Shown here piece after piece: positions 1-64,000 of a stretch of DNA of 64,000 nucleotides. Each line of letters begins with the position of its first letter. Positions within the stretch are counted from its first letter, which is position 1. The translations under genes and the position numbers were made by a program. Source of the stretch: Pyrenophora tritici-repentis (lineage: Eukaryota > Ascomycota > Dothideomycetes > Pleosporales > Pleosporaceae); contig NC_089394.1 in NCBI RefSeq assembly GCF_003171515.1, positions 2,852,001 through 2,916,000 of the forward strand. The letters are read 5' to 3'. The notes beneath the pieces are model-generated. The model ran no database searches. It had not been told where the DNA came from and saw nothing but the letters and a program-made list of their open reading frames with translations.

Positions 1-529
1 GTGGTTTTGTCCTTGCCATTGCGTAGTAGAGTAGATGATGAACGTAGGCGACGTATGTGATTAATTACTGTGATAAATGTGGTCGACAATTAAGAAAGTA
101 GTAGGCTGAAAGAGTTAGGTAGCTGGAAAGTTTGGGCGACGGCAATTTCCCGATTTCCGCACTAGTAAAGGCAGCAGCGCACGGACTGCATGACGTAATT
201 TGCTGTTTCACGATCGCATACAACCATTTCTGTTGCAAAATCAGTAGCGAGCATATCATACAAACGTGTTAAACTGCTGTGATAAACGCCGAGCTCGCGC
301 ATGCGTGCAGCCCAAAAATGAAGGAATCATCGATGTGTTGATCATTTTGGGTAATTTCCGCGTTTTCGCGCTAGCGCAGGCAGCAGCGCACGGACCATTT
401 CTAGGTGAGCATAATGCTGTCTACCCATTTCTCCAGCCCCTGACGCCCAGTAACTCCCAACACCTAATAACTCTCTTTACTACATTGAAAACACCCCATT
501 TACAACAGCGCATTATCACAGTCCCCGCC
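1..529. other. Intergenic, decayed repeat DNA
   Basis: No gene is supported here. The stretch contains a diverged direct repeat: about 46 bp at 141-186 and 350-395 share the 15-mer CAGCAGCGCACGGAC plus a similar 5' part. Short ORFs on both strands lack coding character. It probably belongs to an old repeat around the hAT-related gene that follows. Confidence 0.5.
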
Positions 530-1451
530 ATGCCTGTCGCGAAAGAGCAAGTCGGCGACGTACCTGAAGGCCTAGTTCCAGCCATCAAACTTGAACCTCC
601 GCCTGGGTTCGAACAAGATGAGTGGGAGCAGCTTACCGATGTAATAATCACAGCCATTTATCACAGCTTATGCTAATATAAGCAGGGATTTGCGTGTGAA
701 GCTGACGAGATTGACGGTATCTTAGATCAAAGAGGTAGTGGGGGTTCACGAAAAGGCCGACCTATCAATTTGAGCGTCCCCTATACTGGCTCTCTGAGTG
801 GTAGCGCCCGTGCTATTGCTCAACGTGAACGCAAAGCTCTTTTCGATAAAGAGGAGAAGGTACTTGAAAGCGTTAGAACAGCCGACCGCTCCGCGAAGTA
901 CCAACTGAAGAAATCGCTTTTGCAACAGCCTAAGTATAAATTAGCAAATAGTGCTAGACAGGCTAAGCTGCTAGAGAAAGAGTGGGATATACTTTCAGAG
1001 AAGCGGTTTACCCAGAAAAAGTCTGGTAAGTTATCACAGCTGTTTATCATAGACATCTGCTAATAGACTATCCCAAGTGGCGAAGGATATACTAGCAATA
1101 CCAATTGCTCAGGTTGGGGTTGAAAGAGTTTTCAATGTTGCTAAGGATGTTATTGGTAGTCGGAGGCACCGACTATCTGCCCGGACAATACAGCAGATAA
1201 TGGTTCTTAAGGATACAATATCTCAAGAGGAAGAACAGGGTCTAGACTACCTAGTTGCTCAATTAGGGGAGGATGGAGAGCCAATTGACGAGGTTAATGA
1301 TCTTTTTGAGCTTCCAGCCTCGTTAGAGCATACCTTCGATATAGATGAGGAGAACCAGACTACAGAAGAAGAGTCGGAGGAAGAGGTCCAGGAGGAGCGT
1401 CAATTGCCACCTCGAAAGCGCCAGCGTCCTCAGCGCTACCGTGATAATTAG
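530..1451 (+). CDS. Short hAT-dimerisation-domain protein (transposon-derived)
   Basis: Proposed three-exon model: 530-640, 683-1025 and 1078-1451, 275 aa. Both introns have GTAA donors and a GCTAAT branch-like motif, and removing them keeps one open frame. The last exon encodes a hAT C-terminal dimerisation region (IPIAQVGVERVFNVAKDVIG, then SRRHRLSARTIQQIMVLK) and ends in an acidic then basic tail (PPRKRQRPQRYRDN). The middle exon is charged and helical (KKSLLQQPKYKLANSARQAK) and matches nothing I recognise. The zinc finger and DDE catalytic core of a full transposase are absent, so it cannot transpose by itself. It is either an internally deleted hAT copy or a domesticated fragment; the clean frame mildly favours recent or retained coding. 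The start at 530 is the first ATG of the frame near the exon. Confidence 0.5.
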
Positions 1452-1554
1452 CTGTGTTAATATATCTCGTTTTATGTATCTACTATATCATCAACGTGTA
1501 CACATTATCTTAATTAAGTGTTGTTCCGTTAAAGTACCCAAAAAATATAACCCA

Positions 1555-1710
1555 ACCCCAACCCAACCCAACCCAACCCAAGCCCAACCCTACCACTTGG
1601 TCTGTGCGACCCCAGCCCAGCCCTAACCCATGGTCTGTGCGACCCCAACCCAACCCTAACCCATGGTCTGTGCGACCCCAACCCAACCCCAACCCAAGAC
1701 TGGGTATACC
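1555..1710. repeat. CCCAA-rich minisatellite
   Basis: Runs of CCCAA/CCCTAA-like pentamers are followed by about three units of roughly 33-36 bp, each containing GGTCTGTGCGACCCC followed by AACCCAACCC-type sequence. The minus strand is rich in GGGTTGGG runs. It directly follows the hAT-dimerisation gene and may be a terminal part of that element. It is telomere-like in composition but not a true telomere array. Confidence 0.75.
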
Positions 1711-1837
1711 CAACCCATTTGCCAGCGTAGGTGGCACGTCTCTCTCGTAGGCCCGTGGCTGATCGACAAGGCTAGTAAGCAGGGGCCACATTTGGCTTGA
1801 TAGCAGCTTGGCTGGCTTGTTGCCATCTCTGCTACAG

Positions 1838-2165
1838 ACGTCTCGTCTGTCTAGATAATATTCTTCTAGTCCTCTAACGTCTAATCCTTATGTTTAATTA
1901 CCTACCTAAGACGAGCACTCCTTATCTCCTGTGTTAACCTAGGCTTCCTCGTTAGCTTAGTCTTCCTGTATCCTGCTTCTCTCAGCACCCTCTAGACGGT
2001 AGAGGCAGAGATTTCGACTCCTTAGAGACTAAGCCTACTAGTAACGTTAGCGTAGGTCTTCTCTCGCCTATATTTATCGCGTTGTACTTGTTAGAATATC
2101 CGCTCCTTTACCTCCTCTGTCTGCTTAGCAGGTCTACTAGAGCGAGGAGCGTCCTAAATATGCTA
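1838..2165 (-). pseudogene. Tc1/mariner transposase N-terminal remnant
   Basis: Reading the minus strand in one frame gives a recognisable Tc1/mariner segment: a helix-turn-helix part (GVEISASTVYRVLREAGYRK), a basic stretch (TKLTRKPRLTQE) and the start of the DDE domain (NIIWTDET, containing the first catalytic Asp). The frame is interrupted by several TAA/TAG codons at sites where CAA, CAG or TGG would be expected, the pattern left by C-to-T and G-to-A mutation. The rest of the catalytic domain is missing. It is non-functional. Confidence 0.7.
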
Positions 2166-2189
2166 TAGGAGGATCTTAAGAGGGAGGAT

Positions 2190-2402
2190 GTAATGGGCTA
2201 GAGCCCTTCTCCCTCTTGTTCCTCGTTGATAACCTCGGTTATCTCTTCCCCGACCCGATTACGGACCAGACGACCGCAATATCGTTTCTCCGCCCACAAT
2301 CCCTTAGGTATATATAGATAGCTACGTAGCCTAGAGCTTAGCTCTCTGTCAATACAACTACAGTATACCTGTGCGATTGCTCCTTGAGCGTAGCCCCTTA
2401 CA
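2190..2402. repeat. Diverged copy of the 54-kb element's terminal repeat
   Basis: Begins with GTAATGGGCTAGAGCC and ends with a 42-bp block (2361-2402) identical except for one base to 54138-54179 and, inverted, to 54688-54729. The spacing between the two shared blocks is also similar (about 156 versus 148 bp), so the whole segment is a diverged homologue of 53975-54179. It lies beside the Tc1 remnant and just left of the hAT insertion. Confidence 0.7.
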
Positions 2403-2481
2403 GAGGACGTTTAAAAACTAGCAGCGATAGCTTTGCTGCAGATACAATTAACCGTATGAGGATAAATACTACAGTAGTTAG

Positions 2482-5400
2482 CACAGTCCGCAACAATCAA
2501 TTAAGTGGGTCCTAGAAGGTGTTACGAACCTAAGGAGAGGACACAGTGCAAGATATGAAGGGCAGAAGGATAGAGACCTTGTCGGAATCCCTTCTCAGAC
2601 AAAGGCGTACAAAGGTGTACAAGGACCAATGACGTAAGCCTGCCCCGCATCCCACAAAGCTTGGCGGAACGCCACCATGGGACATGTCACGTGTGTCCCA
2701 AGCAAGGTTGTCAGTAATCAATATCTCATCAATATTGTTGTTTGATTTGTTTGATTCGGAGCCAACCAACTAACCAACAGTTAGCCACTGTATTTCTGTC
2801 AATCAATCAACCAATCTTGAGAACAAAATGTTGATAGGATTGGTGTTGTTTGATAGTAAGCGAGGGAGGGGGATACCTAGGTGAGGCCTCTGGGATAGCT
2901 GCTCAACGACGAATTCTTAGTGTTGGATCTTGCTTACTAAGCCTACTCGCGTGTAAGTTATATGACCTAGGTTCCATCCCATCTCTCACTCACTCCAGGC
3001 TAGTACGTACGAGGCTTAGCGCCCACAACGCTAGCTGGCAGAGACATAGATCTCAATTCCTGTAGCACAATACACAACACGATTCACACATGTTCTATTC
3101 CTAGTGCTACTGACATCAGGCTTATAACATTTAACAACACCTTACTTTCTCGCGGCTCCGGCTTACTTTTAGCCTTATCCATGCCCTCTATACCAGCAAA
3201 ACGCAAGCCCGAGGCTGCCGAAGAAGCTGATACTCCCTTCAAGCGAGCACAACGTACGCGCAAACCTACGCTCAAAGCGCTGTTGGGTGACGGCAGCCAG
3301 CCAACCCAGCCGATAGAGCTGCCAGAAAGTACGCCGGATCCGCCTACAGAGCCGCCTACACAAGTTATCGAGCCGCCCACACGGGCTATTGAACCGCCAT
3401 GTAAGCCTGTACAACAACCCGAGGAGCGCCCTCGGCGGGCATCACCACTGCCTATTTTGGCTGCCTCACAAGCCTCTCGGCTCACTGATGAGCCAGCCTG
3501 GGAGTCGCAGTTAATGTTTGATAAGCCAGAGGACTCTATTGTACAGCCTTTAGCTTTCTCTAGCGCTGCCACTGAGGCTTCGGTGGAGGAGGATAGCGCT
3601 GTGAGCGTCGATTTTCGCGACTTTGAGGGCGTCGATTGGTCGCGATTAAAGGGGTTTGTCGCGCCGCTGAGCACTCCACGAGGCAAGGCAAGCTGGATTT
3701 TTCAACACGGCTGGCGTGTCTGGAAGGAGGGTACTCACCACCCAGATGAGTTGTACTTTGTGTGCAAGTACTGTCATATTCATAAGCTACCTAATGGTGT
3801 ACACCGAGTAACGAAGTCAACCACTGCCGCCAACGGGCACCTCCAGCTTGATAAACCTGGTCATCGGCTCAGCAAAGATGGTCCAATCCTAAGCAAACCT
3901 CTCCGCAAACATGGACAACAATCACTTCGTCAGGCAGCTCTAAGCGGTGTCAAATTTAGTCTAGAGGCGTACAAGACTATAGGAAACTTCGACGTACAAG
4001 AATTTCGGCAGGCAGCTGCGCTCTGGCTGGTCGACAACAACAGACCACTCCGCGAGTTTGAGACGCCGGCTTTTCGCAAGATGATCAGGCTTGCTAATCC
4101 TGAGGCAGAGGCGGCGTTATGGAGGTCTCATAACAGCGTGTCAGCGTTCGTGATGAGGTTGTACAGTTGGCTACGGCCTCAGGTGGTGCGCGCGTTGGCT
4201 GAAGCCGAGAGCAAGGTACATATAAGCTTCGATGGGTGGACGACAAAAGGCGGCAAACGTGGCTTCTTTTCTGTAGTTGCTCACTACGCCAACAGTAAGG
4301 GCGCGATAGTTGACCTACCCATCGCGCTGCCGCAGCTGGTGGGTGCCCACACTGGTGAGGCGATAGCTGACGCTGTAACCAAAATCCTGCAATCCTTCAG
4401 CATTAATCGCAGCAAACTCGGCTACTTTGTGCTCGATAACGCTTACAATAACGACACCGCTGTTAACAAACTCGCCGCGATGTACCACTTTTCTGCCTCC
4501 GATCGCCGCCTCCGCTGCGCTTGCCACATACTTAACCTTGTTGGCCAAACGATTATGTTCGGGAGGGATGCTGACGCGTATAACAACGCCCTGGAGAACA
4601 CAAAGATGGAGGATTTTTACATGAAGGAGTGGCGGAAAGAAGGACCGCTTGGCGTGTATCTTGATATTATCAACTACATCAACACGCCGAAGCAGTGGAG
4701 TATTTTTGAAGATTGCCAACGCGAGGCAGTTAACAGCATGCCCACAGGCGCCAGCGGCGGCACTCGCGAGCCAATTAAGCCGTGTGTTACACGTTGGAAC
4801 AGCTATTACGACTGCTTTAAGCGCGGAGTTCAGCTCCAACAAGCTATCAACGCATACGCCACGTACCACATTCGCGAGACTGAACAGGCTGACGAACAGG
4901 CAGCTATTAGAGGAAACAAGCTGCCTGATGTGCCGCGGTGGATGAGGTCAGACGGCCTTACGGCGGCTGACTGGGCGGTGATTACTGAGTACATGGCGAT
5001 ACTGCAGCCGCTCAAGTTTGCTACAGATCGCCTCCAAGGCCGCGGCAAGTGTGGCCGTTTTGGCGCACTCTACGAGGTCATCCCAGTATTTGAGAGTGTG
5101 ATAACTGAGCTGGATGCACGCCTTCGGCCATACGAATCGGTCAACCACGAGCCATCTGAGGCGCCCGAAGATCACATCCCGATCAACCTGCGAGCCGCGA
5201 GGCGAAAAGCGAGCAATTACTTTACTAAGATCCTCCAAAGTCCCATTTACTACGCAGCTACGGCACTACATCCACGATATAAAACATACTCTAAGCGCTT
5301 CTGGCGCGACAAACCTACACAATTGAGCACCGCGCACGCGAAGTTTCTGCGGGTTTGGGCTGCCTACAAGCCTGCCGCTGCTGCCACAACACCAACCCCT

Positions 5401-6434
5401 GCGCCAAAACCTACCATGAGCAGCTTTGACGACGCTATCGACGCTATACTAGATGAGGACGGCGAGCATACATTGGAGGTGGAGGATGAGTACGATAGCT
5501 GGTTAAAAGAGCCTATGTGGACGTCTGATCAACACAAGGAGGGTCCAACAGCTGTACAGTACTGGTTATCGTTGAAGCCGAAGTATCCACATCTTTCACG
5601 ATTGGCGATCGACGTGTTGACTATACCCGCCTCCAGCTCTGATTGTGAGCGCGTTTTTGCGGGAACTGGCGATATAATTGAGCCACAAAGGCGGAAAATT
5701 GGCGCGCAGTTACTGGCTGCTTTGGTGTGCTTGCAACGGTGGACTCGTGCAGGTTTTACAACACCAAGCACGACAACAGCAGCAAAGCATACTGATGAGG
5801 AGCTCACGGAAGAGTTTGCGATAGGAACGTGGGAAGAGCCGCCTGCAGAATTGTCATAGAAACGTCCCTTCAGAACCTTAAGTCTATCAATATTCAATCA
5901 ATCAACCAACCAAAAATTGGCTCTTCAGTCTCATCAACTCAAACAAACAAACTGTAGCCCTAAGAAATGAGCCAGTCAATCAACATCTACGCCTCAAATG
6001 TTGGTTGTTTTGTTTGTTGACTTCTCTGGTCCCAAGGAATCCCACGATGTACCACGAGGTCCCACGCATGGGACAGTGTAGGACAACGTAGGACGTATAG
6101 GACATAGGACATTCGTTAGTGTATAACAATAGGCAATGAGCCCTTACGGTTCATTGTGTTCAACTTCGAAATCTAAGGATTAGTACTTGATTCTCAACTC
6201 CCCGTATATTACATCGATCTACCAATCGTGCTATACACCCTCGTGTCCATCGCATCACTCTATCCCCGAGAACCAACCCAAGATCATCTTCGGACGACCT
6301 TCACAGAAGGTTCAGATTGGATTGATTGATTACCGCTTTAAGCCTAGTAGTTACCTATAGGAGTTTAAGCCCTACCTAGATAGGTAAGTGGGTCTAGGAG
6401 AGTGACCGGATTGAATTGATTGTTGCGGAGTCTA
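2482..6434 (+). mobile_element. Complete hAT transposon with TIRs and 8-bp TSD
   Basis: A 3953-bp element flanked by the 8-bp direct repeat GTAGTTAG (2474-2481 and 6435-6442), the target-site duplication length typical of hAT. The ends are inverted repeats: after five partly mismatched terminal bases they share the perfect 16-mer TCCGCAACAATCAATT. The element encodes one intact transposase (3181-5859). Both subterminal regions carry clustered TCCCA/TGGGA motifs (about 2648-2702 and 6028-6074), plausible transposase-binding repeats. Intact gene, ends and TSD suggest a recent, possibly active copy. Confidence 0.85.
3181..5859 (+). CDS. hAT family transposase
   Basis: Single-exon ORF of 892 aa. 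After a Pro-rich N-terminal region there is a BED-like zinc-finger candidate at about residues 195-225 (CKYC followed by H...H). The RNase H-like catalytic region includes the first Asp in VHISFDGWTTKGG, a second in GYFVLDNAYNND, and the hAT Cys-His motif CACHILNLVGQ, then VTRWNSYYDCF. The C-terminal dimerisation region has YWLSLKPKYPHLSRLAIDVL followed by TIPASSSDCERVFAGTGD. Length fits autonomous fungal hAT enzymes. No stop or frameshift is present. It sits centrally in an element with inverted repeats and an 8-bp target duplication, so it probably mobilises that element and the related MITE at 11875-12002. Confidence 0.92.
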   Translation: MPSIPAKRKPEAAEEADTPFKRAQRTRKPTLKALLGDGSQPTQPIELPESTPDPPTEPPTQVIEPPTRAIEPPCKPVQQPEERPRRASPLPILAASQASRLTDEPAWESQLMFDKPEDSIVQPLAFSSAATEASVEEDSAVSVDFRDFEGVDWSRLKGFVAPLSTPRGKASWIFQHGWRVWKEGTHHPDELYFVCKYCHIHKLPNGVHRVTKSTTAANGHLQLDKPGHRLSKDGPILSKPLRKHGQQSLRQAALSGVKFSLEAYKTIGNFDVQEFRQAAALWLVDNNRPLREFETPAFRKMIRLANPEAEAALWRSHNSVSAFVMRLYSWLRPQVVRALAEAESKVHISFDGWTTKGGKRGFFSVVAHYANSKGAIVDLPIALPQLVGAHTGEAIADAVTKILQSFSINRSKLGYFVLDNAYNNDTAVNKLAAMYHFSASDRRLRCACHILNLVGQTIMFGRDADAYNNALENTKMEDFYMKEWRKEGPLGVYLDIINYINTPKQWSIFEDCQREAVNSMPTGASGGTREPIKPCVTRWNSYYDCFKRGVQLQQAINAYATYHIRETEQADEQAAIRGNKLPDVPRWMRSDGLTAADWAVITEYMAILQPLKFATDRLQGRGKCGRFGALYEVIPVFESVITELDARLRPYESVNHEPSEAPEDHIPINLRAARRKASNYFTKILQSPIYYAATALHPRYKTYSKRFWRDKPTQLSTAHAKFLRVWAAYKPAAAATTPTPAPKPTMSSFDDAIDAILDEDGEHTLEVEDEYDSWLKEPMWTSDQHKEGPTAVQYWLSLKPKYPHLSRLAIDVLTIPASSSDCERVFAGTGDIIEPQRRKIGAQLLAALVCLQRWTRAGFTTPSTTTAAKHTDEELTEEFAIGTWEEPPAELS

Positions 6435-6889
6435 GTAGTTAGCCTAGAGACTTATAACGTAGTCTTGCTAATAGTAGGTAACTTTAACGCCATGACTAAG
6501 GTGCGGGTATATGAATTAGTATAGGCAGGTATAGTAAGAAGATATCTAGTACGTAGACTAATTAACAGCTTAGCTTAAAGGTAGGAGTTGTAACGGGCGT
6601 GAGTCTATAAGACTAGCGGCACGACTACATGCGCCACGCTTGCGCAAAAGGCATGCACAAGTTGAATCAACGCGATTCAGCTTGCGTAGTCGATATTTAT
6701 GTAGGAGGCATGACTGCGCTGCTCTCTCTCAGCCTACAAGTAGGCATACATGGGTCTAGCCCATCACAGGAGTTGCGCTAAGAAGAGCCGTGCCGAAGCG
6801 CCGAGATTAGCGTTAGACAAAACTTTTGAAAGGCACCTCCGTACATCGACTCGATTCTTGCACACACACACCTAACGAAAGTACTTAAC
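6435..6889. other. Right flank of the nested transposon; promoter of the SDR gene
   Basis: After the TSD (6435-6442) the sequence is TA-rich repeat DNA up to about 6770. At 6751-6767 it carries TGGGTCTAGCCCATCAC, the inverse of GTRATGGGCTAGAGCC found at 2190 and 53975, so this may be the far end of an older element split by the hAT insertion. The last ~120 bp would be the 5' flank of the SDR gene. Confidence 0.5.
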
Positions 6890-7879
6890 ATGGTTGAAGG
6901 AAAGAGAACGCAATATGCGCTAATTACAGGGTGAGCAGCATTACCATTGAAGACGGTTCCAATACCTGGAAAGCCGAGTTGATGCAAAAGTAGATGTACG
7001 CCTGGCGGCATTGGGCATTACCTATCACTGGAATTTGCTGAAAGAGGTAAACTATTGCTGATAAAAAACTGCCCCTACTAGACTCACTAATTTTTTCCAG
7101 GCTTCCAGGTCTTGGGTACAGTCCGCGATCCCGCCAAGTACACCTCACCTCACAAGAACATTACCTACCTTCCTCTCGAGGTCACCAGCAACGAATCGAT
7201 ACAGGAACTGTTCAAACGCGTTACCGAAATCACTGGAGGCAAACTTGACATACTATACAACAATGCTGGGCGCAACTATGTCATACCAGCGCTCGATTAC
7301 GACGAGGACGAATTAATGGATCTTTTCCAGACGAACCTCTTCTCTGTGATGAAGATGTGCAGCACCTTCATACCACTATTGGTCGAAGCAAAGGGTACAA
7401 TTGCCCAAACTGGATCTATTGCTGGAATCATGCCTTACATCTGGGGAGCTCCGTACAACGCGTCCAAAGCCGCATTACATGCCTACTCCGATACATTGCG
7501 CGTCGAGCTTGCACCCCTCGGCGTCCGTGTCATCACTGTTGTGACTGGCGGAGTCATATCCAACATTGCGCGCAATGACCGAAAGCTTCCACTCGGCTCG
7601 TTGATGGCACCGCTCGCAGCCGAGTATGAAAGGAGATTGAAGCATAGCCAGGAGTTGGGCATGAACACGAGACAGTATGCAAGCAGTTGTGTTAAGCAGG
7701 TGATTGCTGGTGATGGACTGCTCAGCAAGAAGAGGTGGATATGGGAGGGAAAGATGAGTTGGTTGGTATGGTTTGCGTGGACATTTTTGCCGACTTCAGT
7801 GCTTGATTATTACTTCACGTCACAGTTCAACCTGAACAAGCTGAGAGGAACTGTGGGACCAGATAAGAAGGACAGATAA
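6890..7879 (+). CDS. Short-chain dehydrogenase/reductase, Ayr1-like
   Basis: Three exons: 6890-6930, 6994-7046 and 7101-7879, 290 aa. Splicing assembles the Rossmann nucleotide-binding motif ALITGCTPGGIGHYLSLEF across exons 1 and 2, which strongly supports both introns. Other SDR features are NNAGRNY, a catalytic Ser in AQTGSIAG and the YxxxK pair in APYNASKAAL. The downstream sequence APLGVRVITVVTGGV resembles fungal 1-acyl-dihydroxyacetone-phosphate reductases (Ayr1), which use NADPH in phosphatidic-acid synthesis at the ER or lipid droplets. A hydrophobic aromatic segment near the C-terminus (MSWLVWFAWTFLPTSVLDYY) could attach to membrane. The exact substrate is not proven by sequence. Confidence 0.88.
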
Positions 7880-9261
7880 GGAAGTAGCTTTGATCCAACC
7901 GGTTATGCGATGATCAATTTGAGTCGCGTTGCATTATACGTCGAGACCCAGCTGTCATTAATACATACTGCGTCATGGAATCTGCTCCATCTGAGATGTA
8001 CATCCTGTCGAAGTTTGATCTAATCATCGTCGGTGCCGATGAGTGTAGTATAGCCTGGACCCAACCAAGCTTATAATCTAGACGCCTGTCTGGCATCATC
8101 GCCGCTGCGTGCTATCTGGAAGTCTAACCATAATGCAACCTTGCAATCATTGAGAGTGACTTGTGCTTCTGAGGAGGGTGGAGTGAACCACTTATCTACC
8201 CCAATTTCTAGAAATGTCCAGCCCCTCTCTCCATCAAGATCTTTGACTCCCTATACCCAAGGACGTTGAATCGCGCTCCATATCAATTGGCCGAACTAGG
8301 ATCTGAACCTGATAAAATTATCTAAACCAAATTTGACGGACGACGTAAGCTGGCATGGCCTGGTTTTGTACTCGAAACACAGACACCGGGCCGTCTCCAC
8401 CGCGGTATTGCACCACTTCGTGGTCCTAGCATTCTCTTCCCGAACAACGTGACGGTGATCAATCAGGTTCTTGACGCAAAAGCTCTGGGTATATGGGCGG
8501 TAGAGTACTTTGAACGAAACACCACACATCCTGATCTCGTACATATGCAGAAAGATGTGGTATGGTGCAAGAGGAGTCGCTTGTCCAACAGGCGACTAGG
8601 GAACCTCATGGCGTTTTGTAAAGTAGATCAAATCCGTCAACTATTGGAAGACACTGAGGTATAGGAAAACAAAGGGAAGGGGTATTGTGTCACCCATGCT
8701 TTTGACGAGGGCGTAGGAGTACTCAGGCGGAATTTACCAAAACCAGGTGCTTCAAACTTCACTTGACGTTACTACTTTCCTCAACTCAAAGGTAGATGTA
8801 ACTTGGCAGCGGATAAGACAGTAATTCCTTGGAGCTAGGAAGTAGAGATGAAAACACCCATTAGCACCAAAGCCAGAACAAGACGATATCAGGGGGGGGG
8901 GGCATTGCTAGCATGATAGGCCATGTGTGAATATACTGTACACGCAATCCTGTCGATCTTGCTGATACCTAGAGCTACGGAAGTAAGTGGATACCATATT
9001 CAGTAGCCGCAGTGCGGTCTGTTCTTCTACTGTAAGCTGACGCCAATTGGACCGATTCGGTCGGCGACCCACTCGACGTGTTGGTATAAGCACTTGTGGA
9101 AGTTCAAGTATCTGATAGGTTGGGTGAAGGTTAGTCCTAGTGGTAGTGGCTTAAAGTGGTTAGATAGCCCCCTAATATAAGAGATGACGGTGTCTAAGGT
9201 CAATACGCACGCTTGCCACACACCTTCCTTACCACTCAACCACCCAACCACAATCATCAAT
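7880..9261. other. Gene-poor interval with effector-gene promoter
   Basis: No coding region is supported. A poly-G run lies at about 8892-8901. From about 9110 the sequence is homologous to the upstream region of the second secreted-protein copy (GTATCTGATA, then CCTAATATAAGAGATGACGG), so it is the duplicated promoter; the ATATAAGA at about 9175 is TATA-like. Confidence 0.5.
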
Positions 9262-9634
9262 ATGCTCTTCTCTGTCTCGTTTGCACTCCTTCTCGCTTCG
9301 ATAAGCCAATCAACGCTTGCAGAGGTTGTAGAGATTGATAAAGCATATAATGTCGAATGCCAGGGCAGGAAAACTGTTCCTAATTATTGCACGGCTGCTG
9401 GAGGAGATTTCCGCAGCATACCCGTAGAGACCTGGCAAGGCTCAAGGACAGGTAGCTTGGTAAGACGTCTATCTCATAAATCAAATAATCTAGAAGTAAC
9501 TTATGTGCGTGTAGGATTCGTGCTGTGTTCCGGAGGGATCTGTTGGAGTATTTGCCAGAGTATGCGACGTTGCTGACGACAGGGAAGGAAAGAAGAGAGC
9601 CGGATATGCGATAATTGGTCCCTGCTGGCTATAG
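9262..9634 (+). CDS. Small cysteine-rich secreted protein (copy 1)
   Basis: Two exons, 9262-9459 and 9515-9634, 105 aa. The N-terminus is a classical signal peptide (MLFSVSFALLLASISQSTLA). The mature part has six cysteines spaced C-C-CC-C-C, compatible with three disulfides. The 55-bp intron (GTAAGA donor, TGTAG acceptor) is supported by comparison with copy 2: only the spliced frame keeps the CC pair, the FARxCDVADD block and the KKRAG tail in both. I do not recognise the family. Size, signal peptide and cysteine content are typical of fungal effector candidates, but function is unknown. It lies in a gene-poor, repeat-rich interval and was duplicated in tandem together with its promoter. Confidence 0.7.
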
Positions 9635-9865
9635 CGATGGAACGGAAACAGGCAGGCATGAAGGCTCGATAGAACTCCTGTATGAAAATATGTCGTTTGA
9701 CGACGCCGGTGCCATTAGGGCCGATTATTGCAGCTTGGTCCGTGATAATCAATTAGTAGCCTGATGGAGTATCTGATAAGTTGGTGGTCTGATCGCCTCC
9801 TGATATAAAAGATGACGGCTTCCTTCCCTACCACCCATCCACTCATCCAACCTTATCTTATAAAT

Positions 9866-10241
9866 ATGCTCTTCTCCGCCGTCGTAATCCTTCTCGCTGC
9901 GATAAGCTAATCAGTGCTTGCAGAGGTTGTAGATCTTGGTAAAGCATTTTCAGTCAAATGCAACGGCAGGTCCCATATTCAAGATCAATGCACGGCTGCT
10001 GGAGGACAATACAACAGCGGAACCTCAACTGGGAAGAACAGCGCAGGTAAAACTCACGACTGGGTAAGACGTCTATCTTATAAATTAAATATTCTAGAAG
10101 TAACTTATGTGCGTGTAGGAAATGTGCTGTGTTACAGAGGAATCTTTTGCCGCATTCGCCAGAGCATGCGATGTTGCCGACGACAAGCAACGCAAGAAGA
10201 GAGCCGGAGTTGTGAAATTAGTTGCTTGCTACCTGCAGTGA
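9866..10241 (+). pseudogene. Small cysteine-rich secreted protein (copy 2, nonsense in signal peptide)
   Basis: Tandem duplicate of the gene at 9262, in the same arrangement: exon 1 9866-10063, 55-bp intron 10064-10118, exon 2 10119-10241. Codon 15 is TAA (9908-9910) where copy 1 has CAA (Gln), a C-to-T change of the RIP type, so translation from the conserved ATG stops inside the signal peptide. Downstream, all six cysteine positions and the splice sites are kept. A 40-bp intron-like reading of the signal-peptide region (GTAATC...TTGCAG) is possible but would delete the secretion signal, so a nonsense allele is the simpler view. The intron differs from copy 1 at 3 of 55 sites, the second exon at about 18 of 91. 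Confidence 0.65.
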
Positions 10242-11866
10242 CGGAACGGAATCAGTCAGGGGTGATAAGCGGGTACTAGCACAGTGGAAAGAAGGGGGGT
10301 GAAGGCAGGCTAGAAGTATACTATCTGTCCGCTATAGATTGCGCTGTGTAATTCATAAGGCACGACTGACACAAAATTGGATCTACGTCTTCATAGTGCA
10401 TCTATCCTCGCAAAAGCTGTTTACTTTTACTGGTCTTCTCCAAGTCGTCGTCTCACGACCGTTCCTATTCTTATTCTCTACTTCTCATGAAGACTTTGTC
10501 CGATAACAATATGCATTTCTACCTTATCTAGGTATATTGAAAGTTTCTCCTAATTCTGTATTCAACATACTGTTTGATAGCTCGCAAGCTCTAGAGTATA
10601 TCATGCGCGAGGTAATTCGTGCTATAGCGTAGTTGCCCGCATCATGACATTAACCCCTAAAACTACTGCTCCTAAACGATTATAGGTAATGACTTTGATA
10701 TGGTCACTCGTTACATACCCCAAACTGTCATTCTAATACCACTAATCGTCCACCGATCGTCTGCCGGAGGCAGTAGCTTCTTTACAACACGCTAAGCTTG
10801 TATAACGTCTCGCATAGGTGTTACATTGGCTACATATATCTGAATAGATAACTTAGGGCAGTACGCAAGACAAGAAATATCCTGTTCAGAGTAGTAAGGT
10901 AAGACCCTATGGTTGGGCTGCCTGCGGACTAAAAGAAAGGCCCTGTGGCGCAAAACACAGATATGTTGACGTAACTTTGCTTGACCGAACCTTATGCGAT
11001 AAAGATGGAGCAGCACTTCGGCTCGTATGAACTGAGACATAAACCATCCAGCTAAATCTTGAATAGCTCTTCTAGAAGGCTAGACTTCGAGCTGAGATAT
11101 GTTATCGGGTGTTCTATCGCTGCCAACAACTAGTTAGTAAACGTGAGGAAAGAGTGCCTGAGAAAATTTCTGGCGTGATTCAATAAGCATTTCCTTCTCG
11201 GTTGTCTTGTGATGATCCTTCACATTAGATATCCTCCGCTTCTGTTTAAACTAGGAAATACTGTTCTGCTCTTACTATGCACTGGGGCTCCCCGCTCATT
11301 CTTTTAGAGTATCCGGATATGATAGGATTTTAGAGAAGGCTTAAACTACAGCTATCATATTGTGCTGGCGAAAGCTACCATCTTCTGTAATTGCCTCCGA
11401 TGTCTTTGTGAACGGAGACACAGCGAGGTAGTTAGCTACCAGAACAGCGAGAATCTTAATGCGTAACGCCAACCAAGACTCTGAGGAGAACTTGACGTAA
11501 TTACTAACAATAGCCCCCTTATGCTTATCAATAATCTAACTTGCGAGGAGTACATACTGTTGACCAAAGCTTTAGGCACCCTTGGGGTCTCCTACGTGAT
11601 TCACGCTCCAAAGCTTATCTATCGCACTGTGTGATATATCGTCATGGAGGCTATACACACGGCTTACCTTTCGACTTCCAGAGTACCTAGGTACCAAGAG
11701 AAAGTCCTGACTCACACCTGAGGTCGACCTAGACGTGATATCATGCATAGCTCCAATATTCCAGGATCAAAACAATCCACTCAAGAGCGGAACCTGATAG
11801 GTCTCATTCCAGGTTGCTGCCCAAGCAGTCAACCAGAGTACCCCTTTTCCAATCGAACTGCTATCA
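10242..11866. other. Gene-poor decayed sequence
   Basis: No gene is supported on either strand. Minus-strand reading around 10.8-11.6 kb has faintly protein-like stretches broken by stops, possibly a very old transposon, but no family motif is secure. Confidence 0.45.
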
Positions 11867-11874
11867 GCAGGATC

Positions 11875-12002
11875 CAGACTCCGCAACAATCAATCGATCG
11901 ACATGATTGATTCCTATATAGGTTAAAGAGTTACTTTATTAGGCAGCCTTTAACCTAGATAGGAATCAATCATGCCGATCCGATTGATTGTTGCGGAGTC
12001 TG
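11875..12002. mobile_element. 128-bp hAT-type MITE
   Basis: Almost fully palindromic element with terminal inverted repeats of about 54 bp beginning CAGACTCCGCAACAATCAAT at both ends. It is flanked by a perfect 8-bp direct repeat GCAGGATC (11867-11874 and 12003-12010). The terminal bases match the ends of the complete hAT element at 2482-6434 (TCCGCAACAATCAAT), and both have 8-bp target duplications, so this is very likely a non-autonomous derivative mobilised by that transposase. It has no coding capacity. Confidence 0.88.
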
Positions 12003-12010
12003 GCAGGATC

Positions 12011-14863
12011 GCTCTTGAGCTCCACCACCGGCTCCCACTTAATAAGCGAAACGCCACGAAGGCCACGCTATTCTTCGCGGCGGATGCCTAAACCGTCTCG
12101 CCACGGTGCTCGATCCTAATACATGCAGCATGCACTGATGCTCACACCACCATCAGCGACACGAAGGACGAATAGATATCGGGCTGTGCAGACGGCATTC
12201 ACGGAAGGGCCGCAGGATCATCAACATGTCAAATTGCAGCTCGCTTCTCGGACTTTGGTTGAGCCCGTTGGACTTGTATGCCGATTACCGTAGGTGTGCA
12301 TTCGTAAACAGCGGTCGGTCGATATGGCCTGTGATACCTGGACCGCTTTACTTGTCCAGAGGCATGTCTCGCCATAATGAGGATCTCCCAGGTTTTCCGA
12401 ACTGATTCCACGTTCTCCCGAACTGAGTCCTCCGTCGGGATCCATGTTAAAGATGCCGGAAACAGAAGTGAAAATCTTCCAATGCTACCTAGCTGCTATA
12501 CCGAGGCATGTGATTCACCCCAGCAAGGTTGAGGGAAAATGGCAACGAGGTAGAACCGTAATTTCCTTATCTCTCGCATACGTTGACGAGTTTGTCTTAC
12601 CTCGACGGCGTGGACGGAGACGGCTTTCTCCAAAGACTGGTGGACCTCGATACGAACTTGACGTCAGGCTACGCGTCGCTGAAAGGAAGGAGAGACTCAC
12701 ATGCACAGATTCATGTAGAGCTTTGCTTTTTCTTACTGTTTGGCAGGTAGATCAAGGCGGAGTAAGGGACGCATCCTCGGAATTGATTACCGGTAAGTAC
12801 CTGTCTCTCTGAACATGTGGGACGGGAACGTACCCGAAGGATCCGCCGCCACGCACCTCCCTTATGCAACCCGCCTTTTGCTTTTGCACATCGAACGATA
12901 CAATGATGTAAACAAACAAGATGCACTGCAGCCCGACTACGCTGCCTCAGGCCTGAGTTCCAAGTTTTTGCTACCACACTAAGCTCCAGCCACAATTACA
13001 CTTTAGGTACATGCATGCATGCAGCCACACACAAGACCAACTTGACGCCATTACCACATGTATCTTACAAACTTTCGCTCACACCATGTGTAGTGTGCAC
13101 GTTCGCCCCACGAGTCATAGAGCCGCACTGAGTCATTTGAGTAGTGTTGTAAGCGATGCCCAGGTATGCTTTCCTGGATACGATGGACAGGCCTGTGTCT
13201 CTCTGACACCACCCGCGCCCGAGCCTCCGGACCCGTGTTAATCTATTTTCAACGTCGGCGATCGCTGCATCGCCAACCAGCCTCCTCGGCACTTGCGATA
13301 AAACTTTGGCAAGTACCGTACCGAGGTACCTACCTACAAAGCGTGCATAAGCACGTATTTTGGTCAGATTGGAAAACTTCGCCTCACCGACGGACGCGAC
13401 CGACCTCCCTCGCAAACACATGCCGATAGCAACCAAGGTCAGCAAGTACTGTAATGAACGCGAGGACCAAGATGAACGTGGCAGGCGATCTGCTGTTAGT
13501 TATCCGCAGCATTCCGGGTACACTAGGGATTCCTTTGATCGCCAGTCGATCATGAACACTATGACCGCATCGGATCATCCATCGGACATAGCAACCACTC
13601 CGAGACTGTCAATATACCCATTACCTACCAGTCGATTATCTTGTTCAAACTCTTACAAAGCGGCTATTGGGCTCATGATGTCGCGTTCCAAGGTAGTATT
13701 CTGGATGAACCACGGTCGATCATGAGTGAAATGTAAGTTATGTTTCACAATTCCCTTCGCCATGCTGACATCAACGACCGGTGAACACCGGACAGCGCTG
13801 ATTGGTTTCCAAGAGACCCAAGAAGACGATCAAGATAATGGGAAACCGATGCGACAAGGCTGAATTCCCAGGTTTTCATCCCTCGCCTCCCCGAACGGCG
13901 CCGAGGGATGGAGTTTCGGGATGGTACTTACAGGCCAAGCGTGCGGCTGATGTGAGAACGGGATGCTGGAGGGAGGGTCGGGGTGGGTCGGGTCTATTTA
14001 CCAGATTGTGTGGGTCTAACGGACTGTTGATCTACCGGTACGTACGAAAGGTAAGTATGTATGCTTGATGGTTTCGGTACTGGTATTCGGTACTTGTGAG
14101 GTTGGGATTGTCGATGTGGGCGTCACGATGTCTTATGAAGGGATGACAGGGTATGGAGATCTAAGTTTAGAGCGTGGGATTGTCGCTTCTTTGCGTCACG
14201 ATTCCTTCCCGAGGGATGAAGGGTATGGGGATCTAAGTTTGAAGTGCGTTGTATCGTCGCGTGGATGGACATGGGATTGTCCTCCATGCTTCCCGTTCTG
14301 GAGACCAGAACGGGAAGGATTAGACGCAGCGACAGCAGTCGTAACGAGGTCAGTAGCGAGGTCTTGGTTCTCAAGGCATGTGTTGTGAGAAAGGTTGTCA
14401 GGGGCAAATAGTCAGTGTATGTAATTTTGGTTAACTACTGCTAATAAACCACTACAATCTGCGAAGACTGGAGTGGAAGTACCAATACAAAAGTTCTAGA
14501 TGTCGCTAAAAAGGTAAACAAGAATGGCGCCCTGCCAGAACAAAAAAGAAAACAAGTCCAGACCAGACACCCTTTCTATACGCCAAGAACACCATCGCCG
14601 GTGAGAACTCCAAGTGTAAATACGCAAACATGACCCGCCTAGTGACTAAACAAAAGAAGAACGAAAAGCCGCGTCGGCTTACCAAGGCGTAGCGTCCCCC
14701 CAGTTCTCCCTCGCTCTTTCCCAAGCAATCTAAATCTAGTGTAACTGACCGTTGTTCGACGCACGTCGTCATCATCATTGTCGCTTCCTCGCACGCGCCA
14801 AAAGAAAACGCAAATCACAAACCCACAAAACACCATCGCTCTCATAAATCCGACGCTCCGATC
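12011..14863. other. Intergenic, no gene recognised
   Basis: Several ORFs of 60-126 aa occur on both strands but none shows a recognisable domain or consistent splice structure. A short imperfect direct repeat (GGGTATGGRGATCTAAGTTT at about 14149 and 14220) and a hairpin at 14289-14317 are the only structures seen. Confidence 0.45.
14289..14317. repeat. Perfect 13-bp inverted repeat
   Basis: CTTCCCGTTCTGG (14289-14301), a 3-nt AGA loop, and the exact reverse complement (14305-14317). There is no T tract, so it is not an obvious terminator; it lies in non-coding DNA about 550 bp from the 3' end of the TmpA-like gene. Confidence 0.8.
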
Positions 14864-16805
14864 CTAAAAGTCCCACAAAGTGCCGAAAGCATGCATGCCC
14901 TCCTTCTTACAACCTCTCATCATCTCGTCGTTGCCTTGAGCATTGCTCGTGATAAAAATAACCTCTGCGCCGAAGCGCTTCCAGGTGTCGCGCAGTAGTT
15001 CCATAGTGTCGGGACGGCCGCCGCGCTTCTTGCTGTCCCATAGGATCATGCGCTCGGGCTCAATGTGCTTGGTGATGAGGCCTGTGACGGTCGGGCCGAA
15101 GGTGCGCTCCTGGTCTGACCCGATCCAGATGAGAAACCAATTGGGAGACTGGATACATGTTGAGAGAGCTGCGCCGATGCCGGTGCCGGTGCAGATACGG
15201 ATGCCTCGTGTGAACATTGCTGATGCGTGGCCAACGCCAGCTGAGACAGGTTTGTTAGTTATTGATTCTTTTTTTTGTGATGACGAATATAGAAGTAGGT
15301 AGCAGGGACTGCGCTGCGGGAGAGGGGACGTACCGAACTTGAGCTGGCGGGTCCATACGGTCTTTGGTGGATCGGATACGAGAGCCTTGGTGAAGTCACC
15401 CTGGACACCACAGATCATATAGTGGTGTGTGGCGTTGCGGCCCTCGCTGATGATACCAAACGCGTGATACTCCATGACCGATGTGCGGCTGATGCGCCCG
15501 AGGAGGCCTTGCTGCATGCCACGTTCAAACTTCAAGACTGCAACCTTGGGTGATGGGATCTCCACCTCTACTGGCACTTCGCGGAGTGTAACCCAAGGAA
15601 GGAGGACACTGCGAGCTTTGTTAGTGCTATTATCAGAGGGTATCTTCCTGATGTTTCACTCACAAGATGGTCATGAAGACGGCGAACCAGAGCTCTTGCG
15701 TGCTGAGTAGACTGTGGCTATCTGACCTCCACACGCCGTGCTTTACGTCGTAGCAATTGCCCAAGACGACAAAAACCCAGGTCATCTGCAAATAGGTCAG
15801 AGTGCTACCATTGCAGATTGCGATTAGGATACATACAGCGAGGCCGAGCCATCCTACAAATCGATGGTGTTTTTCGAATACGTTGTGATGGGTGCTGACA
15901 CGAGCGTTAGCATCGGTGTCACGCAAAACAATATTCGGCTCGGTGCAACTTACTTGCGAACCCACGGAAAAGCACTGCTGATTGAAATCAGGAAGAGTAC
16001 ATTCGTAATGATGCCGGTGGCGATCACGGCGGGATGTTGAATCCCTCGGTATCGGACGATATCGACGATCTTGTAGACTAGCCATCTAGAACCTGTTAGT
16101 CTGGGGTGACGATCACTGCTGTTTGTAGACGAGGTACTCACGCAGTGCCGGATAGAGCACATCCCGAGTGAATGCCACCGACGTGCTGCAGAGCAGAGGT
16201 CGCGGCAAGCTTCACGCACACTGGTGCCCACTTTGAAGATGTGTCAGTGACGGCTGAAAGTTTGAGGAGACGGGTGCACCTACGCCCAACCCGTATATGG
16301 CGAGTAAGTACATCAAGCGCATCCAGAGCTCGTTCCGCACTAGGACAGCGGTGAGCATATTGCCCAGAACCAAGGCACCTAGATGATTCTCCGCGTATGG
16401 GAAGCGATTGAGACCGGCGAGGATGATACCCGTCAGGTTGAGTGAGACGACGACTACGAAGAACTTCCGATAAGTGTTGAACCAAAGATCGAATAGGAGC
16501 CATCGACTGTACTCGGGCTTCTTTGGTTTTGCTGCTATCGGTTTCTCGACCGAGTTTGGTAGTTTGGCGGTATCAGCAGGCTTGTGTACAACTGGTAACG
16601 CAAGCGAGAGTTCTGACACACTCGTGCATGGTGTTATGCCTTGATGGACGGGTGAGGCAGCTGGAACTAATGAACCCTTTTGTTCGAGATATACGAATCC
16701 GGGGGCAGGCAAGTCGACTGAACTGTCGTAGATGCCTTTCTCTGCAGCATCCAACGAGTTAAGAGTGCTGCAACCAGAATAGTGGCTCCTTGGTGTCTCT
16801 GACAT
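14864..16805 (-). CDS. TmpA-like integral membrane flavoprotein (ferric-reductase-related)
   Basis: Seven exons on the minus strand: 16284-16805, 16142-16230, 15954-16085, 15837-15894, 15664-15785, 15334-15608 and 14864-15240, giving 524 aa in one frame; all introns are 51-93 bp GT-AG. The N-terminal ~130 residues are soluble, followed by several hydrophobic segments (FFVVVVSLNLTGIILAGL, LVLGNMLTAVLV, GIITNVLFLISI, FVGWLGLA). The C-terminal part looks like an FAD/NAD(P)-binding module, with GVGHASAMFTRGIRICTGTG resembling a nucleotide-binding glycine loop. The overall plan matches Aspergillus TmpA, a plasma-membrane flavoprotein linked to conidiation signalling, and the reductase-like tail of some fungal adenylate-forming enzymes. 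The first Met is uncertain; in-frame ATGs also occur at 16832 and 16910. Confidence 0.72.
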
Positions 16806-17662
16806 GGTGCTGGTATGCGGCCACGATACCATAATCCGAAAGTGCGTTGGCGGCACGACAAGGCAGGGGTGATAACGGAGGGCGACTTCAGCCAGAGATT
16901 GGATAGGCACAAAGTGACAAAGTGAAAGTGATTGATAATGATGCCAGGCTAGACTGAGAGGGCATGGAGTTGGTACTTATCCAGGTACGGGCCCAGTGTC
17001 AGGTCATCATCCCATCAGTCCTGCAACGATACCCACCCGCATTCTGGGATGCCGGTACCAATTTCCGCAGCCAACGAAGCCAAAACAGCCCTACGCGGAT
17101 ACGTAGTCTTGGAAACAAGCCTCCGCGCGCTTCAGCCAACCTCGTTCCGGTCGAGCCAGCGGCCGGCCGGCGCGTTCGTCTGCGTACTCAGGTCGCAGAG
17201 GATCCACCGTGGGGACCAAGAGAGCAACGTGGGGACTCTCTACGCCCCATTTCGGTAGTTAGCCCTCGATCTTGGGCCCGCAATGCATGCCTCTAGCTTC
17301 AAGATTGATCTGCGGTCGCTGTCAGCCGGAGCTTAGCCCATCCGGAGGGTCGACAGCGTCGTCATAACGCGCGTGATATTAGGGTGGTACAGACATGTCG
17401 GTAGGCTAGGATCACGCGACGTGGCCGGGATATTGTAAACTATACTACACGGTCAGTGCAGCGGTTCGGTGTGATGTCGAAAATTGACTGTTCGGGAAAG
17501 TGACAGGGGTATAAATAAAGTACATATATAGAAGCACAGAAGGTTCGACGCAAATGCACCTAGCGCAGGTGCGTTAGCGAAAACACGATATGACTAGCTT
17601 GGCAAGACATCCATGGCGAAACTTGTTAATCTACCTAGGACTGCGGGTCCGAAGCTTAATTT
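16806..17662. other. Intergenic, 5' flank of TmpA-like gene and 3' flank of prpD gene
   Basis: No gene is supported. A short ORF on the plus strand near 16964-17296 is Arg-rich and lacks coding character. The last ~100 bp would be the 3' UTR of the methylcitrate dehydratase gene. Confidence 0.5.
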
Positions 17663-19470
17663 CTAGTTCTTCACATACAGATCAACGTATTCGTCAATGT
17701 CCATGTTATCGAGCGATTTGCTGTCTTGGGCCAACGCGACCAGCTTGTCCACGTGCTCTGCCGGGAAGTGCGGGCCGAGGTGCCTCTTGTACTTTGCGAG
17801 AATCTCAGGCTTAGCTTCTTCACGCCTCAGACGATGGCCAAGAGGAGCTTCAACAACCTCCTCATCCAAGACAGTGCCGTCCTTGAGCGTTACCGTGAGT
17901 GCATTAGAGATGGTTCGCTTCTCTGGGTCATGGTAGTCCTTGGTAAACTGTGGGTCTTCTACGCAGCTGATGCGCTGACGGAGAGACTCGACAAGTTCCG
18001 AAGTGGCAGCTTCGCTATCATCTGGGTAGTCGGTGGCTTCAAGGCGGTTGAAAACAAACATGGTGGAGACCATGTACTACCACAACGTTAGCGCGATCGG
18101 TGTATCATGAGGGGCAACCTTACTTGAACACAGTGATCACGATCAGCAAAGTTTTCCATGGGCTTGAACTGCTTATCGATGATACGAATGCAGGCCTCGT
18201 GGGTTCGGTTTACGACGCTTTCAATATCTTTGGCGCTCTTGCCCATCGCCTTCAGCTTCTTGTTCAGGCGTTGGGCAGCTTCGACTGCGGTCTGGGAGTG
18301 GAACTCAGCTTAGGGGGGGTCAGTATGCAGTATAGTATTGGAATACAAACTCGCGTGTAACTCACCAGGATACGAGACTTTGAACAGCACGTTCTCCATG
18401 ACGTAGCTGCCATACCCTCTCTGGAACTGGAAAGGCTTGCCACCAAAGTTGACGTCGTAGAAGCCCCAAGTAGGAGCTGACAGAACGGTAGGCAGACCTT
18501 GTTCGCCCTTCATGACCTTGAGCACGAGGTTCACAGCGGTCTGGCAAGCATCACCGGCAGCCCAGGACTTGCGCGACATGGTGTTGGGCGAGTGGCGGTA
18601 AGTGCGCATGGACTGGCCATCAACAAAGGCCTGAGAGATGGCATCACGCGTTTGTGACTCGCTGAGTCCCATCATCTTGGAAACGACAGCTGTCGACGCA
18701 AGCTTGACCAGAATGACATGGTCCAGACCGACCTTGTTGAACGAGTTCTCAAGGGCCATGCATCCCTGAATTTCGTGTGCCCTGATCATGGCTTCCAATA
18801 TGTCTCTGACCTTGAAGATTTTTCCATTGCCGAGGTTTCCTCCAGCTTTGTTTGTTCGTGTGATCCAGTCGGCAGTTGCGAGGATGGCTCCCAAGTTGTC
18901 AGAGGGGTGGCCCCACTCGGCAGCTAGCCAGCAGTCGTTGAAGTCAAGCCATCGAATCATAGCACCAATGTTGAAGGCACCGTTTACGGGATCGAGCTGG
19001 TAGTTTGTGCCCGGCACCTTGGTACCGTTGGGAACGGTTGTGCCTTCCACAACGGGACCAAGAATCTTCCTGCACTGCTCGAATCGCAGACCTTCAAGAC
19101 CGCAGCCCAGAGTGTCGACGAAGACCCAGCGAGCAGTGTCGTACTATATGGAGCTTTATTAGCTTCGATTCTCTAGTAAGCGGCTAATTGACCCTACCGC
19201 AAGCTCGGAATCAATGGGCGTGTTATGGATATAGTTCGCCATGTCCTTGATCTCGGGGTCGTACTCGCGCTTGCTCAGCGTCTGTGCGACGGAGCTCTTG
19301 AGGGCGGCCATGGTGGAGAAGGCTGGTGCTGCTACACTTCGGGAGACAAAGGGAGTAGTAGAGGGAGTTGTCTGCAGAGCAATTGGCCTTGTAGCTTTGG
19401 CTAGGATGGAGGACCGCGAGCGGAGGTTTCGTGACGCGGTGCTGCACAGATTACGACTGAAGGCCGACAT
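17663..19470 (-). CDS. 2-methylcitrate dehydratase, mitochondrial (MmgE/PrpD family)
   Basis: Four exons: 19198-19470, 18366-19143, 18124-18308 and 17663-18076, 549 aa; introns of 54, 57 and 47 bp. The N-terminus is basic and Ser/Arg-rich without acidic residues ([20 protein letters not shown]), a mitochondrial presequence. The body is typical MmgE/Prp[77 protein letters not shown] and [13 protein letters not shown]. The enzyme dehydrates 2-methylcitrate to 2-methyl-cis-aconitate in the methylcitrate cycle, which detoxifies propionyl-CoA from odd-chain fatty acids and branched amino acids. Length agrees with eukaryotic homologues. No other methylcitrate-cycle gene is nearby. Confidence 0.93.
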
Positions 19471-20171
19471 AGTTGATTAGCTTCTGTCGCGCCGGACGAC
19501 GTCTAAGCAGCTCTGAAGAAAAGGGGCAGTCGTACTACGCGCTTTTGAAGAGATTGATGGCCTTTGATAAAGTTCAGAGTTGATGCTGAGCTGCCCTCGG
19601 CTTGCAAAATTCGGGGCGAAGGGTACGCCGTCGTCAACCGAGGCTGTGCATATCCGTATGCCGCACTGCTTCTTCCCTCGTAGCGTTGGCAGATCAGGCT
19701 TCACGATCTATTCTCACTGTTTTCATGTTTGCAATTCTGGCATTGAACGTGTGCATCATTGATTGTCATCACTACGGCAATCGAAGACACCTGCCCGCAT
19801 TCCGCATCCAGACGGGTATGCTACTCGCAATACAGACATGATCCCTACCCCGCATTGTCACGGGTACAGCCTTCAGCTTCGGTAGTCCCCGGAGCCCTTT
19901 TCAAAATACCATGTCCTGGCCATGCACAAATTTGACTTTTAGGACACTAAAAGTCTTGAAACATGAAGAATATATATATATCATTCTTGCTATCAACTAC
20001 CACACTATCACACCGAATAGATAGCCAAAGTGGACCTTTTGCTACTATTCCTGTCCCTCTTCCTACCATCTCCTCTCTACCCGGACTTTCTCCGTGACTG
20101 AGTCACGAAGCAAGCCACTCTTGACTCGTCTTTTTGGGTTGGATTTGCTCTGAAACTCTTAGTGGTTTCAT
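19471..20171. other. Intergenic between prpD promoter and WASP 3' end
   Basis: No gene is seen. The part next to 19471 is the promoter of the methylcitrate dehydratase. A TA run (about 19970-19981) is followed by pyrimidine-rich DNA that would lie in the 3' UTR of the WASP gene. Confidence 0.5.
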
Positions 20172-22139
20172 CTACCAGTCATCCTTATCCGACTCATCGT
20201 CTACAGATGTATTAGTATAGAATCAACTTGAGCAATGCGAAAGCGAACTTACCACTGTGACTAACTTTACTCTTCCGCGCCGCTAGGGCACTAGCCAATG
20301 CCCCAGCCAAGCCAGCATCTCCAGGCGCGGCTGCGGCTCCTCCAGAAGACCCTGCAGCGGGTTCTTTGCCGGGAACTGCTGCCGCACTGCGGTCCTTCTT
20401 TTCCTGATCCGAAACCTTCTTCAATCGTGCTCCACCTCGAATATCTGCTAAAAGGCCATCTCGTACTGCTGGTACCTTGGGTAGCGGTGCCGGTGCGCCA
20501 CCGGGTGGCGGAGGCGGCGGTGGTGCAGGGGGTCCAGAGGAAGGAGGCATTGGCGGTGGCGGTGGCGGAGGTGCGCCACTGTTTGGCATAGGCGGTGGCG
20601 GGGGCGCTCCGCTGCTGGGCATGGGCGGAGGTGGCGGTGCTCCGCTGTTCGGCATCGGGGGAGGTGGTGGGATCGATCGTCCGGGCATCGACGGCGGTGG
20701 TGGCGGCGGCGGTGGAGGAGGAGGAGGAGGCGCAACATTGCTTGTTGGAGGTAGAGGCGGCGGAATTGGTGCAGGACGAGACGAAGACGGAGGCAGTGGA
20801 GGAGGCGGCGGAATGTTGTGCGCAGGAGGAAGTGGTGGAGGAGGTGCTGACGGCATATCTCTCGCTGGCGGAGGCGGTGGTACTGGGCCTCGACTGGGAG
20901 GTGGTGGTGGTGCGCCCGAGGGGACACGATTGCCTGTAAAGGGTGGAGGCACCCCAAATCTGCTTCCTCCTGACCTCTCCTCATCTGGTACGGGTGTCTT
21001 CGGCGGTCGTGGTGGAGGCGGTGGCCCTGGATTCGCTGTATTGGATGAAGCTCGCGCTCTGCTTGTCGGTTGGTTTGCAAACTTTCCTGCTTCTGCGATG
21101 GGAGGGGGCGCTCTGAAGACTGGCTTCGGTGGCCCTGGTGGAGGTGTAGCTTCTCGTGGCGGAGAAGGCGGCGCTGGGCTTCCTGAAGAGTTCCGGTTGA
21201 GTCCATCAGTCCTTGTTCGTCGCGCTGGCGGGGGTGCTGGTGGAGGTCCTCGTCGCGACGTCGTAGTACTGCCCGTATGTTGAGGGCTAAGCGCGCTGGG
21301 TGGGGGAGGCGGAGGAGCTCTAGATTTGCGGTTATTCTCTTCCTTGAGCTTCTCCTCCGACTTGCGCTGCTCGATGTATAATTTGATAAAGTCGGCATTT
21401 TCCTCGATTTGATCTTCTGTAATGCCCATAGCCAGCAGCTCCTTGAGAAGGGGTTGCCATGACGGATCCGTAGTATCAATCGCAGAGCTTCGCGCACTCG
21501 TAGCATTGGAATGGCTGCTTTGCACGGGCGACGTGACTGTGGTATGAGGGATCATGGAAGCTGGCGGTGGGCCTGATGCTGTGGAATTGCGGTGTCCAAA
21601 AATGCCTCCCAACAGACCATGACCATGGCCGCCGCTCTTGCCGTTGGACGTGGGCGCACGAGTTCCTGCTGTTGCGCTGAATGGCTTGTTCTTGGTGTTC
21701 TTGTGCGCGTTCTTTTCGCGGTCGTCGAGCTTCTTCTTGAACGTCTTGGCCTCCTTTTCGTCGGCAAAGGATAGACCTGCTAGACATTCCTCGAGCTCGA
21801 AGGTGTGGAAGAAGACGCGATCCTGGTTGTAGGAGAATGTGTCGTAGATCTCCTGATCCCATATGACACCTCGACTTTGGGGCTGTATCCGTCAGTCTCT
21901 CATACTCGGATAGCTCTGGTCCCACCTACCGAAATATCCACCATCTTGAGCCAAAACGTGTTTCCAACGAGATCATTCGCGAGCACCACGGCGCCCTGCA
22001 GTCCGGTGTAGGTCCATCGCTGACGGTCGGGGTAGGCAACGTACAACTTTGCGACGGCGACGGCGTGGATCTTGTTTCCCGTCTTGGGCACGGTGCGCTT
22101 CACCATCTGCTTATCCTCATCTGAGAGAATCGACGGCAT
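20172..22139 (-). CDS. WASP/Las17-type actin nucleation-promoting factor
   Basis: Three exons: 21930-22139, 20253-21882 and a 29-nt last exon 20172-20200; 622 aa. The N-terminal WH1 domain (residues ~1-125) includes RTVPKTGNKIHAVAVAKLYV and GVIWDQEIYDTFSYNQDR. A basic region (FKKKLDDREKNAHKNTK) is followed by a CRIB-poor linker and a very long proline-rich region (about 205-520) with many PPPPP runs that bind SH3 proteins and profilin. A WH2-type segment (RDGLLADIRGGARLKKVSD) is followed by the acidic tail DDESDKDDW that activates the Arp2/3 complex. The tiny last exon, found from the canonical terminal Trp, completes the VCA module. The protein drives branched actin at endocytic patches. The polyproline tract contains tandem 12-14-aa units that may vary in number. 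Confidence 0.93.
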
Positions 22140-23134
22140 GGTTGCGTGCTTCGCCGACTCGAGCTAGTAATGGTGGTGTTGAAGTTGACGGTGTGATCGA
22201 GGGCAGCCGTTGGGCTTTGGCTTATCCAGCTCAGTGGGGGCGTGCTCCTCACCAAGTGGTTAGGCAGCACATGAACTGCAATCACGTTGCAGGCGCCGCG
22301 CAAGGCGAGGCAACGTGTAGCAGGGGAAAGTGGCAGGCCGCGTGTCTATTGCCACGGTCTTGTTAAGGATAATGGTGGTGTTGTGGATGGGAGACGTCAG
22401 ACCGGATGGCTGATGCGGCTAACAGGCATCCCGACCGGGCGGAAACCTACCGAACCGCTAAGAACCCATCCAACGCTTCATCTATGTCGCGCAGTCACTC
22501 TCTCCGACAAAATGATACGACCTAGCATATGCCATGGCTACAGTGATGGATTGAGCATCGCATCTTGACATAGCTTGTACTCCTTACGACCGTTCGCTTC
22601 GACTCTCATATGGCACACGCGACACCCAACAGCTCCCCATACCCAAGTCTCCCAACCCAACATTAAATACTGGGCTACAATCTCTTCGCGGCTCCTTCAT
22701 CACGTGCATTAGACCCTGGGAACCATGCAAAAAGCATCTGAATGTCATCAGTTCCCATTGCAGTACTAGGATATCCATGCTTTGATGTGTATGACGTAGC
22801 TTACTAGTGTACAACAAGTGGCCCCATATGTCTTCAGTGACATCACGTGTCTCTTCTTCTAATCCAATTGACTACAGCGTTATTCCCGCCTTTTCCGAGG
22901 CTCATGAGTAGAGAGATGGCGCAATGTACAAGGCTTATTGTTGGTGCCTAGAGCTATTCCCGTCATCCTATCATTCGACGCCACTGACGCTGACCTCTCC
23001 GGCTGTAAGGCCTCCAACAATGACCCTTTGAAGACACAGTAGACTTGTACGACGGACGAGATATTCTGAATCGGTATGGAAACATCGAAGACGTCGTTTC
23101 TAGCCTACATTCTAGTGCCTACGACTAGATCATC
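22140..23134. other. Divergent intergenic region (WASP and Zn2Cys6 genes)
   Basis: Shared upstream region of two divergent genes. No coding region is supported. It contains CATCACGTG (about 22842), an E-box-like motif, of unknown relevance. Confidence 0.5.
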
Positions 23135-25011
23135 ATGGACGACTTGTTCGAGGGCTATATGGCGCTAGGTCCGATTGGTGACTTTCTCGAAGAGAGTCCT
23201 CCGTTCAGATCCACCAGAAAGTCTCCAAAAGTATCAAGAGCTGAAGAACATGTATCATCGGAAGAACAGACACAGCCACAGAGCGTTACTGCATCGAGCG
23301 GGGATCCTACGACATTGAGTGCCTTACGACAGAGACGCGGCCATACCAAAAGCCGCCTTGGCTGCCTTACTTGTAAGAAACGAAAGATCAAGGTAGGTCT
23401 TCCTCGCCCTGATATTCGATATTTGAACCTCTGTTGAAATCTTTCAGTGTCAGGAAACATGGCCCTCGTGTGCAAATTGCGATAAGCGTGGATGTGAGCA
23501 TCATGCCAGACGTTACTGGCGTTTATGCTAATTGTGACAGACATCTGCACATACCCGGATGTATTCAAATATGCCCACCAGGACCACGTGAGTCTAGTAA
23601 TGCCAAGTCCTTACCAAGTTGTCAAGTTAGTGGACACGCCTACCGTTTATAGCGCAGATGATATGCAGCTGTTCCATCACTATCTCATTTCTGCATACCC
23701 CTGCATTCCGCACGACTTTGAGGAGATATGGACTAGAGACGTACCCAAAATAAGCCATCAAGTAAGTACATTTTTTCATAATATCGGGATTGTACTTGAA
23801 CACGTAAGATATGCATCAGCAACAGCGCTGCGTACTTGATACTTTACCAGAAAAAATGATTTTACAAACCGCAGTGAACACTGTCACTGACTGCTCAGTA
23901 CCCGTATCTGATGGACGCCATGCTCGCCCTAGCCGGGTCCCACCTTGCGGTCCAAGTCGACAACCCAAAGACCAGCCTAGCATTGCAACACCGACAGAAA
24001 GCCATTGTTGGGCTTGAGGATGCCTTTTCAAGATGGCCCACCACTGCCGAGGAGTCCCATGTGATGCTTGCTGCATCTTATCTCCTATCCTTCCAATCTA
24101 GTTACATGGAAGACGGCTTCCTGGAACACTTTCTCTCCCTCAGAGGATGCTCAGTTCTCTCCCAGTTCATCGTAAGCTCGGGAAACGGTGGCTTCCTCGC
24201 CGGACGTAGAAGCCTGGACTTTATAGGCATGGACATGACATTTCGGAACTTCCCGGAGATAGACCAGGGGCTTATCCGCGAGGCTCTACTATCTCTACGG
24301 GACTTCTCAGACCTAATGGCCGGACCTGATGTGCACGACATGGAAAAAGCACTAGTTGGCCAACTCGTGCAAACGCTCCGACATCTGCTGTCTTCAGACA
24401 CTGTGGATTCAGGAAATGACAATACACTCCCAACACCCGGCCTCACAGAAGCAACGACGCTATCACAATCTACATCACCAACAACAACAACGACATGTTC
24501 TTTAGACTTGCTCGCCTTCACTAACCCACTATTGCCGATGAACCAAGATTCCACCTTCCAACACATCGACTGGTCTGCCATCACTACACCACCTCCAGGC
24601 GCACCAAACCCCATACCGTCATTCATAGCCTTCACGGCCATCCTAACCATCTTCTCTACTTGGCCACACAACGCCCTCGTCCACGTCTTCGATCCAACAA
24701 ACCAACTCGGCAACATTGTCCTGGCACATTTCTGCGCCATACGGTTCGTCTTATCACCATTGTCCGTGCCCAAGAATGCGTTGAGGACGCCTACAAAGGC
24801 TGTTGTGGAGTGGTTTGTTAAGATCATCGCGGCTGTTGACGAAGACGAGGGGGATGGAGAGTGGTCGCGGTATGTGGTGTGGCCGAGGAAGATTTTGCAT
24901 TGTTTACAAGCGTGTGTTGAGAGAAATAAGGGGTTTACGTTGGCGGATGTTAGGGATATGTTGCTGTATGATCCGAGTGCGTTTAAAGAGGGTAGGGCAC
25001 GCAGGTTTTGA
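23135..25011 (+). CDS. Zn(II)2Cys6 transcription factor
   Basis: Four exons: 23135-23392, 23448-23493, 23541-23761 and 23899-25011, 545 aa. Splicing of the first three exons restores a complete binuclear zinc cluster (CLTCKKRKIKC, then CANCDKRGYIC), which fixes introns 1 and 2. It starts at about residue 78 after a Ser/Glu-rich N-terminus. The body (YLMDAMLALAGSHLAVQ, LAASYLLSFQSSYMEDGF, FLSLRGCSVLSQFI) is the fungal-specific C-terminal domain of the UPC2/sterol-uptake-regulator type often seen in such factors. Intron 3 (137 bp, 23762-23898) is long for this window and could hide a small exon. Targets cannot be told from the sequence; no biosynthetic cluster adjoins it. Confidence 0.85.
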
Positions 25012-25166
25012 GGAATTCTTTGAGTGCGTGTGGGTTTTTGTATTATAGGATGTATTCACTCCTTTCATTATCATTAAACTTTAATTCCGCTTGCCGACTA
25101 CACGGCCGCATTGACTCAGTGAACGTCGTGTACCTCAAACCTCCCCAAACAAACCTATCTTCCAAA

Positions 25167-25943
25167 TTAACCATCCACATACTCATACCCCCACTCCTCT
25201 TCCAAATTCCCCACACCCCCCCCCCTCACAATATCCATCCTCCTCCTCCTCCCATCCGTCCTCAGCCTCCCAACCAGCCTCTCAACATCACGCCACAAAT
25301 CCCTCGCAAAATCTGTCGTATAAAAGCCCCCATAAAGTAACGTAGCTAAATCCCATTCACGGATATACTTACGGCCAGCCCGATGTATGCCTTTACGGAA
25401 GACATCGCGTGCCTCTTTATCACGTGAGATACACATGACAACATGTTCGTCCGAGATAAGGCATTTCGCCGCGACGCGCTAGTTCATCACGCCAAACCAT
25501 GTACTAGGCGCATACCAAGTAACAGGAGTAGGCCGATACCGTCTAGCCAGATCGTCACGGTTGCGTGCGTAGGACTCGAATAGATCAAGCAGGTATGACA
25601 TATCGTCGTCGATTCTGTACGAAGGTTTAGTAATCAAGGCGTAAAGCGAAGTCCATGTCCGAGGCTCCACCGATGTGTATTCGTGCAGATTCTGCTTACG
25701 CCGTGTGTCTGCGACGAGGGATGAGAGTTGGTCGAGATGGGTTTGGAGGTCTTCTGGGGGGAGAGATGCTTCACTTTCTCGGGGTTTCCAGGTTAGTGTG
25801 GCGCGGAGGGTGGGTTTGTCGACGTTGTAGGTTGATGCTAGGATCTCTAGGATGAGATAGCGGAGGTGGTTGTACTGGTCTGCTGGTGAGGTGTTTGCGA
25901 GCACTTGCGCACATGCGGTAGCTGTGGATGATGAGCTGGACAT
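25167..25943 (-). pseudogene. Hypothetical protein interrupted by an in-frame TAG
   Basis: A single minus-strand frame starts at 25943 (MSSSSSTATACAQVL) and is open to a TAG at 25479-25481, then continues open in the same frame to 25167. The part after the stop (AAKCLISDEHVVMCISRDKE, WDLATLLYGGFYTTDFARDL) looks as protein-like as the part before it (DQYNHLRYLILEILASTYNV), so one nonsense codon appears to split a protein of about 257 aa. Too little sequence around the TAG qualifies as an intron. No family is recognised. It converges on the Zn2Cys6 gene with only 155 bp between the 3' ends. If the TAG is a real terminator, the product is a 154-aa protein. The last ~30 residues are low-complexity Arg/Gly. 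Confidence 0.5.
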
Positions 25944-27716
25944 GGTGAGAAAGATGGTGATTCTACTTGCTTGCATCTGTTTTTTAAGAATATATGTAGA
26001 GGAAGCTGGAAACCCCGTTGTAAAGGTTGCCTCTGCGAACCATGGTTCGCCAGTATACAAAATGGCGAACCATGGAAGTTGTTGCGCCTACCCCTATGTG
26101 ATTCGTCGAAGCTAGCATCGCTACCATAGAAAATTTCGAAGTCAAATAGAGAGGAGAAACAATGTCAGTAGGGATTTAGGGTGAACATTGGTTCTTCTTT
26201 GTCTACCTCGAGCTTAGGTGAAGTTTCCGAAGCGCAATTCCTACCTCGTTCGCGATCTCTAAGGAAAATATGGTCTGTAGTAGAAATGTTACTGGCAATC
26301 GTACTGTATTCTCCAAGATTACTATATCCACGATTGTCAGTTAATCCCCTTCCAAGAGCCCGGTTACAGCTGCTTGCGTATTCACAACCGTTTTCAAATG
26401 CCGATGCAGGGTGTGTATGATATCGCAGATCTGAGATTCGATGTTGAAGTTGTTGAGTAGTTTTCGATGCGCTTTGTGTTTCACCAGTTCCTGATGCCAG
26501 CGGCCTTATACTGGCCGTCGAGTTGCACCGAAGGCACCGGAGTTTTAGCACCAAGGAATTTTCGGCTCGTCGCAATCTATCGCGACCGAAGATACGACCG
26601 CAATCATATCCTGCGACGTTATAGCTCGGGAGATCATCAAAAATTGCCCTTCAGGATATTATAGACGATTCTATAGCAGGGAAGGTTTCGCGAGAGCAAT
26701 GCAGGGCAATGAAGCACCGACATGGCGCGAAAGTTTATTGTGAAGGGCCTTCAGTGGGGGTCAAGTCTCTAGGAAGTGCGAGTGGTCTTCTATCGAGGAG
26801 GCTTGGACAAGAGTGTCCATGTGACAAACAGAAGACTGCTTAATGGCAACAGCGTGGAGTATGGACAGTGAAGCGACTCCCAGGTTGAGTGTTAGCTGTT
26901 AGGTAGCGGCCAGCCACAATTTGATATGTGCCCCACGGAGCTATACGGAGATTCGTATTGCACTGACCGCCTGTGAAAGTTCCCACCGCGTGACGCGGTC
27001 CACGGGGAGGTACAAGGCGTGGCACTTGGACTTGTGGCATATGGGCGGACCAGCTCGGCTAGAGTGTTTCATCCGCTAGTTGTCAAACTGTGGGGCTAGG
27101 CCCAAGTGCGGGGTACTAGCGCCTGTCTCCGCAGAACGGGTACCTTTGCAATCCTTCCAAACTCATACGAAAGGTACGCAGCGAATATACAGTGCAGAAT
27201 GCTCTTACGCCGTGTTCAGGTTCAAATGATAGGAGTCACAGCATTTAATAGTCACAGTCTGACTGTGTAATCAGGCTAAAACCGCTTGGTCTGCACATAT
27301 ATTAGCTGCTGCTGCCCTGCAGCTGTCATACACAAGATGGGTCGCACACATCTTGGAAACCCACCTCTTGACGGGGCATTCCCCAATGCTGGCAGCGGAA
27401 GCCCAGGTAATTGCCGCGCACGCGGTGGGGCCTTCAAAACGTCCATGTTTTGAACGCTTGTGCGGGGGTTGCAGAAACCACGTTTCTAGACATCGAATCC
27501 TGGTATGCGCATGCTACCCCGGGCTATTAGGTACGGCAAAGATCAACAGTGCCTGCCGAAGTGCTGATCTCTATACTTTAATAACGAGTGTTGTGCACTA
27601 CAGAGATTCAGATCCTTCAGTGGTTCCCCTTCCATTGAAATCCATCATCTTGCCTCTGTTGTTTTCCCTTCTCATTACTCCTGTTAAGCTCACAAAGTTG
27701 AGGTATAATTACCACT
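25944..27716. other. Intergenic, no gene recognised
   Basis: No convincing coding sequence. It contains the GCGAACCATGG palindrome cluster at 26035-26075 just upstream of the interrupted hypothetical gene; the right end is the promoter of the MFS gene. Confidence 0.5.
26035..26075. repeat. 16-bp perfect palindrome plus half-site
   Basis: GCGAACCATGGTTCGC at 26035-26050 is self-complementary, and its left half recurs as GGCGAACCATGG at 26064-26075. It lies about 90-130 bp upstream of the ATG at 25943, a position suited to a regulatory site for a dimeric protein. Confidence 0.75.
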
Positions 27717-29508
27717 ATGGGTTTCCTCGGTATCCTTGAAGACAAGCACCTCGCGCACGTCCCTGCAACGGTCGTTCTCAGCGAGGAACAGAATCCTTTG
27801 ACAGTTCCTGATGGGACAGTACCACCAGAGCGCTTGAAGCGCGGTACTGGTAAAGATGCAGAGATCATCTTAATTCCCCAACCGTAGGTTTTCCACGAGT
27901 AGCACCGCATCTCGGATGGGACTTACACAAAGCAGATCCGAAGATCCAAATGATCCATTAAACTGGTCCTATACCCAGAAGTTGGTCATCACGGCCATCG
28001 TCGCATACGGCTCTATACTTTATGCTGCCGTGCTCTCCCCTCTTCTGTCGCCTGCCCTCGTCGTCATCGCAAAAGACTACAACAAGCCCGTCTCAACCAT
28101 TACAAAGATATCCGGATACATGCTCCTCGTGACTGGAGGTGTCGGCCCAATAGTCAATGCATTATCTCGAAAATACGGGAAACGCCCGCAGCTAATAATC
28201 GCTTCGCTTTTCGGTCTTCTCGGTACTGTTATTGGGAGTGCCGCAAATAGCTACGAGGGACTTATGGCTGGGCGCATCATCCAAGGAGGTTCGGTGTATG
28301 TGTAGCTCTGATCCATCTCCTCGCCTATGCTGACTCATTGTAGCTCTGCTTTCGAATCACTCGTGGTTACCATGATCGGCGATCTCTTCTTCGTCCACCA
28401 ACGCGGTGCATACATGACAGTCATCCAATTCATCCTGGCTGCTGCTTCTAACGGCTCCGCCGTAATTGTCGGACCCATCGCAACGAACCTTGGATGGCGC
28501 TATACCTTCCATATTCTGGTTCCTTTCACGGCGATCCAAGTACTCCTACTCTTCTTCTTCGTCCCGGAGACCAACTACAACCGCGACCATCGGTACGACA
28601 TCGATGAGCTATCCAGCGATAACTTGGCAGATCTGGCAGCTCTCGAGAACAAACATGGTAATGATCCAGAGAAAATGAGGGATAGCGACGATATGATCAA
28701 AGTCGAAAAGACTACGAGCAGCACAAGACTGATCCCCCCGAAGAAGACGTATCTGCAGAGTCTGGCCATCTTTAGTGGAACCCACTCAGACGAAAACCTT
28801 TTTCAACTTGTCATCGCTCCTTTCGCCGTCTGTCTCAACCTCGCTGTTCTTTGGATGGTCGTAGTAACCGGAGGTCTGACTGCGTTCTTCGTCGCACAAT
28901 CGTACGTCATGGCACAGATCTTCATGGCTCCTCCATACCTCCTCACAACAGCTGGTGTCGGCTATCTCTCTGTCGGACCCTTCCTTGGCGGTCTTCTAGG
29001 TTCCATTCTTGTGGGTGTGACATTGGATCCCTTGATCAAGTGGTGTGCCAAGAAGAACAAAGGCGTCTACGAGCCAGAATACCGCCTCCTCGCCATGGTC
29101 TTTTCTGTTACCATCGTCATTGGAATATGCTTGTTTGGTCATTTCGCCGAACAGGGTTCCTCATTCTACCTGACTGCCTTTTTCCATGGCATGGATCTGT
29201 TCGGCATTGTCGTCGCATGTATCTCGGTATCTTCCTACGCGCTTGACGCCTTCCGCCACCTTAGTTCCGAAATGTTCATCATGAACATGGTGTTCAAGAA
29301 CTTCCTCTTCTACGGATTTTCCTACTTCGTCAACGACTGGACCGCGAGTTCCGGGCCTTCGGTAGTGTTCAACACGTTTGGTGGCATCGCGGGTGGTATG
29401 ATACTTACTACGCCTCTTTTCTTCTTCTGGGGCAAGCGCTACAGGAGCTACTGGCACAGGCACAACTTGCTTGAGAAATGGGGCATCGCGACGCATGCGG
29501 AGATCTAG
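27717..29508 (+). CDS. Major facilitator superfamily transporter
   Basis: Three exons: 27717-27883, 27936-28295 and 28344-29508, 563 aa; introns of 52 and 48 bp. The first exon encodes a cytosolic N-terminus (MGFLGILEDKHLAHVPATVV) and the splice joins it to SEDPNDPLNWSYTQKLVITA, a sequence common at the start of fungal DHA1-like MFS carriers. Hydrophobic helices follow (LVITAIVAYGSILYAAVLSP, ISGYMLLVTGGVGPIVNAL), with the loop motif SRKYGKRPQL between helices 2 and 3. A charged central loop (about 275-330) separates two halves, then helices resume (LVIAPFAVCLNLAVLWMVVV). Likely a plasma-membrane efflux or uptake carrier; substrate unknown. No biosynthetic neighbours suggest a cargo. Confidence 0.9.
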
Positions 29509-32500
29509 GCCTTGTTGTATGAAATGTGATGAATGAATACCGTTGTTTGATGGACGTTCCTAGAGCCAACTGTTTTCGTTATGTGAGGACTTCGGAGATG
29601 CTTACTTTGGTGATGTCAGACGTGTTTGAAAGAACTGCCGTGTAAGAGCACCGTCCTGAAATAGAAAGAGGTTGTTGACCGGTATGAAACTGCGCTGACA
29701 GAGCAGTGTCTATCCAATACATGAAGCTGACAATGGGAACTCGAAGTATAGACGCATATCCAATCCCAAAATCGGCGTTCTGTCTCCAGCCACCCCGGTA
29801 TGACGAATGCTCCGCATGTATTACCCAAGTATCTAATAATGGTACACGGGTATATCAGAGTATTGCCGCCGTTAATGCGCTAGACGGAGCTGAAAGTCAT
29901 AGTAAGCCGAATATAACTGACAAAGAACACTGCGTACGCCCGACATGCCGATGCTATTTTCAGATCTTGACAGAATTCACCAGGCTTTACAATGGGAATA
30001 AATTTCCTTCACCTACTTCGCGACTTCATCAAATCTCATTGACGTCATCATCCCAGAATAGCCCGTGACACTGCGGACCTCAGTCTTGGAAGAGGACCCA
30101 AAGAACACTGCCCCAGTACCCTAGCGAGTGTTACAACGCAGCACAAGCAGATGCTCGTCAGAGACCCAGAGGCCTGGATATAGATGACCATGCATACGCG
30201 AGGCCGTTGCACGGCGTTGGCCCGTTTCATCCGTGCGATTTGATTTGGTGGGTGTTTCAAAATATTTGAATGCAAGTAAGATAGGGTAAACTGGCGCAGG
30301 CGCTGGCGCGTTCAAGCGATCCGCCGGATGCAAGGTCCAAATAAGAAATACAGGATGAAAATCGCTGTTTAGCCGGTGAGATCAGCGTAAAGCTGCGCGT
30401 CTGTGGTATGCATCACATGGTAGCGAGCGGACTTGTCCGCGAGCTTGATTGTAATGAAGCATTATCCGGCATTGCCGGCAGCGAAAGCTTTGAATCTTCG
30501 TCGGATAATCGGATGATGGTTGACTAAACGTTCCTGGTAGTTGTACGGGACTGTACGCGCTGGGTTGACCCAAAACACAGATGGTCTACTGCATACGGTA
30601 CATATCCATACACCCCCGCTAGGATCAACATCGCCACTATTCTCGAAAACGGCTCAAGCGCCATCGGGGCCCATAGAAACGCCCGCGACATCATCCAAGC
30701 GCTCGATATGTTCATCATCCACGACGTTGGGCCAGGCTACATGGTACACCCCAACACGTTCGATTAAAGTTGCAGCCACCATTCCACTCTGCACGAACTT
30801 GAGCGCGTAGGCAGTCTGGACGGTGAACGGTGCCTGAAGATCCGGCAGTTTAGTTTGTTATGTCTTGTCCGGATCGGATTACATTGGGTACACTGAGGGG
30901 TGTAGGGCTAGCGGTTACGCACCGCCCTGTGGGTTGACATGCGGGGCGGCCTCGGAGAGGGTCGTTGGGCGCCTAATGGTTGCTCAGTGGTGGAGCACGT
31001 GTTTGACGTCTGTATACAGAGGTTTGAAAATGGTCGAATATAGGGTCGCTGATGTGATATCAGGGTCATGCAGGGTGAAGCTGTTTGATTTTGAGGTGAT
31101 GACTGTATCACGGGTATTGTCTTCGTCAAGGATGAATGCATGGTATTGATGCCGGACTGTGATCATATCCTCCTTCTCCGGCGAATCTGAGAACAGAATC
31201 GAGGACTCCATCGTGGAGGGGTCAATTCGTGCCTGTCATAGGTAGATATGGGGAGGAAGACGGGCCAAGCCACAGGATTCGATCGGACCCGCTGCCAACT
31301 CTTACCAAAAACTTGTCAATCGACCGGCCGAGTTCAACACTCGTACTGTAGTGCATCTCGCGGTGTGCATTGTCAGATGAAGCTGTTCAACCAACTACGG
31401 ACCAGCGTGGGATGCTCAGCGGAGCACGGAAAGCTTGACTTTACGCTAGTCTGGTTGTGGATGGTCGGCGCTTAGAACCTCAATCGTCACCCAGTCAAGA
31501 CCTCGCAGCCCAAGCGCACCCCGCTCCACTATCTCGTCTTCCCATGCATGGCCTGCAAGTACCTTAAGCAAGGGCTTCAGGGTCCCGGCTCTTCAATTCG
31601 TCCTCCATCGGTCATGCGAACGAAAGACCGGCCCCATTGTGAGGTCGGTCACCAAGCGAAACTGGGCTACCACAGGACGGGAACCCTAGAGTCGGTGTTA
31701 CGATGACGAGGTGTCTTCCTGGCATGTTACGACGTTGCTGGAATGTCTCACATCCGATGGCAAAAAAACGGTAACGAAGAGAGTTTCGAAAGTCGACGCT
31801 GTGCAACAACTCCAGAGTTGTCTCGCCATGAACAGCATGTCAGCAACGGCCAGCGATCCAGTGGCAATGCCCGCCGCACCCGAGTGCGCCTCCCGCGTAT
31901 GAGAAGGATAATCAAGGCCGGTCCGCTTCCTCGTCGGTCCACTATTCGCCAGTCACCGCTGATCCTACATGATGCGCATTTGCGGCGATGACTGCAAAAG
32001 CCTCCTACTGTTTTGATGTGTGTATTGCTGCAGCCCACAAATGTGACAGCGCTTTCGGTTCGTCATTTCTCTTTTAGGACCCCCCGTCAAGTCAATATCA
32101 CATCTTGGCCCAATAGCGCAGCTTCTGGTGAGCGGTAGAGTATCATTTACCATTTGCTGCCACAATACGACGGCTTCCATTCCCTGCGAGTCACCCGCGC
32201 TCCACCTGCCCAAGGGACTTAAGCAACCGGACTGCCACTTGCGCACGGTTTCTGGTCACCACCATTCCGCCGTTGCTTAACCTCATTCTCTGTTGCTGTG
32301 CCGTATACCAACATAATTACCGGCCGTCATTATCGTCAGTTTGGTAAAGAGCTACAGTCAAATCTACGCTACACCGTATCCTTGCGCCACCGTACAACAT
32401 CCACCCCGGATCGTATTCCGCTGCACCCCCGAACGCATTGTCACAATAAACGATCCTACACCGTACCCATGTAGAAACGGCCCGTCGGATGTTCTTTAAG

Positions 32501-32621
32501 CGATCGCTGCCCCAAGATCATCACCTGCTGGCCTAGGACGCCTCCATTTTGTGTTCTGGCTTCTGCTGGACGGAGTGTGTTTCACCAAACATCACGCGCC
32601 ACCGAACTCGACGACTCGAAA
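29509..32621. other. 3.1-kb intergenic region, no gene recognised
   Basis: Short ORFs occur on both strands. The least poor candidate is on the minus strand at 30984-31211, starting MESSILFSDSPEKEDMITVR, which looks coding-like but has no family match and no continuation. The last ~300 bp form the promoter of the ferric-reductase-type gene and contain CTACACCGTA twice (32369-32378, 32456-32465) with a third partial copy between. Confidence 0.45.
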
Positions 32622-35184
32622 ATGCCGGCAATTCGGGAAGCTCTCGTGGAGCGGACGGGTGTGGCCATGGGTCAACTGGGCACTGTAGTGTCGCACGCCG
32701 AACGCGAAATCGTAGAGTCCCTCTCAACGATACTACGACGGGTGAACATACCGTTCAATTCAACAGGCCCTCCTGGATTGATAGAAGCCAACACAGTCGA
32801 TCCTTGGAACAAGAGCGGAAAATATGCGCTTGCATATGTTTACTTTTGCATACCTCTGTTGGTTATCGCAGCGCTCATGCGCTACTACCACCTATTTACG
32901 GACAAGATCCGAACGGCATTGCATCAAGAAGAGGTATTACAGTCCTCGACGACATCGTCTCCTGCCACAGATTACGAGCTATCAGTACTTGATACTGACA
33001 AGTCCACCATGAAGTTCTTTCCCCGCGAAGGCCCGCTACCTGTCGCGCCTAAAAAACAGTCCAGCGTTTCTTCTCTGGGCCTAATCAACAACACAGTGGC
33101 CTTTTTCCGATTCATCTTCTACCGTCCTATGCGACCAATTACGATCAAAAAGGGATGGAGACCGATCGTGTTCCCATCTCTGGCCATTATCGTCATAGGG
33201 GTCTTGGCTCTGCTACTCGGCATTCTCTACTGCACTGTTCCACAGCCGCTATTCTGGGACAGCATATCCTACGGCTCACCTCCTCTGGCTATTCGCTCGG
33301 GAATGATGGCAGTAGCTTTGATGCCATGGATCGTCGCGCTTGCAACCAAGGCAAACCTCATCTCTATGGTGACAGGTATTAGCCATGAGCGGTTGAACGT
33401 GCTGCACAGATATGCGGCATACATTTGCCTAGTGCTGAGCATTCTGCATACCGTCCCTTTCTATGTCACTCCAGTTTGGGAAAAGGGCGCACATAGGGCT
33501 TTCCAGCAACTGTTCAAGCAACAGGGCGGCATGTACATCTACGGTACCGGTATGTACGTTATTCCCTAGTTGCTATCTTTCGCACTGACATTCCCCAGGT
33601 ATTGCAGCATTAGTTCCCCTATGCTTCCTCTGCGTGCATTCCATTGCACCTCTCCGTCACCGGATGTACGAACTCTTCGTAGCCGTACACGTGCCTGTCG
33701 CCATCGTCTTCCTCGGGATGATGTTTTGGCACTGCAACAACTACCTGACATCATGGAACTACCTTCTAGCTACGGTCGGCATCTGGCTCGTCTCGTACTT
33801 TATGCGACTCTTCTATCTCAACTGGACCCGCCCAAATCAACTCTCGTGGCTCATCGGCGACGAAGCTGCCGTAACACTCATGCCAGAGAACGCTATCAAG
33901 ATCACCATCCCAACGCGGATGCGGTGGAGACCTGGACAGTACGTCTACCTACGTATGCCAGGTATCTCAGTATTCGAGAACCACCCCTTCACCATTGCTT
34001 CGTTATGTAGCGAAGACTTCCCCTCGGAGTATGGCGAGGGCTACCGAGACATGGTGCTGGTCTTCCGACCTTTCGGAGGCTTCACCAGAAAGGTCCTCAA
34101 CACTGCGCTCGACCATGGCCCGTGGCACACATACCGTGCTTTTGTCGATGGACCTTACGGGGGCATGCAGCGACGTATCGAAGCCTTCGATGACGTCGTT
34201 TTGATCGCTGGTGGCAGCGGTATCACTGCCATTGTCTCGCAACTGCTCTCACTAATCAAAAAGATGCGCGATGGCAAAGCCGTCACACGAAAGATCCACG
34301 TGATCTGGGCCCTGAAGCGTCCTGAGACCATGGAGTGGTTCAAGGAGGAGCTCCGCATCTGTCGTGAATACGCACCACCCGAGACAGTAGAGTGCCAATT
34401 CTACATTACTGCTGCCAAACGTAACATGGGCGGCGGTGTGGTTAGCGCAAAGACACCGACTCGTCCAGTGTCACTCTACTTTCATGACAAAGTAAATGAC
34501 GCTTTCCAGAATATTGCTGAACACCGCCTATCTGGCGTCTCATCAAAACGGCACTCTGCTCTCATCCGCGACGAAGCACAAGGTGACCCAGAGAAGGAGT
34601 CTGAGCTTCGTCGTGAGAACGAAGACCACGTCGCAGCGCTCCCACAGGCGCACATGGTCCCCGTCAACAGGGGCCATCTCGCACCACCACGTGCCAGCTA
34701 CAACAGTGGGCGCGAATCGGCCGAGTCAGCGCACAGCGCGAACCCCGATCTTATCTCGCCGGCCCCACGCGGGCTTGCCGCCCGCCGCCAAGAGCGAAAC
34801 CTCCAGCTGGATATCTCACAGGCTGTGTCGGCCGGCTCTGGCGCCGTCAATCCAGAGGTAGTCCACAACCCAACTGAGGGTGCCTTCGACTTTGGCTTCC
34901 CATCCACACCTACCGAGTTCCAGAAGAACCTCATGCGCTTTGCGTTTTTACCTGCAGCCGTCAAGAAGAAGAATGGCTGGAGCACTGAGTACGGACGACC
35001 GGATATCCCATTCATACTCAAGGGGTTGAGTAAGAACTTTGGACGGCGAACATGTGTGTTTGTTTGTGGACCACCCACAATGCGTATCAGTGTTAGTGAG
35101 ACGATCGCACAACTACAAAGCAGTGTGTGGAGTGACAGTGGGCGCGATGAGATCTTCCTCCACGCCGAGAACTACGCTTTATAG
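32622..35184 (+). CDS. Ferric-chelate reductase/NOX-like transmembrane flavocytochrome
   Basis: Two exons, 32622-33549 and 33599-35184 (49-bp intron), 837 aa, long for the family. The N-terminal part has a membrane segment (ALAYVYFCIPLLVIAAL) and a soluble loop. The ferric-reductase transmembrane domain carries haem-ligand histidines in SHERLNVLHRYAAYICLVLS (with ILHTVPF) and VAVHVPVAIVFLGMMFWHCN. The FAD domain has RWRPGQYVYLRMPG and the HPFT motif (FENHPFTIAS); the NAD(P) domain has VVLIAGGSGITAIVSQLLSL and the terminal CGPPTMRISV. A large, charged, probably disordered insertion of about 190 residues splits the NAD(P) domain before VFVCGPP. It likely transfers electrons from NADPH across a membrane to Fe(III)/Cu(II) or another acceptor. 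A second, differently built member lies at 51162. Confidence 0.88.
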
Positions 35185-36336
35185 GCGTGGGTGGTGACGG
35201 GACAGCTGACCTTTTATTTCCTTCTTTTGTGCATAGCGTTGGATGGCTTAGTGTATATACCCCCTTTTTCTTTTCTTTCATATTTGTGTATCTATATGAC
35301 GACCGAAGCCAGTCGGCCGGCCGTCCGTTTCTTTGGTGTAGAATCCAAGGTGATATTAGCCAGTAGCACTACCACAATTGATACCCAACTTTGTGAATCA
35401 CAGCCGTGCATGGCTTTCATATGAGTGAATTGTGAAGAGAGTTAGCCTGGTCGGGTTGCTCTCCTGCCGGGTTGCTCTCCTAGCCAGCCATGTTCCACAT
35501 GAAGAAGGTTTGCCTAAGTAAGTGCCTCGGTAGTTGTCTCGCCCGCCTCAAGCCTCCAGACGACATGGACGTAGAGTGACATTCGACACATGCCGCAACG
35601 CGGCAATTGAGGCAGGCGTTCCGGTCTCTACAGCAGACCATCCCGAGTCCATGTCGTTGTCACCTTCTGTATATGGTTCGCCAACAGCTGGCCAGGAAGT
35701 CCCTACCCCTCCCTCCCTTGGAGCTGGTGGGGTCGACATTCACCCAGGAAGCTCGCGGCACAATCGACGCATCCTTGTCAACGACGGTCAAGAGGGTGTG
35801 GGTGCGGAGTCAGTGTGCCGTGTCAGAATGGGAGACTCCAGCGCTGTGCCGCACAGCGCTGTTTGTTCAGTTCAGCATCACGTCACAGTCGCCATACTCA
35901 GTCTGATGGGCGTGCTCGCTGATTGCGATACGCGCTGCGTCGCGAAATCTCTCAGGTGCAGCAACTGCATCACCCGGCGGCGGCTGCGTACCGGCGGATT
36001 CGGACGGCAGTACATAGGGCTGCAGCGGACTAATGGGAAATGAGGGTGTGGGATAGATGGGCGTTCGCAGCTGGTTGGATTTGCGGATTGGTGAAGTGCT
36101 TTTTGGGAGCCAGGTCGCCCGCTTGGCGGACCTCATCCGCCCTTTCCATCCCAGACCACATCAGCGTGCATATTCCCGTCCGCTTCCTCCTCCACGCAGC
36201 CCAGTTGCAACGTTTCCCAGCACTTGTAGCCAGCTCGTAACCATTGCTACGCCCCAAACAATCGGCCATTGTCGCACACGCTGGAGCCAGGGCGCACAAT
36301 TCCGACCGACCATGTTCTTAAGATAACTATGTGCAC
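35185..36336. other. Intergenic between reductase and CNL1 genes
   Basis: 3' flank of the reductase gene and promoter of the CNL1 gene. A short direct repeat CGGGTTGCTCTCCT occurs twice near 35453-35482. ORFs here (for example 35534-36043) lack an ATG in context and have no recognisable domain. Confidence 0.45.
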
Positions 36337-36858
36337 ATGTCCGCCATCCCAGTGTCTGAACTGGGCCTCAACTCGAGCGAGAGCAGATATCTCCAACAGC
36401 AGATTGCCGCCTCCCAGCAAGGCTCCAATTCCTCCCGCGCTGCTTCTCACGCCTCCAGCCAAGGCCGTCTCCTCCTGGATCCTTCTAGCTTGCAGGCGCT
36501 CAGCGCCCACTTTGACCGTCTGATGTACTCGATCCAGCAGCGCTGGCAGTATGTGAGTGAAACTGTTTTGTTTCTTGTATTGCTCTTGCGCCCCAGAACT
36601 CCTTCTCTACGAATTGCATCGTGTTTACATGCTGACTAACACTCCACCCAGCTCACGCAGCAGACACAGACAGCAACCCAAGTGCAGTACGACCGCGCTG
36701 GCAACGCCATGCAGATGGCCGACGCCGAGATCGCCCGCTTCCGCGCCATCCTCCGCGAAATCGACGAGCTTCAAGTGGAATTCGACAAGGTGCGTCGCAT
36801 TGGAGAGATAGTCAAGAGCTTCAAGTCGCGCGTCGACCGTCTCGACCGCCGGATATGA
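36337..36858 (+). CDS. CNL1: BLOC-1 subunit CNL1-like protein
   Basis: Two exons, 36337-36552 and 36652-36858 (99-bp intron), 140 aa. The N-terminus is Ser/Gln-rich (SSESRYLQQQIAASQQGSNS), followed by a conserved segment (GRLLLDPSSLQALSAHFDRL) and a long coiled coil (QVQYDRAGNAMQMADAEIAR, FRAILREIDELQVEFDKVRR, IGEIVKSFKSRVDRLDRR). This layout matches fungal Cnl1, a subunit of the yeast-type BLOC-1 complex that acts on endosomes in recycling and Rab GTPase control. Length agrees with the family (about 120-200 aa). The start is the ATG next to the conserved region; no longer ATG-initiated frame exists. Confidence 0.78.
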
Positions 36859-39241
36859 CGGGATTCCAGCACGCTGGAATCGACTTGTTCCAACATTACA
36901 CCAACACCTCAACACACTCCTTCACCATCATGACGACCAGACAGATCTCGTCCTCGCGGACACCACATTATACCTATCAAGAAGGGATGCCTCGCGGCAA
37001 TGGGAAACTTTGGGCTGGCACTTGCGAAATTGAAAAACCTCTGGGCGTTTGGCGTTTGTGATTGCCTTTTCTTTTGTTGGGGAATACCCGAGTCTGCTTT
37101 TCCTTTGTGTCTCAGTCCGGTCGGATGCCGTTATCCTTGTTGCGTCGTTTGTGTCACGTTGGCTTTTACTTCTTTTCAGCTGTTGCATATGTTCCGAACG
37201 GGGTGTCATACGTCATGGACTGATCGACGCTGCAGGAACCGATACCCTGTTCGAGAATGCATCATGTGCTCTCTTCTGCTTCAAGTTCTCCTTGCAGCTT
37301 TCTCTTGTCTCTTTGCGTCGCGATACATTATTTTTAATCCCTTTTTTGTGGCTTTCTATATACCTGTACACAAAGGCAAAAACAAATGCATCTTTCCCTC
37401 GGTCGTACGAGGTTTATTGCTTTACACCGCATCTTCTCCAAAGGGATTACTTTTCCACAAACTCTGAAATCGAGTGCTGCTGAAGACGATGAGCATTCGG
37501 GTTTATCAACTTGGTACGCCAATCTCCACCTTTGCCCCTCATGACAGGTGTGCTACGGACGCCTCCGTCCTGACTGGCTTCGATCTGTCGGCACAACAAC
37601 GATATGCGAGACGCCATGTGCGCCACTAAATTCCTAAAATGGAAGAGCGGTCCCAGGTCATGGGATGCACAGACACGGGATTGGGAAAGCCCTTCCGCGC
37701 TGTCCGATGTTCAGCCCAACGGCGACATCTTGTCCGATTCCATTCAGCTTGTGGTAGTACGAGGGATCTGACTGGACTCTAATTACACTTTTGGATTTCA
37801 CTCGTGTTGTTTACATTTCATTTACTCTCTTTGCTCGTTTACTGTGTTTAGTGTTGAGCTGACAATCACCCATTGAGTATAATAGATTACCTGACACAAC
37901 TTCAAGATGTGTTAGGAGTCGCTATGACAAAGATCTAGTCACAACTTCACTTGACAGAAAGTACATCCCCATTATCCACCCACCTATGAAGAAGAGGAGG
38001 GGGAAGGGATTGTGTCCACATCTCAAAAGTTCAACTCTGTATTCAGAAAGGCAGCGACCTACTAATCCACACTTGCATACTAAGACCAAAAAAATACAAA
38101 GATTGTAAAGGGGTGGAATGTGAGCAGTGGTCTAGATCTGTAGATCCGTGAATGCTTAGAGCTGAATATCCTTAGGCGTCCGTGACGGGCTTGTGTCGGA
38201 CCTCAGCCGGAGCGGCCTTGGAGCTGGTGGACCAGAGCTCCAGCCTCCAACCAAGATTCTGTATAGAATAGGAAATACTCCATTGGTATGCTTAAGAAAT
38301 GTGTCTGTACAGAGGCAGGCTATTCGCCATCGAAGAACCCCCTAGCCTGATAGAGGGAAGTGATAGTAAATAACTAGACCTAGACTGCAGTGACGATGGC
38401 TTGCCGCATCAGACACCTGAGGCTAAGCTTATGAATACGAGGCAGATTGATGCGTTTGGTAAGAGTGAGATTTGGGTCTTTATCAAGGATATTACCAGAG
38501 ACACCACGAAGCAGCCCGTTTAGGACTAACAAGGTTGACAGTTTAACCGGCTATATAGTCCACGTGCTGTGTTAGGAAGAAGAGCTTTAAAGAGCGCGCC
38601 TGTGAACTAGGTCATCCTTTGCAAACGTTGGCTTTCTAGTCGTCACCTTACTGTACGCTTGATAAGGGGATTACTTGCCTAGGACGGGCTGTGCTTTCTT
38701 TGTTAAGCGCTTTGCCCCGTGTTTCTACAATGTAATGATAGCGTATGTAGGCTTACAACCGCGGGCACGTAAAGCGGATATTACGGCTACTGCTGTATTA
38801 ATCCTTGGTTAGAATTAGTATTAGCGTGGATTTTTGGACGTCAAACTACCTGAGTTTCCTTGGTGCTGTAGTCTGCTTTTCCGGTAAGTTCTTTTACTAG
38901 TACGTACTATGCCTGTGCGTGTGGCGATGTAGTTCGCGTGACAAACCACTTTCTATTGGTAAGGATAAAAGGAAAAAAACCCCCCGGCAACTTTTTGATG
39001 TCATACATAAACATGTAAATTTGATAAATATATACTTTGAATACTTTATTCAAATAGAAAAGAGAGCTTAAAGCTCTACAAGTCTAAAACTTATACAATC
39101 GAAATTTCATAACAGTAACAGTCTACCCACACATCCAAAACCTTTGGTCCTAAAAAAAAGCGTGGAGAAGAAGTAGAAAACGCTACAAACACCAAACCCC
39201 ACATCCAGTTGTTTGTCACAAAGAACAGATAAACACCCCCT
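36859..39241. other. 2.4-kb intergenic region with decayed sequence
   Basis: No intact gene. From about 38.3 to 39.0 kb the sequence is TA-rich and transposon-like but unidentifiable. An isolated terminal-exon-like fragment lies at 38172-38258. Pyrimidine-rich ORFs around 37.0-37.5 kb have the composition of 3' UTR or spacer rather than coding sequence. Confidence 0.45.
38172..38258 (-). pseudogene. Orphan terminal exon fragment
   Basis: On the minus strand a 3' splice-site-like TTCTATACAG is followed by 28 codons with coding-like composition and a TAA stop (NLGWRLELWSTSSKAAPAEV, then RHKPVTDA). No upstream exon can be found; the sequence upstream is TA-rich repeat DNA. It may be the last exon of a gene whose body was removed or overwritten by transposon insertion. 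Family unknown. Confidence 0.3.
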
Positions 39242-40769
39242 TTAGTAACCCCCTGTAGCCCTCGCAGCAACAGTAACAGTAGACGTCTGCGTAATAGTCT
39301 TATAAACAACCGGCTTACTCGAACACTTCGTCGACTCTTCAGCAGCTATCGAGGGCGAAGGAGAAGATCCCTCAGGCAAAGAGGCTTTTGTAGGCATAGG
39401 CGCAACGGCGTTGTAGCCGCCGCCGTTTGGTGCTGGGGCAGCTTGTTCTTGGGGGAGTTTTGCAGTGAAAGAAGGGAAGGCGCTTGGCGATAGGGCGGTG
39501 TAGGATCCTGTTGGTAGGATGGCTGATAGGATGGGTTTGACAGATGCAGACGCCGACACTGCCGCAGAGGGTGAAGCTGACGCAGAAGCCGACGATTTCC
39601 CAGACGCAGCAGGAGCAGGAGCAGGAGCAGGAGCAGCAGTACACCCAGGCCCTGAAACCGGGGTCGCAGACGCAGGACCATACTGCAACGGGTTGCAACC
39701 CGGCAGCGCATCAAGCACACTAGTAGCATCGTTATCACGGGGACTAGCAGCCGAGCAGCTAGCCCAGTCCTTATTGTCGTCCTTGTTTACGTTTGCGGAA
39801 CCAAAGCATTGCTCCATTTGTTCCTGGCCGCAGCCACAACCACATTTGCAGCCGTCGTTTTCGCTAATTGCTTTTTCGAGGACGCCTGTGGCCCAGCCGT
39901 TCATCTACATGGGGGTGTTAGTTGGGGTGATGGAGACGTGGGGGTAAAGGATGATTAGACGGAGAACTTACAAAGTCAGCGTGAAATCCGTAACCGGTAG
40001 GGTCGCCGTTGGAAAGAACCCAAGGAGCCTCGTTGGGACCGAACTTGAACGAGGAAACATCCCACCAGTACTCAATGAAGAGGGTGGGGAAGCGGGCAGC
40101 ACGGTGAGTAGTAGGGCAATTTTCAATGCCGATGCCAGCGTTACCGTTGGGATACGCCATGTGTGCATTGGGGTTCTTGGGGTCCATTGACTGGCCGTTC
40201 CAGCACGAGGGGTATGTGACTTCGGACGCGAAGCCGTACTTGCAGGTGCTGAAGCCCTTGGGGAAACCGTTTGCGAATATGGGGTTGGAGGAACCGTCGG
40301 GTTCGTGGCAGCCCCAGCGGACACCAGCGGGGTTCTCGCTGTCGGCGCGCCTGTTGGGTTGGCCGGCGATCATGTTGAAGCCTGGGGGGTAGGCAGTGAC
40401 GTTTGCCCAGTTGTTGCCGTCGCCGTACTTGTAGTAGATCTTGGTGGACATCTCAGGTACACGGTAGAAGCTGGATCCGTTGGTGTAGTACAGAGTAGGG
40501 CGCCAGTAGAGGGACTTGTCTGTTTTGACGCGTGCTGTGGTGCAAGTAGAGTCTTGGGTGGTTGCAAAGTCCATGGACTTGGATAGTCCGTTTCCTCCGT
40601 CAAAGGAGTGTAGATGGGGGCTCTCAGTGCCGGGGAACAGACCTGGGTCGAGGCGCTGGTAGCTCATTGCGCTGTCTGCACGGTTGTAGAAACTGAAGTA
40701 ATTGCCGACACATTGGGCAGAAGCAGTGGCGGCGAAGCCAACCGCAAGAGAAACGATATCGAAACGCAT
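39242..40769 (-). CDS. Secreted DUF1996 protein
   Basis: Two exons, 39972-40769 and 39242-39904 (67-bp intron), 486 aa. A signal peptide (MRFDIVSLAVGFAATASA) precedes a DUF1996 domain with its usual landmarks: RLDPGLFPGTESPHLHSFDG, LYWRPTLYY, PPGFNMIAGQP, WGCHEP, YPSCWNGQSMDPKNPNAHMA and a late GYGFHADF joined by the splice to MNGW. The domain ends with a Cys-rich segment (CKCGCGCGQEQMEQC). The C-terminal ~150 residues are Ala/Ser/Pro-rich low complexity, probably O-glycosylated, ending in TITQTSTVTVAARATGGY. DUF1996 proteins are common secreted fungal proteins, some of them stress- or cell-wall-associated; the biochemical role is unknown. Confidence 0.9.
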
Positions 40770-42959
40770 GATGAGCTCAGTAGTGAATCTTTCGATATTT
40801 GGCTAGGCAAAGGTTTGAGTCGTAAGACAGCGAAAAGAGTGGGCTGTGTTTTGAGAGTGTGTGTAAAAGAAAGGATAGAGTCACAGACTCTAGAGTGAGG
40901 ACTCTTGATGATCAAAGGAGTGTATGAAGAGTGTGAAAAAGAACGAAAAGCAAAGGAGGGGTAATCCTGTACCGAAAGGCAAAAAAGAGCTCGATACACC
41001 AAAAAGCCGTTGCAAACGACGGGGGGAGAAGGTGGGATTATTATATACTACAATCCCGGCTCGTATAACCCACTTTGGGATGCAGCCTTAGGGCCAAGTT
41101 CCCGCCGCGGACTGGAACTGAGGCGTCATCCACCACCCCCCCATGACGAGATTAGCAGAAAAGGTTCTGACGGCTGTGCCTAGAATACGCTGCATGTGCG
41201 TAGTTGTTTCCGAGTGGGGATCTGAGCCAGGGGAGCCGCGCGCTGTTCAAAGACGGCGCGGGCGCCAGGGGCATGAGTGGGGAGTCGGATAAGAGAGACA
41301 TCAGAGTCATTTGTGGCGGCGAGGTACATACGCCAAAGACAGGAATCCTATACTACAATCGTTACGCCGTCTTCTCTGGTTGAAACAAACCGGTATGCAC
41401 GAACGTCGGGCATGGGCGCGCGCGCATGTACGTTTGTTTCCATATAGCCTGACAGGACACTTGACGTATTGATAAACAGCAGACGTCGTGCCGTTCCTGA
41501 CAAGAAAGTTGGCGGCGCCTAGCGGCACGATCGTCGCACGCGAGGCCCGCAGTGGCTGATCTTCAAACGTCGCTGATTCCCCCTGCCTAAGATTACTTCC
41601 CACGCTGCATGCTGATTTGATGCAAATGTTTGTTTTTAAGCCTTCCAGCCGGGGGGTTTCTTGATTACGGACAAATGCCCTGATAACATGCTGCCATTTT
41701 CACTCTTCCCCATCGAGGAGGAGGCTAGTGGTGGGCCTTACTATCCTTTGCCGCCCTCGCCTCGTCAGAGTCAGGGCAAAGCGCACATGGCAAAGGGATT
41801 ACCCAGCTAAGCGGGAAACGAGATCTTCGCAAGGGCTGCTAGGTTACCATGGTGGATAATTGATCAAGGGTTGTAAGTTGGTGCGTTCGAGACTTGTCTA
41901 TCTGTTCTCGGTATACCCTCACTCTCGGGTACCGATCCCACATCCACGTACATAAACGAACGTCACAAACCCTTATGATTGCAGATTGCAAGTTTCGCTA
42001 TCCGAGGTGTCATTGCTGCAGGTACGGGCGCACACACTATGCATAGCCGCCAAATCACAGCCCATGATACCAGTACCGAACCTGTGCCGACCTGCAAGCC
42101 CAATGTCTAGTTTAGACACCATCGGAAACTGAGACGCGCCGGCCCCTCCATCAAAGTTGCGAGCAGTGATTCGCTTCCTTGCAGCCTGCCCAACCTAACA
42201 AGCCATTATCAGTATTTTCCGCCTGGTACGGGAGGAAGCGGCCACCACTCAACAGCTCTGCAGTACCGTAAATTAGCAGCGCGGAGCCGAAGTGTGGAGC
42301 ATATTCTATGTGCCTGGTAGCACAGCACATCGGTTGAGAAGCGGAGGGATAAAGTAAAGAAAAAAAAAACGGGCTTGCTTGTTGTAGGCGAAGACGGCTC
42401 GTATCGATAGGGAAATTATCACTAGACCCCGCTTTTTATGAAACTATACAGAAAGGGCGCTGGGCGAGTGAAGGAACACATGGTCTGGACCACGCCAATC
42501 CATCAGAAAACCACGTTGCGGCTGTCATGTGGAGTGGCATGTATGTTGCTGTCGTCATGGTCGGGTCGGTGTTGATAGCGGTAATTACGAAGAAGCAATT
42601 GTAAGGTACCTCGCGCTTCTCTGTGGTGTCACAACCAGGTCACTGGGTAGCGGTAGATGGTATGTTTTGTTCCGAATCCACTTAATGGTTTCTTTCTTGT
42701 CCATCTAACATTGGCCCGAACCGTCCGGTAGAAGCGAGCGGCAACGGGCCGCGGAGAATCAGACAAAGTTTGAGCGGAGCAAGAAGGTGTGGTGTCTGGA
42801 CGTTTTTTTTTACTTGCAATGCTTGTGCAATTTCAGCATTTGGCCACTCACGCCAGAGGCTGTCTGTACGGCAGCTATGCCGATCCCGTGTACACGGACA
42901 TCAAATCCTCATGTATAGATTTGGGCGCCTGGTATCAAGATGCACAATGACATGCTCGT
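40770..42959. other. 2.2-kb intergenic region, no gene recognised
   Basis: The left part is the promoter of the DUF1996 gene. No coding sequence or RNA gene is supported in the remainder; an A-rich run lies near 42358-42369. Confidence 0.5.
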
Positions 42960-44003
42960 TCAAGCCTTGCCGCTCAACACCTTCTCAACAGCTCCCCATC
43001 GGTCGATACTCCTCTTGACTAAACTCGCCATCACCTCCTTCCCCACTACACCCCCGCCACTCTTCTCCACTCGCCGAATAACCAAATCCTTTGTTCCCTT
43101 CTTTCCACCATCACAGTCTACCACCACAGTCACAATTTCTCTGCATACACCCTCCTCAAACGCATCAGGGTCGCTGAGCACCCAATCAACCTCCTCGTCT
43201 TCCTCTTCTCTCCTACCCTCAAACACGGCGTATGTGCTGGGTATAGGTAGACCCCGTAGTGCAAGACGGCGTGCTTCCTTGGGATCATCTGAACATAGTA
43301 TGCCCTCGTACTCTTCGTCAAAGTAGGCGTGCGGAAGAAGTGTGTCGCGGAGAGCAGCTAGAATAGATATCCAAGCCGCGTCGAACGCATTGCCGTCGAT
43401 GCTGATGAAGAAGACATCCAAGTATAGAACCCAATAGCCCTTCAACTGTGTCTCCGCTTCTGTATCGGGATCCTCTGGGTTCGTAGACGGCTTATGTAGG
43501 ATGCGAAGATTCGACGCACGGAGCAGACGTGTTGAATGTAACAGTGACCGTATGCGTGTTATGAGTGTTTGGGCGTATGTAGAGGGTGCGTTGCCGGGAA
43601 TGTGCGAGGGTGTGCTTCCTGTCGATAGCTCGACATTGGGCACTAATAACCGCAATCCTTCTATTTCTTCGCCATCATTCTCGTCCTGTTCAGAATCCTG
43701 ACCTGCAGTCTGCCCAGGGTACTCGTACGTGCCTGGTATATCCGCCTCTTTCAAGATTTCCGTTCGTACACCGCAAACCACGCTCGTATTTCCCAGGCGC
43801 ACTACTGCACTGCCATTGCAATGTGTCAAACTTCCGGTGTTAATACCTGGAGTACGGTACTCGTTTGATGTGCGGCCATTCGCGCGTACTGGCTTCTTCT
43901 TCTCAGCGGAGAGGTGCGCTTGGAGGAATGGGTGAGGAGAGACAGCGGCGAAGATTGGGCGGGGAAATGTGAGCGCTGGTGATGGTTGAGTCGCCGTCGA
44001 CAT
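42960..44003 (-). CDS. RRP43: Exosome complex component Rrp43 (RNase PH-like)
   Basis: Single exon, 347 aa. RNase PH fold of the Rrp42/Rrp43 type: the N-terminal PRPIFAAVSPHPFLQAHLSA and RTSNEYRTPGINTGSLTHCN segments, then GSAVVRLGNTSVVCGVRTEI. The second half contains YLDVFFISIDGNAFDAAWIS and ILAALRDTLLPHAYFDEEYE. Phosphorolytic residues of bacterial RNase PH are not evident, as expected for the inactive eukaryotic ring subunit. It forms part of the six-subunit ring of the nuclear and cytoplasmic RNA exosome that channels RNA to Rrp44 or Rrp6 for 3'-5' decay and rRNA processing. A low-complexity acidic insertion (EDEEVD) is minor. Confidence 0.85.
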   Translation of the reverse strand: MSTATQPSPALTFPRPIFAAVSPHPFLQAHLSAEKKKPVRANGRTSNEYRTPGINTGSLTHCNGSAVVRLGNTSVVCGVRTEILKEADIPGTYEYPGQTAGQDSEQDENDGEEIEGLRLLVPNVELSTGSTPSHIPGNAPSTYAQTLITRIRSLLHSTRLLRASNLRILHKPSTNPEDPDTEAETQLKGYWVLYLDVFFISIDGNAFDAAWISILAALRDTLLPHAYFDEEYEGILCSDDPKEARRLALRGLPIPSTYAVFEGRREEEDEEVDWVLSDPDAFEEGVCREIVTVVVDCDGGKKGTKDLVIRRVEKSGGGVVGKEVMASLVKRSIDRWGAVEKVLSGKA

Positions 44004-44378
44004 GGCAAATAAGTCGTATAGTCGTCAAATGTAGTTGTTGGGCGCGCGAGCTGGTTTGCAGGTTCAATGTTGATGCTGGGAAATTTTGGAGCTCAGGGCT
44101 ATGACGCGCTAAGCTTGAGCTTATTTGGGTGGGGCATGGAGATCAGTTGGTGCGCACCGAAAGGCCGACCACATACATACACAAATTCGTGGGGAGCAAG
44201 TTTCCCAATTCTCAATCAGATCAATTCTAAATCACATATTAAGCTATATAAGAAATACGCGCTGTGCAAAAGGGTATTCCATCCGCGCGACAAATGCAAC
44301 ACTACGTCTACTCGACGATTGTTCACGACCCTTGAATCTGCAAGACCACTCTCCAACAACCCATACAAGACTTGCACT
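44004..44378. other. Intergenic, RRP43 promoter and 3' flank of AIF-like gene
   Basis: A 375-bp gap. It contains the upstream region of the exosome gene and the downstream region of the AIF-like gene; no other feature is seen. Confidence 0.5.
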
Positions 44379-45708
44379 TTAACCAGAACTCAATCCAGCC
44401 TGACCAGTAGCTTGGATAGGCTTCCATTTGCCTTCCTTTTTGAACTGATCACCCCTCAATGTCGGTTCTGCGATCTGGCTAATCATGTAATCCCGTCCCT
44501 ACACATAACATTAGTTTGGTTCACAGCAAATGTGGAGCGAATCTGCTTACCTTGATCATCCAGACCATCTGACTGGGAACCCTGAATCCACCAAATGCAC
44601 CAACACCCTTCTGTGTTCCAATCGGGCAGATCTGCTGCTCCTTCAGGTTCGCCGTGTAGTGGCGGTCGCCCTTGTGCGGCTCTCCCGTAAGATGAGCTAG
44701 AAGATCGTTCTTGAGGTTTGTCATGGCCGCAGGTATAGCATCCGACATATCCATCACACCCCCCCTAGTGTAGGAGCCTACGTCGCCAACTACGTAGACG
44801 CGGGGACCGGCAGATTCGTGTTCGACGCGGAGAGTCTTCTCATTGCAAGCAACGCGGTTGCGGGTATCGAGCCACTCTTTTGGCAGAAAGCTGGTGTTGG
44901 GTCGAGAGCCGGTCGCGTCGATGTAGATGTCTGCTTCGATGGTCTCGCCGTTGGCAAGCTCGACCATGGTCTTTGCGCCTTCTTCATCGCTCCTAGATGA
45001 TGTTACGACCCTTGTGTTGTAAGTGACACTGCATCCGAGTCGCTTGAGATACTGCTCGGCAGTCTGACCAATGGCTGGGCGAAGAAGAGGCAAAAGCTTC
45101 TTGTCGCCACAGACCAGTGTAACCTTCGCTTTTGGGTCCTTGGGTGCTGATGCCATGAAGCCTGGCCTACCGTTCAGGATCTCAGCGACCTCTCCTGCTG
45201 TCTCAACACCAACGGGGCCGCCTCCGCCAATAACCACAGTTTTCGCATGCTTGAGACCCTCTTGGAAGGCAATGTGGACTCTCTCGAGTGCCTCGCGATC
45301 GGTGCTCTGGGTGAATAGAGGGCTTGGTGTCGTAAATCCAGTCGCAATCACAAGTGCAGCGTAGGGGATCGATTGCTGCTCGCCCGAAGTAGTTTCGACC
45401 GACACTGCCTGACCAGCCGTATCCACGTGTGTCGCGGTTCCCTGTATGAACTTGAACTTTGGAAAGGCATAGGTAAACGCTGGTTCGATGGGGTAGAACG
45501 TCTTCTCCGCGGGCATCATTTGCTTCGAGACGCTCTCTCTGGGCGCAGCGATGCGCCACCAGAAATCCTTGGACGGGTTGACGAGTGTGACATTGTATGT
45601 AACGTCCTCCTTCTTTGGCAGCTGCGGGAGGACATGCTTGAGGACGTAGTGGGCAGCGCTGATGCCTGCGAAGGATCCGCCGAGGATCAGGATATTTTCG
45701 GTGCTCAT
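44379..45708 (-). CDS. AIF/AMID-like FAD-dependent oxidoreductase
   Basis: Two exons, 44551-45708 and 44379-44498 (52-bp intron), 425 aa. N-terminal FAD-binding Rossmann motif NILILGGSFAGISAAHYVLK; a second nucleotide-binding motif TVVIGGGGPVGVETAGEVAE for NAD(P)H; the late FAD contact RVYVVGDVGSYTRGG. The terminal exon adds GRDYMISQIAEPTLRGDQ. No transmembrane or mitochondrial presequence is evident. The layout matches fungal homologues of AIFM2/AMID (FSP1-like), NAD(P)H oxidoreductases linked in other organisms to quinone reduction and cell death. The first Met precedes the FAD motif by only a few residues, typical of the family. Substrate is not determinable from sequence. Confidence 0.87.
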
Positions 45709-46622
45709 CTTGGACGTCGCTGAAAGAATACGAAAGGGGTATTAACAACTGAACACGAACTGAGCGGTAATATGCGACTTGGAATAAAAAGAAACTATCT
45801 AGGGGACGTGTTGGTATTAAAGTTCAGACGCGACTCAAGCCTCAGGCAGGACGTCGCAGGTGGGGAGCCGCCTAAAGGCAGGTCCTGGCTAAATCGAGTA
45901 TTTGAAACGTTCGTTATGGCAAGCGCTTGAAAGCCCTTGTGTGTAGCCATGATGAAGTCCTTTTCGGCCTTTCAGCCAGGCGTCTTGTTATGCTTTTTGC
46001 TATGAAACACATCCCTGGTCCATGTTTGGAGGTGCACCAAAACGAAGCTAGGATCGGATGCTAGCCTCTTCGCATCTAGACGTCATGTTGCGACGTGCCC
46101 GGACTCCCCTGTTGCCGATCTGTCATTGGCGATATCACAGAAGGCTAGGTATTGACGAGGCTGTCTCCAAAGTCAGCAAAACTGTCCACTATTTCCGTAC
46201 CCGTGTGCAATTTCCCTGGCAGAAATATTGCAACTATTGCCCCAAACCTACGAAGGTACTGCAATCTACAGGTCCAGTAGGGCTTCTGAGTTGCTAGTGA
46301 TACTCGGCCTGAGACACTGAATGCAAACCCACTCGCCCGTTGAGCCCTAGTCACCGGATGGAACATTCACATTTGCATGCCCTTTCCACTTGCATTTGAC
46401 GAAACGATAACAATGGGAGCATGCTGGAAGATTTTCATTCATATCTTTTCCCAGATAACGCCGGCCCGGTATCTGCATGCAAGACCCACTGCAACTCATG
46501 ATCATGATGATCATTGCATCCATGAAGACCCTCATAACAATATATATGCGGAAGGTAGTCACTGCACATGACGTCCTCCTTGGCTCTACCCGGTCTTTCT
46601 AGGCTACTATCTGTGTAGCTTC
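45709..46622. other. Intergenic, no gene recognised
   Basis: Contains the AIF-like gene promoter on the left and the 3' flank of the NAC-beta gene on the right. No coding sequence is supported. Confidence 0.5.
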
Positions 46623-47465
46623 TTACTCGACCTCAGCCTTGGACTCGAAGTTCTCGCCGGCGACGAGCTCGGGGATGTCATCATCGTCCTCGTCGTCATC
46701 GTCCTTCTTCTCGCCGTCCTCACCCTTCTCCTTCTGCATGCTCTGGTAGGATTCGGCGAGTTTGCGCAGCGACGCGAGCGAGTCGGGGCCGAGCTGGTTG
46801 AGGATGCCGGGAACGAGCTCTGTGAGCTCCTTGTCCTCACCGTGTCCGTAGATGGCGAAGGTGTTGGCGGGTACTGATGCGTGAACTATAGTGATGCGAT
46901 TGTTAGTCGATGTTGAGGTGGAGTTGGGATACCGCTGGAGTTCAGGGCCACTCCGCCTTGACCATGTCTCCAGCGTCGCAAGGTACTATTATGTGGGGTG
47001 ACGTACCCTTGGGTGCCGAGAAGTGAATGACGTTGCCGTCGGTCTTGAACATGTTGACCTCCTCAATGGCTTGGATGGGCTGGACATTGAGCTTCTTCAA
47101 CGCCGTCTGGAGCTTCTTGTCGTCGGTGCCGGCGCTCTTGTGGACCTTCTTGACCTTTCGGCGAGGAGTTCCCTTGCCGCTATTTAACCAATTAGCCTCG
47201 AATGTTCCATGTCGACAATGCCCCTCCCGCTTGCTTCTTTGGCTATTGCCCGTTGTGGTGGTTGCTTCGCAAATTCGACATAATGGTGCGGGGCTGTCAA
47301 AATAGAGGACGAGAGGATTGCTTACCCTGCACACAACAATGTTAGCAACTATTGATTCACTCAGACAACACGGTGAGAAGCTACTGGAAGCGATTCCAGC
47401 AGCAACTATGTGTACATACCAATGCGCACCGACGCCTGCATACGCGCCAACTTTGCTTGATCCAT
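46623..47465 (-). CDS. EGD1: Nascent polypeptide-associated complex subunit beta
   Basis: Predicted exons: 47420-47465, a single nucleotide at 47326, 47007-47179 and 46623-46885; 160 aa. The canonical NAC-beta sequence [17 protein letters not shown] can be assembled only if the G at 47326 is included as its own exon between a 93-bp and a 146-bp intron, each with good donor (GTATGT, GTAAGC), branch (GCTAAC, GCTAAT) and acceptor. The NAC domain follows ([55 protein letters not shown]), then a Glu/Asp-rich tail. With NAC-alpha it binds ribosomes near the tunnel exit, via the RRKxKK motif, and shields nascent chains. Length matches yeast Egd1 (157 aa). Confidence 0.9.
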
Positions 47466-48075
47466 ATTTGTGGTGTTGTGGGAGGTGGATGACTACTGCG
47501 GAGCTGCGGAGGATCAAGTCAGCCGTCTTCTCTTGACGTTTTTCTCGTAGAGTCCAGTATTTTGGCTTGCACGGGCAGCGGAGTTAATACGCACATGAAA
47601 TCGGGATCGTGGCCGAGTCTTGGAGTGTCGTGTTGCTGCTGAAGTTGTTGCGGGCATCGGCGAAACTCTACGGAAGCGCCGATTGTGTGCTTTGCTCGCT
47701 TGTTGAAAGCTCCAGACAAATCCCCGCAACGTCAGAGGGGTCGGAGTTCCAGCGTAAGAATTCGTAGTGCACAACATGCTCTTTACTTTACAATTCACCA
47801 TGACGATACCCGAAACTTCAAGCCATTGCAGTGATTGTTCTCCTGTTGTCTTGTTCATTCATATTGACCAAGTTTGGGCAGTAAGGAGCCATGCGCATAG
47901 AAACCCGTATGACAAGCACAAGTTTGAAAACAACCAAGACCAGATCCTGGGCTTTCACTTGGATTAAAATATATTTCGCTCTGAACTGAAACTCGCTACA
48001 CAGAAAATATAACCTAGGAAGAAGTCGCTGAAGTCGGTATCAACGCAACACGACCCGACTCGGCAAGAGATGCAC
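47466..48075. other. Intergenic, NAC-beta promoter and 3' flank of Bim1-like gene
   Basis: A 610-bp gap; the part next to 47466 is the promoter of the ribosome-associated NAC-beta gene. No other feature is supported. Confidence 0.5.
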
Positions 48076-48785
48076 TTAGAGCATTGCCATTGCGACCACA
48101 CCAGCAGCACCCAACACCCATGAGACGACCTTTACTTGTCCCGCTGCACCAGTTGCACCGGTGGGCTGAGCCGATCTGGGAGAGCTTGGCGAGGAATCGG
48201 TCGATGTTCCGTTGGGGTTGCCAGGGATGTTCTCTTGGGTGACCTTGATGCCTGTGTTGTTTTGGCAGTTGGTGGAGAAGTCGCTCTGCGAGAGTTTGTT
48301 GTTGACCAAGATGACGTCGGCGCACTGTGATTTCATTGTTAGCGTTTTGTTCTTTGTAAGTGGATGACATGGCTTACCTGGTACAGACCACCTGAACCCT
48401 CGTCTGAGTTGCTCACAACCTGGATCGAGGCCTTGGTGCCGTCGGCAACCTTTAATCCTGCTGGAACGGCAATGGGGTTCATGCAGAACTTTCCAAGACC
48501 ATCGACTGTGAGCTGGGGCTTGGCGACTATACTGAAGCCGGTTCCTGGGTTGTCACCAATAGCCATGTAGACGGCGATGTTGGTCTGTGGGTGGCCCAAC
48601 TGAATTTGAACGGGTCCACCGCTGATGGAGAAATTGGTACGCTGCGTCTGGACGTCATCGAAGCCTCCGCAGGGGAAGTTGCCCTCATTGTCATCGTCGA
48701 AACCACGCGCTATTGGGTATATGAGCTCGAAGTGGGCGAAGGCAAAGGGAAGGAAAGAGAGCGCAAGGAGGGAGTTGGAAAGCAT
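48076..48785 (-). CDS. Bim1/X325-like (LPMO-like) copper-binding GPI protein
   Basis: Two exons, 48378-48785 and 48076-48324 (53-bp intron), 218 aa. The signal peptide (MLSNSLLALSFLPFAFA) should be cut just before His, so the mature protein starts HFELIYPIARGFDDDNEGNF, the signature of the X325/Bim1 family. These are LPMO-like proteins that bind copper through the N-terminal His, a second His and an Asp and do not cleave polysaccharides. A second His occurs at mature position 48 (QLGHPQTN), and Asp candidates lie near GGLYQCADV. Four cysteines could form two disulfides. A Ser/Pro/Thr/Asn linker precedes a hydrophobic tail (VVSWVLGAAGVVAMAML) expected to be a GPI signal. In Cryptococcus, Bim1 works with Ctr1 in copper uptake. 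A CTR gene lies directly upstream on the same strand. Confidence 0.85.
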
Positions 48786-49515
48786 CTTGACGGTAGAGAT
48801 GTATGTGTAGGTATCGACAATGTTGTAGGTTAAAACAAGAGAGCGTTGGGTTTTAATAAAAGCGTTTGGAAGGGAAAAAGGCTCAATCACTACTATCAAA
48901 CAAACTTTGGGCGCGTCCTACGTATTTATTGTAGCTCAGGGACAGGCGCGAACCCCCGCAACCCCGTACATTCCTTTCTCAGTAAGCTCGCGTGGATCGC
49001 GTAGAGCAGGAGATGACCACGATCAGGCCTGGGGCGCTCAGACACGACCAAGCGTCTTCCAGATAGGAGGTGGTGAGCACCATACTGCAGCAACGGCGGC
49101 ACTGGCTAGCAATCCGCCGTGATGTGATATGAGCAGATTCGAGAGATGAGCAAGTTTATTACCAAAGCCGTCGTCGGGTGCTTGCAGGTGCACTAGCGCA
49201 GCGACAGGGGTCATGCATTACACTTTGACGCCACGCCGAGACCAGACCTTCGCGTCGCAGTAGACTGGACAAAAAACATGGGAATCATTTCCCATGGACC
49301 GTGAACCGGTGTCGTGGGGTTGGAGGCTGATGATCACGGGAACAAAAGCTTCATTTCACCGATTTGCGATACGTGTGGGGCTACCATGTGGTGATGCGCA
49401 ACTGCTCACAAAAATGGGATTTGATATGAATATGAATATTAGAATAGGTAAGCACTAGGACTGAAAGTGTGGCGGCGTGCGGAGATTTACACATGATTGC
49501 GAGCCTCACAATCCC
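48786..49515 (-). promoter_or_regulatory. Upstream region of Bim1-like gene with four TGAGCA/TGCTCA sites
   Basis: The 730-bp region between the Bim1-like start and the CTR 3' end holds the hexamer TGAGCA at 49074, 49130 and 49147 and its complement TGCTCA at 49403. A given hexamer is expected about once per 2 kb counting both strands. The core matches the yeast Mac1 site (TTTGCTCA) and, from memory, the Aspergillus MacA site (TGTGCTCA). Three sites lie within 79 bp, about 290-370 bp upstream of the ATG. Function is inferred. Confidence 0.5.
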
Positions 49516-50163
49516 TCAATGCATCGTGGCCTGGTTGAATCTGCCAAAGGCCACCTCGCCGATGAATGTGCCAGCCAAAACTGACATGAAATATCCAATG
49601 TTGTATGTCATGACAGCCAACATGCTGCGATATAGTTAGTACCCGTAGGATTACGAACTTGGGTGCTTCCAAACTTACAGGAGATATCCAACGCCTGCTG
49701 CGATCATCACCAAGACTGCCCGCGGCAGATCAGTGCCAAATCTCCAGGGCTGGATGTGAGACACTGGAGCCGAGACAATCCGTACGTTCTCTTGTATGCC
49801 GTTTGTCGTGAGTATGCCGGTAGTTGAGCTCGCATCGCTGTCGCCGATCGCTTTCTCGCCTGCAACGGTGATGTATCGTCGCTTCACAGCGGTTTGTACT
49901 GCCTTGGCTTCGAGGAGGGTCTTGGCTGTGAAGATGGCGCGAAGTGCAACGGCGAGGAAGATGAGGAAGATGCATGTTCCGGCATATTGGCCGGCGTTTG
50001 CTGGAGTCCATGCTTTGGACCATAAGGAGGTGGTGCTGGACTGGAAGAAGGCCATTGCCATGCCTCCTGCTCCCATATCCATTCCGTCCATACCGTTCAT
50101 GCCGTCCATGCCGCTCATGTCCATAGAGTCGTGATCAGCGCCGTGAGCAACCATGATTGCCAA
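49516..50163 (-). CDS. CTR-family high-affinity copper transporter
   Basis: Two exons, 49679-50163 and 49516-49624 (54-bp intron), 197 aa. The extracellular N-terminus is a Mets-type copper-collecting region (MDMSGMDGMNGMDGMDMGAG). Three membrane segments follow: CIFLIFLAVALRAIF, AVLVMIAAGVGYLLMLAVMT and a third starting YFMSVLAGTFIG. Segment 2 contains the essential MxxxM copper filter (MLAVM) and segment 3 the GxxxG packing motif (GTFIG), both assembled across the splice. A cytosolic loop of about 70 residues separates segments 1 and 2. The trimeric channel imports Cu(I) at the plasma membrane. It shares a 1-kb divergent promoter with a metalloreductase and is followed on the same strand by the Bim1-like gene, which supports a copper-uptake role. 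Confidence 0.93.
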
Positions 50164-51161
50164 GTTGAGATGTTGGAGTAGTAAGTGAAATAGGTGGAAG
50201 GTTCGTGTCGAGTATGCTTCGCGGAAGCTGGTGATTTATAAACGAGGGACTACGAGCTACCGAGAATTATGTTACGAGTTCCAGACTGATGATTTGGTAC
50301 TGGGGATGACGACGGCTTAAAGGTTGCTTGAGTACGCGGCGGGGTCACAGTTTCGTGGATCAGGTGATGCAGGCCTCAGGATGGCAACGTATTGGCATTA
50401 AGGCATGAGCTTGAAGGCGCAGATTATTTGTTTCTGTGTAGATGGTTGAGCGCGAATGCGTACGATTCTGTGACAGCTGCGACAATCAAGCGAAGATTAG
50501 GGCTGGGCTGAGGCATGCAGTGTCTGGGGGTTTGAGCACAATTCTTGGCTACGCCTTCCGGCCTACCCACGAGGATGAGAATACGGGAGCCACACCCCTG
50601 ACATGGCCTAGCATGGCCAGTGTGAGTGTGAGTGTGAAGTTGGGGAGAGCCGGTGTGCTCCGCGTTAGTGGCGGGCCTTTGAGCATGAGCCGGGGAGCGA
50701 CTTTGAGCATAATTAACCGCTTCCGGCTAGAAGGCGATACACCATCTTCGGAAAGACGCCACAGCAACAGGGTCTCGACCGCTCAAGTGGTGCACATCCT
50801 ACCTGCGTCTGAGCGACCATACTTCACCGATATGCAGCAGCATATGGCCTACCACTGCCGCTGTGGCTGGCGAACTCGCTGCCCTTATTCACTGTCGCAC
50901 TTCATCCACCCTTTTGTTTGTGCCGCTGCCAAATTATTGTTAATCTCTCAACACCCTTCACCAACACCCCGTAAGCCCGTACTGCTCACTCAGCACGACG
51001 ATCGTTTTTCGATATGCAATTTCGGTGCACCACCATGCGATAAGACGCCGCGTACCCTGTCCGAATTTGACGTGTTCAGGAGAGATTCTGAAGACTGGCG
51101 CAAGAGACCAACTGCAGCTGACACAGCCTGAGGCTGCAAACCTCCACCAACGTTAGACACC
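50164..51161. promoter_or_regulatory. Divergent CTR/metalloreductase promoter with copper-regulon-like sites
   Basis: A 998-bp region between two divergent start codons. It holds the octamer TTTGAGCA three times (50531-50538, 50678-50685, 50702-50709) and TGCTCA once more at 50983-50988. The first copy extends to TGAGCACA, the exact complement of TGTGCTCA, recalled as the Aspergillus MacA site. A near miss TGTGCTCC lies at about 50654. The same core clusters upstream of the Bim1-like gene. A Mac1-type copper-starvation activator is the inferred regulator. A plus-strand ORF inside (50442-51131) has no domain and is judged non-coding. Confidence 0.55.
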
Positions 51162-53279
51162 ATGGACCGTCGCATGTCCATGGGCCACATGCACATGGGC
51201 TCTGGCCCCGCCCTTAAAGAGTGGCCCAAATTCTACTATGCAGTAGTAGCAAGTGCTGTCGCCATCGCGACCCTGGTCAACCTCTACAACTACCTGCTGT
51301 ACCGACAAAGACTGTCTGCAGCAAGACGAGTTTCGCGGACACCGGCAAAGCCGAGAACGTGGTTTGCTCTCGGAAACGCGACGATTTATGCCTTAGCACG
51401 CGAGGCATCCAACTATTCCCTACGCATACCGCTGAAGCGTCGGATGTTCACGTTGCCGACTGTTGGTAAATCGTCCTTGGTCTTGGCAAACATTGTTGTT
51501 CTCATCGTCCTATGTTATCATGGTCTAGATCTGAAGAGTCAGTTCACCCGCGAGAGTGTTGGGTACCGATGTGGTGTCATTACGATTGCACAAATTCCCC
51601 TCGTCTTCCTTCTTGCCGGCAAGAACAACATCATCGGATGGCTGAGCGGCGTCAGCTACGAGCGTTTGAACTGGCTGCATCGATGGTGCGCTAGGTGTAT
51701 GCTCCTCACGGCGACTATGCACATGGGATGGTTCTTCAGTGCATGGGCGCCGTACAACTACATCGGCTACCAACTCAAAAACAACAGGATTGCTTGGAAG
51801 GGCCTCGCCGCATGGTGCACCCTGGTATGGATTGTTTTCAGTTCCATGACGCCCATTCGAGGGCTGAGCTACGAGTTTTTTGTTGTACAACACATTGTCT
51901 CATTCGCAGTATTCCTTGCATTTGTCCATCTCCATACCCCGGCCGAGATGAACGGCTACATCTGGGCACCCGTTGCGATTTTCTTTTTCGATCGTGTCAT
52001 CCGGGGTCTGCGACTGCTATACATAAACATATCACTCCTTCATTCCAAGAAGCAAAGCCAGGCCAAGGGTCTTTTGACATGCAAGGCGGAATTCACACTA
52101 CTTCCACACAACACCACCAAGATCGTTGTCCGAAATCCTCCCATCAGCTGGACTCCTGGCCAGCATGTGTACCTGACCTGCCACTCGATCGCAGCTTTGC
52201 AAAGCCATCCGTTCACCGTGGCATCCATTCCAGAGGATGGAAAGATGGAATTCTACATCAAGGCTGAGAAGGGTGGTACCAAACGGTTTCTCAACTATGC
52301 TGAGAAGTCCAGCGGCCTCATCGAAGCAGCGAACAAGACGAGATCGGTACTCATCGAAGGCCCATATGGATGCATCCGTCCTCTTCGCCAATTTGATAGT
52401 GTCGTCCTACTAGCAGGCAGCACTGGCGGCACCTTTACCGTACCCCTCCTCCGCGACCTTATCCAAGGCTGGCGAGAAAATTCCCGAATCGATACCACAA
52501 ATAGCGGATCAATCTTCAAAGCCCCCATCGGAGCAGTCACCCGCCACATCCGCTTCGTATGGGTCGTCAAAAGCAGAGGCCAACTCAGCTGGTTCTCGGA
52601 GCAACTGTCCTCCATCTACACCGAATACCAAGCCCTAAATTCCGAGCTGCGAGACATCAAACTCGAAATGACCGTCTACGTCACGTGCGATGAATCCTTC
52701 ACCGAAGAGCAAAAGTCCCTCTTATCCGGCGTGACAGCGCCCCGGCCTCGCCAACAAGTCAACCACGGCATCGTACAATACCGTCCGCGCCCAATCTCTA
52801 CTCTAGACGGAGAAAACGCCGACATCAAACCAAAGCTAGAAAAACAAGAAATTGAACTCGCCTCCCTAGACGACATCGACCCACCAAACCCTTGCACCTG
52901 CTACAACACCATCGACGAAACCGCCCCTTCCAACGGAAAAACACCCTGCTGCTGCTCCCCCGCCATCGCTACAGCCTCTTCCTCCTCATCAACACAAACA
53001 CCTACACACTCCCGCGACCCCTCCTCTGCTAAATCAACCCTCCAAGACGCACCCCTTCACCCGGCCATCGCGCTCTACGCCGGCCGCCCCCAAACCCGGG
53101 ACATCGTACGCCGCTCGCTCGAACAGGCGCTGGGCGAGAGTGCAGTAGTGGTATGTGGGCCGCGGGGACTGCTGGCGGATGTAAAGCATGATGTTGTGTA
53201 CTTGAGTGATGAGAGGGCTGTGCATAAGGGGACGGGGGCGCAAGGGATTTATTTCCATGCAGAGGGATTTGGGTGGTGA
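51162..53279 (+). CDS. Ferric/cupric reductase (FRE family) with Met/His-rich N-terminus
   Basis: Single exon, 705 aa. The extracellular N-terminus (MDRRMSMGHMHMGSG) is Met/His-rich like a CTR copper-binding region. Membrane segment KFYYAVVASAVAIATLVNLY is followed by the ferric-reductase domain with haem-ligand histidines in SYERLNWLHRWCARCMLLTA (then TMHMGWFF) and FVVQHIVSFAVFLAFVHLH. The FAD domain has ISWTPGQHVYLTCHS and HPFTVAS; the NADPH domain has VVLLAGSTGGTFTVPLLRDL and the terminal VVVCGPRGLLADVKHD. A disordered, Cys-containing insertion (CTCYNTIDE, CCCSPA) precedes the last motif. FRE enzymes move electrons from cytosolic NADPH through two haems to reduce Fe(III) or Cu(II) outside the cell. 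Sharing a promoter with a CTR gene suggests copper reduction for CTR import. Confidence 0.92.
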   Translation: MDRRMSMGHMHMGSGPALKEWPKFYYAVVASAVAIATLVNLYNYLLYRQRLSAARRVSRTPAKPRTWFALGNATIYALAREASNYSLRIPLKRRMFTLPTVGKSSLVLANIVVLIVLCYHGLDLKSQFTRESVGYRCGVITIAQIPLVFLLAGKNNIIGWLSGVSYERLNWLHRWCARCMLLTATMHMGWFFSAWAPYNYIGYQLKNNRIAWKGLAAWCTLVWIVFSSMTPIRGLSYEFFVVQHIVSFAVFLAFVHLHTPAEMNGYIWAPVAIFFFDRVIRGLRLLYINISLLHSKKQSQAKGLLTCKAEFTLLPHNTTKIVVRNPPISWTPGQHVYLTCHSIAALQSHPFTVASIPEDGKMEFYIKAEKGGTKRFLNYAEKSSGLIEAANKTRSVLIEGPYGCIRPLRQFDSVVLLAGSTGGTFTVPLLRDLIQGWRENSRIDTTNSGSIFKAPIGAVTRHIRFVWVVKSRGQLSWFSEQLSSIYTEYQALNSELRDIKLEMTVYVTCDESFTEEQKSLLSGVTAPRPRQQVNHGIVQYRPRPISTLDGENADIKPKLEKQEIELASLDDIDPPNPCTCYNTIDETAPSNGKTPCCCSPAIATASSSSSTQTPTHSRDPSSAKSTLQDAPLHPAIALYAGRPQTRDIVRRSLEQALGESAVVVCGPRGLLADVKHDVVYLSDERAVHKGTGAQGIYFHAEGFGW

Positions 53280-53857
53280 GAAGTATGAGGGTTGGTCGTG
53301 TGTGGTGGGGGGAAGAAGAGAAGTGGGACGTCGGGCCTCTTTGAGTTCCTTTTTTCTCCATTGTTGTTTATATGATTAGATGGATAACTATATACCTAGT
53401 ACCTATACCTACCTACATTATTATCTCACTATCTGTAACATATCCTACCCCTCTGATATCCTCTTTTGTTCACCTTTTCCCTTTTTCTTTTTCTGGTTCA
53501 AATTCTGTTGATCATCGGCATCGACATCGCAACTAACTAGCGTCGAGATCGAAATCGAAATCGGAATCAGCATCGAGATTGCATGTGTCATATCCGTCAT
53601 TTGTTGAAATCACAACAACAACAACAACAAACAACAAGTTTTGTCCACTTATGGAGATCCCTAGGCAGGGGATACCCTTCTATACGCGTTGAGCTTTGTT
53701 GTTATTGTTTTATTGTTTTTGTTAGTGAGTTAAAAGTCAACAATAATAAAATCAAAGTCTGTGGTCTAATCTATCTCAGTGTAATCGTTGTAGTTGTAAT
53801 CCTTCCTTAGTCGCTCGTCTGTGGAGTAAACTTTGGTGGTTTGGTGGATGTGCAGTA
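53280..53857. other. Intergenic with CAA microsatellite
   Basis: 3' flank of the reductase gene. A (CAA)n microsatellite lies at about 53612-53637, and GATCGAAATCG-like degenerate repeats near 53540-53575. No gene is supported. The transposon boundary begins at 53858. Confidence 0.6.
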
Positions 53858-55009
53858 ATGTCAATCCACGCGTGCCGGGACGCACGGTGTAACGGGACGC
53901 ATTCTTTTCCGGACCCTCGGATTGCCCCCAGTGTTCTTGTCCTAGCAAAGCTCCATTTTATACTTACTTAGTGTGTGATGGGCTAGAGCCTAGTTAGTGA
54001 ATCCTCGATGATATCTCGGTCCGAACGACGCTTAGACCATCCGCACAGTTCATAGGCAGAAGGTTATTCTAAGCCGCTCTCCGAATAACCTTTAGCACGA
54101 GATAGCTTGTAGTTCTCTTCCCCATCGAATATAACTCCAGTATACCTGTGCGATTGCTCCCTGAGCGTAGCCCCTTACATAGCGTACGTGTTAGTGTTGC
54201 TTCTAGAAAGGCCTACGAGGCAGTCTCTTATCTTATTACCAAGTGCGTTGCGGAGGTAGGATATGTTTGCATTATTATCCTATCCTTCTACGTTAGCGTT
54301 AGCAATCTCTTTTTTAAAGCGAGGGTAGAAAGATATAAAGGTCTCATCTTCTTATTAGCGTATAGAGTCTAGGTTCTAGATTACTTTCTACTTACAGTTG
54401 CGTTCTCTATAGAGGAGTTTAAGGTGCTTAAGAAGTTAATAAGGGTTTAGTAAGTTTTATCTAAGCTACATCTCGTAGAACGTTATAACATTCGTCTTTG
54501 CTACTCCTTTAAGGCGCATAATGATGTAGCGTAGCTAAGCCCTAAGGCTTTTAATAGCTAGGGTATCTTCTTTAATTTTACCTTCTATCTCTAGCTTCTA
54601 TCCTCGCTATTGTAATTTGTTACCACCAAACGTAGGAGGGTGAGGTAAGCTTAGACGTGGCTTTAGGGTGGTGTAGATAGGTAAGTCTGTAAGGGGCTAC
54701 GCTCAGGGAGCAATCGCACAGGTATACTGGAGTTATATTCGATGGGGAAGAGAACTACAAGCTATCTCGTGCTAAAGGTTATTCGGAGAGCGGCTTAGAA
54801 TAACCTTCTGCCTATGAACTGTGCGGATGGTCTAAGCGTCGTTCGGACCGAGATATCATCGAGGATTCACTAACTAGGCTCTAGCCCATCACACACTAAG
54901 TAAGTATAAAATGGAGCTTTGCTAGGACAAGAACACTGGGGGCAATCCGAGGGTCCGGAAAAGAATGCGTCCCGTTACACCGTGCGTCCCGGCACGCGTG
55001 GATTGACAT
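53858..55009. mobile_element. Element with perfect 322-bp inverted repeats
   Basis: Two arms, 53858-54179 and 54688-55009, are exact reverse complements as far as I can read. They begin ATGTCAATCCACGCG and are flanked by TA on both sides (53856-53857, 55010-55011), the target duplication of Tc1/mariner elements. The 508-bp centre (54180-54687) is TA-rich with stops in every frame and no recognisable protein. A fold-back or non-autonomous Tc1/mariner-type element fits. Each arm contains GTGATGGGCTAGAGCC (53975-53990, and inverted at 54877-54892), also found diverged at 2190 and 6751. Confidence 0.85.
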
Positions 55010-55660
55010 TACAGTACCACGGTACCACATTACCAAGCCCTTACCATACCATTGCACTTCAAACGTCACCAGACTAGCAAACAATCTCGGGTTTTGAATC
55101 ATAACATACGCATTCATCTCAAGAAAAGGGTTACTAACAGAGAGAAAGAGAGAGAAAAAATGATCGTAGTAGTAGTAGTACACCACGGCGTACCCCCTAA
55201 GTCCACACAAGCCCACACACAAGCTTACAACCCAACCCGACCCAACCCAGCACCTGAATTAACGGTATAAAACGCCCCTTATCCAAAAGAAGACTCGTCC
55301 GCAAAACACCAGCCAAGAAAAAGAAACCCAAGATATCTCGCAAAAAAGAAGATGCTAGCATCCAGTGTTTGTGGGAGGAAGAAAAAATTGATAAACAAAG
55401 GGAAGAGATTTTGTGGGGGTAGTGGAATGTGGGACAACAGCGACTCGCTCGCTCGCTCGGTCGCTGTTCCCCTTTGTCTCTTTCTCTCTCTTTCTCATCC
55501 AACGCATGAACAACACCCCTCTCTCTACCCATTTCCGTTTCCATTTCTCTCCATTTGCATAATCGTATCCTTCCTGTATAAAGAGACCCTTTCCGTGTTC
55601 ATGTCAACGCCGTTCGTAGTATAATCGTAATCGTTCCGGAGTACTAACGCACCGCCCTTC
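55010..55660. other. Intergenic, 3' flank of NIMA-type kinase gene
   Basis: Simple AG-, TC- and GCTC-rich stretches (about 55139-55160, 55443-55460, 55475-55500) but no gene. Confidence 0.5.
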
Positions 55661-58048
55661 CTATCGGACCATGCGTTTGCTGCGGACAATAAAAGGGGAT
55701 GGCATTTCCGGCTCCGTCTCTGGGTCCCAGACAGCTGGTGGGCTGATGCCACCGGCGCGTTGCTTGGCGGGACTACGGCGAGTTCCAAAGCCAAAGTTCT
55801 TCTTTGCGACACCTTCGTCTTCGCTCATGGTGTGGACGGGGATGCCACGCGCTTGCTGGAGCTCGACAAGTGTGCGGCCCTGGACTCCGCCATTGTTGCG
55901 CATCGCCTGTACACGGAACGCCTCGTTGCCCTTCTTGGATGGGAGACCAGCGAATGGTGCGGATTTGGCTGCGGCACCTGTCTTGCGTGGCGATGATGTG
56001 ACGTTTTCCGCGGACTTGGCCTTTTGTCGGGATGGAGAAGCGGCGACGATGGGTACGGCGGAAACAGGGCGGGGCTTAGTAGTCCTAGGACCAAGGAGAT
56101 TGGGCGTGCTTCCAAGACGGGCATTGGCCTTCAATAGTGGTGCTTGAGCATTCGCGAGTACCTTGAATGGGTCATCACTCATAGAACGACCGCCAGACGC
56201 ACTGCGTGCTCGTGTTGGGGAGGGTAGCACAGGGAGATCGTCGTCGTCGTCATCGAAATCAGCGTTCCATTCAGATGCCGTTGGTGACGGAGGAACATCG
56301 GCGTCCCATTTTCGTGCATTCTCCTTGGCGGCAGCAAAAATGTTCTGTTTGGGTTGATGGTTGCGACGAGGCGAAAGTGATAGGCCCTTGAGGGATGGCG
56401 GTGCTGGGGATGGCTCGGCCATTTGTACGTCCATGGGCGAGTCTGGAACTTGCATTGTAGAAGGCTGGGTGTACATTGTGCGTGCGCGAACAAGAGGGCC
56501 GCGAGACGGTCGCTTGGCCTTTTGCTTGGGTGCGATTGTGACCTCTTCCGTGTTGTCATCCAGGGAAAGCGACGAGAGATCCGTTCCGCTTGCAAATTCT
56601 GAGTCGGTGTTGAGCGTGCTCTGTGACCCATGCGCAACGGGGGCTTCATTATCGGCCGGGAACAAAGCAGCGGGTTCTGTGGCCGACATGACTGGTGTGT
56701 TGGATCGAGGCGCGAGCTTTGGCGATGTGCTCAGCCGGGCAGGATACATCTTGAGGGCCCTCTCCACCCTTCGGTTGACCTCGCCTTCAAAAGTGGCCTG
56801 GAGATGCGCCAACTCTTTCTGAACCCGCAGGTCCGTTTGCAGCTTTACTTGCCGCTCAATTTCCAATTGTGCCTTTACTTCCCATTCACGGCGAAGTTGG
56901 TCGTCGAGCTCCTTGCGTATCCGCGAGATGGCCTCACTGGCCTCCCTCTCACGCTTCGCCGTAAGCATCCTCTGTTCTTTCAGGTCCTGGCCCAATTTTA
57001 CAACCTCTTGTTCCTTCCTCATGAGTTTTACGATGGGCAGGTTGAGAAGCGCAGCCGTGTCTGGTCGATGATCCGGGGTCGTGTTCAGACAGCTGGCAAT
57101 CACCTTTCGCAGTTCAGCCGAGTAGCAAGACGGTATGTCGGGGTAGCGTCCCAACTTGATCTTGGAGATCAATTCGAAATGGGTCTTCGCATTAAAGGGT
57201 GGGGACTTGGTGCACATTTCGTATATAATGCACCCCAATGCCCAAATGTCGGAGTGGGGTCCATATTGTTCGGCCTTGCAGATCTCGGGAGACATGTAAA
57301 ATGGTGTTCCTACGTAGGTTGATGCGAAGTCGTGGGATTGGAGAATCTTGGAAAGACCAAAGTCGCCAAGCTTGACAGAGTTATCGTCACCAAGGAAGAC
57401 TGATACTGTTAGCAGGGCACTTTGGCTATCCAGGATACATGGCTACTCACTGTTCTCAGGCTTCAGATCGCGGTGAAGGATCATGGGTTTTCGCGGGTCA
57501 CGAGCAGGCTTCGCGTTGCCTACGAGTCCCATTACATTGCGGCCGGCCGCGGGCGGGTCTTCGCCATAGTGGCAGCGGTACAGAGCGCTGACGATCTGGC
57601 TGAAGATGCTCCATACAAATTCCTCATCGCACATTTGGTTTTTATTCTTGAGGTCGCGGATGACACGGCCGAGGTCGCCGTTGCCGCAGTATTCCATGTA
57701 GAGGTGGAGGTCTTGGGATGCCTTGATATGGTCGCGTTCGAAGTAGGCGACGATATTGGGGTGTCGCAGCTCTTTCAGGATAGACAGTTCGGCCTGCAAT
57801 TGTTCGCGCTCTTTCTGGGACATTTTGAGGTAGCTGATCTCTTTCCGGCAGAGAATCTAAATGGCGGTCAGCGGCTTGTATGCGCAAACTTGTCGGCGTC
57901 ACATACGTAGCCATCAGACTTGCGTTTGACCTTGCGAATGACACCAAAGGAGCCATGCCCTGTATCCTGTCAGCGTATGCAAAGTGTTTCCTGGGGGACG
58001 GAGCGTACCAATCTTCTCGAGCACATCGTACTTGTCTTCTTCAGGCAT
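55661..58048 (-). CDS. nimA: NIMA-related G2/M Ser/Thr protein kinase
   Basis: Four exons: 58009-58048, 57907-57959, 57451-57856 and 55661-57399, 745 aa; introns of 49, 50 and 51 bp. The kinase domain starts at once: YDVLEKIGHGSFGVIRKVKR (glycine loop restored by splicing), CRKEISYLKMSQKEREQLQA (Lys and Glu), MEYCGNGDLGRVIRDLKNKN, HRDLKPEN, LGDFGLSK and GTPFYMSPEICKAEQYGPHS. A short insertion (about 25 residues) precedes HRDLKPEN, as in fungal NIMA kinases. A coiled coil follows the kinase (EQEVVKLGQDLKEQRMLTAK and onward), typical of the family, then a long basic, Ser/Pro-rich disordered tail with probable PEST and CDK sites. Aspergillus NIMA is required for mitotic entry; yeast Kin3 is the homologue. 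Confidence 0.93.
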
Positions 58049-58389
58049 GATTAAAGTATTGCTATTTCCTAAAAGACATGCAACAATGGGAAGTAAAGAA
58101 AAGGGTAACCAGCTGCTTGTTAGTCGTGATCGTGGTAGTGACGGATGTATGTAATGCACAATGGGTGAGATGGCAGCTAAGTTGTCCCGTGTTTGGCGCT
58201 GTTTACGCTAAGGGTCGTCAACCCAGCAACGAGATGCATGAAGCTCGTGTTTGGCCCTTGGCAGGGATCCACAAAGAACACCGTCCTTATCGATACCAAG
58301 GGCCGTGTCCGATCCTCGCCGCCCGCCGCCACTCGTCATAGTCAAGACGGGATGCATTTTAGACGATAACCTGTATCTTTGCCACTAGC
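58049..58389. promoter_or_regulatory. Bidirectional promoter, NIMA kinase and ankyrin-BTB genes
   Basis: Only 341 bp separate two divergent start codons, so the genes must share upstream sequence. No known motif stands out. Confidence 0.6.
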
Positions 58390-60397
58390 ATGGACGTCAA
58401 GAAAAAGTACGAGATTGAGGCTGCCCTTGCGACCGAGGCCCAGGCCATCTCCGCCGGCCAGCTCAAGGAAGAGAATCCGCTCGATGTGAGCGAGGATTTC
58501 AGCCTGTTTTGCGAAGCATGTCGGCGTGGAGATCTCAAGGTGTGCCAGGAGATGATCTCGACGGGTGTAAACATCAATGCCAGGGATAAGTTTGATTATA
58601 CCCCACTGATCCTGGTAAGCCCTGCGCCGCTACCAAGATTCAATCACAACATATTGACCGTCCAAGGCTAGTCTATGCGGTCACTACGAAGTCATTCGCT
58701 TGCTGCTCGAGAACGGGGCATTGTGCGAGCGAGATACCTTCCAGGGCGAGCGATGTCTCTACAATGCCCTCAACGACCGAATACGGAACCTCCTGCTATC
58801 CTACGACTACGCCAAATCGTCGAATCCGCTGCAGCCGCTGGCGGCACACATCACATCACTGCTCACGCGCACTGAGCCCAAGACGACAGATATCACTATC
58901 GAGGCATACGGCCAGGAGTTTCACTTGCACAAGTTCCTCCTCGCCGCGCGGTCGCCATACTTTGCGAAGAAGCTCGATGCCGCACCGAACACAACGGTAT
59001 GGAAACTACCGGATACCATACCCGCCGAGTCGCTGGGCGTAGCACTGCAATATCTATACTTTCAGGAAGTTTCGATACGGAGAGCGCTATTTGGGCTAAG
59101 CGATGAGCACGAGCTGGTAGTGCTCAACGGCATTGATAAGATAGGCAAGCAGCTGGAAATGGAACGCCTCTTCGAAGATATCACTGAAGTTTCAGACCGC
59201 CGGTTGTTGCGACAACGACGAGCCGACGAACTAGAGCGCGGTCGAGACCAACTAGAAAGCTGGTTCAAGAACAACGTCCTTCGACATAAACGCGTTGTTG
59301 ACACGGCCAAAGTAGACAACATACAGTGGGATCGGCAAAACTCGATATTCGCCGACATACTACTACGGGCAGATGACGATGAGGATCATCAAGGGCCCAA
59401 TGACACAGACCGGTCACCAGCCCCGGCAGAGAAGTCCACACCACCAGTGCGGAATGCACCAGGTCCTCTCCTGGGCATACCAGTTGGCGCGGGTAGAACC
59501 CGCTCACGCTCGCCGTCGCGACAACGCACACCGCGCAAGTCGACTATATTCCCTGCGCATCGCGCCATGCTACTACGCTCGGAATACTTCTTGACAATGT
59601 TCAGCTCGCAATTCAAAGAAGCGCAAGATACACCACATCTACAAATCGTAACCATTGACTGCTCTCCAGCGGTTCTGGAGACCATACTAACATTCATGTA
59701 CACGGAGCGTGCAGACTTCGGTCTTGACATTGCCATTGACGTACTTTTTGCGGCAGACCAGCTCTTCATTGAGAAGTTGAAGCAACGTGCAGCCATCATC
59801 ATCTCCGCCCTGGGTAACGGTGCAACTTCCGCGGTCGAGTCGGATAACCCACGTGGCGCTACCGATGCAGATGAGCCTGTTGACATCTACGAGGTCATTC
59901 GAGCCGGTTGGGATACGCGGGTGCAGCGACTGGAAGAATTCGCTGCCCGATACATTGCGTATCGCTTAGAGAATTATATTGATCAGCCCGAGTTTGCAGA
60001 ACTAGTTCAGGAGTCTGCGAATCGCGTCAAGGCTCGTCAAGAGACTGATACTGTTGAACTAGTCGACGATATCCGCTATTACCTCTCTGAACGCTTCAGG
60101 CTTCGCTTTGAGGATAGTGGATTAGACGAAATGATGGACGAAAATGCGGCGATCAAGGCCACTGCCGAGGAGGATTTAGCAGAGGCAATGGGCGACGTCG
60201 CGTTGGAAGACGGTAGACCGGAGAAGCCGACGCAAGAAGAAAACTTCATCCCGATAGAACAGCACATTGCTGCTGGTGTCATTAGAAACTTAGACGGCGA
60301 AGAGGTTGGTGACGAATTTGCGCAGGACGCTATGAACTATCAAATCTTGCTGGGAAAGATTGATACATTGCTAGAGAGGCTAAACCTAGACGCTTAG
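58390..60397 (+). CDS. Ankyrin-repeat and double BTB/POZ protein (ABTB1/YIL001W-like)
   Basis: Two exons, 58390-58614 and 58667-60397 (52-bp intron), 651 aa. Ankyrin repeats at about residues 37-105 are joined across the splice (FSLFCEACRRGDLKVCQEMI, then YTPLILASLCGHYEVIRLLL). The first BTB domain follows (TTDITIEAYGQEFHLHKFLL, AARSPYFAKKL), then a charged helical region with an Arg/Ser-rich linker (GRTRSRSPSRQRTPRKS). The second BTB domain has PAHRAMLLRSEYFLTMFSSQ and VLETILTFMYTERADFGLDI. The C-terminus is acidic. The architecture matches human ABTB1/BPOZ and yeast YIL001W; such proteins are proposed substrate adaptors for Cullin-3 ubiquitin ligase and elongation-factor handling. Confidence 0.9.
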
Positions 60398-60796
60398 AAG
60401 ATAGCCTAGACTTTTTTTTGCATCTAAACTCATCCGACGCCATACGCATCAAAAGTCAGTGTTTTGGAACTGAAAAATCCTTGAAGTAGTGCTTGCCGTT
60501 CGGAAATAATGCTTGCCGATATAGCAATCGCATTGTTGTGGTGACATCACCAGGGTGGGGTAGCTTCATCGAGCAGCTTCCCCACCAAACGGCCATTGAC
60601 AGCTGGACGGCTTCTGCCATAGCTTATAATGCGCGCCATTTCTCGATCAACTTCACTTTTTCAAACTCCAACTTATCGAATCTTATCCCGGAATCTCCAA
60701 CGGTCTCCAATTGCTGCATCAAGACTTGTCCCCACTTACCACAGAGCAAGCACGCGTCAACAAGCCCCGCTCGCACTCCGACAACAAATCGCAAAC
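60398..60796. other. Intergenic, promoter of dienelactone hydrolase gene
   Basis: A T-rich run (60411-60418) follows the BTB gene stop. No other gene is supported in this 399-bp gap. Confidence 0.5.
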
Positions 60797-61646
60797 ATGT
60801 CCACCGAATCTACACAGTCAAAGGCATGCTGCAACACTCCTGCTGTTGTCGCCAAGGGTTACCAGCCAAAGGGTGACTACATTGAAGTCGACGGCCTGAA
60901 GACGTGTATGTGCTTTGGTGTAACTACTCCTCTGCTGCAACTAACACCACTCCAGACACAACTGGTCCTAAAGATGCAAAGCAGGGAATACTTGTAGTTT
61001 ATGATATCTTTGGTTACTTCAACCAGACATTGCAGGGTGCCGATATCCTCGCCTACACTGATGACCAAAAGTATCAAGTCTTCATGCCCGACTTCTTCGA
61101 GGGCGAACCAGCAGACATCTCCTGGATGCCGCCGGACACCAAGGAAAAGGAGCAAAAGATGGGCGAATTCTTCAAGACGAAAGCTGCACCACCAAAGACT
61201 CTACCCAGGATCCCAAAGATTGTCGATGAATTGAGCCAGAAGAACGGCATTGAGAAGTGGGCCATCATCGGCTTCTGCTGGGGCGGCAAGGTAAGATTCA
61301 ATATTTGAGAAACCTGGATCTCTCTGACAATATCTAGATTGTCAACCTTTCCTCAATGGAGGGCACCAAATTCAAGGTTGCAGCTGCTTGTCACCCAGCC
61401 ATGGTCGCCGGCGACGACGCTCCCGGCATCACCATCCCCTACATCATGCTCCCATCTGGCGATGAGAGCAAAGATGACGTCAAGAAGTGGCAGGACGGTA
61501 TCAAGGTCCCTCACGTTGTGGAATGGTTCCCAGACCAAATCCACGGTTGGATGGCAGCCCGCAGCGACCTTGAGCAGGAGAAAGTCAAGAGCGCTTACGA
61601 AAAGGGATACAAGATGGTCTTGGACTTTTTCAAGAAGCACATGTGA
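60797..61646 (+). CDS. Dienelactone hydrolase family protein
   Basis: Three exons: 60797-60905, 60956-61290 and 61338-61646, 250 aa; introns of 50 and 47 bp. Alpha/beta-hydrolase fold with the dienelactone hydrolase nucleophile Cys in the elbow WAIIGFCWGGK, a catalytic His in DQIHGWMAARSD and an acid probably near PSGDESKDD. Early strand segments QGILVVYDIFGYF and VFMPDFFEGEPADISWMPPD are typical. There is no signal peptide, so it is likely cytosolic. Bacterial homologues open dienelactones in chloroaromatic breakdown; fungal members of this AIM2-like group have no firmly assigned substrate. The first intron was placed using the frame of the conserved TGPKDA segment. Confidence 0.9.
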
Positions 61647-62443
61647 GTTTATGCGGGGATGACGAGGGTTACTAGATAAGACGCTGAGTTTGCTAGGGGT
61701 GATGGAGCAAAACTTTAATTTAGTGTGTATATAAGAAAGAATGCGAAGAAACAAAGTTTAAATATGCTACATGCCAAGCTTGAAAAACATGTCGTGTCGT
61801 GGTCCGCGTCTTGGAAAGTAAGCTGTATACGTACCCAGCATACGTACGTTAGACGCCCCTCACAGACGATCAATCTCACCTCCGCTGCCTCAAATTCAAA
61901 CATTTTCTTTTTCGCCAAGGAATACGTGGCGCGCGCCGATTATATCGCATCTATAAATAAACAAATTTTCAAAGAAAATGATGGAACATGTTCGTCAATC
62001 TGGCATTGTTGCAAGTTAATCCCCGCGAACCAGATGCCCTCGCTTCGCCGGCATCTGCCTTCTCCATAGTCGGCAGCGAAGCGAGCACAGCCACATCGAC
62101 AGGACTGGGACACACTTTTGCTGCCAGCTGCCGCTTGCTGTTTGCTGTTGGTTGACCCACTTGGGATGGGTGTGTGACGGATCTTTTCTTTTTTAGGGTT
62201 GGTTTGGGAAGAGCGGTTTGTAATGTACGTATGGTAATGTTTGTAATTTAATCTTCTACGATACCTATTCCAAAATACAGTTAAAAAGACCGTTAAATCT
62301 CGAGTTATATAGAAATGTAGTATATAATTAAAGGCGTATGTGGGTATTATAGAGTCGTGCCTATGCACCATCAGTCCGATTTTTTTCTTGTCCTCGACAT
62401 CGCAAAACTCATCGTCGCCGCCGCATGGCCTCCCGCATTCTTA
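61647..62443. other. Intergenic, no gene recognised
   Basis: Contains 3' flanks of the convergent dienelactone hydrolase and HET genes. TA-rich stretches at about 62230-62340 lack any gene. Confidence 0.5.
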
Positions 62444-64000
62444 TCAGTCCGTTTGACTGATAACATGCACTTCTGTAGTATTAGTCCTCGTGGACGTCTT
62501 CTTAAACGCAATCAGGTCAGGCCTCCCAACATCAGTCCAATCCGCCACGGCAAATTCATACAAGCCGTTGTTCAGGAATAGCGGCGTTTCTGCACGCAAG
62601 ATGAAATCCTTGTACTTTGATGCGCCTGATAGCACGTGTACTTCGGCGCATCGACTCCTGGTCCCGCTCTTCTTGACGGCTACTATATCTGGGCGTCCGT
62701 CTCCGTTTCAGTCAGTGACGAGGAAGTCAAAGTCGGCATTTGCTGTATCCAGGTTAATTTCGGCGTGGAGGATGATGGACTGGAAGTTATCGTTGCCGCG
62801 CAGGACGTAGACTTCAGGCGGGTTTGATTCTTTGTTGATGGCAAACAAGTCGGACTGCTCGCCAGTGGCCCATTTTCCCATGCCGAATGTCCACGTGTTA
62901 TCCGTCTGTTCAAGTTTCTTACCAGTCTGCAGCAGGATATGTTGGAAATTTGAAGCTCCAGAGAGTATGTAGACTTCAGTACTGTTTGTGGTCGTGTGGG
63001 ATTTCTTGATGACGACAAGATCTAGTGTGTCGTCACCATTCCAGTCTGTGAGAGTGAAATCCAATTGTTTGGTCCAGCTGAGCAAGGGCGTAAAGTCTGT
63101 TGTTGCGATTCGGAGAAGGAAGATTTGGCAATTTCCAGCTCCATGAACGACGTTGACTTCGATATTCTCATCGCGGGTACCCGTCTCGCTTACCGCGATT
63201 AAGTCTGGCGGCCCTTCTTTACTTGAGTCACCCATGACGAGACTGAATTGGTTGCCTGCCTCTTGCAGCATTGTGCCGATCTGCAAGACGAACTTGAAGT
63301 GGTTACGTTTGAGGACAATTTCTTCTAGTCTGTGGCCTCGGCCATTTCCTTGGAGTCTCCTTATCTTTCTGCGTAGTCGATCGACAGCCTTTTCCTTGCC
63401 TTCTCCGTATAGAAGTGTCATTTCAATGTCGAAAATGCCCATTATAGAGTAGGCCATATCCTCGCCTCGTTTTGTCTCGCGTCCCTGTACCCAACGCATA
63501 CGTTCGTCAATACTGAATTGCGACAAAGTTCTTTCCTGGAGCTGGAGAGCTTCAGTAGGTATGCGAGTGATTTTGGCGATTTCCTGCGCACGGGATGATT
63601 TGCTCCCAAGCCATTTGCCGTCTGCAGAATAGAATTCGACGCATTTCGGAGCAATGAGCTCTTGGAGTGTCCATTCTCTTTTAAACCATCTGCTCGCTCG
63701 GCTGAGCTGTCAACCGACACATCAGTCAGGTATACATAACATTTCGTCGAGTCCCGGTACCATTTGAACATGCTGATGATCGCCTCCTGAAGCTCTGTGC
63801 TGCTGTCTTTGTTGATACAACAAGTATCAATCCAAAAGTAGTACAGCTTGTGAAGTGCAGCTTGCTCTGCACAGAATTGAAGTTTTCTATAGCCAATCTT
63901 GGTTGTCCCTGTTCCTTTAGTTATGTCATCGAAGGTGACTTCGTCCTTGTCTTCTCCCCAGGTGTGTGACAGGATCGCATACTCTGGCATCTCATCAAAA
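62444..64000 (-). pseudogene. HET-domain protein with C-terminal FG-GAP-like repeats (broken, 5' end outside window)
   Basis: The minus strand enters at the window edge with the HET-domain start PEYAILSHTWGEDKDEVTFD and continues with YYFWIDTCCINKDSSTELQE. At about 63686-63720 the frame shifts and roughly a dozen expected residues are missing; the other frame then continues the HET domain as SRWFKREWTLQELIAPKCVE to MGIFDIEMTLLYGEG. The C-terminal half holds about five FG-GAP/VCBS-like repeats (DWNGDDTLDLVVIKKS, KWATGEQSDLFAINKES). A TGA at 62708-62710 sits exactly where other repeats have Trp in DWNGD, a G-to-A nonsense; the same frame stays open through another repeat to 62444. HET proteins trigger fungal incompatibility cell death; this copy looks inactive. 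Confidence 0.8.

Follow-up and report, generated by a model that had tools for sequence, protein, structure and literature searches.

The question raised by this locus of Pyrenophora tritici-repentis is whether three neighbouring genes, which encode a BIM1/X325-like copper-binding protein, a CTR copper transporter and a FRE-family metalloreductase, act together under copper starvation, or whether BIM1 simply lies beside a CTR/FRE pair. The assignment of the DNA to this species agrees with a 100% protein match. In a preliminary description of this DNA the three genes had been claimed to be adjacent. In the window, i.e., the whole 64-kb stretch that was analysed, all three are located inside 48076..53279, the coordinates were confirmed, and the identities are borne out by Pfam scores over the curated cut-offs. 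CTR and FRE are in divergent orientation with 1,007 bp separating their start codons, an intergenic region that matches the divergent promoter claimed for the pair. BIM1 is downstream of CTR on the same strand.

Gene products of the locus

The BIM1/X325-like gene (48076..48785, minus strand) encodes 218 amino acids in two exons, 48785..48378 and 48324..48076, separated by a single GT-AG intron of 53 bp (48377..48325), and its product matches PF20238 with 126.4 bits (cut-off 27). The signal peptide probably ends in AFA, followed by the mature N-terminal His. H18, directly after AFA, together with H65 and D139, aligns with His1, the second His and the Asp of LaX325 (PDB: 6ibh). All three residues are invariant in the 34 aligned sequences (34 of the 120 listed rows). 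The elements of a histidine brace, namely a mature N-terminal His, a second His and an Asp, are thus present in the BIM1 sequence, D139 presumably being part of the copper site. At the C-terminus, a hydrophobic tail follows a Ser/Thr/Ala-rich linker; both recur across the alignment, and the tail is probably a GPI signal. The putative function of the protein is copper binding and help to Ctr-mediated uptake.

The CTR gene (49516..50154, minus strand; 194 amino acids) also has two exons, 50154..49679 and 49624..49516, and a single GT-AG intron of 54 bp (49678..49625). The match to PF04145 scores 127.2 bits against a cut-off of 25.3. The motifs MxxxM (M160, M164) and GxxxG (G177, G181), which we assign to TM2 and TM3, respectively, are invariant in 26 of 26 sequences (the query and 25 of 120 rows). 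The N-terminus is Met-rich, as it is in most of the aligned rows.

The FRE gene (51162..53279, plus strand) encodes 705 amino acids without an intron. Its product contains the complete domain set Ferric_reduct, FAD_binding_8 and NAD_binding_6 (PF01794, PF08022 and PF08030), with scores of 95, 73.6 and 55 bits against cut-offs of 28, 22 and 22.2, respectively. It carries two HX13H pairs, the motifs HPFT and GSTG, and a C-terminal CGP. The HX13H motifs are presumably the haem pairs, and the roles of HPFT, GSTG and CGP are likewise assumed. H173/H187, H244/H258, HPFT and CGP are invariant in all 22 aligned sequences (the query and 21 of 120 rows). The N-terminus is Met/His-rich, MDRRMSMGHMHMGSGP, in agreement with the earlier portrayal of a Met/His-tagged reductase. 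Among the 113 listed FRE homologues starting with Met, 58 have at least four Met/His within the first 16 residues, and 22 have only one. This N-terminus and the promoter suggest that the enzyme may act on copper rather than iron.

Mac1-core sites in the two promoters

The CTR/FRE divergent promoter (50155..51161) contains four putative Mac1-core sites, with starts at 50533, 50680, 50704 and 50983. The first three extend to TGCTCAAA, an 8-mer absent elsewhere in the 64-kb window. The site at 50533 reads TGTGCTCA, which we take to be the A. fumigatus Mac1 site; this 8-mer has two occurrences in the window, one of them in the CTR/FRE promoter. The upstream region of BIM1, which is also the 3' flank of CTR (48786..49515), includes four copies of TGCTCA/TGAGCA (starts 49074, 49130, 49147 and 49403).

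When either strand was counted and the expectation was taken from the rest of the window, the four TGCTCA of the 730-bp BIM1 upstream region compare with 0.43 expected (Poisson P 0.001), the four of the 1,007-bp CTR/FRE region with 0.60 (P 0.003), and the eight of both promoters together with 1.03 (Poisson P 1.3e-5). None of 5,000 Markov simulations placed at least eight TGCTCA in the two promoters. Chance sharing of the motif was judged unlikely because TGCTCA ranks first among 2,080 hexamers in the two promoters (corrected P about 0.03). TGCTCA is only a hexamer, with 37 sites elsewhere in the 64-kb window. The second-ranked hexamer, GTGCAC, is palindromic, and counting it on both strands overstates its significance. 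For the yeast form TTTGCTC there is no enrichment: its nine sites in the window all lie outside the two promoters. As a weak control, the 610-bp gap between BIM1 and the neighbouring NAC-beta gene contains no TGCTCA, with 0.36 expected.

The ChIP-seq consensus of F. oxysporum Mac1 is DHNTGCTCANNN, the core of which is TGCTCA (PMC11563359). The shared upstream motifs that had been claimed for the locus therefore correspond, in four sites per promoter, to the core of a published Mac1 site, and the CTR/FRE region has the sequence features of a Mac1-type pair, i.e., divergent CTR and FRE genes with four TGCTCA sites between them.

Other copper genes in the genome

Two copper-fist matches were found in the genome, as well as two other divergent CTR/FRE pairs, one with two TGCTCA between the genes and the other with three within 1 kb upstream of CTR. 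One of the six CTR genes of the genome has zero TGCTCA in the 1 kb upstream, and some other FRE upstream regions have one or two, start codons being uncertain in these counts for several intron-containing FREs (L023 among them). In the C10 CTR/FRE pair the transporter starts MLWNWRVTDAC, compared with the Met-rich start of the window's CTR, and we presume it to be more of the Ctr3 type. The other two BIM1 genes (L003 and L004) are hundreds of kb away from any listed CTR or FRE match; one, on another contig, has three TGCTCA within 1 kb upstream, and the other has none.

Conservation of the linkage

Homologues were tabulated as the best 120 of 135 for BIM1, of 793 for CTR and of 963 for FRE (8,000 candidates scored). 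Of 73 BIM1 rows on contigs of at least 5 kb, 40 match a CTR and/or FRE row by identical contig size, as compared with one match in total over 14 offset controls; the rows are clusters at 90% identity rather than genomes, and the FRE list comprised 118 of the 120 rows, two short contigs having been omitted. BIM1 rows on contigs below 5 kb are uninformative (2 of 47 observed, 0 to 3 per offset control). Contig sharing has no power to show adjacency on megabase contigs, and 11 of the 40 shared contigs are smaller than 100 kb. Locus tags are near each other in four species, being consecutive in two and with one number between them in two. By identical contig sizes and locus tags, BIM1 is linked with CTR and/or FRE in many Pleosporales, and by shared contigs also in Gloniales and Mytilinidiales. 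These results reject an arrangement unique to one strain, one of the two outcomes named beforehand as fatal to the idea of a functional unit. A CTR/FRE partner was not found for 15 of the 43 named BIM1 rows listed, e.g., those of Botryosphaeria, Lasiodiplodia, Taxawa and cf. Caloplaca; because the tables give the best 120 of longer sets, a missing partner does not equate to absence of the cluster.

A gene for NAC-beta (EGD1-like; 46623..47465, minus strand) is located downstream of BIM1 on the same strand. It is a recurring neighbour of BIM1 without a known copper role. Fused NAC-BIM1 gene models account for 7 of the 120 BIM1 rows listed, and they come from the genera Alternaria, Delitschia, Dendryphion and Clohesyomyces. 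Since this adjacency recurs as well, conservation of gene neighbourhood says little about function.

Comparison with known systems

In A. nidulans, AnctrA and AnfreC are adjacent CTR and FRE genes with a Mac1-bound common promoter, and the pair was reported in 110 of 127 screened fungal species (PMC7705104). The CTR/FRE pair of the window is likewise divergent. However, the words Bim1 and LPMO are absent from the text of that report as available, whereas the window has BIM1 next after CTR, in the same orientation. In F. oxysporum, both the ctr3/fre9/FOXG_07771 cluster and the fre12/ctr1b pair have divergent CTR and FRE genes induced by copper limitation, with three predicted Mac1 sites and Mac1 ChIP-seq for a CTR/FRE pair, and low-copper growth of a mac1-null strain was rescued by ctr3 plus fre9 but not by ctr3 alone (PMC11563359). 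The likeness to the window lies in divergent CTR/FRE genes with several sites of the TGCTCA core; the third gene there, in contrast, is listed as a SAM domain-containing protein (FOXG_07771). In the accessible portion of that article 'Bim1' does not occur, and among the Mac1 targets none is so called, although two are 'uncharacterised' and one of these is divergent from fre10 (PMC11563359).

The Cbi1/Bim1 protein of C. neoformans is an X325 protein with a His brace and a GPI anchor that is induced by copper starvation and works with Ctr1, so that here too an X325 protein is paired with a Ctr importer; control is by Cuf1 rather than Mac1, and the available parts of these reports do not describe a physical cluster with a reductase (PMC9258870, PMC7924993). 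In Pseudogymnoascus (P.) destructans the same three protein families respond, CTR1a/b, the BIM1-like BLP2/BLP3 and FRE homologues being induced by copper withholding, but the locus tags of the CTR and BLP genes are widely spaced, so that these genes are apparently unlinked (PMC12113139, PMC13208438). Because of this wide separation, clustering is evidently not required for co-induction. According to the authors, the CTR promoters of that species are without a yeast-type Mac1 consensus (PMC11509074), and its Cu-responsive cluster is instead opine-metallophore-like, with its own metalloreductase (PMC12113139, PMC13208438, PMC11509074).

The pairs of A. nidulans (PMC7705104) and F. oxysporum (PMC11563359) contradict the view that a CTR cluster with a dedicated reductase had not been described, and a claim to the first such cluster is rejected. 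The rest of the preliminary interpretation, i.e., the identities, the divergent promoter, the shared motifs and linkage beyond one strain, stands. What appears to be new is that a conserved BIM1 gene, with Mac1-core sites of its own, joins the pair as a third member; no description of this was found in the literature searched.

Proposed mechanism and alternatives

We consider it likely that BIM1, CTR and FRE form a copper-starvation gene cluster under a Mac1-type factor. At low copper, a copper-fist factor of this type would bind TGCTCA both between CTR and FRE and upstream of BIM1, and would thereby switch on all three genes. BIM1 at the cell surface would bind Cu(II) at its His-brace site, FRE would reduce Cu(II) to Cu(I) with electrons from NADPH, and CTR would import the Cu(I). 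We infer the Mac1 binding, the co-induction of the three genes, the handover of Cu(II) from BIM1 and the action of FRE on copper instead of iron. A tighter coupling by a surface relay seems to us rather unlikely. In such a relay, BIM1 would take up Cu(II) in the cell wall and pass it to the Met/His-rich N-terminus of FRE, and after reduction the Cu(I) would move straight on to the Met-rich CTR N-terminus, channelled and unreleased.

It is conceivable, if somewhat unlikely, that the functional unit consists of CTR and FRE only, the known Mac1 pair. BIM1 would then be a passenger, still beside them because gene order changes slowly, and the same may hold for NAC-beta, for which no role in copper is known. 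The available texts on the A. nidulans and F. oxysporum pairs are without the word Bim1 (PMC7705104, PMC11563359), the BIM1-like genes of P. destructans appear by locus tag to be unlinked to its CTRs (PMC12113139, PMC13208438), and the BIM1 paralogues of the present genome are remote from listed CTR and FRE matches. Cryptococcus BIM1, however, cooperates with Ctr1 (PMC9258870), and the window's BIM1 has its own four TGCTCA in 730 bp against 0.43 expected. One paralogue also has three such sites, though the third BIM1 gene has none.

That iron (or haem-iron) is the main substrate of FRE, in which case the cluster would couple copper uptake to iron acquisition, we regard as quite improbable. Its homologues carry the names ferric-chelate reductase or Frp1 in databases, and FRE proteins are able to reduce both metals. 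Candida Frp proteins, moreover, serve haem uptake (PMC9635878). Nevertheless, the gene is divergent from CTR across a promoter with four putative Mac1-core sites, the Met/His-rich N-terminus of its product is similar to the Met-rich CTR start, and restoring growth of the mac1 mutant at low copper took the CTR-paired fre9 in addition to ctr3 (PMC11563359). Very little probability is given to a role of BIM1 in the cell wall, structural or LPMO-like, in place of copper scavenging. In its favour, the X325 family is LPMO-like (PMC7924993), and Cryptococcus Cbi1 has been tied to wall and capsule changes (PMC9258870, PMC13208438). Several X325 members, however, had no detected polysaccharide-degrading activity in the assays covered by the available text (PMC7924993), and linkage to CTR and FRE, together with putative copper-response sites, also argues against such a role.

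Implications

To our knowledge, it is unsettled in the field how BIM1 delivers its Cu(II) to a Cu(I) importer. Conservation of one BIM1, one reductase and one CTR together points to a candidate reductase, so that deletion and epistasis experiments could probe this step directly. The cluster also yields a regulatory prediction, namely that BIM1 would be under Mac1 control in Dothideomycetes. Should the surface relay prove true, conservation of the cluster would point to a co-adapted set of proteins, and the BIM1-Ctr pathway would gain its missing reductase.

Gene content of the cluster

The interval 48076-53279 of the window, which spans C5:2852001-2916000 in a genome of 40.9 Mb, is occupied by three complete genes, in keeping with the adjacency proposed in the preliminary description: a BIM1/X325-like gene (48785..48076, minus strand, one intron), a CTR copper transporter gene (50154..49516, minus strand, one intron) and an intronless FRE metalloreductase gene (51162..53279, plus strand). 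Each product has a Pfam family match well over the cut-off, and the proposed divergence of CTR and FRE is borne out by their opposite strands, with 1,007 bp between them.

The BIM1 protein shows full-length identity to PtrSN002B_006793 of Pyrenophora tritici-repentis. It includes a putative signal peptide ending in AFA, and the predicted mature N-terminus is a His. This His, H65 and D139 (the Asp of the CADV motif) align with the X325 reference structure LaX325 (PDB: 6ibh; E value 9.9e-12), and all three are invariant among 34 aligned BIM1 sequences (34 of the 120 listed, the best of 135 matches clustered at 90% identity). The C-terminus comprises a Ser/Thr/Ala-rich linker followed by a hydrophobic stretch and, judged from sequence, would fit a GPI signal.

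The CTR motifs M160xxxM164 and G177xxxG181 are conserved in 26 of 26 aligned sequences (the query and 25 of the 120 listed, the best of 793), and a Met-rich N-terminus is present in the CTR of the window and in most aligned rows. In FRE, two HX13H haem pairs, HPFT and CGP are present in 22 of 22 aligned sequences (the query and 21 of the 120 listed, the best of 963). Met or His accounts for seven of its first 16 residues; among the 113 listed FRE homologues with a Met start, 58 have at least four such residues and 22 have one, wrong gene starts being possible for some of the latter. Nine other long FRE frames checked in the genome have 1 to 3 at their start, some starts being uncertain. The window also contains another gene with a Ferric_reduct domain, matched in two pieces at 33297-33720 and separated by some 17 kb from the FRE of the cluster.

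About 570 bp past the FRE stop is a 1,168-bp element (53850-55017) whose ends are inverted repeats of 330 bp that are 99% complementary and separated by 508 bp. Its arm has 48 matches across the genome (both its own arms included), many of them confined to positions 125-330, and the element therefore resembles a non-autonomous DNA transposon or a foldback element.

Mac1-core sites in the promoters

The consensus reported from ChIP-seq for Mac1, the copper-fist factor of copper starvation, in F. oxysporum is DHNTGCTCANNN (PMC11563359). Counted on either strand, the core TGCTCA has four sites in the 730-bp BIM1 upstream region and another four in the CTR/FRE intergenic region; the remainder of the window has 37. 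The eight sites in the two regions compare with 1.03 expected (Poisson P 1.3e-5; P 0.001 for BIM1 and 0.003 for CTR/FRE), and none of 5,000 Markov simulations reached at least eight. TGCTCA ranks first among 2,080 hexamers (P about 0.03 after correction for that number), so that the shared upstream motifs claimed beforehand are indeed present. All three occurrences of TGCTCAAA in the window fall between CTR and FRE. The 610-bp gap between BIM1 and NAC-beta, a weak control, contains no TGCTCA versus 0.36 expected.

Linkage in other fungi

Rows for BIM1 and for CTR or FRE were assigned to one contig if their contigs had exactly equal lengths. Among the matches listed, 73 BIM1 rows come from contigs no shorter than 5 kb, and 40 of these share a contig with CTR and/or FRE, 11 of the 40 shared contigs being shorter than 100 kb; all three genes occur on one contig for 16 BIM1 rows, 14 of them from named species. 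The test took in 118 of the 120 listed FRE rows, and offset controls gave one match in total over fourteen. The complete set is found on a 14,944-base contig of Delitschia confertaspora and on a 7,153-base contig from a metagenome. In Glonium stellatum, BIM1 and CTR share a 27,012-base contig.

Close locus-tag numbers provided a second test. CTR and BIM1 are consecutive in Coniothyrium glycines (ACN47E_007701 and 007702) and Pleosporales CAS-2024a (ACEQ8H_003149 and 003150). One number is free between BIM1 and FRE in Curvularia clavata (yc1106_08340 and 08342) and between a NAC-BIM1 model and FRE in Alternaria panax (G6011_07213 and 07215), which fits the order BIM1-CTR-FRE. With close tags in these four species and the shared contigs, the linkage is not unique to this strain. 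Linkage extends beyond Pleosporales to Gloniales (Glonium) and Mytilinidiales, namely Lepidopterella (BIM1 and CTR, 148-kb contig) and Lophium (BIM1 and FRE, only on a 2.5-Mb contig). For 15 of the 43 named BIM1 rows, contig sharing gave no CTR/FRE partner among the matches listed; in the Pyrenophora, Alternaria and Bipolaris rows this is probably an effect of the 90% sequence clustering.

The chaperone subunit gene NAC-beta is also a recurring neighbour of BIM1. In the window the two stand in tandem (46623-48785), and seven listed BIM1 rows from four genera (Alternaria, Delitschia, Dendryphion and Clohesyomyces) are fused NAC-BIM1 models, most likely prediction errors spanning two tandem genes. 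In the fused proteins the C-terminal tail of BIM1 is missing in whole or in part. Several metagenome proteins that contain BIM1 alone carry the name 'nascent polypeptide-associated complex subunit beta', which may have been taken over from such fusions.

Other copper genes in the genome

The genome contains three BIM1-like genes and six CTR genes. The Ferric_reduct cut-off is exceeded by 20 matches, which fall into 16 separate loci, some of them being exons of one gene, and two copper-fist matches may represent Mac1 and related factors. Two further divergent CTR/FRE pairs were found. One, on contig C10 (3868357-3870308; loci L005 and L017), has two TGCTCA between its genes; the other, on C5 like the window (2787091-2789471; loci L009 and L023) and about 112 kb from the pair there, has three within the kilobase that precedes its CTR, the start of its FRE being uncertain. 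Their FREs are both 27% identical to that of the window and the C5 CTR is 33% identical, while the C10 CTR gave no match to the window's CTR at an E value of 1e-3; this low identity points to pairings that are old or separate. Among the three CTR genes outside such pairs, two have two TGCTCA each within 1 kb and the third has none.

Among the matches listed, the nearest CTR or FRE on the same contig is some 278 kb away for one of the other two BIM1 genes and some 689 kb away for the other. Three TGCTCA lie within 1 kb upstream of one of these two genes and none upstream of the other. Upstream of the C10 BIM1 paralogue (L003, 835-848), two facing Mac1-core sites form TTGCTCACTGAGCA, 437 and 444 bp ahead of the start codon.

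A probable copper-starvation cluster

The pairing of CTR with FRE is itself published, and to that extent the claimed novelty of a cluster with a reductase does not stand: AnctrA-AnfreC of A. nidulans has a Mac1-bound promoter, the pair being reported for 110 species out of 127 that were screened (PMC7705104), and F. oxysporum has ctr3/fre9 and ctr1b/fre12 (PMC11563359). What appears to stand is BIM1 as third member, for which no published BIM1-CTR-FRE cluster was found in the parts of the open-access PMC literature consulted, a description elsewhere being possible. BIM1 is reported to cooperate with Ctr1 in Cryptococcus (PMC9258870, PMC7924993). Copper withholding in P. destructans induces BIM1-like proteins, CTRs and FRE homologues; CTR and BIM1-like genes there seem unlinked by the locus tags given (PMC12113139, PMC13208438); in its CTR promoters the authors report not finding the yeast-type Mac1 consensus (PMC11509074).

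Since NAC-beta likewise recurs beside BIM1, adjacency kept in this group is no proof of shared function, and CTR and FRE alone could form the functional unit, with BIM1 a passenger held by slow drift of gene order. We regard this as rather unlikely, because BIM1 has Mac1-core sites of its own and because of the published knowledge of these families, both stronger arguments than adjacency. A direct relay, in which BIM1 would capture Cu(II) and hand it to FRE for reduction, the Cu(I) passing straight to CTR, is a bold but testable proposal that we hold to be improbable. The BIM1-CTR-FRE arrangement is a real, conserved extension of the known CTR/FRE unit, and we consider it likely that it serves as a copper-starvation cluster.
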